Source: Verrucomicrobium sp. BvORR034 | Lineage (GTDB): Bacteria; Verrucomicrobiota; Verrucomicrobiia; Verrucomicrobiales; Verrucomicrobiaceae | Direction of reading: 5' to 3' | Assembly: GCF_000739635.1 (NCBI RefSeq) | Contig: NZ_BATQ01000139.1 | Location: forward strand, 1-42,161 | DNA: 42,161 bases | Part shown: piece by piece, positions 1 through 42,161 of the stretch | How positions within the stretch are numbered: position 1 is the stretch's first letter | Layout: every line of letters begins with the position of its first letter | Notes under the pieces: generated by a model | Database searches by the model: none | What the model saw: the letters and a program-made list of their open reading frames with translations, nothing else | Told to the model about the DNA's origin: nothing | Program-made: the position numbers and the translations under genes

Positions 1-467
1 GGGGAACCGTAACCATAGGAGGGGTCACGCGGTGGGGCAGCATCGTGTGGAACGCGCTCCCGATCACGATATGCAGGGCGGCGGATGCCGGCATCGGGGT
101 AGGGCGCGCCGTCGGGATAGGTCAGACCGGGACCATGGGGCTGGCGGCGCTGCTCATAGCGAAGTTCCAGCTCCCAATTGGGATCTTCATCTACCCAATA
201 GGGATCATCACGATGCGGTGGACGTGCTCCCCGATAGCCTGGCGGCGGCGGGACTGGTTCCATACGTCCTTCCACACGGTCAGCAGCATCTTCAATCTTC
301 CGGCCAAGGCCGAAGAAGATCTCGCCGATTTTTTCGTGGATCTGACGACGGCGTTTCTTCAGGTGATCAATCGGCCCTTCAGCCTGCGCAGGCAGGGCCG
401 GAAAGATCATGAGGGCCGCCAGCGCGCCGAAGAGACTGCGCACCAGAGTAGTGGAAAAGGGTTTCAT
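1..467 (-). CDS. Secreted proline/arginine-rich protein, partial
   Basis: An open frame starts at the ATG complementary to 465-467 and runs off the left edge without a stop, so at least 155 codons are present and the C-terminus is missing. Residues 1-29 form a signal peptide: MKPF, a hydrophobic stretch, then a PAQA|EG cleavage site. A basic, probably helical segment follows (HLKKRRRQIHEKIGEIFFGLGRK), then a low-complexity part rich in Pro, Tyr, Arg and Asp. I recognise no domain. The product should be exported to the periplasm or envelope. It is divergent from the GntR gene at 706, with about 240 bp between them. The frame and signal peptide are directly visible; function is unknown. Confidence 0.72.
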   Translation of the reverse strand, partial: MKPFSTTLVRSLFGALAALMIFPALPAQAEGPIDHLKKRRRQIHEKIGEIFFGLGRKIEDAADRVEGRMEPVPPPPGYRGARPPHRDDPYWVDEDPNWELELRYEQRRQPHGPGLTYPDGAPYPDAGIRRPAYRDRERVPHDAAPPRDPSYGYGS

Positions 468-673
468 AGGATGGGCGGGAAAAGAATGGAGTCACCAAGA
501 GTGCCAGCCAGTGAGACGGGAATGCGGACCAAAAAACTCAACCGGGTTTCAAATGTCTCTGACCGTCACAGTCTGAATCGCTTGGCCCAAATGGCATGGA
601 TGCTTGCACCCGGGGAGCCTCGTCCCTGCCATAGAATAGTGCTTGACCACCTTAGTAGACTCAACTCAGATAT

Positions 674-685
674 ACTGTATACAGT
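674..685. promoter_or_regulatory. Candidate GntR operator, ACTGTATACAGT palindrome
   Basis: This is a perfect 12-bp palindrome with a TGTATACA core, ending 20 bp before the ATG of the GntR/FCD regulator at 706. It overlaps a possible -10 box (TATACT, 671-676). Operators of FCD-type GntR proteins are usually GTnnAC-centred palindromes, so an autoregulatory site is likely. The possible -35 (TTGACC, 643-648) is 22 bp from TATACT, which is too far for a standard promoter, so the promoter assignment is weak while the palindrome itself is certain. Confidence 0.55.
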
Positions 686-705
686 TTAGGAAATTCCTTT
701 GATTG

Positions 706-1407
706 ATGATCTCCCTCGACACCAGCACTCCGCAACAAGGCCTGCAACCCGTCCGCCGCTTCACACTGGCGGAGGAGGTCGCGGACCAAGTACGCCGGGC
801 GATCATTTCTGGCCAAATCGCCGAGGGCAGCGCAATCAGCGAGCCCAAGCTCGCAGCGCAGTTGGCCGTGAGCCGCGTGCCCGTACGAGAAGCGTTGGTA
901 GAGCTTGAGCATGACGGCGTCGTGGAGTTTGACCACCGCGGGCGCTGCCAAGTGCGGCAGTTCAGTGCCGACGACGTGCGGGAAATCGTGACCCTACGCC
1001 AGACGCTGGAGGTGATGAGCGCCCGACTGGCGGCCGAGAATCTCACCGCAGAAACTGCCGCCGCTCTACAGGAGAACGTGCACGCCTTCGAACAGGAGAC
1101 GGACGTGACCAACATCAGCCGGCTGGACGTGGCGTTTCACGATCTGATCATGCAGACAGCAGGGCATGGACGGCTCCTCACCTGCTGGAGGACGGTGCGC
1201 ACCCAATTTGAACTTCTTCTCGCCAAGGCCCATCGCTGGCAAAAAGCGCACGACATTCCGGTGACGGACCACGCGCTGCGCGGTCACCGCCCCATTCTCA
1301 ATGCCATCCTCGACCGCGATGCCGAGAAAGCCGGACAAGCCATGCGCCAGCACATCGCGGACTGGGGCGAGCTCAACTACAAATTGGGCATGGGCAAAGA
1401 TGTTTGA
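706..1407 (+). CDS. GntR-family transcriptional regulator, FCD subfamily
   Basis: A 233-residue DNA-binding regulator. The N-terminal winged helix (about residues 15-80) has the GntR pattern: a helix with ADQVRRAIISGQI, then the recognition region LAAQLAVSRVPVREALVELEHDG. The rest is an all-helical FCD ligand domain with the usual metal-site His/Asp pattern (FHDLIMQTAG, GHRPILNAI, MRQHI). FCD regulators typically sense sugar acids or other small organic acids and repress neighbouring catabolic genes. An alternative TTG start lies one codon upstream at 703. The candidate operator at 674-685 suggests autoregulation. The gene heads a plus-strand series of metabolic genes, which it probably controls. 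The effector is unknown. Confidence 0.9.
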   Translation: MISLDTSTPQQGLQPVRRFTLAEEVADQVRRAIISGQIAEGSAISEPKLAAQLAVSRVPVREALVELEHDGVVEFDHRGRCQVRQFSADDVREIVTLRQTLEVMSARLAAENLTAETAAALQENVHAFEQETDVTNISRLDVAFHDLIMQTAGHGRLLTCWRTVRTQFELLLAKAHRWQKAHDIPVTDHALRGHRPILNAILDRDAEKAGQAMRQHIADWGELNYKLGMGKDV

Positions 1408-1470
1408 GGAATCGATTCCGCCCCCTCCCCTACTTTTCACTTTTTACTCTCCACTTTTCACTGCTCCCTC

Positions 1471-2175
1471 ATGAAACCCATCGTTCAAATCTCACTGGAC
1501 CTCACTAACATTGACGAAGCACTCAAGACCGCGGCTCTGGCGATCCGGGCTGGGGTGGACTGGCTGGAGGCTGGCACTCCTTTAATCCTGGCAGAAGGTC
1601 TGCACGGCGTGCGCGCTCTGCGAGCCTCGTTCCCCGGCATCCCGATCGTGGCCGACCTCAAAACGATGGACGGTGGCTATCTGGAAGCGGAAATGATGGC
1701 GCAGGCCGGAGCCACCCATGTGGTGGTCATGGCCCGCGCTCATGAAGAGACGATCAAGTGCGTGGTGAAGGCCGGCAGGGATCACAATGTCAAAGTTATG
1801 GGTGATAACCTTGGCTGCCCGGACATGGTGGCAGGCGCGAAGATGCTGGAGGATCTGGGCTGCGACTATGTGATCCACCACATCGGCTATGACGAACGCC
1901 GTGGCATCGCCGCCGCCGGTCAACGCATGCCCAGCCCGCTCGATCAGTTGCGTGAGGTGGTGCAGGCCGTCAAGATTCCCGTTCAAGCCGTAGGCGGCCT
2001 CACGCTTGAGCAGGCCATCCAGTGCCCCCAATACGGTGCGCCGCTTGTGGTGTTGGGCGCTCCCCTCACAGTGGATGCTGATGCGTTCAAGACGGCCGAC
2101 GGCGATCTTGAAGGATCTCTGCGCCTGATCTGTGAGGCCGTGCACTCCCAGGTGGTTCCCGGGTTTAGCGCCTAG
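1471..2175 (+). CDS. HPS/KGPDC-like decarboxylase or aldolase (OMP decarboxylase superfamily)
   Basis: A 234-residue TIM barrel of the orotidine-phosphate decarboxylase superfamily, subgroup of 3-hexulose-6-phosphate synthase and 3-keto-L-gulonate-6-phosphate decarboxylase. Visible catalytic residues are D10, E33 in the LEAGTPLI motif, the D62-x-K64-x-x-D67 metal/proton-relay motif in ADLKTMDGG, D112 and H137. The HHIGYDE segment resembles the HxGxDE motif of hexulose-phosphate synthases more than the arginine-containing motif of the decarboxylases. No 6-phospho-3-hexuloisomerase or sugar kinase is nearby, so a formaldehyde-fixing role is not supported by context and the substrate is open. 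The leader is pyrimidine-rich with no Shine-Dalgarno. It begins 63 bp after the GntR gene. Confidence 0.8.
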   Translation: MKPIVQISLDLTNIDEALKTAALAIRAGVDWLEAGTPLILAEGLHGVRALRASFPGIPIVADLKTMDGGYLEAEMMAQAGATHVVVMARAHEETIKCVVKAGRDHNVKVMGDNLGCPDMVAGAKMLEDLGCDYVIHHIGYDERRGIAAAGQRMPSPLDQLREVVQAVKIPVQAVGGLTLEQAIQCPQYGAPLVVLGAPLTVDADAFKTADGDLEGSLRLICEAVHSQVVPGFSA

Positions 2176-2222
2176 TGCTCGTTGCAACGTTTTAGATCAT
2201 CAAATTCCGCATTCCGCATTCC

Positions 2223-3254
2223 ATGAAAACTGCTTCCGCTGCTGTTGTGAACTTTGCCCCGGAGAAGGGGTCAGTTGAGATTCGTGAGATCCTTGCCCCG
2301 GAGATCGGGGATGATGATGTGCTGCTGGAAGTCGCCAATGTGGGCGTCTGTGGCAGTGACCTGCACCAATGGACAGCCGACCATAGCTGGCCGGTGAACT
2401 ACCCGGTGGTGCTGGGCCATGAGTTTGGCGGCCACATTGTGGAGACCGGCAAAAACGTGATCAACTGGAAGGAGGGCGACCGCGTGGTGAGTGAGACGGC
2501 GGCTGTCATCGACATCAACAACCCCATGAGCCGTCAGGGTCTCTACAACCTGGACCCCACGCGCAAGGGTTTCGGCTACGGCGTGAACGGGGCCATGACC
2601 CGCTTCGTGCGCGTACCCTCCCGCTGCCTCCACCGAGTGCCGGACAAGCTGGCCTTTGAACAAGCCTGCCTTACTGAGCCCTGCTGTGTGGCTTACAATG
2701 CCGTAGTGGAGAACAGCCGTCTAAAGCCTGGAGATCGCGTGATAGTGCTTGGCCCAGGCACCATTGGCATTCTGTGCGCCGCAGTGGCCCGTCTGTGTGG
2801 GGCCGAGGTCGCCCTGGTGGGACTGGAGAATGACCGTCAGCGTCTGGAGATTGCTAAATTGTATGGCTGCGAAGGCATCATCGGCGACGCGACGGAATGG
2901 GCCAAGCGGCGAGATGGCTTGGGCGCCGATTGCGTGATCGATGCCGCTGGCTCCAGCATCACCTTAAAGATCGCGCTGCAACTGGTGCGCCCCAACGGTT
3001 GGATCACCAAGGTGGGCTGGGGTCCGCAGCCGCTGGGCTTCTCCATCGATCCCCTCGTGCAGAAAAACGTGACCCTGCAAGGCAGCTTCAGCCACAATTG
3101 GCCCGTGTGGGAGCGCGTCATCGCCCTCCTGGCAGGCGGTCAATTGGACGTGAAACCTATCATCGGTGGCGTCTGGCCCGTGACCGAATGGCACGAGGCA
3201 TTCGAGAAGATGCACAGTGGCGAGGTGGTGAAATCCGTTCTGAAGCCGGTGTAA
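2223..3254 (+). CDS. Medium-chain alcohol/polyol dehydrogenase, zinc type
   Basis: A 343-residue MDR-family NAD(P)-dependent dehydrogenase. The catalytic zinc ligands are C43 (GVCGSD), H66-E67 (LGHEFGG) and probably E152. The Rossmann motif GPGTIG sits at 177-182. It resembles threonine/sorbitol dehydrogenase-type enzymes that oxidise secondary alcohols of sugars or sugar acids. The lobe that normally carries four structural-zinc cysteines (residues 90-112) is full length, but D97, N100, S103 and D111 appear to stand where cysteines are expected, so structural zinc is probably absent. It lies 47 bp after the HPS-like gene, likely in the same transcription unit. Family assignment is firm; substrate is unknown. 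Confidence 0.87.
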   Translation: MKTASAAVVNFAPEKGSVEIREILAPEIGDDDVLLEVANVGVCGSDLHQWTADHSWPVNYPVVLGHEFGGHIVETGKNVINWKEGDRVVSETAAVIDINNPMSRQGLYNLDPTRKGFGYGVNGAMTRFVRVPSRCLHRVPDKLAFEQACLTEPCCVAYNAVVENSRLKPGDRVIVLGPGTIGILCAAVARLCGAEVALVGLENDRQRLEIAKLYGCEGIIGDATEWAKRRDGLGADCVIDAAGSSITLKIALQLVRPNGWITKVGWGPQPLGFSIDPLVQKNVTLQGSFSHNWPVWERVIALLAGGQLDVKPIIGGVWPVTEWHEAFEKMHSGEVVKSVLKPV

Positions 3255-3271
3255 GCGTTGTATAGTTGGCC

Positions 3272-3811
3272 ATGCTTCAACTAGTGATCCAATCTCTGGC
3301 GTCTGCCCAAGACGAGGGAAAACTTCGTTTTCATCTCATTGGCGGCTATGGCCTGGATGCGCACCACTACCACCGCGACACACGCGATTTGGACATCTTG
3401 ATCGCGAGCGATGAAGCTGACGTCGTGCATGAGATTGCATCCATGTTGGGCTATGTCCAGCACGACAAGACCCCGGCATTCCTCCGCTATTGGCATCCCA
3501 CCGATGCCAAGTTCCTTCCCATTGACGTCATGCTGGTGAACTCCAGTACCTTTGCCAAGCTCTCATCTGACTCTATCACCCACTCATTTCAAGGTGTTGA
3601 AGTCACCTGTCCGTCAGTAGCCAGCTTCATCGCATTGAAGCTACACGCTTTGAAAAACAACCCCGGACGGACCAGAAAAGATCTGAACGACATTGCGGCA
3701 TTGATTGAGAAGAACCCAGGCTCGGTAGCGCTGGAGGAAGTAAAAGCCCTCTGTGACCGGTATGCCCCACCTCATATCTTCGATAAGCTCAAAGTCCTGC
3801 TAGAACTATGA
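3272..3811 (+). CDS. Nucleotidyltransferase, AbiEii/MenT-like toxin candidate
   Basis: A 179-residue protein with the minimal nucleotidyltransferase pattern: G24-G25, then D39-x-D41 in RDTRDLDILI, the third acidic residue D85 in LPIDVML, and the later K123 plus R133/K136-D137 (ALKLHAL, GRTRKDLNDI) seen in AbiEii/MenT-type enzymes. Such proteins often act as toxins that nucleotidylate tRNA or other targets and are paired with a small antitoxin. The downstream frame overlaps by ATGA (3808-3811), which fits a two-gene module. The gene interrupts a metabolic series and looks less GC-rich than its neighbours, suggesting insertion. A TTG start at 3266 is possible; the ATG at 3272 is preferred. The toxin role is inferred. 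Confidence 0.72.
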   Translation: MLQLVIQSLASAQDEGKLRFHLIGGYGLDAHHYHRDTRDLDILIASDEADVVHEIASMLGYVQHDKTPAFLRYWHPTDAKFLPIDVMLVNSSTFAKLSSDSITHSFQGVEVTCPSVASFIALKLHALKNNPGRTRKDLNDIAALIEKNPGSVALEEVKALCDRYAPPHIFDKLKVLLEL

Positions 3812-3987
3812 ACAGCAACCTTCTGGATCTGGAACTGCCGACCGACTCCCCGACTTGGGATGAACGAGATATTGATCTGGCAGCTCTGAACGAGTGGCGC
3901 ATGCAAGCGACCATTTGGGAACGCGAGCACGGTGAGGAGAGAGCACGGGAAGTCCCCAACCCAGAGCCCTTTGTCTGGGCAGACTGA
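3808..3987 (+). CDS. Small acidic protein overlapping the nucleotidyltransferase, antitoxin candidate
   Basis: A 59-codon frame whose ATG overlaps the stop of the nucleotidyltransferase (ATGA), implying translational coupling. The product is acidic and probably helical in the middle (WDERDIDLAALNEWR, then ATIWEREHGEERARE), with a Pro-rich tail ending FVWAD. I recognise no family. Its size, charge and coupling to a possible toxin make it an antitoxin candidate, in the less common toxin-first order. It ends 21 bp before the FAD oxidoreductase. Coding status is supported by the overlap and a plausible composition only. Confidence 0.55.
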   Translation: MNSNLLDLELPTDSPTWDERDIDLAALNEWRMQATIWEREHGEERAREVPNPEPFVWAD

Positions 3988-4008
3988 AACACCGTCAGCC
4001 GTTTCACC

Positions 4009-5382
4009 ATGAACACACGACGGACATTTGTAGCTTCCTCCGTGGCGGCGACGATGGCGGGGCCTTTGCTGGCGGCAGAAGGCACTGGTGAAGGCGCGGG
4101 CACAGGTCGCAAGACCATTGAAACAGACGTGCTGGTGTGTGGTGGTGGCTGCGCGGGCACCGCGGCGGCACTGAGCGCGGCCCGCCATGGAGCACGGACG
4201 CTGCTGGTGGAGAAGGCTCCTTTTGCGGGCGGCATCATCACCAGTGTTGGGTTGCCCTATTTCGATGGTATTTCCAACATTGGCGACCACCGCGTGGTGG
4301 TGAAAGGTATCGCCCTGGAACTGCTGTCCAAGACCGGAGTGTGTGCCTCTGACGCGCAGGTGATCAAACCACACAACCCGACGATCCCCAACACGTTTGA
4401 GTTCAAGGTACTACTGGACCGGGAACTACAGGCGCAAAAAGACCGGCTCACAGTGTTGTACAACTCCTTTGCCTGCGAGGCGGAGTCGTCCAATGGCCGG
4501 ATCCGTAGTGTCACCATTGCCAACAAAGACGGTCTGGTGACCGTACGCCCCAAGGTCGTGATTGACTGCACCGGCGATGCCGATGTCGCCGCCTGGGCCG
4601 GTGCGCCCACCGAACAAAGCGCCGAGGTGCAGCCATTGACCCTCCACTTCCGCATCGGCGGCGTGAAGCCCGCCAAGGGCATCGGCGGACTCTGCCGCGA
4701 GTCCCTGGTGAAAGCCCAGGCCCAGGGCGAACTCCCCTACTTCTACGGCCCGGGAGTGATGTTCCTCTTCGGCAAGGACGAGGTCTATGTGCACGGCATC
4801 CGTGTGCCAGCCAATCCCACCGACGCCTCTGACCTGTCCAGAGCAGAGATGCAAGGGCGGGCTGATGCCCTGGCCATGTTCAAGGCGTGGAAACGGGACA
4901 TCCCGGCGTTCGCAGATTCCTATTTCCTCGAAGCTTATCCGTGGATCGGCGTGAGAGAATCGCGCCGGCTCATCGGCCAGCATGTGCTGAATGAAAAGGA
5001 GATCATGGGCGGACGCCGATTCCCCGACGCGATCGCCACTGGCTGCTGGTACCTGGACCTGCACCCCAACAAGACCACCTTAGGCAGCGCCAACGACTTC
5101 AAACCCGAGAAGGTCCAGCCCGGCCCCTACGACATCCCCTATCGCTCTCTGGTCCCTCAGAAGATCGAGAACCTCCTCGTAGCCGGCCGCTGCCACTCCG
5201 CCACCCGCGGAGCCCATGCCTCCACCCGCGTCACCGTCACCGCCATGGCCCTTGGCGAAGCCGCCGGCTGCGCCGCCGCCCTGGGCTTGAAAAACAACAC
5301 CAACGTAGCCGAATTGGACGGTCAGAAAGTGCGGGAAGTTCTCGCGACCGTGAATGCCGGACCGTTCACTGATGCGGCTTAG
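4009..5382 (+). CDS. Tat-exported FAD-dependent oxidoreductase (FAD_oxidored family)
   Basis: A 457-residue flavoprotein. The N-terminus has a twin-arginine signal (R4-R5 in NTRRTFVAS, then a hydrophobic stretch to LLAAEG), so the folded protein is probably exported. The dinucleotide-binding motif is at 45-50 (GGGCAG) with the acidic strand end LLVEKAPFAGG. The C-terminal part has NLLVAGRCHSAT and AMALGEAAGCAAAL, typical of the FAD-dependent oxidoreductases common in PVC and Bacteroidetes carbohydrate clusters. Substrate is unknown; oxidation of a sugar or sugar derivative is a reasonable guess from context. The leader lacks a Shine-Dalgarno sequence. Confidence 0.85.
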   Translation: MNTRRTFVASSVAATMAGPLLAAEGTGEGAGTGRKTIETDVLVCGGGCAGTAAALSAARHGARTLLVEKAPFAGGIITSVGLPYFDGISNIGDHRVVVKGIALELLSKTGVCASDAQVIKPHNPTIPNTFEFKVLLDRELQAQKDRLTVLYNSFACEAESSNGRIRSVTIANKDGLVTVRPKVVIDCTGDADVAAWAGAPTEQSAEVQPLTLHFRIGGVKPAKGIGGLCRESLVKAQAQGELPYFYGPGVMFLFGKDEVYVHGIRVPANPTDASDLSRAEMQGRADALAMFKAWKRDIPAFADSYFLEAYPWIGVRESRRLIGQHVLNEKEIMGGRRFPDAIATGCWYLDLHPNKTTLGSANDFKPEKVQPGPYDIPYRSLVPQKIENLLVAGRCHSATRGAHASTRVTVTAMALGEAAGCAAALGLKNNTNVAELDGQKVREVLATVNAGPFTDAA

Positions 5383-5433
5383 GCGGCCCTTGCTTATCCC
5401 CTTTTCCCTTACCCCTCTTCCCTCTCCCCACCC

Positions 5434-6240
5434 ATGCGCCTCAAAGACAAAGTCATCATCGTCACAGGAAGCTGCACCGGCATTGGCAAGGCCATGGCCA
5501 AGCGTTTCGTCACTGAAGGAGCCAAGGTCGTGATCCACGGACTGGAGGCGGACCTGGGGGCGCAGGTGATCGAGGAATTGGGAGCGGAGAATGCGACGCT
5601 GCACATCGAGGATCTCACGGCAGAAGGCGCGCCCGAACGCCTGGTGGAATTGGCCGTAAAGAGTTTCGGAAAACTGGACGCGGTGGTGAACAACGCCGCC
5701 ATGGTCGTGGCCTCCAACATTCACAACACCGACCTGGCCTTCTTCCGCAAAATGATGGAGGTCAACACGGTCGCCCCGTTTGCCCTGATCAAAGCCGCGC
5801 TTCCTCAGCTTCGAGAGACGCGGGGTGCCGTGCTGAACATCGGATCCGTCAATGCATGGAGCGGTGAACCCAATCTCCTGCCCTACAGTGTCTCCAAAGG
5901 AGCGCTGATGACCCTCACCCGCAACTTGGGCGATACACTCATGCGCGAAGATCATGTTCGCGTAAACCAGATCAACCCCGGCTGGGTGCTCACCGAAAAC
6001 GAGGCCCAACGCAAGAAGGAGCACGGTCTGCCAGAAGACTGGTACACTCACGTTCCACGCGTGTATGCCCCTGCAGGTCGCATCCTCTGGCCGGACGAGA
6101 TCGCCGTGGCGGCGGTGTACTGGTTGGCCGATGAAAGCGGCCCCATTAGCGGTCAGGTCGTGGATCTGGAGCAGCATCCCTTCATCGGCCGGAACCCACC
6201 CAAAGACTCCTCAACCATCCCGGTGAGCGGCAAGCAGTAA
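5434..6240 (+). CDS. Short-chain dehydrogenase/reductase
   Basis: A 268-residue classical SDR. Cofactor motif TGSCTGIG spans residues 11-18, NNAA is at 86-89, and the catalytic set N111, S138, Y151 and K155 (YSVSK) is complete. The C-terminal INPGWVLTEN and SGQVVDLEQHP segments are typical. It is probably a cytoplasmic NAD(P)-dependent oxidoreductase acting on a sugar, polyol or sugar acid, paired with the dehydrogenase at 2223 and the isomerase at 6309. The start follows a dense pyrimidine tract (5400-5433) that resembles those before argB and at the end of argF. Substrate is unknown. Confidence 0.88.
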   Translation: MRLKDKVIIVTGSCTGIGKAMAKRFVTEGAKVVIHGLEADLGAQVIEELGAENATLHIEDLTAEGAPERLVELAVKSFGKLDAVVNNAAMVVASNIHNTDLAFFRKMMEVNTVAPFALIKAALPQLRETRGAVLNIGSVNAWSGEPNLLPYSVSKGALMTLTRNLGDTLMREDHVRVNQINPGWVLTENEAQRKKEHGLPEDWYTHVPRVYAPAGRILWPDEIAVAAVYWLADESGPISGQVVDLEQHPFIGRNPPKDSSTIPVSGKQ

Positions 6241-6308
6241 GAGGCAAGTGGTGGTTTCAACCCATTCCCAATTCCTCATTCATCATTCCTAATTTTTCTC
6301 CTTCTCCC

Positions 6309-7193
6309 ATGCCCAAACTTGCTGCATTCCCCAAAGCCTTCATGCAGGCGCTCTGCAAAGACGGATCGATGAAACTGTCTGAGTGGATCGGCCTTGCCTC
6401 CAAGCTGGACGTACAGGGTCTGGAATGGTACGCCGGATTCCTGGAAATGGCGGATGAGCGAAACTGGGCAGGCTTCCGCAAGCAGGTGGAGGATCTGGGC
6501 CTGGTGATCCCCATGATGTGCTGCTCACCGGATTTCACACATCCCGACACCGCTTTTCGTGAGGCGCAGATAGCCAAGCAGAAGGGCTGGATCGACATGA
6601 CCCATGCCCTGGGCGGCTCGTTTTGCCGGGTGCTTTCCGGCCAGCGTCGCCCGGAGTTGACCATGGACCAGGGCGTGAGCCTCGCGGCGGAATGCATCGC
6701 GGCCTGCCTGCCCTATGCGCAGGAACGAGGCATCACGCTCATCATCGAGAACCACTACAAGGACGACTTCTGGGACTACCCAGAGTTTGCCCAGAAGATG
6801 GATGTCTTCTGCAAGTTGGTGGACCTTATCGACCACCCGGCCTTTGGGGTGAACTATGATCCCAGCAACACCTATCTGGCTGGGGAGGACCCCCTGGAAC
6901 TCCTGCGTCGCGTGTCTCACCGCGTGGTGACCATGCACGCCAGCGACCGCTATCTGATTGAAGGAACGATCGAAGATCTGCGGAAGGAAGAAGGCGGTTC
7001 CGCCGGCTATGCCAAACGCCTGCGTCACGGAGAAATCGGCAAGGGATTGAACGACTACGATGCGATCTTCACCGAGCTGAAAAGCAAGGGATTCGATGGC
7101 TGGATCAGCATCGAAGACGGCATCGAGGGGATGGATCAACTGGAGCGCAGCGTCGCATTCTTGCGGAAGAAGATCGCAGCGCATTGGTGCTGA
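6309..7193 (+). CDS. Sugar phosphate isomerase/epimerase-like TIM barrel (AP endonuclease 2 superfamily)
   Basis: A 294-residue xylose-isomerase-like TIM barrel. Metal-binding residues visible on successive strands are E147 (LIIENHY), D184 (VNYDPSN), H210 (TMHASD) and E269 (WISIEDG), the set used by hydroxypyruvate isomerases, ketose 3-epimerases and related lyases. It closes the first metabolic run, 68 bp after the SDR. Together with two dehydrogenases and an HPS-like barrel it suggests isomerisation or epimerisation of an oxidised sugar. Some decarboxylases also belong to this fold, so the reaction type is not certain. The leader (6258-6308) is pyrimidine-rich with repeated ATTCC/ATTCATC words and no Shine-Dalgarno. 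Confidence 0.82.
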   Translation: MPKLAAFPKAFMQALCKDGSMKLSEWIGLASKLDVQGLEWYAGFLEMADERNWAGFRKQVEDLGLVIPMMCCSPDFTHPDTAFREAQIAKQKGWIDMTHALGGSFCRVLSGQRRPELTMDQGVSLAAECIAACLPYAQERGITLIIENHYKDDFWDYPEFAQKMDVFCKLVDLIDHPAFGVNYDPSNTYLAGEDPLELLRRVSHRVVTMHASDRYLIEGTIEDLRKEEGGSAGYAKRLRHGEIGKGLNDYDAIFTELKSKGFDGWISIEDGIEGMDQLERSVAFLRKKIAAHWC

Positions 7194-7336
7194 CCCGGAA
7201 TCAGTAAGAGGAGCGAGGGACATTCGTGTCCCGGTCCGTGCCCAGGGTCCCATGAGGTCGTTTTCCGGCTGGATGACCGTCAACCCCTTCGGCACCTTCC
7301 CGATGGGCCCGACCAAACCACATCCCCGCTCCGCAG

Positions 7337-7485
7337 CAGGGTTGGAGTACCGCTTTTAAGCGGAATCACGCCCCGAACGTCTCATGACGTGCACCCTCAT
7401 CCCGCTGGCCGGACGCGTTTCACCGCGGGCACCCTCAAGGGCCCAGCGAATCCTGATTCCGCTTAAAAGCGGTACTCCAACCCTG
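7337..7485. repeat. Perfect 32-bp inverted repeat, REP-like doublet
   Basis: Arms 7337-7368 and 7454-7485 are exact reverse complements over 32 bp, separated by 85 nt. Each arm itself contains a hairpin, CCGCTTTTAAGCGG in the left arm, next to the foot TTGGAGTA. A foot tetranucleotide GGAG beside a short palindrome, in inverted doublets, is the architecture of REP/REPIN elements. A diverged relative lies at 26155-26180. No transposase is encoded nearby. Confidence 0.8.
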
Positions 7486-7825
7486 GCGCGGACATCAACC
7501 GACCAGAGGGGGCCACACCGCTCTGCTGGGGATTTTGACACACATCCGCCATACCCCCGCCACTTCCAAGCCGCCCCACTCTGACGCACTGGAGAACATC
7601 CAGCCATTAGTTGATGGGGGTTCTAGAATTGACCTCCCAGCCGCTTCGAACCCCGACGCTCCAGCAGCGCGCCAGCTCAAGTTTTATGTCTTGGGTCTTC
7701 CAGTCTTGTGTCTGCCTCGCGCAGCGGGCCTCAAGTCTGATGTCTGGCGTCTAGCAGTCTGGAGTCCCCTCAGCGCCGGCTTGAAAGACTCCCATCCACC
7801 CCATCGTATTCTCCGGCACCCCCAC

Positions 7826-7836
7826 TGGTCAGACCA
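7826..7836. promoter_or_regulatory. Candidate FadR-type GntR operator, TGGTC-A-GACCA
   Basis: A perfect odd palindrome in the context ACTGGTCAGACCATC, centred 51 bp before the ATG of the second GntR/FCD regulator. Operators of FadR-subfamily proteins are built on TGGTCnGACCA, so this is a strong candidate autoregulatory site. It could also control the secreted ceramidase-like genes downstream. Confidence 0.6.
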
Positions 7837-7881
7837 TCAGATGATCACCTCCATTTTTCTCCCATCCCCGCTCCCTTGCCC

Positions 7882-8607
7882 ATGAAAATCACCGCCATCT
7901 CCCGACCTCCATCGTTGGTGGAAAAAGTGGCCACCCAGCTGGCGGAGCTCACCCGTGGCGAGGATGCAGAGGGCGGAAGACGGTTGCCAGCGGTGCAGGC
8001 GCTGTCTGAACAGCTCGGCGTGAGCCGCAGCGTGGTCCGGGAGGCGGTGAAGCGCCTGGAGACGCAGGGCCTACTGGAGGTGAAACAGGGTGTGGGCATG
8101 CGCTCCACAGACAATCTGCACAAACCTCTGACCCAGGCGGTGGAGCTCCTGGTTCCGGATGCGCAGGAACGCTTGCGCCAGCTCGTGCAGGTGCGTTTGA
8201 TGCTGGAGCCGGAACACGCGCGACTGGCGGCTCTGAACGCCACCCCAGAACAACGCACCCACTTGCAGGAAGTGTATGACCGTCTCGCGGCGTCCGACTC
8301 ATTGAAGGCCGCGATTGAGGCGGACATGGCCTTTCATCATGCGCTGGCCTCAGCATCAGGAAATCAAGTCTCGGCTATGATGCTCCTGTCGCTCACAGAT
8401 CTCCTGAAGGCCAGTCTGTCCCGCGGCTACAGCCGGGTGACCACCGAGTCCGCCATCGTCGAGCACGGCATCATTCTGAAGTCTGTGCTGGGGCGTGATG
8501 CGGCGGGTGCAGAGTCCGCGATGCGACAGCATCTGGACACCACCCTGGATGAACTGGCTCTACAGCCGAAGAAGCGGCCAGTGCGCAAGAGATCCGCTGG
8601 CAACTGA
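7882..8607 (+). CDS. GntR-family transcriptional regulator, FadR/FCD subfamily
   Basis: A 241-residue regulator. The winged helix covers about residues 8-75: VEKVATQLAEL, then the recognition region LSEQLGVSRSVVREAVKRLETQGLLEV, typical of FadR-subfamily proteins. The FCD domain follows, with the EADMAFHHALASASGN and MRQHLDTTLDEL segments that carry acidic and His metal/ligand residues. The C-terminus is a basic tail (KKRPVRKRS). The preferred start is the ATG at 7882; a TTG two codons upstream is less likely. The palindrome at 7826-7836 fits its expected operator. The secreted fusion protein begins 40 bp downstream, so regulator and exported proteins may be co-transcribed. The ligand is unknown. 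Confidence 0.9.
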   Translation: MKITAISRPPSLVEKVATQLAELTRGEDAEGGRRLPAVQALSEQLGVSRSVVREAVKRLETQGLLEVKQGVGMRSTDNLHKPLTQAVELLVPDAQERLRQLVQVRLMLEPEHARLAALNATPEQRTHLQEVYDRLAASDSLKAAIEADMAFHHALASASGNQVSAMMLLSLTDLLKASLSRGYSRVTTESAIVEHGIILKSVLGRDAAGAESAMRQHLDTTLDELALQPKKRPVRKRSAGN

Positions 8608-8647
8608 TCACTCCCCACCCCCTCCAGATAGTCTTTCCCTCTTCCGC

Positions 8648-11600
8648 ATGAATCTGTCCCCTCTCTCCCTGCCCTTGGTGACACTACTGGCGTGTTCGAC
8701 CGTCTGGGCTGCCGCTCCCCCAGAGCCCCCACCCGTCTTCCGGGCTGGGGCGGCGGCAGTGGATATCACCCCCCTGAAGTTCCCCGTGCGAGTGAACGGC
8801 AACTTCACGGAGCGCCTGGCCCACCAAGCCAATGATCGGCTACACGCCCGGGCACTGGCCTTGGATGATGGAAAAGTGACAGCCGTCCTCTGCGTGGTGG
8901 ACACCTGCATGATGTCGCGGGAACTGATCGACAAGGCGAAGGCGCAGGCCTCCAAGGAGACCGGCATCCCTGTGAGCCGCATGCTGGTGAGTGCCACCCA
9001 CACGCACAGCGCTCCCTCCGCCTTGGGCTGCCTGGGCAGCCGGGAGGATCCCGAGTACGCCGCGTGGTTGCCGGGCAAGATCAGCGAAGCCCTGACGGCG
9101 GCGGCAAAAGCCCTCCAACCGGCCAGGATAGGCTGGTCATCCGTGGATGACTGGGATCACACCCATAACCGGCGCTGGATCTACCGTCCCGACAAGGTTC
9201 CGGCCGATCCGTTTGGCCAGTCCACGGTGCGGGCCATGATGCACCCTGGGCATGAAAGCCCCCAGCATGTCGGCCCCTCCGGCCCGGTGGATCCCGAATT
9301 GAGCGTGGTGTCCGTGCAAACGCTCGATGGCAAACCGCTGGCGGTACTAGCCAACTACTCGCAGCATTACTTTGGCGCCACAGCCGTGTCAGCGGACTAC
9401 TACGGTGTGTTTTGCCGGGAGGTGGCAAAACGTCTGGGCCAGGCTTCGGGCGAAGGCCCCTTCGTGGCCATGATGACTCAGGGCACTAGCGGCGACCTGA
9501 TGTGGAGGGACTACGCCAAGCCCGCGAAGAACGTGAGCATGACACAATACGCGGAAGAAGTGGCAGGTCGCGCCGCGGAAGCCCTGGCCAAGGTGAAGCA
9601 CCACAATCATGTGCCCCTGAACGTGGTGGAAACGCACCTGCCACTGCACTACCGCACGCCGGATGGCGATCGACTGGCCTGGGCGCGCCAGGTGGTGGCC
9701 CCTCTGGTCGATCGACTCCCGCAGAGCAAACCCGAGATCTATGCGAAAGAGGCGCTCTATCTGCACGAAAAGCAAAAGACGGAACTCGTCCTGCAGGCGT
9801 GGCGGATCGGCGACCTGACCCTGGCTGCCCTTCCCAATGAGGTCTTTGCCCTCACCGGACTGAAGCTGAAATCGCAGGCACCCCTGGGTGCTCACTTCAA
9901 CATCAGCCTCGCCAACGGAGCAGAGGGATACATCCCCCCTCCAGAGCAACATTTCCTGGGCGGCTACACCACCTGGCCAGCCAGGACAGCGGGGCTGGAA
10001 GTGCAGGCAGAGCCACGTATCGTGGAAAGCCTGCTGGGTGCCCTGGAGGTTGCAGGCGGGAGCAAGAGGCGTTCGATAAAACACCCTGCCGGCGCCTACG
10101 CCCAGGCAGTGCTGGCCGCCGGGCCGCTGGCCTACTGGCGACTTGAGGAGGCACAAATCCCCGATGCCCAGGAGGAGCAAGGCAAGGCAGAACTGGACGC
10201 AACCATGGAAAAGGGTGTGGCGCTCTACCTTCCCGGACCCGATGGAGCGGGATTCTCAGGTGGAGAGATCAATCGGTCCATCCACCTTGCGGGCGGGCGG
10301 CTGCGAGCACTGCTGCCAACCCTGCCGAAGACTTACTCGGTGGAGATGTGGTTCTGGAACGGCCTGCCAGACGATGCCCGCCCGGTGACGGGCTACCTTT
10401 TCTCTCGAGGGAAGGACGGCGATGCCCAGTGCGCCGGAGATCATGTAGGGATCGGCGGCACGGTGGACAAGGAATCGACAGGACGGTTGATCGTTTACAA
10501 CGGCAACCAGAGGAAACAACTTCTGCTCGGCCGCACCCGGCTGGCGCTCCGGGCCTGGCACCATGTCGTGATGACACGGGACGGAGATCGTGTGCGTGTG
10601 TACCTGAACGGCAATTTGAAACCGGAGATAGAAGGAGAGCTGCCCTCCACTCTCCCGGATGGCCCCAGCGAGCTGTTTCTGGGAGGCCGTTGCGATCGCT
10701 TTGCCACGCTGGAGGGCAAGGTGGACGAGGCCGCGGTGTATGCACGGGCTCTCACGGGCGAGGAAATAGCCAGCCGGTTCAAGCTCTCAGGACAAATCCC
10801 GCCACCAGCAGTGGTGGCAAACGAGCCAGCCCCCACTCCGACACCCCCAAATGCGGACAAGGCGGCAGAGGCTACACCTCCTCTGAGCCCGGAGGAGTCC
10901 CTGAAGCGCATTCACGTGCGAGAGGGATTCATGGTGGCGCTGGCCGCAGCGGAACCCCTGGTGCTGGATCCGGTGGCCTTTGACTGGGATGCCAGAGGCA
11001 GGCTGTGGGTGGTGGAGATGGCTGACTACCCGCTGGGCATAGATGGCAAAGGCCAGCCCGGAGGGAGAGTCCGCATCCTGGAAGACACCGATGGCGATTT
11101 GCGATATGACAAGGCCACGCTCTTTGCCGAAGGCTTGCGGTTTCCAACGGGCATCCTGACCTGGCGGGATGGCTGCCTCATCACAGCGGCTCCAGAAGTG
11201 CTGTTTCTGCGGGATGAAAACGGTGACGGCAAGGTGGACGATGGCGGACGCACCGTGTTGCTTTCAGGGTTTCAGGAAGGCAACCAGCAGCTGCGAGTCA
11301 ACGGGCTGCGCTGGGGCCTGGACGGCTGGGTGTATTGCGCCAACGGAGGCCACACCCCGGCCTATGGCAAGGAGGTAAAGATCACCTCGTCACTGACCGG
11401 CAAACGCATCGCCTTGGGCAGTCGGGACTTCCGGTTCAAGCCCGATTCTGGCGAAATCGAGCCTCTCAGCGGTCCGGCACAGTTTGGTCGCAATCGCGAT
11501 GAATGGGGCCGGTGGTTCGGCGTCCAAAACAGCAACCCCATCTGGCACTACGCTCTGGAGGACCGGCACCTGCAGCGCAATCCCCATGTTGCCCCGCCTT

Positions 11601-13738
11601 CGCCCAAGGTGCTGCTGACGGAGCCCAATGCCCGCGTGTACCCCGTGAGCTCTCCGGAGCAGAGGTTTCACAGCTTCGATCAAGCAGGACGTTTCACCTC
11701 CGCGTGCTCGGCCACGATTGTGGGAGATGCTCGACTGATGGGCTCCTCCGCTCCCGGAATAGAGCAGGCGATGGTGTGTGAACCATTCCACAACCTCGTG
11801 CAACATCTCGAACTCACACCGGAGGGGCCCTCCTTCAAGGCTCGTCAGGTCATGGCGGGCAAGCACGACTTCTTTGCCAGTGAAGACCGCTGGTGCCGCC
11901 CGGTCATGGTTCGCTCTGGGCCAGACGGGGCGCTCTGGGTGGCGGACATGTACCGCTACATGATCGAGCACCCACAGTGGCTGCCGGATCCAGGAAAGAA
12001 CGCCCTTCTTCCCCACTATCGCAAAGGGGATGACAAAGGTCGCATCTACCGGGTGTTTGCGAAGGATCGCGCCCCCTCCACGGACAAGGTGGCTCTGGAC
12101 AAGGCATCTCCCTATGACCTTGCGGCCACGCTGGAGAGCGGCAATGCCTGGCGACGGGACAAGGCGCATATGCTGCTGGCGTGGAGCACGGATCGATCTG
12201 TGCTGCCGGCACTGGGCCAGTTGGGGAGTGAATCCAAGTCTCCGTTGGCGCGGGTGCATGCGCTTTGGATCCTCCATGCAAAGGGGGCCCTGGAATCTGG
12301 ACTACTTGCGAAGGCACTCCAGGATACCGCGGTCGAGGTGCGCGAGAATGCCCTGCAAATGGCCGCAGGAAGACGGGAGCAGGAAGTGATCGGGGCCGCA
12401 TGCGCGCTGGCAAATGACCCCGATGCCAAAGTCCGGCTTCAGCTTGCCACGACCTTGTGGGGCTGGGAGGACCCCGTGGCATCCAAGGCGCTGATCCAAC
12501 TCGCTCAGGACTCAGGCAACTTCGAGATGATAAGAGCTGCTGCGTTGAGCTCCGCCCAGCCCCACCTCACAGCCCTGGCCAAAGCTTCGGAACAGAGGAA
12601 AATGCCCGAGGCCATGACCGATGGCCTGCTGCAAACCGCCGCAGGGGCAGGAAATGCTGAGGCCCTGTCCCTTCTGATGGGCCCTCTGCTGGATCGCGCG
12701 ATGGCTGACGCAGACGTCGAAACCACCGTCAAACACACGGCCGTGGTGGGATCGGCATGGCAGGCACTCAAGCGGAAGGGCACCCGGCTGGAAGTCCTGG
12801 CCGCAACCAAGTCTGACTCTCAAGATTGGCAGTCGCTTATCGCCACCGAGAAGGCATTGACCGAAAAGCTACGCCGGACGGGAGATGCTGCCAGCACTCC
12901 CCTGACGGTGCGCATTGCCGCCGCTGCAGCGCTGCTGGCATACGATGAAAAGCCAGCTGGGCCCGTGGCCGTGCTGCTGGAGGCGATGCAACCCGGGACC
13001 GGAATTGCCGATTTCAAGACAGCCGCCGCCGCACTGAGGAACAGTGGGAGTGATGAAATAGCCGTATCGTTGCTGGAAAGTTGGGCGCAGTACAGCCCGG
13101 CCCAGCGGGAGGTCGTACTGGATGTCGTATTGGAGAAACCCGAGGCAACCCGCCGGCTGCTTGACGCTCTACAGACCCGGCTGGTGTTGCCCGCCAGCCT
13201 GGACATCCAGCGGCAGTCCCGTCTTCTTAAGTATCCGGACAAGCTGCTAAGAGAACGCGCTTCTACACTGCTGGGAGCCCCCTCCTCCCGCCAGAAGGTG
13301 CTGGACACCTTCCGCCCGGCCTTGACCCTGCCGGGGGACGCCACGCGTGGTCGTCAGGTCTTTTCACAGGCCTGCGTGGCCTGCCATCAGCTGGACGGCA
13401 CGGGATTGGTCGTGGGACCAGACTTGCGCACCGTCGTGCAGCATCCAGCTGACAAGCTGTTCACCTCCATCCTGGATCCCAGCGCGAACATTGAACCTGG
13501 ATTCACTGCTTATTTCTGTGAACTGAACGACGGCACCCAGCTGTACGGAGCGATCACCAGCGAGGCAGGCGACAGCCTCACGCTGCGCCTTGCAGACGGC
13601 AGCGCCCGCACCGTGCTGCGGAGTGGTCTGAAGCGCCTGCAAAGCGCGAATGTCTCCCTCATGCCCGACGGCCTGGAGGCCCTGCTTACCCCTCAGTCTC
13701 TGGCGGACCTCATCGCCTACTTAAAGGTGCCCAAGTGA
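8648..13738 (+). CDS. Giant secreted fusion: ceramidase-like, LamG-like, GSDH-like, HEAT-like and PVC-type cytochrome c
   Basis: A 1696-residue exported protein. Signal peptide is residues 1-22 (hydrophobic, ending VWAAAP). Residues about 27-480 match the neutral/alkaline ceramidase N-terminal fold (VDITP, VDTCMMS, and H118-T-H120 in SATHTHSAPS). Residues about 484-714 are a LamG/concanavalin-like sheet (PLAYWRLEE, HHVVMTRDGDRVRVYLNG, VDEAAVYARALTGEE). Residues about 748-1142 are a glucose/sorbosone-dehydrogenase-like propeller of the PVC type (VREGFMVALAAAEPLV, PVAFDWDARGRLWVVEM, DGALWVADMYRYMIEHPQW). Helical HEAT-like repeats follow to about 1540. The C-terminus is the PVC haem-binding domain with C1576-VA-C1579-H1580 and the SLMPDGLE/LADLIAYLK ending. 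It probably oxidises or hydrolyses a substrate outside the cytoplasm and passes electrons to haem. An in-frame upstream extension to 8495 overlaps the GntR gene and is rejected in favour of this signal-peptide start. Confidence 0.85.
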   Translation: MNLSPLSLPLVTLLACSTVWAAAPPEPPPVFRAGAAAVDITPLKFPVRVNGNFTERLAHQANDRLHARALALDDGKVTAVLCVVDTCMMSRELIDKAKAQASKETGIPVSRMLVSATHTHSAPSALGCLGSREDPEYAAWLPGKISEALTAAAKALQPARIGWSSVDDWDHTHNRRWIYRPDKVPADPFGQSTVRAMMHPGHESPQHVGPSGPVDPELSVVSVQTLDGKPLAVLANYSQHYFGATAVSADYYGVFCREVAKRLGQASGEGPFVAMMTQGTSGDLMWRDYAKPAKNVSMTQYAEEVAGRAAEALAKVKHHNHVPLNVVETHLPLHYRTPDGDRLAWARQVVAPLVDRLPQSKPEIYAKEALYLHEKQKTELVLQAWRIGDLTLAALPNEVFALTGLKLKSQAPLGAHFNISLANGAEGYIPPPEQHFLGGYTTWPARTAGLEVQAEPRIVESLLGALEVAGGSKRRSIKHPAGAYAQAVLAAGPLAYWRLEEAQIPDAQEEQGKAELDATMEKGVALYLPGPDGAGFSGGEINRSIHLAGGRLRALLPTLPKTYSVEMWFWNGLPDDARPVTGYLFSRGKDGDAQCAGDHVGIGGTVDKESTGRLIVYNGNQRKQLLLGRTRLALRAWHHVVMTRDGDRVRVYLNGNLKPEIEGELPSTLPDGPSELFLGGRCDRFATLEGKVDEAAVYARALTGEEIASRFKLSGQIPPPAVVANEPAPTPTPPNADKAAEATPPLSPEESLKRIHVREGFMVALAAAEPLVLDPVAFDWDARGRLWVVEMADYPLGIDGKGQPGGRVRILEDTDGDLRYDKATLFAEGLRFPTGILTWRDGCLITAAPEVLFLRDENGDGKVDDGGRTVLLSGFQEGNQQLRVNGLRWGLDGWVYCANGGHTPAYGKEVKITSSLTGKRIALGSRDFRFKPDSGEIEPLSGPAQFGRNRDEWGRWFGVQNSNPIWHYALEDRHLQRNPHVAPPSPKVLLTEPNARVYPVSSPEQRFHSFDQAGRFTSACSATIVGDARLMGSSAPGIEQAMVCEPFHNLVQHLELTPEGPSFKARQVMAGKHDFFASEDRWCRPVMVRSGPDGALWVADMYRYMIEHPQWLPDPGKNALLPHYRKGDDKGRIYRVFAKDRAPSTDKVALDKASPYDLAATLESGNAWRRDKAHMLLAWSTDRSVLPALGQLGSESKSPLARVHALWILHAKGALESGLLAKALQDTAVEVRENALQMAAGRREQEVIGAACALANDPDAKVRLQLATTLWGWEDPVASKALIQLAQDSGNFEMIRAAALSSAQPHLTALAKASEQRKMPEAMTDGLLQTAAGAGNAEALSLLMGPLLDRAMADADVETTVKHTAVVGSAWQALKRKGTRLEVLAATKSDSQDWQSLIATEKALTEKLRRTGDAASTPLTVRIAAAAALLAYDEKPAGPVAVLLEAMQPGTGIADFKTAAAALRNSGSDEIAVSLLESWAQYSPAQREVVLDVVLEKPEATRRLLDALQTRLVLPASLDIQRQSRLLKYPDKLLRERASTLLGAPSSRQKVLDTFRPALTLPGDATRGRQVFSQACVACHQLDGTGLVVGPDLRTVVQHPADKLFTSILDPSANIEPGFTAYFCELNDGTQLYGAITSEAGDSLTLRLADGSARTVLRSGLKRLQSANVSLMPDGLEALLTPQSLADLIAYLKVPK

Positions 13739-13785
13739 TCCCCACCCAGCCCTCCTCCCACCATCAAAACTCTCTGACCTACACC

Positions 13786-15306
13786 ATGTCCTCCACCCCG
13801 CTTTTTCGCTCTCTTCTTAGTCTGTCGCTGACGCTAGGCCTGACGGGCATCTCGTTGCTTCCCGGAACCCTCTACGCCGCGGAGTTGCACATCGGCCACG
13901 CCACGGTGGACATCACCCCCGACCGGCCTGTGGCACTGGCGGGACAATTTAACACGAGGATCTCGACCAAAGCAGAGACGCCCATCGTAGCGGCAGCACT
14001 GGCCATGGAATCCAAGGAAGGCGACAAATCCGTGGACCAGGCACTGATTATCACCTGTGACCTGGTGGCAATTCGAGACGGCCTGCAAGACCGGCTTCGC
14101 ATGAGCCTGGCAGGCAAGCTGCCCGGACTGGACCTGAAGAAACTCCTTCTGAACGCGACCCATACGCACACAGCACCGTTGACGCTGGAACTTGAACGAA
14201 ACCCCAACCGATATGAAATCCCCAAAGAAGGGGTGATGCAGCCGAGTGAGTACACTGCCTTCTTGCTGACCCGGCTGGTGGAGGTTGCAGAGCAGGCCTG
14301 GAAGAACCGCCAACCCGGTGGAGTAAGCTGGACGCTCGGTCATGCCGTAGTGGGTCAGAATCGCCGCGCAGTGTATGCCGATGGACGTGCACAGATGTAT
14401 GGCAACACGAATGACGCCCGGTTCCGTGGCCTGGAGGGAGGCGAAGACCACGGCGTGGAAATGCTCTTCTTCTGGAATGCTAAACAGGAACTGCAGGCAC
14501 TGGCGGTGAATCTGGCCTGCCCCGCACAGGAAGTGGAGAGCCGCAAAGCGATCAATGCCGACTTCTGGCACGAGACCCGGGAGCAGTTGCGCAAAGAGCT
14601 GAAGGCACCGAACCTTACCATCCTGGGCTGGATCAGTGCCGCCGGAGATCAGAGCCCGCATTTGATGTTCCGCAAAAAGGCGGAAGAGCGCATGCGCAAG
14701 CTGCGCGGACTGACAAGCAAAGAGGAGATCGCACGGCGAGTGACTGCCGCAGTGATGGACACCGTGGAGATTGCACGCAAGGAAATAACCCCCAGCCCAC
14801 CCTTCACGCATCAGGTGGAGACACTCTCCCTGCCCCCGCGGCGCATCCTGCCGCGGGAGAAGGAACAAGCCCAAATGCAGATCACGCAGTACGAGAACAT
14901 GGGGACCTTGAACAACTACCTGCTGAACATGCTGGAGAGAGAGCGTGAGGTAGTGCGACGGGCTGAGGCCGGCGACAAGGCGCCAAACTACGAGATGGAA
15001 CTGCACACCCTCCGCCTGGGTGAAGTGGCAATCGCGACGAATCCGTTTGAACTGTATTTGAACTACGGCATCCAGATGAAGTCCCGCAGTCCAGCGCTGC
15101 AGACGTTTTTGATCCAACTGGCCTGTGGCTCAGGACTGTACCTGCCCACGCCCGAGGCCATTGAAGGCGGCAGCTACAGCGGACTGCCTCACACGAACAA
15201 GGTCGGCCCCGAGGGCGGCCAGATCCTGGTGGACCGCACGGTGGAAGCCATTCGCGGGATGTGGCCAGCTCCCGCGGCGGAGACTGGCGGCGCGAAGAAG
15301 GAGTAG
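13786..15306 (+). CDS. Secreted neutral/alkaline ceramidase-like protein
   Basis: A 506-residue exported protein. The signal peptide covers about residues 1-31 (SLLSLSLTLGLTGISLLPGTLYAA). The mature part starts like the ceramidase-like domain of the preceding protein (HIGHATVDITPDRPVALAGQF) and has the metal-site motif H126-T-H128 in NATHTHTAP, then a long catalytic-type domain with GWISAAGDQSPH and AIATNPFELYLNYG. Homologues in PVC bacteria are annotated as ceramidase-like, but sphingolipid hydrolysis is not established and the substrate is uncertain. It begins 47 bp after the giant fusion and is probably co-transcribed, so the two ceramidase-like domains may act together. Confidence 0.85.
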   Translation: MSSTPLFRSLLSLSLTLGLTGISLLPGTLYAAELHIGHATVDITPDRPVALAGQFNTRISTKAETPIVAAALAMESKEGDKSVDQALIITCDLVAIRDGLQDRLRMSLAGKLPGLDLKKLLLNATHTHTAPLTLELERNPNRYEIPKEGVMQPSEYTAFLLTRLVEVAEQAWKNRQPGGVSWTLGHAVVGQNRRAVYADGRAQMYGNTNDARFRGLEGGEDHGVEMLFFWNAKQELQALAVNLACPAQEVESRKAINADFWHETREQLRKELKAPNLTILGWISAAGDQSPHLMFRKKAEERMRKLRGLTSKEEIARRVTAAVMDTVEIARKEITPSPPFTHQVETLSLPPRRILPREKEQAQMQITQYENMGTLNNYLLNMLEREREVVRRAEAGDKAPNYEMELHTLRLGEVAIATNPFELYLNYGIQMKSRSPALQTFLIQLACGSGLYLPTPEAIEGGSYSGLPHTNKVGPEGGQILVDRTVEAIRGMWPAPAAETGGAKKE

Positions 15307-15346
15307 GTTGATTATTTCATCGGCACATTAAAGTACTGAAATCCAT

Positions 15347-15637
15347 ATGATTCGTCACACCGTCGTTTTTCGTTTGAAGCATGCCGCCGGTTCCGCAGAG
15401 GAACAGGCCTTTCTCCAGGCAGCCGGAGAGCTGGCCGCCATTCCCGGCGTGGAGAAGTTCGAGGCTCTGCGTCAAGTGAGCCCGAAGAATCCCTACACCT
15501 TCGGCCTGTCCATGGAGTTCGCCAATGCCGCGGCCTACGCAGGATACAATGACCACCCCGAGCACGTGCGTTTTGTGCAGGAGCGGTGGCTGCAAGAAGT
15601 CGCGGAGTTTATGGAGATTGACTACGAGAAGGCGTAG
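15347..15637 (+). CDS. Dabb (stress-responsive alpha-beta barrel) domain protein
   Basis: A 96-residue protein with the whole Dabb fold: IRHTVVFRLKH at the start, a central AAIPGVEKFEALRQVSPK, YTFGLSMEF, and the end DHPEHVRFVQERWLQEVAEFMEIDYE. Dabb proteins form dimeric ferredoxin-like barrels. Some are oxygenases or cyclases, most have no known activity. They are common beside sugar-oxidation genes in PVC genomes. It is 40 bp after the ceramidase-like gene and is the last gene of the plus-strand cluster. A composite repeat element begins 5 bp after its stop. Confidence 0.88.
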   Translation: MIRHTVVFRLKHAAGSAEEQAFLQAAGELAAIPGVEKFEALRQVSPKNPYTFGLSMEFANAAAYAGYNDHPEHVRFVQERWLQEVAEFMEIDYEKA

Positions 15638-15642
15638 GGAAT

Positions 15643-15961
15643 GCGAAAAGTAGTGCCAGGCTTTAGTCTGGCGACGTGTGACGCGAGCAGCCTGACTGAA
15701 CAGGCTGAAGCCCATAGAACCTGCTGGCGAAAGCGACGTCAAGCCGCCAGCACTCCAAGACGCTGCCACGAACCGAGGGGGCCCAAGCCCGGAGATCGTC
15801 ACCTCCAGCGCGAAGCGTCTTGGAGTGCGTGTGGCTCGACACCGCTTTGGCGGATCTTGTGAGCACCTCGAACCTGAGCCGCCGAGCAGCGGAATTGACC
15901 GCAGCAGCCGTCAACAGCTTGACTGAACAGCCCCGCATGCGGGACTGTGCCTACTTTACGC
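15643..15961. repeat. Composite REP-like element, 319 bp, with short terminal inverted repeats
   Basis: The ends are GCGAAAAGTAG (15643-15653) and CTACTTTACGC (15951-15961), inverted repeats matching at 10 of 11 positions. Each end shows the foot GTAG followed inward by a hairpin: GCCAG..CTGGC at the left, and CCCGCATGCGGG near 15937 at the right. Inside lies a head-to-head pair of GGAG-foot units: 15724-15765 on the minus strand and 15810-15853 on the plus strand, sharing GCGTCTTGGAGTGC and a GGCGG..CGCTTT..CGCC hairpin. The word TGACTGAACAG occurs twice. No coding frame is credible. It fills the gap between the Dabb gene and argF. Confidence 0.72.
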
Positions 15962-15984
15962 CACAGACCTGTCGAGACCCCGAC

Positions 15985-16041
15985 TTATCCCTCTTCCCTT
16001 TCCCCTTTTCCCCCTCCCTCCCTTACCCCTCTCCCCCCACC
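15985..16041. repeat. Pyrimidine tract running into the 3' end of argF
   Basis: A nearly pure C/T tract on the plus strand containing the words CTCTTCCCTTTCCCC and CCCTTACCCCTCTCCCC. Similar tracts precede the SDR start (5400-5433) and, on the minus strand, argB (19325-19365). Read on the minus strand it encodes the last residues of argF (VGGEG) and its TAA stop. Confidence 0.6.
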
Positions 16042-16928
16042 ATCCAGCAGATAATCGCCTTCTGCACATGCAGGCGGTTCTCCGCCTCGTGGAAGATCAC
16101 GTCAGCGTGTTGCTCAAGGACTTCGTCAGTGATCTCCTTCTCACGATAGGCCGGGAGGCAGTGCATGACGATGGCGTCCTTGGCAGCGTGCTGCATGAGA
16201 CCGGCGTTGATCTGGTAGGGCTTGAGGATCTCAATGCGCTGGGCGCTTTCCTCTTCTTTGCCCATGCTCACCCAGACGTCGGTGTACACCACGTCGGCAC
16301 CGGCAACGGCCTTGGCGGGGTCTGCCTCAAGCACGACCTTGTCGGTGCCGAGTTTTTCCATGAACACCGCCGGGGGCTGAAAAGCCTTGGGCGCGCCAAT
16401 GGTGAGATCAAAGCCAAGACGGGCAGCGGCCCACATCCAGGAGCGGGCCACGTTACAGTCGCCATCACCCAGGAAGCAGACTTTCTTCCCCAGCCAGCCT
16501 CCGAGGCGCTCGTGCATGACCTGGAGGTCGGCCAGGATCTGGCACGGATGCTCCTCGTCGGTGAGAGCGTTGATGGTGGGCAAATGACTGTACTCAGCGA
16601 ACTGCTCCACATCCGCCTGGGCGTAGGTACGAATGACCGCCCCATGCACCATGCGACCGAGGACACGGGCAGTGTCCTTGACAGGCTCGCCACGGCCAAG
16701 CTGGGTATCAGCACCACTGAGGAACATGACGCTGCCACCGAGCTCGCGGATGCCTACCTCAAAGCTGACGCGGGTGCGGGTGGAGGACTTGTTGAAAATG
16801 AGAGCCCACGTCTGACCGGTCAGCACCTGGGGAGTGGCGGCGCGGTTCTTGCGAAGGTCGGCACCGAGCTCGACGATGGCTGTGATCTCCTGAGCAGTAA
16901 GAGCCTCGATGGACAACAGGTTCTTCAT
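16023..16928 (-). CDS. argF: Ornithine carbamoyltransferase
   Basis: A 301-residue enzyme forming citrulline from ornithine and carbamoyl phosphate in the cytoplasm. The carbamoyl-phosphate loop is S49-T50-R51-T52-R53 and the ornithine-site HCLP is at 256-259 (MHCLPAYREKEIT). The segment DVWVSMGKEEES is the family's SMG ornithine-binding motif, and DEEHPCQILADL is also typical. The start is the ATG at 16928; an upstream in-frame extension lacks family similarity. It is the last gene of the minus-strand arginine set, 74 bp downstream of argD. Its C-terminal codons and stop lie inside a pyrimidine repeat tract. Confidence 0.96.
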   Translation of the reverse strand: MKNLLSIEALTAQEITAIVELGADLRKNRAATPQVLTGQTWALIFNKSSTRTRVSFEVGIRELGGSVMFLSGADTQLGRGEPVKDTARVLGRMVHGAVIRTYAQADVEQFAEYSHLPTINALTDEEHPCQILADLQVMHERLGGWLGKKVCFLGDGDCNVARSWMWAAARLGFDLTIGAPKAFQPPAVFMEKLGTDKVVLEADPAKAVAGADVVYTDVWVSMGKEEESAQRIEILKPYQINAGLMQHAAKDAIVMHCLPAYREKEITDEVLEQHADVIFHEAENRLHVQKAIICWMVGGEG

Positions 16929-17002
16929 GGGACGATGTGGGCTGAAAAAGGTGAAAGGAATTCGGAGCGGGAGTGCGGACACATTCCGCTCCGAAGCAGG
17001 AT

Positions 17003-18280
17003 CTAGGCGAGGGCGGAGAGGATAGATTTCATGATGCTGAGGCCCTCCTGTGCCTCGGCGTCGGAGGTGTTCATGGGCGCAAGCCAGCGGATGACCTTGG
17101 GACCCGCAGGCACGACCAGCAGGCCGGCATCCATGAGGAGCTTGGTCACCCAGATGGAAGGCAGCTTGCCAGAGGCCTTGAAGTCCTCGCGCGCCTCAAT
17201 GAGGTCGGTATTCAGCTCGAACCCGAGCATGAAACCAAAACCGCGGGTGGCAGTGAGGGCGGGCAAATTCCAGGAGGCAACCTCCTGAACGATGCGTTCA
17301 CCCATCTCCTTGGACCTGGCGATGAGGCCATCACGAAGGATGACCTTGAGCGTGGCCATGGCCGTGGCGCAGGCCAGCGGGGAGCCGCCGTAGGTGGTGC
17401 CGTGGCTGCCGGCACCGAGCAGGTTGCAAAGGCGCACAGCATCCGGCTCCGGGCCAATGGCGCGGTCCCGCGTCCAGAAGCTGCCGAGGGCATAACCCGA
17501 ACCGATGGACTTGGCCCAGCTGATGGCGTCAGGCAGAATCTCATCACCGGGGATGATGCTGCGCCAGCCGCCAGGCTCTCCGGTCCGGCCCAGACCGCAC
17601 TGCACCTCGTCCAGCAGGAGCAGCAGGTCGTGCTGATCCCGCAAGGCTGCGGCGGCGCGGAGGAACTCCGGCGTGGCCACGTTTACCCCGCTCTCACCCT
17701 GGACCGGTTCGAACAGGATGCCGACGGTGTTCTCATTCACCGCGGCCTTGAGAGCCTCCACATCATTGAACGGGATGTACTTGAACCCCGGCAGGAGCGG
17801 GCCGAAACCGCCGTGGATCTTTTCCTGCGCCGTAGCCGTCATGGTCGCAAACGTACGGCCGTGGAAGCTGCCAGTGCAGGTGATGATCTCGAACCGGGGG
17901 CTGCCGTCCGCCTTCGGCCGGGTGGTGCCGAAACGACGGGCCAGCTTGATGAGCCCCTCATTGGCCTCCGCCCCGCTGTTGCTGAAGAAGCACTTTCCGG
18001 GGATGCCCATGACTTTCTCCACCAGCATCTCGGCAAGCTCGCCCTGCTGGCGGATGCAGTACCAGTTGGAAATGTGAATCAAAGTGGCGGCCTGGGTCTG
18101 AATGGCCTCCACCACCTCCGGATGACAATGGCCTACGGGACACACCGCCACTCCACCAGCAAAGTCCAGATACTTGCGGCCATCCCGATCCCAAACATAC
18201 GTGCCCAGACCTCGCTCCGGCCAGAAGTCGTAACGGCCGTAGTTGGGCATGACGTATTTCTCGATCAGGGTCTGGGACAT
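17003..18280 (-). CDS. argD: Acetylornithine aminotransferase
   Basis: A 425-residue class-III PLP aminotransferase converting N-acetylglutamate semialdehyde to N-acetylornithine. Visible features are YLDFAGGVAVCPVGHCHPEV near the N-terminus, the FFSNSGAEANEGLIKLAR cofactor segment, LLLLDEVQCGLGRTG with the cofactor aspartate, and the Schiff-base lysine K257 in ISWAKSIGSG. The GAGSHGTTYGGSPLACA segment is typical. It is somewhat longer than the usual 390-400 residues. ArgD enzymes often also serve lysine synthesis (succinyl-DAP). It sits between argB and argF; the 159-bp gap to argB carries simple TCTT-rich sequence. Confidence 0.95.
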   Translation of the reverse strand: MSQTLIEKYVMPNYGRYDFWPERGLGTYVWDRDGRKYLDFAGGVAVCPVGHCHPEVVEAIQTQAATLIHISNWYCIRQQGELAEMLVEKVMGIPGKCFFSNSGAEANEGLIKLARRFGTTRPKADGSPRFEIITCTGSFHGRTFATMTATAQEKIHGGFGPLLPGFKYIPFNDVEALKAAVNENTVGILFEPVQGESGVNVATPEFLRAAAALRDQHDLLLLLDEVQCGLGRTGEPGGWRSIIPGDEILPDAISWAKSIGSGYALGSFWTRDRAIGPEPDAVRLCNLLGAGSHGTTYGGSPLACATAMATLKVILRDGLIARSKEMGERIVQEVASWNLPALTATRGFGFMLGFELNTDLIEAREDFKASGKLPSIWVTKLLMDAGLLVVPAGPKVIRWLAPMNTSDAEAQEGLSIMKSILSALA

Positions 18281-18439
18281 CTTCGTTTGGAGGTGTGGGG
18301 GTGGGTTAGGAGTGGGTGGGTGGTTTGAGGGTCAGGGAGCTTCGATGCAGTGCGCCAGTGGGCAGTGCGTCGGTGCGTCAGGTTCGTCGTTTGTTGCTTG
18401 AATCAGGTCTTCTGTCTTTTGTCTTCCAGTCTTGTGTCT

Positions 18440-19324
18440 TTACAGAACAATCTCCGTGCCAATGCCGGTGTCGGTGAAGCACTCGAGGATGACGGAGTGC
18501 GGGATGCGGCCGTCAATCATGTGCACCTTGCCCACACCACCGCGCAGGGAGTCCACGGCGCTGTCCACCTTGGGGATCATGCCGCCGGAGATGATGCCTT
18601 CCCTCTTGAGCTGGTCGATGGCGGTCGGGTTCAAGGAAGGAATGAGAGTGCTGTTGTCCTTGGGATCACGCATCACCCCCAACACATCGCTCAGGAAGAT
18701 GAGCTTGGTGGCCTTGAGTTTCTTGGCCAGGGCGCAGGCGGCGATGTCGGCATTCACATTGAGCGTGGCGCGAGATCCGATCTCGCGGGCCACAGGGGAG
18801 ACAACGGGGACGACCTCACCCGCAACGGCGAGATCCACAATGGAGGTGTCGCATTCCACAACCTCCCCCACATAGCCGATGTCCACAGCCTCGCCTGTGG
18901 CGGGGTCGGTACCCTTCATGCGCTGGCCGCGGAAGACGGTGGTACCGGCCAGGCCAATGGCCTTGCCACCTGCGGACTTGATGCGCTCCACCAGATCGGG
19001 GTTGATGACGCGAGCAAGAGTCTCCTCCACGATGCTGATGGTCGCATCATCTGTAACGCGCAGACCGCCCACGAAGCGGGCCTCCAGTCCGGCATCCTTC
19101 ATGGCCTTGTTGATGGCCTTGCCGCCACCGTGGACCAGCACGGGGTTGATGCCCACGGCCTCCAGAAAGACGATGTCACGCAGGAGGCTGTCCACCAGGG
19201 ACTGCTCCTCCATGGCGCTGCCACCCACCTTGATGAGGAAGGTCTGACCGCGGAAGTTCTGAATGTAAGGCAGGGCCTCCAGCAGCACGGCGGCCTGACG
19301 GATGGAATCAGCGGACTGGCTCAT
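18440..19324 (-). CDS. argB: Acetylglutamate kinase
   Basis: A 294-residue amino-acid kinase that phosphorylates N-acetylglutamate. Family motifs are IKVGGSAM near residue 30, VHGGGKAINKAM around 65-80, LRVTDDATISIVEETL and the ATP-site segment TKLIFLSDVLGVM. The start chosen is the ATG at 19324, just after a pyrimidine-rich leader. The in-frame upstream extension translates that leader and is not a credible N-terminus. It is 115 bp downstream of argJ. In cyclic arginine pathways this enzyme is the usual target of arginine feedback inhibition, but I cannot tell from motifs alone whether this one is inhibited. Confidence 0.95.
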   Translation of the reverse strand: MSQSADSIRQAAVLLEALPYIQNFRGQTFLIKVGGSAMEEQSLVDSLLRDIVFLEAVGINPVLVHGGGKAINKAMKDAGLEARFVGGLRVTDDATISIVEETLARVINPDLVERIKSAGGKAIGLAGTTVFRGQRMKGTDPATGEAVDIGYVGEVVECDTSIVDLAVAGEVVPVVSPVAREIGSRATLNVNADIAACALAKKLKATKLIFLSDVLGVMRDPKDNSTLIPSLNPTAIDQLKREGIISGGMIPKVDSAVDSLRGGVGKVHMIDGRIPHSVILECFTDTGIGTEIVL

Positions 19325-19439
19325 GGGTGGGAGAGGGAAAAGGGGTAAGGAAAGAGGGAGAAGGAAATACAGTTGCCACCCAGTGGAGAAACCCATAGAG
19401 GCTGGCGAATCCTGAGATCTCCTCTGATGAAAGGAGGGA

Positions 19440-20717
19440 TCAGGCGAGGCCGGTCTGTCGCTTGGCGTGGATGGCCGCGGAGTATTCGCTGGAGTTGAAG
19501 TCCACGTACTCCTCGCTCAGGTCGGTGGTGAAGACGTTGTAGGACGCGTCACCGAGGTTCAGGTCGATCGTGACCGTGAACTTGGGCTTGGCGGTGACTT
19601 TCTCCAACTCCTTGACCGGGGTGTTCGTGGCCAGACCACCCTTGGTAGCGCAAAGACCGCCGAAGTAGATGTCCACCAGCTCCTCACGGATGCGGGCCTT
19701 CGCATAACCCACGGCATGCATGACGCGGCCCCAGTTGGGGTCGCCGCCGTGCCAGGAGCATTTCACCAGCATGGACTTGGCCACGGTCTCGGCCACGGCC
19801 TTGGCATCCTGGTAGGTGCGGGCGCCCTGCACGCGAATTTCCACGAACTTCGTCACGCGCTCGCCGTCGCTGACGATCATCTTGGCGAGCTGCATCATCA
19901 CGTGACGCAGGGCCGCACGGAAGATCTCGGTGCATGGGGACTTGCTCTTGATGAGAGGCACATCGCTGGCGCCGTTGCTCATGACGATGACGGTGTCATT
20001 CGTGCTGGTGTCGCCGTCGATGGTGATGCGGTTGAAAGTCTGCTCCACGGCGGCCTGGGTGGCGCGTTTGAGCTCGGACTGGTCCACCTTCGCATCCGTC
20101 GTGATGAAGGCGAGCATGGTGGCCATGTTCGGGCAGATCATGCCGGCCCCCTTGGCAATGCCGCCCACGCGGAAGGTCTGCCCCTCGCATTCCACCTCAA
20201 TGGCAACGGTCTTGGGCTTGGTATCGCTGGTCATGATGGCCTGCTCGGCCTGCTCAGAACCCTCGAGGTTCAAGGATGCAACAAGATCCCCCACCCTGGG
20301 CACGATGCGCTCTATGGGCATGGGCATGCCGATGATGCCGGTGGAGCACACCAGCACCTGGCGCATTTTCACCCCCAGCTTTTCGGCCGTGGCCTTGGTC
20401 ATGGCCTTGGCATCACGGATCCCCTGCGGACCGGTGCAGGCGTTGGCGTTGCCGCTGTTGGCAATGATGGCGCGCACATCGCCCACCTTCACATGCTGCT
20501 GGGATACGCGAACGCAGCCCGCCTTCACCCGGCTCGTGGTGAAGCAAGCCTCCGTGGCCGTGGGCAGGTCGGAGGCGATCAGCGCCAAGTCCAGACGAGT
20601 GGCCGTGGGGTTCTTGATCCCGCAGGAAATGGCTCCGGCACGGAACCCCTTGGGAGCAGTAACGCCTCCGGGGATTTCCTTGAAGACGAAGTCGTTGGCG
20701 GTGTCAGGCGAGGTCAT
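19440..20717 (-). CDS. argJ: Arginine biosynthesis protein ArgJ (ornithine acetyltransferase)
   Basis: A 425-residue enzyme that transfers acetyl from N-acetylornithine to glutamate, and in bifunctional forms also uses acetyl-CoA. The self-cleavage site is visible: KGAGMICPNMATMLAF, with the nucleophile T200 that becomes the N-terminus of the beta chain. The NANSGNANACTG-like segment (IIANSGNANACTG) and the C-terminal DLSEEYVDFNSSEY are also typical. The start is the ATG at 20717; the longer frame has an unlikely Pro-rich N-terminus. Its presence means the arginine route recycles acetyl groups. Whether it is bifunctional cannot be decided here. Confidence 0.95.
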   Translation of the reverse strand: MTSPDTANDFVFKEIPGGVTAPKGFRAGAISCGIKNPTATRLDLALIASDLPTATEACFTTSRVKAGCVRVSQQHVKVGDVRAIIANSGNANACTGPQGIRDAKAMTKATAEKLGVKMRQVLVCSTGIIGMPMPIERIVPRVGDLVASLNLEGSEQAEQAIMTSDTKPKTVAIEVECEGQTFRVGGIAKGAGMICPNMATMLAFITTDAKVDQSELKRATQAAVEQTFNRITIDGDTSTNDTVIVMSNGASDVPLIKSKSPCTEIFRAALRHVMMQLAKMIVSDGERVTKFVEIRVQGARTYQDAKAVAETVAKSMLVKCSWHGGDPNWGRVMHAVGYAKARIREELVDIYFGGLCATKGGLATNTPVKELEKVTAKPKFTVTIDLNLGDASYNVFTTDLSEEYVDFNSSEYSAAIHAKRQTGLA

Positions 20718-20979
20718 GAGAGTAGCGGGGATTTGTGAAAGGGATCGATGCGGATGCGAAAGCCGGGGCGGGAGTCGTTGCCACAGGGCGGAAACGAACA
20801 CTGGTGCCGACGGCGGAGGAATCAGGGCAGCCATCGGACAGGGCATTGCCCTGTCGTCGTGGGAGTCGGCTGCCTGGGAGCATCTGATTCATGGTGGAAC
20901 GGGTCAAAAGGGAGAACCGAAGAATGGAGGTGATTTTTTCACTAGAGAAGAAAAACTTTCCCGGCCGCCGGCGCAGAAA

Positions 20980-22029
20980 TCACACCACCTGAAGGCCTGC
21001 GTTTTCCGCGAAGCCAAAGGCGATATTGAAATTCTGCACGGCCTGGCCAGAGGCACCTTTGACGAGATTGTCCTCAGCGCTCAGCAGCAGGAGACGCCCC
21101 GCGCCAGCGTCGTAGGCCCAACCCACGTCGATGAAATTGGTGCCGGTGACGTTCTTCGTGTCCGGACTCTGGTTGCGACCGAGCAGCCGCACAAAGGGGC
21201 GTCCGGCGTAAGCGGTGGCGTAGGCGGCCTCCACTTCCTCCAGAGTGACACCCTCCCTGAGACCGGCAAAGATGGTGGTGCAGATGCCCTGATTCACCGG
21301 AATGAGATGGGGCACAAAAGTGAACTTCACGGGCTGACCTGCGGCGAGATCCAGCTCCTGGCCGATCTCGCTAACATGCCGGTGGCGCGGGATGCCGTAG
21401 CTGCGCACGCTCTCGTTGCATTCACAGAAGAGAAAAGCGGTCTTGGCCTCGCGACCAGCCCCGCTCACCCCGCTCATGCTGGAGACGGCGATGGGCGATT
21501 CATCAAGCAGCCCCGCCTTGAGCAACGGCAGCAGCGGAACGAGCACGCTGGTGGGATAGCAGCCGGGGCAGGCAATGAGCCGGGCGTCCCGGATCTCCGC
21601 AGCGCGCATCTCCGGAAGTGCGTACACGGCCTCGGCCAGCAATTCGGGCGAGGGATGGGCGTGGCCGTAGTGATCCGCATAGATCTCGGCGCTGCGCAAA
21701 CGGAAGTCTGCGCTCAGGTCAATGACCCGCAACCCGGCGGCGAGGAGACCGACGGCAAACTGGTGCGCCACCCCATGCGGGAGGGCCAGGAAGGCAACCT
21801 CCGCCCCAGTGGCGGCAATGGCGTCGATGTCCGGGGCCATGAAAGAGATGGCATCCGCCTGGGCGATGCCTCGAAATCGCGGGAACTCAGAAGTCAGGGG
21901 CTTGCCAGCCAGCGCGCGGGAGGTCACCGCGGTGAGCTCGGCGTGCGGGTGCAGGAGGAGCAGACGCAACAGTTCCCTGCCGGAATAACCACTGGCGCCA
22001 ACGACTGCGACTTTAACTTTCTGGGACAT
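20980..22029 (-). CDS. argC: N-acetyl-gamma-glutamyl-phosphate reductase
   Basis: A 349-residue NADP-dependent reductase producing N-acetylglutamate semialdehyde. It starts with VAVVGASGYSGRELLRLL (cofactor loop), has ALPHGVAH, the catalytic C157 in IACPGCYPTSVLVPL, and GVSGAGREAK and PHLIPVNQGICTT, all diagnostic. It is the first gene of the minus-strand arginine series. A 262-bp gap separates it from argJ, so argJ may have its own promoter. The leader is C/T-rich with no Shine-Dalgarno. Confidence 0.96.
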   Translation of the reverse strand: MSQKVKVAVVGASGYSGRELLRLLLLHPHAELTAVTSRALAGKPLTSEFPRFRGIAQADAISFMAPDIDAIAATGAEVAFLALPHGVAHQFAVGLLAAGLRVIDLSADFRLRSAEIYADHYGHAHPSPELLAEAVYALPEMRAAEIRDARLIACPGCYPTSVLVPLLPLLKAGLLDESPIAVSSMSGVSGAGREAKTAFLFCECNESVRSYGIPRHRHVSEIGQELDLAAGQPVKFTFVPHLIPVNQGICTTIFAGLREGVTLEEVEAAYATAYAGRPFVRLLGRNQSPDTKNVTGTNFIDVGWAYDAGAGRLLLLSAEDNLVKGASGQAVQNFNIAFGFAENAGLQVV

Positions 22030-22411
22030 GAGTCATGAGGGGAAGGGCGGAAGATGGTTCGCATCGTCCGGGGTGCAAGATGCTTTTCGTGAGATTATGG
22101 GAAGGTAGTTAACAAGTGCTTGGTTCTGGGCTGGCGTCAGGGGTGAAGAGTGGGCATTGGTCCGGAATTGCGGTGTGAAAGCCTGGTGCAGGATATGGGA
22201 TACGGTGGAGGCGGATCGGAGAGGTGTTTGAGAACGGCTGAGAACTGCACGTTGGCAGGCCAGGTCCACCCACCGGAGAGCAAAGACGATGCCCTCCCCA
22301 CCCCGTTCCAAGAGGTTCCGGCAGAATGTTTTGGAAAAAATGCATCCGGCACTTGAATTCTTTTCACAACGCGCCACACTGCCGTCCCGCCAAACAAACC
22401 GAATCTGATCG
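22030..22411. other. Intergenic region between argC and tRNA-Pro
   Basis: This gap of 382 bp should hold the divergent promoters of the arginine genes and of the tRNA. I found no convincing -35/-10 pair, arginine box, hairpin terminator or coding frame. Confidence 0.5.
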
Positions 22412-22488
<77 letters not shown>

Positions 22489-22516
22489 GATTCAGGTAAG
22501 TGAAAGCGGAAAGCCA

Positions 22517-22541
22517 GGAGCCCATCAGGGCTCCTTTTTTT
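22517..22541 (+). terminator. Rho-independent terminator of tRNA-Pro
   Basis: A perfect 7-bp GC-rich stem (GGAGCCC-ATCA-GGGCTCC) followed directly by seven T residues, 28 nt after the tRNA. It is the clearest intrinsic terminator in the window. Confidence 0.93.
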
Positions 22542-22877
22542 GTGGCATGTTACGGCGATGCCCCTGCAAGCCGGGGGATTCGAGGAAGCACGGGTGAGGC
22601 TAAGGCAGCCCTGAACGCAATCCTTGAATCGTGGCGCAAAAATCGGAACGGCTCTTTGAGTCTGGCATTCACCTTCACAAGAAAGGTGGCTTGCCGGCTC
22701 CTGCGATGGAAGGACCGCCTCACGGCAAGATAAAGCGATGACCTTCATCGGCGCATCGTTATTTCCTAGACAAGGCAGGAGAATGAACCCTTCCGCTGCG
22801 CTTTCCCCCGGCCCCCGCAATTGGGTGCCGGACCACTAACCCGTTGTGGGAAGTGTTGGAGAGCTTATTTTGCTGAT
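22542..22877. other. Gap after tRNA-Pro without a credible gene
   Basis: A stretch of 336 bp. Short open frames exist but have no plausible start context or family features. I found no integrase fragment and no second copy of the tRNA 3' end, so tRNA-targeted integration is not demonstrated. Confidence 0.5.
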
Positions 22878-23066
22878 ATGCGGAACTACACCATTATCTT
22901 CGCAAACGGAGAACGGAAACACTATCAGGCTCAAGGCCACGTTACAGGCCGGGAGGCGTTTGTTCTCATTCAAGACAACGGGGAACACGTGCGTTTCCCC
23001 ATGAGCAAGCTCAGAGGATGGCAACTGGTGACGACTCCTGCCCCAGCTTTGCGAGGGATCGCCTGA
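22878..23066 (+). CDS. Small hypothetical protein, 62 residues
   Basis: A 62-codon frame beginning MRNYTIIFANGERKHY. The predicted pattern is beta-rich: YTIIFANG, REAFVLIQDNGEHVRFPMSKLRGWQLV, then a short Pro/Ala tail. I recognise no family. The in-frame extension to 22821 is less likely because it adds a Cys/Arg-rich N-terminus. The alternating hydrophobic pattern makes it more believable than the surrounding frames, but coding status is unproven. Confidence 0.45.
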   Translation: MRNYTIIFANGERKHYQAQGHVTGREAFVLIQDNGEHVRFPMSKLRGWQLVTTPAPALRGIA

Positions 23067-23266
23067 GGTCAGTTGAGGGCCTCGCGTGATCGTCGCCCAT
23101 GGGGAGACACATCGGGCCATGCGGACCTGATCAAGAACCGGGACGGTTCTTCTACTTTGCCCGTCACGGCGCTTGACCGTGATGCGACGCGGTCTCCAGC
23201 TTTGACTTGCCTGGACGACGACACCGGAGATGGTGAGGGACCATCTCACCAAGTGCCCCAGGTCGC

Positions 23267-23785
23267 ATGGATTCAGACAAACATCATCGAGGGCCACGCC
23301 CATGGGAGAACGAGTATGAAGAAATCCAACAGCTCCTCCGTGACTACGGCCTGACATCGGCCCGTTCCCGAGTCGCCTGGCAGGCGGACATGTTCCACTG
23401 CTATTACTGGCGGCTCTTTGGCATCAGGGAAGTCCAGGGCTGGAAAATGGAGGCGGTATTGCAGAACGGTCTCTGGCAATGCCTTGTGAGAGGTGTCATC
23501 CGGATGGTGGCGGAGGCCGCAGCATGTACCGCAGACCCCTTGGGATTCTTGGTCGTGGACGCGGTGACCCAGCTGGAAGAGCGCATCAAGCACTACAGCC
23601 TCCAGGTGGCGGAAAAAATTGATGCCGTAAAGATGGAGGTGGATCTGCAGCGTGCTCTTGAAAACCTTGAGGTGACGCTGTCTGTCGCGTACGCTGGCAT
23701 CCCCTTGGCGCGACCTTACAGTCTGAACGCAACCTCTTCAGCGGTGCGAGTTGGCTGGAGGGACTGGGAGGCTGAGCCGGAATAG
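23267..23785 (+). CDS. Hypothetical protein, 172 residues
   Basis: An orphan frame with a charged, probably helical N-terminal half (ENEYEEIQQLLRDYGLTSARSRVAWQADMFHCYYW), a short mostly hydrophobic middle (CTADPLGFLVVDAVTQLEERI) and a coiled, acidic segment (VAEKIDAVKMEVDLQRALENLEVTL). I recognise no domain and see no signal peptide. It ends 12 bp before direct-repeat copy A that precedes the SMI1/KNR4-like gene. It could belong to a polymorphic-toxin type patch, but nothing in the sequence shows that. Confidence 0.48.
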   Translation: MDSDKHHRGPRPWENEYEEIQQLLRDYGLTSARSRVAWQADMFHCYYWRLFGIREVQGWKMEAVLQNGLWQCLVRGVIRMVAEAAACTADPLGFLVVDAVTQLEERIKHYSLQVAEKIDAVKMEVDLQRALENLEVTLSVAYAGIPLARPYSLNATSSAVRVGWRDWEAEPE

Positions 23786-23796
23786 CCCCCTCCCCA

Positions 23797-23870
23797 GCAA
23801 TCATCCGATCCATGCCTCAAAAATCTTGCCAGTCGGCGCGGCATATCGTTCCCTTACAACATGCACCAAC
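23797..23870 (+). repeat. 74-bp direct repeat, copy A
   Basis: It aligns without gaps to 24589-24662 with about 12 mismatches (roughly 84 percent identity). Shared words include GCAATCATCCGATCC at the start and ATGCACCAAC at the end. Copy A lies just upstream of the SMI1/KNR4-like gene; copy B lies over the start of the paraoxonase-like gene. The unit length between copies is 792 bp. Confidence 0.8.
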
Positions 23871-23945
23871 TCATCGCATGGGAGCAGCCTGGTCACTCCG
23901 TTGTGAGGCGGTGCAGCGAAGATCAATCCGCCCTCCTGCTCCGCC

Positions 23946-24500
23946 ATGTTTGGAATCGATGAACTGGTCGCCGTCGTTCCGCCTCCGTCCACGCCAAACG
24001 TCAGAATGACGCAAGCGGACTGGATGCAGATCTTCGCTCATATGGGCACCCGGTTGCCGGGTGACTTTGTGGCAGCGTACGAGCGCTACGGAGAGGGGCA
24101 CTTCTTCTCCCACAGCCACAAGACTTCGGCCTACCTCTCCTTGTGCGCCGGGGTGATGAGCATGCAGTATCTCAACTTTGTGCCAAGGCGGCTCTCGGAC
24201 CTGCGGGTGCAGAAGGAAAAACGCCCGAAATCCGTTCCTCTGCCCCTCTACTGGGAACCCGGAGGATTGTTGCCATGGGCGACGGCGGGCAACCAGATCG
24301 ACCTCTGCTGGCAGGTTCGGGGAGAACTGGTGGACAACTGGCATGTTGTCGTTCTGAGGGCCGCTCAAGGCGAGCACCAGGTGTTTGAGATGAGTGCCAT
24401 GCAGTTTCTGGCGCGCGTCATCACGGGAAGAATTTCGTGTCCCCTGCTGCCAAAAGGCTTCCCAGGAGAAAAGGGAGTCGGGTTTAGGACCTTCCATTAG
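23946..24500 (+). CDS. SMI1/KNR4 (SUKH) family protein
   Basis: A 184-residue protein with SUKH-type features: an N-terminal helix after MTQADWMQIFAH, LPGDFVAAYERYGEGHFF (the typical helix-plus-YG motif), a long strand region with PLYWEPGGLLPWATAGNQIDLCWQV, and DNWHVVVLRAAQG. Many SUKH proteins are immunity proteins against nuclease or deaminase toxins, but no toxin gene is adjacent, and stand-alone SUKH proteins have other roles. It is flanked by 74-bp direct repeats (23797-23870 and 24589-24662). A 33-codon frame from the repeat's ATG (23861-23962) overlaps its start. Confidence 0.72.
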   Translation: MFGIDELVAVVPPPSTPNVRMTQADWMQIFAHMGTRLPGDFVAAYERYGEGHFFSHSHKTSAYLSLCAGVMSMQYLNFVPRRLSDLRVQKEKRPKSVPLPLYWEPGGLLPWATAGNQIDLCWQVRGELVDNWHVVVLRAAQGEHQVFEMSAMQFLARVITGRISCPLLPKGFPGEKGVGFRTFH

Positions 24501-24588
24501 CGCAACGGAATCGCTCGAGGGCTTTATGTGTCAGCATCGACACAAACGTCCACCGTAAAAATGAGTCCAGGACTGCTAACCTGACCCG

Positions 24589-24662
24589 GCAATCATCCGA
24601 TCCGTGCCTCAAAATCCTTGCCAGCAGGCGAGGCATGCTGTTCCCTTATTCCATGCACCAAC
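24589..24662 (+). repeat. 74-bp direct repeat, copy B
   Basis: Partner of 23797-23870. This copy contains the likely start codon (24653) of the paraoxonase-like gene, so the repeat includes the 5' untranslated region and the first codons MHQ of that gene. Confidence 0.8.
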
Positions 24663-25951
24663 CCGGCAGATGGCCCGGCATTCTATCCGGCATGGCGTGT
24701 CTCCTTGCAGGGATGGGGCAAGTGATGCTTGATGCCGCCGAACCTGCCCCCTCCCGCCCGCTCATGACGACTCCCACCTTGTGCACGCTGGCTTCCGGCC
24801 CCGGCCCGGAGGACCTAGACCTCATCGAATGGAAGGGGCGCACCGCCCTGCTCACGGCCACCTATTCCCGAGCCCGGTTTCCCAAGGAGCCCCACCCAAA
24901 ACCGCGCGTGGGAGCCCTGGAGATTTATCTTCCGGGCGAGGAACGATTCAAGCCAGCTCCCATGGCCTCAAAGCCTCTGGAGCACTTTGCCCCGGTGGGA
25001 CTGAGCGTGGTGCGAAACTCTCTGGCTCCGGGCCTGGAGGGCAAGCAACTGGCTTATGTGACGAACGCCTATCCCGGCAAGGGGCTTCTGGCGAAGGGCG
25101 GATCGGTTGAAGTGTTTGAGGTGGATGACGAAGCCGGACAGGTGAAGCACCTGGGCACCTTGGGTAATGTTTACGACGTGTGCGACGGACGGAGCGAGTT
25201 GCTTCACAAGATCAACGGCATCACCGCCAGCCGGGATGGCACCGTGTACGCCACTACGTTTGGCACGTTCCCTTCCAGATCCGGGGAAACGCAGCTCATC
25301 GAACCCGCCTCCCCCGCTGGCCAGAAGCGAACGATCAACTCGATCGTCTGCTTCACGCCCAACAAGGACGACGCAACCAAGGGCTCTTGGGGTGTGGTGG
25401 CGTCGGGAATCAATGGAGCCAACGGCCTGGCACTGAGCCCTGGAGAAACGTTGCTCTATTGCAACGCCTACCACGGCCGGCAGATCCTGGCGTTTGAACG
25501 CAACGAGCAGCCGGGAGGAGGACTGAAAAAATGCCACGGCGTCGTGTACCGAGGCCTCCCCTTCCGGCCGGACAACCTCAAATGCCCACCCAACGGAGAG
25601 CTCTGGTGCACGGGACAGCGCTCGCCCGTGCCCACTTTCCTCCACCTCCTCAGCGGTGCCAGACTTCCCTCACGCGGCGGTGTGGCGAGGCTGCACTGGG
25701 ACGCAGGACAGTTCAAACTCAGGCACGATGCCGAGTGGCTGAAGGACCTCGATGGGGACAAACACGCACCGAGCGTGGCTCTGCCTCTGGGTGATGCCTT
25801 TTATCTGGGCCACATCATGCATTCAGGAGTGACCGAGGTTCGCCTCCATCCGAAAAAACAGGCGCCCGTTCACGCCGCGAGCCCTCCCAACGTCAGCATG
25901 AATGCTCCTGCAAATGCGGAAAAGCCGCAGAGTGAAGAGGCGCCGCGGTAA
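24653..25951 (+). CDS. Secreted paraoxonase/SMP-30-like beta-propeller protein
   Basis: A 432-residue exported protein (start at 24653, or six codons upstream at 24635). The signal peptide is about residues 1-30 (WPGILSGMACLLAGMGQVMLDAA). The body has the calcium-dependent propeller pattern of paraoxonase/gluconolactonase relatives: SGPGPEDLDLIEW, NGITASRDGTVYATTFG, GINGANGLALSPGETLLYCN, DNLKCPPNGELWCTG. It may be a periplasmic lactonase or esterase; exact chemistry is unknown. The 74-bp repeat covers its start. It is followed by hairpin repeats rather than another gene. Confidence 0.78.
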   Translation: MHQPGRWPGILSGMACLLAGMGQVMLDAAEPAPSRPLMTTPTLCTLASGPGPEDLDLIEWKGRTALLTATYSRARFPKEPHPKPRVGALEIYLPGEERFKPAPMASKPLEHFAPVGLSVVRNSLAPGLEGKQLAYVTNAYPGKGLLAKGGSVEVFEVDDEAGQVKHLGTLGNVYDVCDGRSELLHKINGITASRDGTVYATTFGTFPSRSGETQLIEPASPAGQKRTINSIVCFTPNKDDATKGSWGVVASGINGANGLALSPGETLLYCNAYHGRQILAFERNEQPGGGLKKCHGVVYRGLPFRPDNLKCPPNGELWCTGQRSPVPTFLHLLSGARLPSRGGVARLHWDAGQFKLRHDAEWLKDLDGDKHAPSVALPLGDAFYLGHIMHSGVTEVRLHPKKQAPVHAASPPNVSMNAPANAEKPQSEEAPR

Positions 25952-26316
25952 GCATAAGGCGGAATGAGATCCGCTGAGCTTGGAATCACCAGCCATCTTC
26001 AGTTCGAAGTTTATTCCTGAAGGGGATATGTAACACAACCCTACGTTGGCGAGCTTCAATCGAGTCTACGGTGGGTAGAAGCAGAGATGTCTTCAACGCT
26101 GAAAGCGTTGTGTAGATGCTACGCCGCCTGAATTTCCTGGAAGACTTCCCTGAGCCGCGTAAACGCGGAACTCCAACCCTACCCTTGGAGCCGGTGGACG
26201 GACTCACACTGATTTCCTCGAACACCCGAATGGGTTCCCCCCTGTTGATGCTGGCTGCCCCCACTTCGCCACCCAGTCCTTTCCCGCACACCCTGCCGCC
26301 TCTGCTCCCCATCTTG
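25952..26316. repeat. Intergenic hairpin cluster, REP-like
   Basis: A gene-free stretch with a perfect hairpin CAACGCT-GAA-AGCGTTG (26094-26110) and a copy of the CCGC..GCGG/ACTCCAACCCT repeat (26155-26180) also found as the inverted pair at 7337-7485. The two hairpin families follow one another. No coding frame is convincing. Confidence 0.68.
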
Positions 26317-26330
26317 TCAATCCTGTCTAG
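26311..26330 (-). repeat. ACAGGATT-type dispersed repeat at a gene end
   Basis: Read on the minus strand this is CTAGACAGGATTGACAAGAT, a relative of the GACAGGATTAACAAGATT repeat at 35701, 37658 and 32011. It provides the last residues (TRQD) and the TGA stop of the minus-strand membrane protein. Confidence 0.6.
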
Positions 26331-26805
26331 TCTGCGTCCGCCTCCTCCGGAGCCCCGTCCGCTTTTTCACCGCCTTCGTCCGGGTCTTGGGTTCAAGGAA
26401 TCCACCCAGCATCTCCCGCCTGACGATGAGCCGAAGACTGATGAGCAGGGCGATCGCAGTGATGAGGTTGGAGATCTGGATGAACAGATGCCAGCGCTCC
26501 AGGGCGGCATTTCCCTGGATGGGGAAAAAGGCATCCACCCAGTAGTCCAGCACAATGGGCAGGTACGGCTTGAACAGAAAGAGCACCAGCCCCAAAGCAG
26601 ACCAACGCCAGCGATAGACGGTAATCCCCGCCGCGACCACCAGGACGGTTTGAGTGAGGAAGTTCAACACAGAGGCCGCCGTGACCTTGAAAGCCGCAGC
26701 CGAGGCCGCTCCAGCAGCCGTCGAGGCCAGGAGTTCCGGAAGCTGAACAAGGGCTGCAGGGAGGATCATTCGGGGGAAATGAGCACTGGGAGCTGGGTGA
26801 GGCAT
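26317..26805 (-). CDS. Small integral membrane protein
   Basis: A 162-residue protein from the ATG at 26805, preceded by GGGAAG as a weak ribosome site; a second start at 26769 is possible. Three membrane segments are visible: VLNFLTQTVLVVAAGITVYRW, ALGLVLFLFKPYLPIVLDYWV and FIQISNLITAIALLISLRLIV. The C-terminus is strongly basic (KTRTKAVKKRTGLRRRRTQTR), so it should face the cytoplasm. I recognise no family. The last codons and stop come from a dispersed repeat. It is divergent from hflX. Confidence 0.68.
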   Translation of the reverse strand: MPHPAPSAHFPRMILPAALVQLPELLASTAAGAASAAAFKVTAASVLNFLTQTVLVVAAGITVYRWRWSALGLVLFLFKPYLPIVLDYWVDAFFPIQGNAALERWHLFIQISNLITAIALLISLRLIVRREMLGGFLEPKTRTKAVKKRTGLRRRRTQTRQD

Positions 26806-27018
26806 TGCGTTCTTCCCGGCAAAGCAGCGTTGTGTCAACCGCGCAGGCAAACTCAAACCGTCAGCTCGGACGGGGGCTTCCAAGCGTAAGAACCTCCAGG
26901 GGAAGCTTGCAAATTCCCGCCCGGCTTGCTTCCCCGCTCATCTGTGGCAAATTGGCTACCCTTCAGTTTTCCTTCCGCCCTGCACAGCCTCCGGCCCCCT
27001 GCTCCTCCGCTTAGCTCC

Positions 27019-28314
27019 ATGTTCGATATTCGTGAAAAACCCAATCTGGTCGAGAGCGCCCTGCTGATCAGTGTTTATTTCCGCAAAGAAGAAGCAGCGG
27101 AATCCAAGGACCTGCTCGACGAACTCAAAGAGCTGGTGAGCTCTTTGGGCATCGGCATCGGTGAAGCACTTTGCGTGCACGTGCGCGAAATCACCCCGAG
27201 GTACCTGACCGGCAGCGGCAAGGCTGCCGAGCTCATGGCCCGGGCCAAGGAACTGGGCTGCGACAGCATCATTTTTGACAACGAACTCTCCCCTGCCCAG
27301 CAAAGGGCCTGGGAAGAGGAGTCGGGGCTGTGCGTGATTGATCGCCAGGAAGTGATTCTGGACATCTTCAATCTGCGGGCACGCACCAGGGAGGCCCGCC
27401 TCCAGGTGGCGCTGGCGCGCATGGAGTACTCCATGCCGCGCCTCACCCGTATGTGGGCGCACCTTGACCGCCAGCGCGGTGCGGGTGGCGGTGGCGCAGG
27501 CGGCTCCGCCCGTGGCGAGGGGGAACTGCAGCTGGAAATTGACCGCCGTCTTGCCAACAAGCGAATCGACAAGTTGAAAGCCGACCTCATCGAGGTGCGC
27601 AAGCAACGCGACACGCAGCGCAAGGAACGCAGCCGCGTGCCCGTGCCGCATGGCGCGATCGTGGGCTATACGAACGCGGGTAAGTCCTCCCTGCTCAACA
27701 AGCTGACCCAGAGTGAAGTGCTGGCAGAGGACAAGCTCTTTGCCACGCTGGACACCAGCACCCGCCGCATGGAGCTGCCAGACGGCCAGCAACTGCTGCT
27801 GACGGATACGGTTGGCTTTGTGCGTCGCCTGCCGCACGATCTGGTGCAGAGCTTCCGCGCCACGCTGGAGGAGACCACACTGGCCGACTTCCTGATCCAC
27901 GTGGTCGATGCCAGCCATTTGAGCGCCCATACGTTCTATGAAACCACCACCGAGGTGCTCAAGGAGATCGGAGCCGGGGACAAACGTGTGATCCTGGTGC
28001 TGAACAAAATGGACCTGGTAACGGAGGAATCCCGCCTGCATGAGCTGAAGAACCAGTTCCCGGACGCGGTGCAAATCTCTGTACAAACAGGTCAGGGTAT
28101 CGATGATCTCCTGCACAAACTGCACGAGATGGTCTTTGACCGCGTGCTACGACTGACACTGCGTCTGCCAATGAACCGCCTCGACCTGCTGGCCCTGGCA
28201 CATGAAGAAGGCAAGGTGCTGAGCGAGGAATACGAGGACGACATCGCGGTGGTGCAGTGCGTGGTGCCCAAGCGACTGGCGTCGAGGTTTGAGAAGTTTG
28301 CGGCGAAGAACTAA
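27019..28314 (+). CDS. hflX: GTPase HflX
   Basis: A 431-residue ribosome-associated GTPase that splits or rescues stalled or stressed ribosomes. The N-terminal domain has the HflX pattern (REITPRYLTGSGKAAEL, FDNELSPAQQR, VIDRQEVILDIFNLRARTREARLQVALA) and a Gly-rich linker (GAGGGGAGGSARGEGE) before the helical arm. The GTPase domain has G1 GYTNAGKS at 216-223, G3 D263-TVG and G4 N329-KMD. The start at 27019 excludes a non-homologous extension. thiS follows 74 bp downstream. Confidence 0.95.
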   Translation: MFDIREKPNLVESALLISVYFRKEEAAESKDLLDELKELVSSLGIGIGEALCVHVREITPRYLTGSGKAAELMARAKELGCDSIIFDNELSPAQQRAWEEESGLCVIDRQEVILDIFNLRARTREARLQVALARMEYSMPRLTRMWAHLDRQRGAGGGGAGGSARGEGELQLEIDRRLANKRIDKLKADLIEVRKQRDTQRKERSRVPVPHGAIVGYTNAGKSSLLNKLTQSEVLAEDKLFATLDTSTRRMELPDGQQLLLTDTVGFVRRLPHDLVQSFRATLEETTLADFLIHVVDASHLSAHTFYETTTEVLKEIGAGDKRVILVLNKMDLVTEESRLHELKNQFPDAVQISVQTGQGIDDLLHKLHEMVFDRVLRLTLRLPMNRLDLLALAHEEGKVLSEEYEDDIAVVQCVVPKRLASRFEKFAAKN

Positions 28315-28388
28315 CCGGGACCAAGGTTCAAACTTCAATCTTCAAAATCCAGACCCGGGAAGGGATGTTAATCGATTAGCCTTTAGCC

Positions 28389-28589
28389 ATGAAACTCACC
28401 ATCAACGGAATTGCCCAGGAACACGTGGAGCCACTTACCGTACAGGCCCTGCTGGACGTTCTCGGGTTTGAGGGCAAGCCGGTGGTCGTGGAGCTGAATC
28501 ATCGGGCCCTGTTCCCACGCGAACTGGGAGAGACCGCACTGCATGACGGTGATGCGCTCGAGGTGGTGCAGATAACCGCGGGGGGCTAG
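28389..28589 (+). CDS. thiS: Sulfur carrier protein ThiS
   Basis: A 66-residue ubiquitin-like protein that carries thiocarboxylate sulfur for the thiazole moiety of thiamine. It starts with KLTINGIAQEH, contains VVVELNHRALFPRE and DGDALEVVQITAGG, and ends in the essential Gly-Gly. No thiG, thiH or thiF lies next to it here, so this copy is isolated from the pathway. No Shine-Dalgarno sequence is visible. Confidence 0.9.
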   Translation: MKLTINGIAQEHVEPLTVQALLDVLGFEGKPVVVELNHRALFPRELGETALHDGDALEVVQITAGG

Positions 28590-28943
28590 GACCGTCTTCG
28601 CCGAGACACAAGTTCACCGTAGCGCAGATTGGCAATCTGCTGTGCCGCCGATTGGCAAGCGGCACCGCTCGTCAAAGCGAACAAACGCTTGATCGCGGAC
28701 CAGCGAGACAAAGGTTGGCACAGGCAGCTCAGACTGCACTTCCATCGTCTTCAAAAAGCAGGCGCCCCCGTGACGCAGGAGATGCCGTCCCACCAGACGG
28801 CGTGGCAGTGATCGCACAAAAGGTTTCGTATTGTGTCTTGGCAGCGTGGGAACGTATCGATAGCATTGGATGTTCCTGAGCCCTGCGGCTGATCCGCAGG
28901 AAATTGTGGATGCTCCAAACCAAACCACCCAACATTGCATCGC
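28590..28943. repeat. Gap with GTAG-foot REP-like double hairpin (28619-28663)
   Basis: Just after thiS the sequence GTAGC is followed by two hairpins in tandem: GCAGATT-GGC-AATCTGC (28624-28640, perfect) and GCCGATT-GGC-AAGCGGC (28647-28663, near-perfect). A GTAG foot plus palindrome is the standard REP design. The rest of the 354-bp gap has no credible gene. Confidence 0.7.
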
Positions 28944-29378
28944 ATGGCCCGAGTCAGCACCTACCTGAACTTCCCCCGCAACACAGAGGAAGCCTTTTCA
29001 TTCTACAAAACCGTGTTTGGCACGGAGTACTCTTGTCACATTGCGCGGTTCAAGGACATACCACCCCAACCCGGCCAGCCACCTCTCCCGGAAGAGGACC
29101 AGAACCTGATCATGCATGTGGAGCTGCCAACTCTCGGCGAACACGTGCTCATGGGCACGGATGCGCCAGAGTCCATGGGCTTCAAAGTGAATGCTGGCAA
29201 CAACGTGTACCTCAATCTCGAACCCGACACGCGCGAAGATGCCGATCGCCTCTTCAATGCCCTGAGCGAAGGCGGCAAGATCGAGATGCCGCTGCAAGAC
29301 ATGTTCTGGGGCGCTTACTACGGCAGCCTCACCGACCGTTTCGGCATCCAGTGGATGGTGAATGTGCAGAACAAGTAG
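28944..29378 (+). CDS. VOC/PhnB-like protein
   Basis: A 144-residue protein of the glyoxalase/bleomycin-resistance (VOC) superfamily, PhnB-like subgroup. Visible markers are STYLNFPRNTEEAFSFYKTVFG at the start, HVELPTLGEHVLMGTDAP, VYLNLEPDTREDADRLFNALSEGG, and the closing FWGAYYGSLTDRFGIQWMVN. Members bind small molecules or metals in a betaalphabetabetabeta dimer; many have no known substrate. It stands alone between two repeat-rich gaps. Confidence 0.9.
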   Translation: MARVSTYLNFPRNTEEAFSFYKTVFGTEYSCHIARFKDIPPQPGQPPLPEEDQNLIMHVELPTLGEHVLMGTDAPESMGFKVNAGNNVYLNLEPDTREDADRLFNALSEGGKIEMPLQDMFWGAYYGSLTDRFGIQWMVNVQNK

Positions 29379-29396
29379 TGCGATTTTGGAAACTTC

Positions 29397-29520
29397 GGCG
29401 CGGTTGATCGAAGACGATCGGCTGCGCCAAACCTGTTGGACAGGAACTGTAAAAGGCTCTCCCAACCTGCTGACGCAAGCGCCAGGTTCGATGTAAGCAC
29501 TTGGCCAGCAGGATGGTTGG
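29397..29520. repeat. Extragenic hairpins after the VOC gene
   Basis: A long stem with an AAGA loop (29397-29428, GGCGC..GATCG-AAGA-CGATC..GCGCC, with G-T pairs), a small CCTGT-TGG-ACAGG hairpin (29432-29444) and a looser inverted pair CCAACCTGCTG (29462-29472) / CAGCAGGATGGTTGG (29506-29520). None has a T tract, so these are more REP-like than terminators. Confidence 0.5.
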
Positions 29521-29663
29521 CGCACAACGACGCTCCGCCCTCTCCATCCAGCTGTTCAGGTCTGATGTCTGGCAGTCTGCTGTCCCCCTCCCCCACTCCT
29601 CTGCGAAAAACGGTTCTCGATCACCGTTGAATAGGTCCTCCTGCCACCTCAGGCCCTTCTTCC

Positions 29664-31145
29664 ATGTCCACCTCCACTCCCCCGCCCTCGTCGCCTACCG
29701 TCACCAAGACGACCCGCCGTGACTTCCTGCTGGCCACGTCCTTGACGTCCACGTCCGTGGCCCTGGGGGCATCTGCGGAGTCGCCGAAGCCTGCCCCCAA
29801 GGCCAAGCCGACGGTGCCCAAGGAGGAGCACGGCCCGGTGCCGCCCATCACCCCCGTGCCGGGCCCGGCCTTTCTGCATGCGGGTCCGATGGTAGGCCAT
29901 GTGACGCCCACCACTGCCCGCCTGTGGGCCAAGGGTTCGAATCAAGGGGAACTGGCCTTCAAGGTGGGCAAATCACCCGATCTATCTGACGGCCGCACAT
30001 TGCCACCCGCGGCACTGGTGGAGCTTTCATCCTTCACCGGTCAGGCAGAAGTACAGGGTCTGGAGCCGGCCTCGACCTATTTTTACACTCCTCTGCTGGA
30101 TGGAGCCCCCGCTTTGTCCCGCCCTTTTCCAAGCTTCACCACGGCCCCGGCGGCCGACCACCGCGGGCGACTGCGCTTTGCCTTCGGCTCCTGCGTAGGA
30201 CGACGTGGCTATGTCTCGGCCGCCGCCTTTGGCGAGATGGCCGCACGGGACAATTTCGACCTGCTCCTGATGCTGGGCGACAATCACTATGGCGATACCA
30301 CGGACCCGGCCCTGCTGCGTGACTTCTACCACATGAGCCGCACGGTAGGTGGCTTTGAGAAACTGGTGCGTCAGAAACCCACCTACGCCATCTGGGATGA
30401 TCACGACTTTGGCCCCAACAACTCGGACGGAACCTCGAAAGGCAAGGAGGACTCGCTGCGGGTGTTTCAGGAATGGTGGGCCAATCCGGGCTATGGAGAA
30501 GAAGGCAACCCCGGGTGCTACCACAGCTTCTCCCGTAGCGGGGTGGACTTCATCATGCTGGACAGCCGGTACCACCGCACCCCCAACAAGGTGGCGGAGG
30601 ACGGCACCAAGACGATGCTGGGCACACGGCAGCTCCAGTGGTTAAAGGACAAACTGTCCGCTTCCACGGCGACCTTCAAGATCGTGGCTTGCGGCAGTGA
30701 GTGGCAGACGATGACCCAGCCGGACTGCTGGTCCTCCTTCGCCCGCGAGAGGAAGGAGATCTTCGACCACATCACCCAGAACAAGATCGAGGGCGTTGTC
30801 CTGCTTTCAGGTGACCGGCACTTCACGGCTGGCTATCAGATTCAAGGACGGTTCCTGGAGTTCACCAGCGGACCTTTCGGCAGCACGAACGGAACCTTGC
30901 AGGAAAACCCAGAGCGCTTCACCGGCGCGGATAGTGGTAAACTCTGGACCGTGCTGGATCTAGACACCAGTGCCACTCCACCCACCCTGCACTACGAGAT
31001 CTGGCAGGCTGGCGGTGGACTGCTGGAACGTCGCGAATTGAGCATGGATGAGGTCAATGGTCGCAAGGCCATCGAGCCCTCGCCCTACCCGCTGGTGCCG
31101 GAGCGGATGGAGCCGAAGAAACCCTCACCAAAAAAGAAGCCTTAG
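29664..31145 (+). CDS. Tat-exported PhoD-family alkaline phosphatase/phosphodiesterase
   Basis: A 493-residue exported metallophosphatase. The twin-arginine signal is at KTTRRDFLLATSLTS (about residues 15-40). The PhoD_N-like sheet domain follows (HAGPMVGHVTPTTARLWAKG). The metallophosphatase core has FAFGSC, D206-N-H208 in MLGDNHYGD, D245-D-H-D248 in WDDHDFG and D384/H386 in LSGDRHF. PhoD enzymes use iron and calcium and release phosphate from mono- or diesters outside the cytoplasm. The C-terminal tail is Lys/Pro-rich. No phosphate regulon box was identified. Confidence 0.87.
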   Translation: MSTSTPPPSSPTVTKTTRRDFLLATSLTSTSVALGASAESPKPAPKAKPTVPKEEHGPVPPITPVPGPAFLHAGPMVGHVTPTTARLWAKGSNQGELAFKVGKSPDLSDGRTLPPAALVELSSFTGQAEVQGLEPASTYFYTPLLDGAPALSRPFPSFTTAPAADHRGRLRFAFGSCVGRRGYVSAAAFGEMAARDNFDLLLMLGDNHYGDTTDPALLRDFYHMSRTVGGFEKLVRQKPTYAIWDDHDFGPNNSDGTSKGKEDSLRVFQEWWANPGYGEEGNPGCYHSFSRSGVDFIMLDSRYHRTPNKVAEDGTKTMLGTRQLQWLKDKLSASTATFKIVACGSEWQTMTQPDCWSSFARERKEIFDHITQNKIEGVVLLSGDRHFTAGYQIQGRFLEFTSGPFGSTNGTLQENPERFTGADSGKLWTVLDLDTSATPPTLHYEIWQAGGGLLERRELSMDEVNGRKAIEPSPYPLVPERMEPKKPSPKKKP

Positions 31146-31222
31146 ATCCCTTCGGATCAACCCAACTTCACGGATTGTCGTCCACTCGGTCACATTGGGC
31201 TGAAGACGAAAATCCACCCGGT

Positions 31223-31642
31223 ATGAAATCGTTTCTCATCTGGTCCTGCGCCACCTGTGTGCTTTCCATCATCAGCTTCTTTTGTGGTCGGGGTTACCAG
31301 GATCTGAGAAACGGCTACAAGTTGGAGGTGTTAAGGGAAGAGAGCGTATCTTTCCCTCTGGGAACGGTGAAGCGCATGCAAGTGATGGAGAGTGTCGGGC
31401 TTGGTTTTCTTGATACAGACACCTCAATTATCCAACTGGGAGACGTGACTCTTTACAAAGCCAGGCGGGCTTTTCAAGAAAGCTGGCCCGTCGTGCAAAA
31501 GTTGAAAGTGGACGGCAACTCCCTGGCGTGGCACGACGGGCACTGGCAATATCAGTTGAGAATAGAGCCGGTGGAAAAGGAGAGCGTCAAGGAGCAGGCA
31601 CCAGCCAAGGAACAGCAACCCGAGCCCGGGGCCGCCAAATAG
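31223..31642 (+). CDS. Hypothetical membrane-anchored protein
   Basis: A 139-residue protein from the ATG at 31223. Residues 1-25 are one hydrophobic segment (FLIWSCATCVLSIISFFCG), acting as a signal anchor. The remainder looks like a small soluble domain (KRMQVMESVGLGFLDTDTSIIQLGDVTLYKARRAF, WHDGHWQYQLRIEP) followed by a Glu/Lys/Pro/Ala tail. I recognise no family. It stands 77 bp after the phosphatase gene, too far to call an operon with confidence. Confidence 0.6.
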   Translation: MKSFLIWSCATCVLSIISFFCGRGYQDLRNGYKLEVLREESVSFPLGTVKRMQVMESVGLGFLDTDTSIIQLGDVTLYKARRAFQESWPVVQKLKVDGNSLAWHDGHWQYQLRIEPVEKESVKEQAPAKEQQPEPGAAK

Positions 31643-31673
31643 GATAACTCCGCCTAACCATCAACCCCTCCAA

Positions 31674-31762
31674 ATGAAAATCACAGACTTACTACACTCA
31701 CCATAACCATTGGCGCACTACTCCTCCTCTTCGGTGGAATAACCCTGTCTTCTGCTGAATGA
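31674..31762 (+). pseudogene. Possible frameshifted remnant of a small exported protein
   Basis: An ATG at 31674 gives MKITD and soon stops, but a single frame change leads into a hydrophobic signal-like stretch (TLTITIGALLLLFGGITLSSAE) ending at 31762. This may be the 5' end of a decayed secreted protein. A chance hydrophobic frame is equally possible in such a short sequence. Confidence 0.22.
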
Positions 31763-31780
31763 AAAAGGTATGATTCCGGC

Positions 31781-31975
31781 ATGAATGCGCAGCCAGTCTC
31801 AGATAAGGCGGACGCTTCCCCCGCGGACCAGTCAAGTGCAGTGGATCACACCACCGCCGGTGCCTCAACCCAAACCGACGCGTCCAATCCCCGCACGACG
31901 GGCTCCAGCCAGACCGCCACGACCAAAGGCGAGAAGAAGGTGTTTTATGATGACCGCGAAGTATACGGCATGTGA
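31781..31975 (+). CDS. Small Ser/Thr-rich hypothetical protein
   Basis: A 64-codon frame starting MNAQPVSDKADAS, very rich in Ser, Thr, Ala and Asp and probably disordered, with a distinct C-terminal tail KKVFYDDREVYGM. An A/G-rich stretch (GAAAAAGG) lies about 20 nt upstream, too far to be a good ribosome site. I recognise no family. A short disordered body with a conserved-looking tail could be a partner or tail peptide, but coding is uncertain. Confidence 0.4.
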   Translation: MNAQPVSDKADASPADQSSAVDHTTAGASTQTDASNPRTTGSSQTATTKGEKKVFYDDREVYGM

Positions 31976-32010
31976 GAGGACGTGTCGTGGCCTGCAGCGA
32001 GCCACAATTC

Positions 32011-32050
32011 TGACGGGATTAACAAGATCTTGAATGATCAGCAAGATGGG
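32011..32050 (+). repeat. Dispersed GATTAACAAGAT repeat, diverged copy
   Basis: TGACGGGATTAACAAGATCT followed by a degenerate second half (CAGCAAGATGGG). It is related to the better copies at 35701-35738 and 37658-37697. Confidence 0.5.
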
Positions 32051-32178
32051 AAAAGCATTTAGGAAATAGCGGGAACTGGGGCGGCTTGCAGCAAAAAGCC
32101 ATTGGCGGGCTTTCAGGGGAAATTGTGGCCGGCTGCAGAGGGAGGGTTGCTTCTCAGGAAGGATTTGTGGCAGCATTC

Positions 32179-32922
32179 ATGGACAAATTACATTGTCCCA
32201 TGAGGTATGCCCTGATCCTTGGATTGATGAGCCTGGTGCTGGTAAGCGCAGGCTTTACGCATCCGCAAACAGCCTGGGTATGGTGGTGGACCGGCGGCAG
32301 TTTTGCTCTGGTGGCGCTTGGTTATGCTCACACTCGATGGGGATCAAGCGTGTTTGGCAAGCGGGCAAATGGACGTATCGCTCCGCTGCACAAGGTACTG
32401 CTTTTTCCCTACCTGGCCTTCACCTGGACCGTCTGGCATCTGTACCGGCTCTTGGATCGCATCCCGGCAACCCATCGCATAGCCGACGATCTGGTGGTGG
32501 GTCGCCGCCTGCTGCCTCACGAACTACCAGGTGAGTTTGCCCACTATGTGGATCTGACCGCAGAGTTCGAGGAGCCCAAAAATATTCGCGACCACTCTTC
32601 GTACTTCAGCCTGCCGGTTCTGGATGCGGATGTCCCGGGAAAGCTGGCGCTCAGAGCGGCTTGCCAACGCGTGGCCGTCGGGAAAGTCTATGTGCATTGT
32701 GCGCAAGGTCATGGTCGTACAGGAATGTTTGCCGCCGCCCTCCTGGCAGAGCGCGGGGTTGTGACCTCTGCCAGCCAGGCACTGAACCTGCTGCGCCAAC
32801 AACGTCCAGGGATAAACTGGAACGCCCGCCAGAGACAGTTCATGGAGGAGTATTTTCAGGAGACAGCCGCACAACCACAAACCGCACCGATCAGTGTTGC
32901 TCCTCAAATGGAACGGAATTGA
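32179..32922 (+). CDS. Membrane-anchored dual-specificity/tyrosine phosphatase-like protein
   Basis: A 247-residue protein from the ATG at 32179; other starts at 32200 and 32086 are possible. Two clear membrane segments lie near the N-terminus (YALILGLMSLVLVSAGF and WVWWWTGGSFALVALGY), with a third hydrophobic stretch LFPYLAFTWTVWHLY. The C-terminal domain has the cysteine phosphatase loop H173-C174-AQGHG-R180-TG and an upstream acidic region (YVDLTAEFEEPKNI). This architecture suggests a membrane-bound phosphatase for a protein or phospholipid substrate, for example a phosphatidylglycerophosphate-type lipid. It is isolated, with no kinase nearby. Confidence 0.75.
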   Translation: MDKLHCPMRYALILGLMSLVLVSAGFTHPQTAWVWWWTGGSFALVALGYAHTRWGSSVFGKRANGRIAPLHKVLLFPYLAFTWTVWHLYRLLDRIPATHRIADDLVVGRRLLPHELPGEFAHYVDLTAEFEEPKNIRDHSSYFSLPVLDADVPGKLALRAACQRVAVGKVYVHCAQGHGRTGMFAAALLAERGVVTSASQALNLLRQQRPGINWNARQRQFMEEYFQETAAQPQTAPISVAPQMERN

Positions 32923-33247
32923 ACGAGGCATCCAGCGTCGCAGGATATAGGAGGAGCCTCGATGAATCGAGCACCTCATAGGCCGGCGAAACGGCATCAA
33001 GCCCCCGTACTCCAAGACGCTTCGCGAGGTATGGACAAGTTGGTTTGGACAGGCGCGCAGAGTTGTTTGGACGAGTTTCGGAAAGGCCTGCGCAAGCGCA
33101 CGACAGTGTCTTGGAGTGCTGGCGGATCGACGCCGCTTTCGCCTGCTGGCAGAAGGGCGCAACTGAGGGAAGGCGTTGCCAGCAGGTTCGAGGAAGCTGG
33201 GGAGGAGAGAACGCAACGATGCAGCATCCTCAGCCGCGCAGGACTCC
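32923..33247. repeat. Gap holding a head-to-head GGAG-foot REP-like doublet (32995-33028 and 33106-33143)
   Basis: The minus-strand unit at 32995-33028 and the plus-strand unit at 33106-33143 share GTCTTGGAGT and the following hairpin region, and face each other across 77 bp. The arrangement matches the inner pair of the composite element at 15643-15961. The gap separates the convergent phosphatase-like gene and dxr. Confidence 0.72.
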
Positions 33248-34444
33248 CTACAGCAGCCCTTCCGCCATCCTTCTCGCCCACGCATCCGCCTCAATGATCG
33301 CTTCCAAGGACGGATGCTCCACGTTGGAGTGTTTTTGCATCACCTCCTCGACGGTGGCCCAAATGGCAGGGAAATTGAGACGCTCATTGAGGAAGGCCTC
33401 CACAGCCACCTCATTGGCGGCGTTCAGTACAGCAGGCAATGTACCGCCCGCTTCGCCCGCCTCACGGGCAAGGCGGAGTGCGGGAAAGACGTCCACCCGC
33501 GGAGCTTCAAAATGCAAAGCTGCCAGACGGGCAAAGTCCAAAGGCGGCAGCGTGTTGGACACGCGGTCTGGCCAGGTGACGGCGTACTGGATCGGGAAGC
33601 ACATGTCCGAGTGGCTGAGCTGGGCCAGTACGGAGCTGTCCACAAACTCGACCATGCTGTGCACGATGCTCTGGGGGTGTACGACCACATCCACGCGGCT
33701 CATCGGCACGTCGAAGAGCCAGCGAGCTTCGATCATCTCCAAGCCTTTGTTGAAGAGCGTAGCGGAATCAATCGTGATCTTGCGCCCCATGTTCCAGGTA
33801 GGGTGTTTCAGCGCTTGGGCCACCGTCACGTGCTCCAACTCGGTCGCATCCACCTTGCGAAATGGTCCGCCACTGGCGGTCAGAAGAAGGCGACGCACAT
33901 GGGCGGGGTCGCGCCCCTCCAGGCACTGGTAAATGGCGTTGTGCTCGCTGTCCACGGGCAGCACCCATACGCCCTGGGCCTTGGCCGCGCCCATAACCGC
34001 TTCGCCGGCCATGACAAGGATCTCTTTGCTGGCGACTGCGAGGTCTTTGCCCAGTCTGATGGCTTCCAGGGCAGGTTCGAGTCCGGCGGTGCCGACGATG
34101 GCAACGAGGACAAGGTCAGCCTCCGTGGCTTTCACCAGATCCACCAAACCACGGCTGCCGTCGAAAATCTCTACATCTGCGGGGAGGAGTTGGCGAGCCC
34201 GCTCTGCGGCCTGCGCATCCGTTACGGCCACTTGCTTCACTCCCGTCTCCGCGACCTGGCGGACGAGGGCTTCCACACTGCGCTGGGCGGCAAGGCCCAC
34301 GATCTCCATGCGATCCGGGATGTCCTGTGCCACTTTCAGCGCGCTGTGCCCGATGGAGCCCGTGGAGCCCAGAACGAGCACCTTGCGACGATGAGGACGT
34401 GGACGGGCAGGAGCAGAGGCAGAGGAGGCGCTGGAAATCGTCAT
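33248..34444 (-). CDS. dxr: 1-deoxy-D-xylulose 5-phosphate reductoisomerase
   Basis: A 398-residue enzyme of the non-mevalonate isoprenoid pathway, converting DXP to 2-C-methylerythritol 4-phosphate with NADPH. Visible are GSTGSIGHSAL at 26-36, the LAVASKEILV segment (normally ANKE), metal ligands D165 and E167 in LPVDSEHNAIYQCL, LTASGGPFR, and HPTWNMGRKITIDSATLFNKGLEMIEA with E236 and E239. The first 18 residues are a low-complexity extension, so a later start is possible. It is 68 bp downstream of cdsA and probably co-transcribed; the often adjacent uppS and rseP are absent. Confidence 0.95.
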   Translation of the reverse strand: MTISSASSASAPARPRPHRRKVLVLGSTGSIGHSALKVAQDIPDRMEIVGLAAQRSVEALVRQVAETGVKQVAVTDAQAAERARQLLPADVEIFDGSRGLVDLVKATEADLVLVAIVGTAGLEPALEAIRLGKDLAVASKEILVMAGEAVMGAAKAQGVWVLPVDSEHNAIYQCLEGRDPAHVRRLLLTASGGPFRKVDATELEHVTVAQALKHPTWNMGRKITIDSATLFNKGLEMIEARWLFDVPMSRVDVVVHPQSIVHSMVEFVDSSVLAQLSHSDMCFPIQYAVTWPDRVSNTLPPLDFARLAALHFEAPRVDVFPALRLAREAGEAGGTLPAVLNAANEVAVEAFLNERLNFPAIWATVEEVMQKHSNVEHPSLEAIIEADAWARRMAEGLL

Positions 34445-34512
34445 GCAGGAGGCAGGAAACGGAAGCAGATGACTGGCACTGAGGAGGATCGGATGGCTGG
34501 ATCCGTTCGGCG

Positions 34513-35412
34513 CTAGGAGATGGACTTCAGGTAGCAGTAGGCCACCGGTGCGGTAAAGATGAGGCTGTCCGTGAGGTCCAGTATCCCGCCGATACCCGGA
34601 AGCTTGTGACCGGAGTCTTTGATGGAGTGGCAGCGTTTTAACACGGACTCGGCAAGGTCGCCCGCCACGCCAGAGATGCTAAGGAGGGGTGCCAGAATGA
34701 GGGCGTGTCCCCAGGTGAGCGGGGCCAGTTTCTCCGGCACGATCAGCATCATGGCCACCATGGCGAGGTAGCTGCCCGCAATGGCACCGCCGAATCCCTG
34801 CCAGGTCTTGGCCGGGCTGATGTGCGGGATCATCTTGTGCTTGCCCAACCAGGAGCCAATGGCATAGGCCCCCATATCGCCAAATTTGGTGGTCATCACG
34901 AAGAGCAACAGCAGATGGCGTCCGCTGGCAGCCCCTTCAAAGAACAGCAAACGGGTCATGAATCCCGCCAGGAAAGTGGTGTACACCATGCCAAACACGA
35001 GGTTCTGAATGCGGCGGAGGGTGTTGGTCCCGTCCAGGGCGGTGCGGAAGCTCAGGTAAAACGCGCCGTGCAAAGTGATGACCAGCATCGCCGCATCCAG
35101 CCACCACGGCGGCTCCCGATGCCCGGGAACGGTGAGCAGACCGGTCGCGACCCAGTAAACAAAAGAAATGGAGACGGCCAGACGGGTGAAGTCCCGGGAC
35201 TGGGCATCGGCATTCTGCAGCCTGAAGTACTCCCAGGTACCGAGAATGCCCAGCAGACCCACGATGCCCACGAGCACAGAATCCAACTGCAACCAAAGGG
35301 CCACGCTGATGAGCGCCCACAGGATGAGTGTGCTGGTGAGCCGGACCCGAAACACCTGAGCTTTGCTGGGGGCTGGGCTGGCGGAACCGGGGGCAGAAGA
35401 GGAAGCGGGCAT
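34513..35412 (-). CDS. cdsA: Phosphatidate cytidylyltransferase
   Basis: A 299-residue membrane enzyme making CDP-diacylglycerol. Several hydrophobic segments are visible (ALISVALWLQLDSVLVGIVGLLGIL, AMLVITLHGAFYLSF, AGSYLAMVAMMLIVP). The signature region is SVLKRCHSIKDSGHKLPGIGGILDLTDSL. Compared with the usual SxxKRxxxxKDxxxxxPGHGGxxDRxD pattern, His is replaced by Ile and the Arg of DRxD by Leu. All other signature positions are kept, so activity is still likely. The first 20 residues (Ser/Pro/Ala) look like a cytoplasmic tail. Upstream lies the repeat array before the antiporter gene. Confidence 0.93.
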   Translation of the reverse strand: MPASSSAPGSASPAPSKAQVFRVRLTSTLILWALISVALWLQLDSVLVGIVGLLGILGTWEYFRLQNADAQSRDFTRLAVSISFVYWVATGLLTVPGHREPPWWLDAAMLVITLHGAFYLSFRTALDGTNTLRRIQNLVFGMVYTTFLAGFMTRLLFFEGAASGRHLLLLFVMTTKFGDMGAYAIGSWLGKHKMIPHISPAKTWQGFGGAIAGSYLAMVAMMLIVPEKLAPLTWGHALILAPLLSISGVAGDLAESVLKRCHSIKDSGHKLPGIGGILDLTDSLIFTAPVAYCYLKSIS

Positions 35413-35460
35413 TGAAGCCTAAACCAAGCTGAAACAGGGCGCTCGAACAACCCTTTTTTA

Positions 35461-35843
35461 GTTGAGACGCTGCGCTGGTTGAGATGCTACGCTGGTTTAG
35501 GGCCCGCAAGCGGGCTGTTGAGGCGCTTCGCTGGAGTGGGAGGAGGTCAGGGCAAGCAGGCGTCCGTTCTGACAGGATTAACAATTTAGTTGAGATGCTA
35601 CGCTGGCTGAGACACTCCGTTGGTTGAGGGGCCCGCAAGCGGGCTGTTGAAGCGCTTCGCTGGAGTGGGAGGAGGTCAGGGGTAAGGAGGCGGCCGTTCT
35701 GACAGGATTAACAAGATTAGGAAAAGATTAACAGGATGGCAAAGGCAGGTCCGGATTGAGCTGCGTCCATCGCGACCGCCTCAACCATCCCGCTTGCGGG
35801 AGCCTCAACAAGCGCAGCGTCTCAACCAGCGCAGCGCCTCAAC
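35461..35843. repeat. Tandem and inverted repeat array upstream of the antiporter gene
   Basis: Two direct copies of about 130 bp abut: 35461-35588 and 35589-35720. Each contains several GTTGAGRYGCTNCGCTG words, a perfect hairpin GCCCGC-AA-GCGGGC (35502-35515 and 35631-35644), GGAGTGGGAGGAGGTCAG and a GACAGGATTAACAA end. From 35770 to 35843 the same words occur inverted, with the hairpin at 35788-35801. The outermost 23 bp (35461-35483 and 35821-35843) are inverted repeats matching at 22 positions. The array ends 47 bp before the antiporter start. Confidence 0.8.
35701..35738 (+). repeat. GACAGGATTAACAAGATT dispersed repeat, upstream copy
   Basis: The copy at the right end of the tandem array: GACAGGATTAACAAGATTAG then AAAAGATTAACAGGATGG. 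It matches 37658-37697 in the same orientation, so the two copies flank the antiporter gene. Confidence 0.75.
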
Positions 35844-35890
35844 CAACCCTTGCGCCGCTCCCTTTTCCGTTGTTTGTGCAGGGACGTACC

Positions 35891-37678
35891 ATGGAGTTTC
35901 TCAATTCGCTTGCTCAACTCATGAACGGGGGCCTGCTGGCCATCGCGGAGGGGGTGTCCCCCATGCTGATCATCCTGGCCCTGCTGCTCACCTCGCTGGT
36001 GCTGGTGTCGCTCGCGCTGGTACGGTTTCAGCAGTCGCTGCTCATCGGGTACTTCCTTTGCGGGGTGGCGGCGGCGAATTCGGGGTTGCTGAAGCTGGCC
36101 GGACCGGAGTTTCACCACAGCATGTCTGGCTTCGCAGAAGTGGGCGTGGTGCTGCTCATGTTTACCATCGGTATTGAGTTCTCCCTGGCGGAGTTGAAGC
36201 ATCTCCGGCACACCTCCTTTGTGGGCGGTGGGATTCAGTGCGGCCTAACGATGCTGTTGGCCTTCGTAGTGTTCAAGCTGTGCGGGTTCAGCGTCGTGCA
36301 GGGCCTGGTGGCAGCCGTCGCGGTGGCCGTGAGCTCCACGGCGGTGAGCATGAAGACCTTCCAGAGCCTGGGCATCCCCGCCGGGCCAGCCAGCCGAACG
36401 ACGCTTGGGATCGCCCTGTTCCAGGATCTGCTGGTGATCTTTTTCATGGTGATGCTGCCAGCGCTGAGCAAGTCCGCGACGGGCGGTGGGGAGGACTCGC
36501 ACCTGTGGGGTTCTCTGGCAGGCACGATGGGGAATGGGGCCATCTTCGCTGTGGCAGTTTGGCTACTGGGCCGGTATGTGGTGCCGCGGGTGATGCTGGC
36601 CGTGTCCAACACGCGGAGCCGGGAGCTCTTCACCCTCATGGTGGTGGCGCTATGCGCTGGCGTGACCTGTCTGGCGGCGGCTCTAGGCTTGAGCCCGGCG
36701 CTGGGTGCCTTCGTGGCGGGACTGGTGGCCAGTGGCTCCATCTACAGCCACCGGGTGATGGCGGACATCCTCCCCTTCAAGGACCTGTTCCTGACCCTGT
36801 TCTTTGTCTCGATCGGCCTAACCATCGATGTAAGCATTCTCTCCCAGAACCTGCCGTCTGTGGTGGCATTCACTTTGGCACTCATCCTGGTGAAGGCGGC
36901 GGTTGTGGCGCTGGCATGCCGGGCGCTTCATCTCACCTGGCGGGCGGGACTGATGACCACGGCGGCGCTGGCCTCCGCAGGAGAGTTCTCCCTCATTCTC
37001 ATGACTCGCTCCAAGGCGCAAATGCCATGGGACGAAGTCTTCGTGCAGGTCTTCAACACCTCTGGAGCCATTTCCATGGCCCTGGTGCCGACCCTGATGC
37101 GAGCGGTGCCAAACATCGCCGACTGGTTGGAGCGAAAGGGTTACGTGAAATCGAAGAAAACAGCGGCGGTGAACGCTGACTACAAACAAAAGATCAAGTC
37201 CCTGCGCGGCCACGCGGTGCTGTGCGGCTATGGTCACGTGGGGACAGCGCTCCACCGCTCCCTGTCGAAATACGGAATCGAGGTGCTGGTGATCGAGCTG
37301 AACGTGGACACGGTGCGCACGCTGAAGCGTCAGGGCATTTCCGTGCTCTATGCCGATGCCGCCCAGCGCGAGACCTGGGAACTGGCACGGCTCAATGACG
37401 CGAGTCTGGTGGCCTTCACCTTCCCCGATGCGCGCATTGCCTTCGAGGCCATTCAGCTCGTGAAAGAGTTCAATGCGGAGGTGCCCATCCTCGCACGCAG
37501 CCGCTTTGCCTCTGACCGCGGACGCCTGCTGGACCGCGGAGCCACCGCCGTGGTGCAAGATGAGTCCGAGGCCGCAACCTCGATGCTCCGGTACGCGGAG
37601 GGCATCTACCATGAGCTTGAGAGCGGCTCAGGGGAGGATGAGCGGGACGCAGACAGAGACAGGATTAACAAGATTTAG
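35891..37678 (+). CDS. KefB-like monovalent cation:proton antiporter (CPA2) with TrkA-N domain
   Basis: A 595-residue membrane transporter exchanging K+ or Na+ for protons. The N-terminal two thirds consist of about 12 hydrophobic segments with CPA2 features (LLMFTIGIEFSLAEL, AVAVSSTAVSMKTFQSLG, LALFQDLL-type IALFQDLLVIFF, SPALGAFVAGLVASGS, PFKDLFLTLFFVSIGL). The C-terminal TrkA-N domain starts with G446-YGHVG451 and is expected to bind NAD. The start is the ATG at 35891, preceded by AGGGA, one of the few Shine-Dalgarno-like sites here. A 45-codon upstream in-frame extension is translated repeat sequence and is rejected. The last codons (GACAGAGACAGG..) and the TAG stop come from a dispersed repeat. 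Confidence 0.92.
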   Translation: MEFLNSLAQLMNGGLLAIAEGVSPMLIILALLLTSLVLVSLALVRFQQSLLIGYFLCGVAAANSGLLKLAGPEFHHSMSGFAEVGVVLLMFTIGIEFSLAELKHLRHTSFVGGGIQCGLTMLLAFVVFKLCGFSVVQGLVAAVAVAVSSTAVSMKTFQSLGIPAGPASRTTLGIALFQDLLVIFFMVMLPALSKSATGGGEDSHLWGSLAGTMGNGAIFAVAVWLLGRYVVPRVMLAVSNTRSRELFTLMVVALCAGVTCLAAALGLSPALGAFVAGLVASGSIYSHRVMADILPFKDLFLTLFFVSIGLTIDVSILSQNLPSVVAFTLALILVKAAVVALACRALHLTWRAGLMTTAALASAGEFSLILMTRSKAQMPWDEVFVQVFNTSGAISMALVPTLMRAVPNIADWLERKGYVKSKKTAAVNADYKQKIKSLRGHAVLCGYGHVGTALHRSLSKYGIEVLVIELNVDTVRTLKRQGISVLYADAAQRETWELARLNDASLVAFTFPDARIAFEAIQLVKEFNAEVPILARSRFASDRGRLLDRGATAVVQDESEAATSMLRYAEGIYHELESGSGEDERDADRDRINKI

Positions 37679-37697
37679 AAGAGATTAACAGGATTGG
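37658..37697 (+). repeat. GACAGGATTAACAAGATT dispersed repeat, downstream copy
   Basis: GACAGGATTAACAAGATTTA then GAGATTAACAGGATTGG. It encodes the C-terminal residues DRINKI of the antiporter and its TAG stop, and matches the upstream copy at 35701-35738. Confidence 0.75.
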
Positions 37698-37843
37698 AGC
37701 AGGTTCGGAAAAGACGAGCCACTTCCCGCAGGCCCAGAGCCCCTCCTCCCATCACGGCGCATCCAAAGCCTTGACGCACTGACGCACTGGAATCCGAAGC
37801 GAACCACCACCAAACACCCAGCACGCCTGACCGAAACGCCCGA

Positions 37844-39586
37844 TCAAACTCCGCGCGCAACCAAACCTGCCATCTTGGCATCGAGTTCTTTGAAATTAAC
37901 CTCGAGTTTGCCGAGGCTCTCGTGTTGGAAGGTCTGACGCTTCTGCTGGTCTGAGAGTTTTTCGCGGGTCGGAGCGAGGATGCGATGGAGGGCGGCGTAG
38001 AGATCGCGCACCTCCTCCTGCGTATGGAGTTGGAGCTGGTGGCGCAGCTCCGGGCGGGCGGCATTGAGCTTGAAGGTGGCCGCTTTCCGCGTGGCGGCGA
38101 AGACGCGCCCACACGCCAGCCAGAGGAGCCATGCCATGAGAGACCCGGCAGCAAGGGCCCCCAGACCGACGCCCCAGTGGCCGAGCCCGGCAAAGATGCC
38201 GGCGGAGATCGCGGAAACAACGCCAACAAGCACCATCCAGATCATCATCTGGCGGGAGTTCGCCAGGGCAGGCGCGAGTTCAGCCTCGATGCCCACGGCC
38301 TTGATGACCCGGTTCACCAGTGAGCCGGTGTTGGCGGCGAAGGTGGATTTGTACTTCTTCCAAAACGCAGGCGACTGACGCAAGTCCTCATGGAGCTGCA
38401 CGCGGAGCTCCTCCGTCATGTGCCGGGCAAGGTGGTCGGCAGCCTCATTGAGGTCATCCTCCAGGATGGAGGCGCTTTGCTCCCAGCGCTGGCTGGAGGG
38501 AACGTCCAGCTTGTCCCGCAGGACCTTTTCCACACCCACGACGGAGCGGCGTTCCTTGAACGTGCACTTGAACGCGAGCTTCTGGTCGAAGAGGACCTCG
38601 AGGTGCTTCAGCAGTTCTTCTGCCAGCCAGGTAAAGTCGAGCTCGGTAGCATCCACGGCAGCACTGAGCTTCGCGAGGGTCCGCTCCTGCCGCGTGGCGA
38701 GCTCTCCCTCAATGGTGGCCAGCCCAGCCTGCTTGCGCTCACGCGCTGCGATGCGGGTTGTCGACTGGGCGGCTAGTTTGCCCACCATGGTTTGAGCAAT
38801 GCGGAGGGCATTGCCCAGCTTCCCCAAGCGGGGGCCACTGCCGCCGATGCAGTCAGAAATGTGTTGCTCCAGCTTGGGGTAGCCGCTCTCCTCCATGAGC
38901 TTCTCCCGGTCCAGTCCGGAGCTGCGAGCCAGATAGGCGCGCTTGGCCGAGACGGGGAACACCGGAAACTCCCGCCCGAAGCGCTGGCGACAGAGCTGCA
39001 GCATGTACTGCTGGATGGAGACGATCTCCTCCGGCGTTCTGAGATCCGCCTGCTGGAGCACGAAGATGACGTGCCTCATCCACTGACGGTGGACCTTGTC
39101 CAGGAACTGCCAGGTAGAAGCCCCCCACGGATTCATGGCGGAGAACACGAAGATGACCATGTCCGCCAGGGGGACGAATCGCTCCGTTATTTCCTGATGC
39201 TCGTTTTCGATCGAGTTTGTGCCAGGAGTGTCCACGATGTGGAAGTCCTTGAGGAACTCCACCGGGGCATACACCTCCTCAAGCGTGCGGCTCACCGGCA
39301 CGTGACGAAGCTGCGGGCCATGCTTGAAGAAGAAGATCTTGTCCGTGGTGGGGACGATACCGGTCTTCGTGAGATCGGTGCCAAAGAGGGCATTGAGGAA
39401 CGTGGACTTGCCCACATTCACCTCCCCTACCACCACGAAGACGAAGGGATCCTTGAGGCTGTTGACGAGGTTTTCCAGGATGCCCGCCTCCTCCGGCCCG
39501 GCCCCGAGCTCAGGCACGAGGGCCTTGAGCGAATAGAGAGCGGTGCCGAGGCGGGAACGCAGGTCGAAATACTCCTCACCGATCAT
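37844..39586 (-). CDS. Dynamin-like GTPase with C-terminal membrane hairpin
   Basis: A 580-residue protein. The GTPase domain has G1 GEVNVGKS at 54-61, switch I TT in VPTTDKI, and G3 D119-TPG in HIVDTPGTNS. The expected G4 NKxD is replaced by QQAD in FVLQQADL. Long charged helices follow, then two membrane segments (MMIWMVLVGVVSAISAGIFAGLG and GLGALAAGSLMAWLLWLACG, about residues 446-500), then a helical tail. This is the layout of bacterial dynamin-like proteins that remodel or tether membranes. The start at 39586 is preceded by AAAGGAGA about 16 nt upstream. A longer upstream frame translates antisense deacetylase sequence and is rejected. Confidence 0.85.
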   Translation of the reverse strand: MIGEEYFDLRSRLGTALYSLKALVPELGAGPEEAGILENLVNSLKDPFVFVVVGEVNVGKSTFLNALFGTDLTKTGIVPTTDKIFFFKHGPQLRHVPVSRTLEEVYAPVEFLKDFHIVDTPGTNSIENEHQEITERFVPLADMVIFVFSAMNPWGASTWQFLDKVHRQWMRHVIFVLQQADLRTPEEIVSIQQYMLQLCRQRFGREFPVFPVSAKRAYLARSSGLDREKLMEESGYPKLEQHISDCIGGSGPRLGKLGNALRIAQTMVGKLAAQSTTRIAARERKQAGLATIEGELATRQERTLAKLSAAVDATELDFTWLAEELLKHLEVLFDQKLAFKCTFKERRSVVGVEKVLRDKLDVPSSQRWEQSASILEDDLNEAADHLARHMTEELRVQLHEDLRQSPAFWKKYKSTFAANTGSLVNRVIKAVGIEAELAPALANSRQMMIWMVLVGVVSAISAGIFAGLGHWGVGLGALAAGSLMAWLLWLACGRVFAATRKAATFKLNAARPELRHQLQLHTQEEVRDLYAALHRILAPTREKLSDQQKRQTFQHESLGKLEVNFKELDAKMAGLVARGV

Positions 39587-39696
39587 CCTGGTCCGTTGCG
39601 TCTCCTTTCTGCATGCGGCCTCTGGGGATGGGAGGGTGAGGTTGAAACTGAAGCGGAGGCGGGACGGTGCGAAAGGTGGCGAAATCACTTCACTTC

Positions 39697-40680
39697 TTAG
39701 AAACCACCGGGAGCCGGGGCCAGGGGAGCCTCTGATGGCACTTGCTGCGGGAATCCCACCCCAGGAGCGCCGGACGGGGTCGGAGCAGTCAGGGGAGCCC
39801 CAAGACCGGGCAACGGTGCCGGGGCACCGGGAGCGGGCGCCGCATTGCCAGCCACAGCGGGACCGCCGGCAGGTGCTGCCACTTCCATGTTGATGAGCTG
39901 GCTCACGGTGACGAAGCGATAACCTTTGGAAAGAAGGCCATCCAAGGTATTGGGCATGGCGTCCACGGTGGGGGCGTGCAGATCGTGTGCCAGCAGGATG
40001 GCACCAGGATGGGCGCCATTCACCAGTCGGCTGGTCACGACACTCACACCGGGGCGCTTCCAGTCCATGGGATCCACACTCCACATGATCGTGCTGTAGC
40101 CGTACTCGTCATGGAACCATTGCTTCAGGCGGGCATTCGTGCCGCCACCAGGGGGACGCATCGTCCGCGGATGATACCCGGCGATGTCCACAAGAGCCTT
40201 GTGGGTATCCCCCAGCTCCTTGCGGATGCGATCGTCAGACACCTTCGTGAGAATGGGATGCGTATAGGTGTGGTTCCCGATCTCATGACCTTCCGCAAGG
40301 ATGCGGCGGATGATGTTGGGATATTCGCGTGCCAGCTGCCCCACCACATAAAACGTCGCCTTGATGTTGCGCTCCTTGAGCATGTTCAACAGCCGCGGCG
40401 TGTTCGTTGGGTGCGGACCATCGTCAAAGGTCATGGCGATGTACGGGCCATTCACGCGCACGGAGGAGTACGAGTAGCGGGCACCGGGCGGCGGGACCTT
40501 GGGGATCTGGTAGAAATCCGGGTTCTGCAGACCGCGCTTGAGCCCCCCACCCGCGTTTGGCGGCGGCGTGGGCCGGCTCTGGATGGGTGCAGGCGTGACC
40601 ACCTGCGGTTCCTTCTTCAGCATCGAGCAACCCGTTTGCCCACCTGCGAGGACGACACTGAGCCAGAGGGAGAAAAGCAT
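39697..40680 (-). CDS. Polysaccharide deacetylase, NodB domain, probable lipoprotein
   Basis: A 327-residue exported carbohydrate esterase 4 enzyme. The N-terminus (LFSLWLSVVLAGGQTGC, Cys at 18) is a lipoprotein-like signal, although the residues before Cys (Gln-Thr-Gly) are not the best lipobox. NodB motifs are complete: D86-D87 in MTFDDGPH, H137 and H141 in NHTYTH, R175-PPG, DPMDWKRPG and ILLAHD. It should remove N-acetyl groups from peptidoglycan or another glycan in the envelope. The C-terminus is long and Pro/Ala/Gly-rich. It lies 110 bp upstream of the dynamin-like gene on the same strand. Confidence 0.9.
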   Translation of the reverse strand: MLFSLWLSVVLAGGQTGCSMLKKEPQVVTPAPIQSRPTPPPNAGGGLKRGLQNPDFYQIPKVPPPGARYSYSSVRVNGPYIAMTFDDGPHPTNTPRLLNMLKERNIKATFYVVGQLAREYPNIIRRILAEGHEIGNHTYTHPILTKVSDDRIRKELGDTHKALVDIAGYHPRTMRPPGGGTNARLKQWFHDEYGYSTIMWSVDPMDWKRPGVSVVTSRLVNGAHPGAILLAHDLHAPTVDAMPNTLDGLLSKGYRFVTVSQLINMEVAAPAGGPAVAGNAAPAPGAPAPLPGLGAPLTAPTPSGAPGVGFPQQVPSEAPLAPAPGGF

Positions 40681-40833
40681 GCGAGGTTTGGTCACTGGAT
40701 GGAGAGATTTTTTTAAGGTGAACAACAGAGGCCGGATTGGTTAAGCACCGTAAACGATCCCGCCGGGTTGAAAAGCTGGAAATTTACAGGCCTGTTCGTG
40801 CTTGGTTGGAGTCGAAGCCTCCATTTTTCATTT

Positions 40834-41766
40834 TTAACCGCCACTTTCCACTTCACCCACACCCACATAAGGGGCAAGAATCGCACCCAGCGATGCCACC
40901 GTCTCCTCTGGCCAGAAGCTGCGAGGCGTGAGCATGGCACCGGTGAGAGCCGCGTGCTCTGGCCAGTTGGCCACGGTGGGGATGCGGGGGATGACGCGGG
41001 CAACAATGTTCTTGGCCCGGGCCGCATTCGCATGCAGGTGGCCGACCACGGTCTCCGCAGTCACGGGTTCCTCCTCGATCTTCCAGCAGTCGTAGTCGGT
41101 CACCATGGCCAGCGTAGCCAGGGCGATCTCCGCCTCACGGGCGAGCTTGGCCTCAGGAAGATTGGTCATGCCGATGACATCAAAGCCAAGCTGGCGGTTC
41201 GCGTTGGATTCCGCCCGAGTGGAGAAGGCGGGACCATCCATGCAGACATAAGTACCGCCATCATGGACGGTCGCCCCCTCCTCGCGGGCCGCCTCTGCCA
41301 GAAGCTGACGCAGTCCAGTGCTGATCGGATCTGCAAAGGCGATGTGCGCCACGATGCCCCGACCAAAGAAAGTGTGCTGATCCCGACGGGAAAGGCGGTC
41401 AAAGAACTGGTGCGGCAGGACGATGTCCCGCGGGCGATACTCCTGGCGCAGACTGCCGACGGCAGTGACGGCGATGATGAAACGCACCCCGAGAGAGCGC
41501 AGCGCATAGATATTTGCCCGATGCGGCAGCTCAGTGGGGAGAAGGCGGTGTCCACGACCATGGCGGGGCAGGAAATACACCCGCCGACCCGCCAGCACCC
41601 CGGTGACAATGGCGTCCGAAGGATCACCAAAAGGCGTCGACACCCGGAACTCCTCCCGGTCCGTGAGACCCTCTATGTCATACAGACCACTCCCACCAAT
41701 GATGCCGATGGCGGGCACGGTGGACTCGGAGGCAGAGGCGGCGGATGGGCTGATGGGGGAGCTCAT
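40834..41766 (-). CDS. mtnP: S-methyl-5'-thioadenosine phosphorylase
   Basis: A 310-residue PNP/MTAP-family phosphorylase that splits 5'-methylthioadenosine into adenine and methylthioribose 1-phosphate for methionine salvage. Typical segments are IGIIGGSGLYDIEGL (phosphate loop), FLPRHGRGHRLLPTELPHRANIYAL, VTAVGSLRQEYRPRDIVLPHQF and VCMDGPAFSTRAES plus VIGMTNLPEAKLAREAE. The MTN rather than SAE signature in the base region favours methylthioadenosine over hypoxanthine/guanosine. A GGGAGAG lies 11 nt before the start. The C-terminal residues EVESGG and the stop fall in a repetitive CCACTTTCCACTTCACC stretch. Confidence 0.9.
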   Translation of the reverse strand: MSSPISPSAASASESTVPAIGIIGGSGLYDIEGLTDREEFRVSTPFGDPSDAIVTGVLAGRRVYFLPRHGRGHRLLPTELPHRANIYALRSLGVRFIIAVTAVGSLRQEYRPRDIVLPHQFFDRLSRRDQHTFFGRGIVAHIAFADPISTGLRQLLAEAAREEGATVHDGGTYVCMDGPAFSTRAESNANRQLGFDVIGMTNLPEAKLAREAEIALATLAMVTDYDCWKIEEEPVTAETVVGHLHANAARAKNIVARVIPRIPTVANWPEHAALTGAMLTPRSFWPEETVASLGAILAPYVGVGEVESGG

Positions 41767-42161
41767 GAGATAGCGCTCTCCCTAAGCAGGGCTGGCAGAC
41801 GGGTCAAGCAAAGGCAGCGGGGAACAGTCGGGCTGTAGGCGTGCGGCTCAGTGTAAGGCGGCAGGGTATCGAGTGGCGATTCCCGTGCGCACACCCGAGC
41901 GTGTATTTCCAGAGGTGCCTCGCATTCAGCAGGTGCACACGGTCAGTAGTTTGCTGCTCGGAAGAGCCTCCGATGTCGAAAGCCGCTCAGATTTCCAAAC
42001 CACTCGGAGATTTTCACCACCTGGCGACGAAGTCGCTGTGGAGTGCGTGCGGGAACCGCCGCTTTCGCGGCCCTGGTGATCATCTCCCATCAGACAACTC
42101 CAACAGCGGCATTGGCCCTCTTCACCTCGCGTCAGCGTCTTGGAGTGCCGGTGGCTTGAAG
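41767..42161. repeat. Right-edge gap with two GGAG-foot REP-like units (42031-42070 and 42129-42161)
   Basis: The units at 42031-42070 (GTGGAGTGCGTGCGGG then CCGCCGCTTTCGCGG) and 42129-42161 (GCGTCTTGGAGTGCCGG then GGCTTGAAG, cut by the window end) belong to the family at 15724, 15810, 32995 and 33106. Both point the same way. No credible gene is visible in the rest of the 395 bp. Confidence 0.65.

Follow-up and report, generated by a model that had tools for sequence, protein, structure and literature searches.

The window, a stretch of 42,161 nucleotides from Verrucomicrobium sp. BvORR034, contains a gap between two convergent genes, encoding a Dabb-domain protein and an ornithine/aspartate carbamoyltransferase of the argF type, in which short repeats with GTAG and GGAG feet follow one another (Table 1). 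The left portion is a GTAG-foot REPIN (F1) that reads AAAGTAGT, hairpin, spacer, GACTGA and the start of a right hairpin, and stops before its right foot. A pair of GGAG-foot REPs (F2, 15723-15855) comes next between the two named genes. In the L-type unit the hairpin lies to the left of the foot, which appears as CTCC, while in the R-type unit a mini-hairpin (CGC-GAA-GCG) precedes the foot and a bulged hairpin follows it. An extension of the R-type unit, TTGTGAGCACCTCGAACCT, is common to several R-type copies and occurs in a related form at the RAYT-flanking copy L267 (all read by eye). The right portion is a separate GTAG-foot half-element with a different stem, composed of AAAGTAGGC, ACAGTCCCGCATGCGGGGCTGT and TCAGTC, which has one partial relative in its own genome (C63:37360-37392). 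The initial annotation described the gap ends as inverted, each a GTAG foot with a hairpin, enclosing a GGAG-foot pair, and was accurate in both respects: the ends GCGAAAAGTAG and CTACTTTACGC correspond at 10 of 11 inverted positions, a hairpin lies 3' of each GTAG on its own strand, and nhmmer places the two inner units, whose 38-nt arms are 82% complementary. Its view that the gap is not random is likewise borne out by folding, none of 100 dinucleotide shuffles of the 319-base strand folding as well (z -6.7 as RNA, -4.9 as DNA). Rfam at gathering scores returned a tRNA elsewhere in the window and nothing at the gap, near which three weak matches all fell far under their cut-offs.

Table 1. 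Positions of the genes and repeat features discussed (window coordinates unless a locus is named)
Feature	Position	Strand	Details
Dabb-domain gene, left neighbour	15347..15637	+	Pfam PF07876, 3.5e-19
Gap between the convergent Dabb and argF-type genes	15638-16022		
F1, GTAG-foot REPIN	15643..15712	+	without right foot
Left gap end, GCGAAAAGTAG	15643-15653		
GTAG foot with hairpin, left	15650-15672		hairpin 15655-15672
Right half of F1	15694-15712		GACTGA 15694-15699; hairpin start 15700-15712; ends before foot
F2, GGAG-foot REP, L type	15723..15766	-	nhmmer 48.3 bits; copy is a model seed; foot CTCC 15753-15756
Spacer of the tail-tail F2 pair	15767..15808		42 bp; outside both common lengths (53-58, 71-77)
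F2, GGAG-foot REP, R type	15809..15855	+	nhmmer 51.7 bits; copy is a model seed; mini-hairpin 15809-15817; foot GGAG 15822-15825
R-type extension TTGTGAGCACCTCGAACCT	15857..15875	+	read by eye
GTAG-foot half-element, different stem	15921..15961	-	
GTAG foot with hairpin, right (reversed)	15927-15954		hairpin 15927-15948
Right gap end, CTACTTTACGC	15951-15961		
argF-type carbamoyltransferase gene, right neighbour, convergent	16023..16982	-	Pfam PF00185, PF02729
Second F2 tail-tail pair in the window	32982..33147		
GGAGCGGCGGTTTGTGCTTGCACAACCGCCG hairpins at L038	1035-1070, 1865-1900, 2065-2100		
Tandem-repeat place in G003 (L089 = G003:C1:2606900-2610300)	about 1000-2350, reversed		

The gap had been read as one 319-bp element with shared borders. 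As a whole it matched only itself in its own genome, in a search that scored 40 out of 117 first-look candidates, and a single element is not confirmed; the inner part recurs many times and the outer part several times. At E<=0.01 there were at least 88 matches to the gap, with 85 falling within the inner pair (counting overlapping matches on both strands), one self-match and two touching the GTAG parts. The GTAG part as query gave 12 matches in the own genome including the window's own, two others being near full length (L077, L078). F1 possesses a right half of its own, and the two outer GTAG ends are parts of two different half-elements.

F2 is a dispersed family. At least 57 units at 38 loci (bits >= 20) were found in the own genome, probably a lower bound because 40 of the 117 first-look candidates were scored, and a search of both relatives together, with 40 first-look candidates scored for each, gave at least 104 matches in the sister species Verrucomicrobium sp. 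BvORR106 (G002; contig NZ_BATR01000096.1) against at least 81 in G003, which we take to be V. spinosum. The units are REPs in the wide sense, short palindromes present in many dispersed copies and paired. Their foot is GGAG, not GT[AG]G, in 132 of 133 listed units, a listing that accepted only GGAGT, GGATT, GGGAT and GGACT among matches to the F2 model and misplaced at least one unit (L294:793). Pairs with a gap of at most 300 in the three genomes, orthologs counted apart, comprise 41 tail-tail, 31 foot-outward and 2 same-direction arrangements. Among tail-tail pairs two ranges of gap length recur, 53-58 (12) and 71-77 (17), and neither includes the 42 of the window or the 43 of its ortholog. 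Foot-outward gaps concentrate at 96-119 (22/31). Both hairpins of the unit show compensatory change. With the main-hairpin register fixed, so that shorter units are misaligned, and against shuffles that ignore the relatedness of units, main-hairpin pair 5 is the most variable and still pairs in 126 of 132 units (CG 55, TA 47, GC 21; reached by 0/1000 shuffles). Pair 1 also keeps its pairing relative to the shuffles and pair 6 does so weakly (15/1000 reach), while pairs 2, 3 and 4 do not exceed them (124, 992 and 405 of 1000 reach). All three mini-hairpin pairs are retained as well, pair 2 as GC 100, AT 18 and CG 9 of 132 units (0/1000 shuffles), in a register chosen per unit for best pairing, which itself favours pairing.

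Up to 26 of the 38 own loci have F2 at the matching place in G002 or G003, an upper estimate because some flanks may be repeats themselves. Two loci were followed, and neither gave a clean empty site. At the first (G003:C1:5785174 compared with L157 3708-3865 of G002), G003 keeps both outer ends of a tail-tail pair and lacks 125 bp between its GCCGC repeats, probably an internal deletion at GCCGC microhomology; at the second, match coordinates show partial loss in the own genome. F2 also forms tandem arrays with a period of about 270-350 bp (G002 C205:13097-13714, G002 C155:36342-36815, G003 C1:8072345-8073097), and at C183:38130 the own genome seems, to judge by match coordinates, to have fewer units in its array than G002. 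A third repeat, F3 (GTAGTTGWCGACGTGAGGAG), accompanies F2 at L030 1260-1690, L004 1323-1690, L114, L159, L286 and other loci. In 14 of the 17 pairs where the two are linked, F3 stands at a nearly constant 111-123 bp from the hairpin of F2, and the linker is conserved in part. At L030 and L004 two inverted F3 copies enclose F2, a nested-looking mosaic elsewhere in the own genome.

The HYH-type RAYT group is flanked by GGA[GC]T-foot repeats. In G014 a RAYT sits between inverted F2-like repeats. It stands at the Pfam PF01797 cut-off of 23 (23.6 and 22.9 bits), and its protein as query finds a match at E<=1e-5 in 36 of 57 genomes, the own genome included. Similarly, F2-like copies flank the RAYT of G013 (38-40 bits, plus one at 28.5). 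The closer group comprises 27 loci, one per genome, which were counted by foot motif only. GGA[GC]TGC feet, a motif chosen after some of the loci had been viewed, lie on both sides of the gene at 25, on one side at one and on neither at one. The 41 other Y1 loci used for comparison average 0.07 such feet, none having 4 or more, and the two distant group members L263 and L264 have 0 and 2. The outermost foot points outward upstream at 20/27 and downstream at 18/27 loci. All four loci with exactly one foot per side are foot-outward and enclose the gene, and the commonest plan (6/27) places one foot-outward pair before the RAYT gene and another after it. The proteins carry NHYH, mostly WH and mostly Y[VT]HxN[PA], with N48, H49, Y50, H51 and Y114 invariant over 20 members. 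Every one of the 20 aligned members matches NCBIfam NF047646 (REP-associated tyrosine transposase) at E<=0.01 (88.8 bits for member 1, cut-off 80), and the group profile finds E. coli TnpA-REP (PDB 4er8) at E 3.5e-11. A single clean clade was rejected for the group: the distant relatives L263 and L264 are placed within it, so that the tree needs two changes, and a single change suffices in 6% of 200 bootstrap trees. Rejected too was a 5' mini-hairpin general to the RAYT group (stem >=4 in 23% of 95 feet, 11% in shuffles), and it is therefore claimed for F2-like units only.

The refuting conditions named in the initial annotation give a mixed outcome: among the matches scored the whole unit has no second copy, but its parts recur, and RAYT-like genes are present in the own genome. 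One HYH-group member there has a broken frame (C26), and two RAYT pieces at the contig ends of C65 and C64 may be one gene. G002 has only distant members of the group, the best at 40%. Next to the group's RAYTs in the own genome and G003 are related repeats with stems other than that of F2, those in the own genome being of the same plan. The F2 consensus itself was absent at the Y1 loci found with PF01797, 13 in the own genome and 50 from G002, G003, G004 and G014 (two chance 9-mers). Another GGAG-tagged repeat, a GGAGCGGCGGTTTGTGCTTGCACAACCGCCG hairpin, brackets a different RAYT-like gene of the own genome (locus L038, C35), and repeats of the AAAGGAGGCGGGG type were seen by eye in several loci. 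G003:C1 holds an expanded set of Y1 proteins at about a dozen places (e.g. 3936605, 4066157, 7449062), with frames of about 355-390 aa, several domain matches split in two and some copies close together.

The spacing of F3 and its partly conserved linker would also fit F2 being one component of a longer, fixed mosaic repeat, spread by other means such as recombination or a different transposase, with its RAYT link only ancestral. The excess of tail-tail over foot-outward pairs and the preferred spacers point the same way. The window, however, has no F3 match at up to 4 substitutions, and next to RAYTs it is the foot-outward order that is commoner, so that we consider this explanation unlikely.

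F1 belongs to the GTAG type. A complete copy measures about 80 bp and reads AAAGTAGT, hairpin, spacer, GACTGA, hairpin, ACTACTTT (L077, L078). This outward-foot inverted pair is seen at both loci and in G002, whereas the right foot is gone from the copy in the window. A RAYT of G003 (L198) carries on each side a REPIN of the AAAGTAGT...ACTACTTT type, with the F1 plan and another stem, one of them having ATGTAGT in place of AAGTAGT. RAYTs at 39-46% identity occur in the own and G002 genomes, and one of these, L039, adjoins a GTAG repeat of another stem.

The order of the two families is displayed by the sister species. The orthologous G002 gap contains an entire F1 with its two feet and, after 40-odd bp of intervening sequence, a complete GGAG pair; both F2 units of the window have orthologs there, and 49 aligned bp of G002, the right foot of F1 among them, are missing from the window. 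The right GTAG half-element of the window was not seen in this G002 gap. Since F1 is whole in G002 and F2 lies beyond it, the elements are neighbours, and the nested look of the window results from the lost foot and the extra half-element. The initial annotation had proposed a nested arrangement of two families of REP/REPIN-RAYT type. The type and the meeting of the two families stand, and the nesting does not. Insertion of F2 into an F1 REPIN that was thereby split would account for the inverted outer GTAG ends, and the 16-bp direct repeat CAGCYTGACTGAACAG on either side of F2 (15688-15703, 15915-15930) is readable as a target duplication. Nevertheless the left half already contains the beginning of a right hairpin and the right half has another stem, F2 in G002 lies past the right foot of an intact F1, and GACTGAACAG recurs in F1 right halves elsewhere, so the direct repeat needs no insertion; true nesting is highly improbable. 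The comparison with relatives that had been suggested found the orthologous gap occupied side by side, and not empty. G003 was rejected as an empty site for the locus: it has no match to 15267-16001 of the window, and the Dabb gene is therefore absent there too. By eye, G003 has at the Dabb/gap place a unit of roughly 470 bp, containing GGTTGGAGTACCGCTTTT / AAAAGCGGTACTCCAACC repeats, that occurs about three times in tandem. That the gap holds nothing but immobile transcription-end structures of the two genes is scarcely credible, because convergent orientation and strong folding are what it explains, whereas the sequences belong to dispersed families not limited to this locus and a terminator scan stayed near chance (1 found, 0.5 expected).

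The gap very probably holds a small group of remnants from two REP families that were dispersed by RAYTs and came to lie side by side between convergent genes. The family memberships, the copies elsewhere, the side-by-side order in the sister and the GGA[GC]T-foot repeats on the flanks of the HYH-type RAYTs are observed. On this reading F1 is an outward-foot GTAG REPIN from which a deletion in the window's lineage has removed the right foot, F2 is represented by one L and one R unit with feet inward, and a third, GTAG-foot half-element completes the cluster at the right. By analogy with TnpA-REP, HYH-type RAYTs may have cut and moved F2 as single-stranded DNA, GGA[GC]T presumably acting as the guide foot in place of GT[AG]G. 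In this genus the F2 family looks old and would now be mostly immobile, as many copies occupy matching places in the sisters and the close RAYT is missing or broken. More broadly, the chances seem evenly balanced that the HYH RAYTs of Verrucomicrobiota and their REPs exchanged GT[AG]G for GGA[GC]T as the guide, each RAYT copy with its own stem variant, and that the Verrucomicrobium repeats persist in high number, mostly feet-inward and with set spacers, after loss or damage of their partner gene. Such a RAYT branch, with its different foot and with natural variants beside each gene, would allow the guide model to be tested, proteins against feet, and the many F2 copies with no close partner gene would provide a case for how long REPs last without a RAYT.

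According to PMC8266576, RAYTs such as TnpA-REP recognise foot and hairpin on one strand and cut nearby, the foot tetranucleotide being thought to guide cutting by the RAYT protein. GT[AG]G is the usual REP foot, and the exceptions given in the accessible parts of PMC3733652 and PMC6006769 are not GGA[GC]T; a full-text literature search, with supplements outside its scope and with sources partly accessible, found no GGAG-foot REP, a weak negative. O. terrae, a verrucomicrobium, is reported in PMC3733652 to be rich in GTAG repeats. F1 resembles REPINs and GTAG REPs with a RAYT (TnpA-REP; REPtron) in its GTAG foot, its hairpin and its inverted pair of about 80 bp, and its plan is shared with the REPINs that flank a G003 RAYT on either side. 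F2 shares with REPIN/RAYT systems a foot with a bulged hairpin, pairs, tandem clusters and a RAYT partner group, but differs from GT[AG]G REPs in its GGAG foot (group motif GGA[GC]T) and in the small hairpin just 5' of the foot in many units. Inward feet, opposed L and R unit types and clusters also liken it to TT REP dimers and E. coli BIMEs, from which it is separated by foot and phylum; TT dimers outnumber foot-outward ones in GTAG families 1, 3, 19 and 24 according to PMC3733652. In PMC6006769, TnpA-Y1 subclass 2.8 has NHYH, W[YH] and the tyrosine motif YIHYNP, is associated with GT[AG]G REPs and was found in that sample in Cyanobacteria. The HYH group is like it by motif only (NHYH, W[YH]/WH and the tyrosine motif) and unlike it in having GGA[GC]T feet and belonging to Verrucomicrobiota. 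TIRYT/TIRtron (PMC3733652) and subclass 2.6 / class 3 (PMC6006769) are comparable as RAYT-like genes flanked by non-GTAG repeats, but the motifs reported for them, GGGGWSAS, no consensus and CnGA, are not those of the HYH group. REPs, tail-tail dimers, mixed clusters and RAYTs are thus already known, and what would be new is a RAYT-type dispersal with a GGA[GC]T foot.
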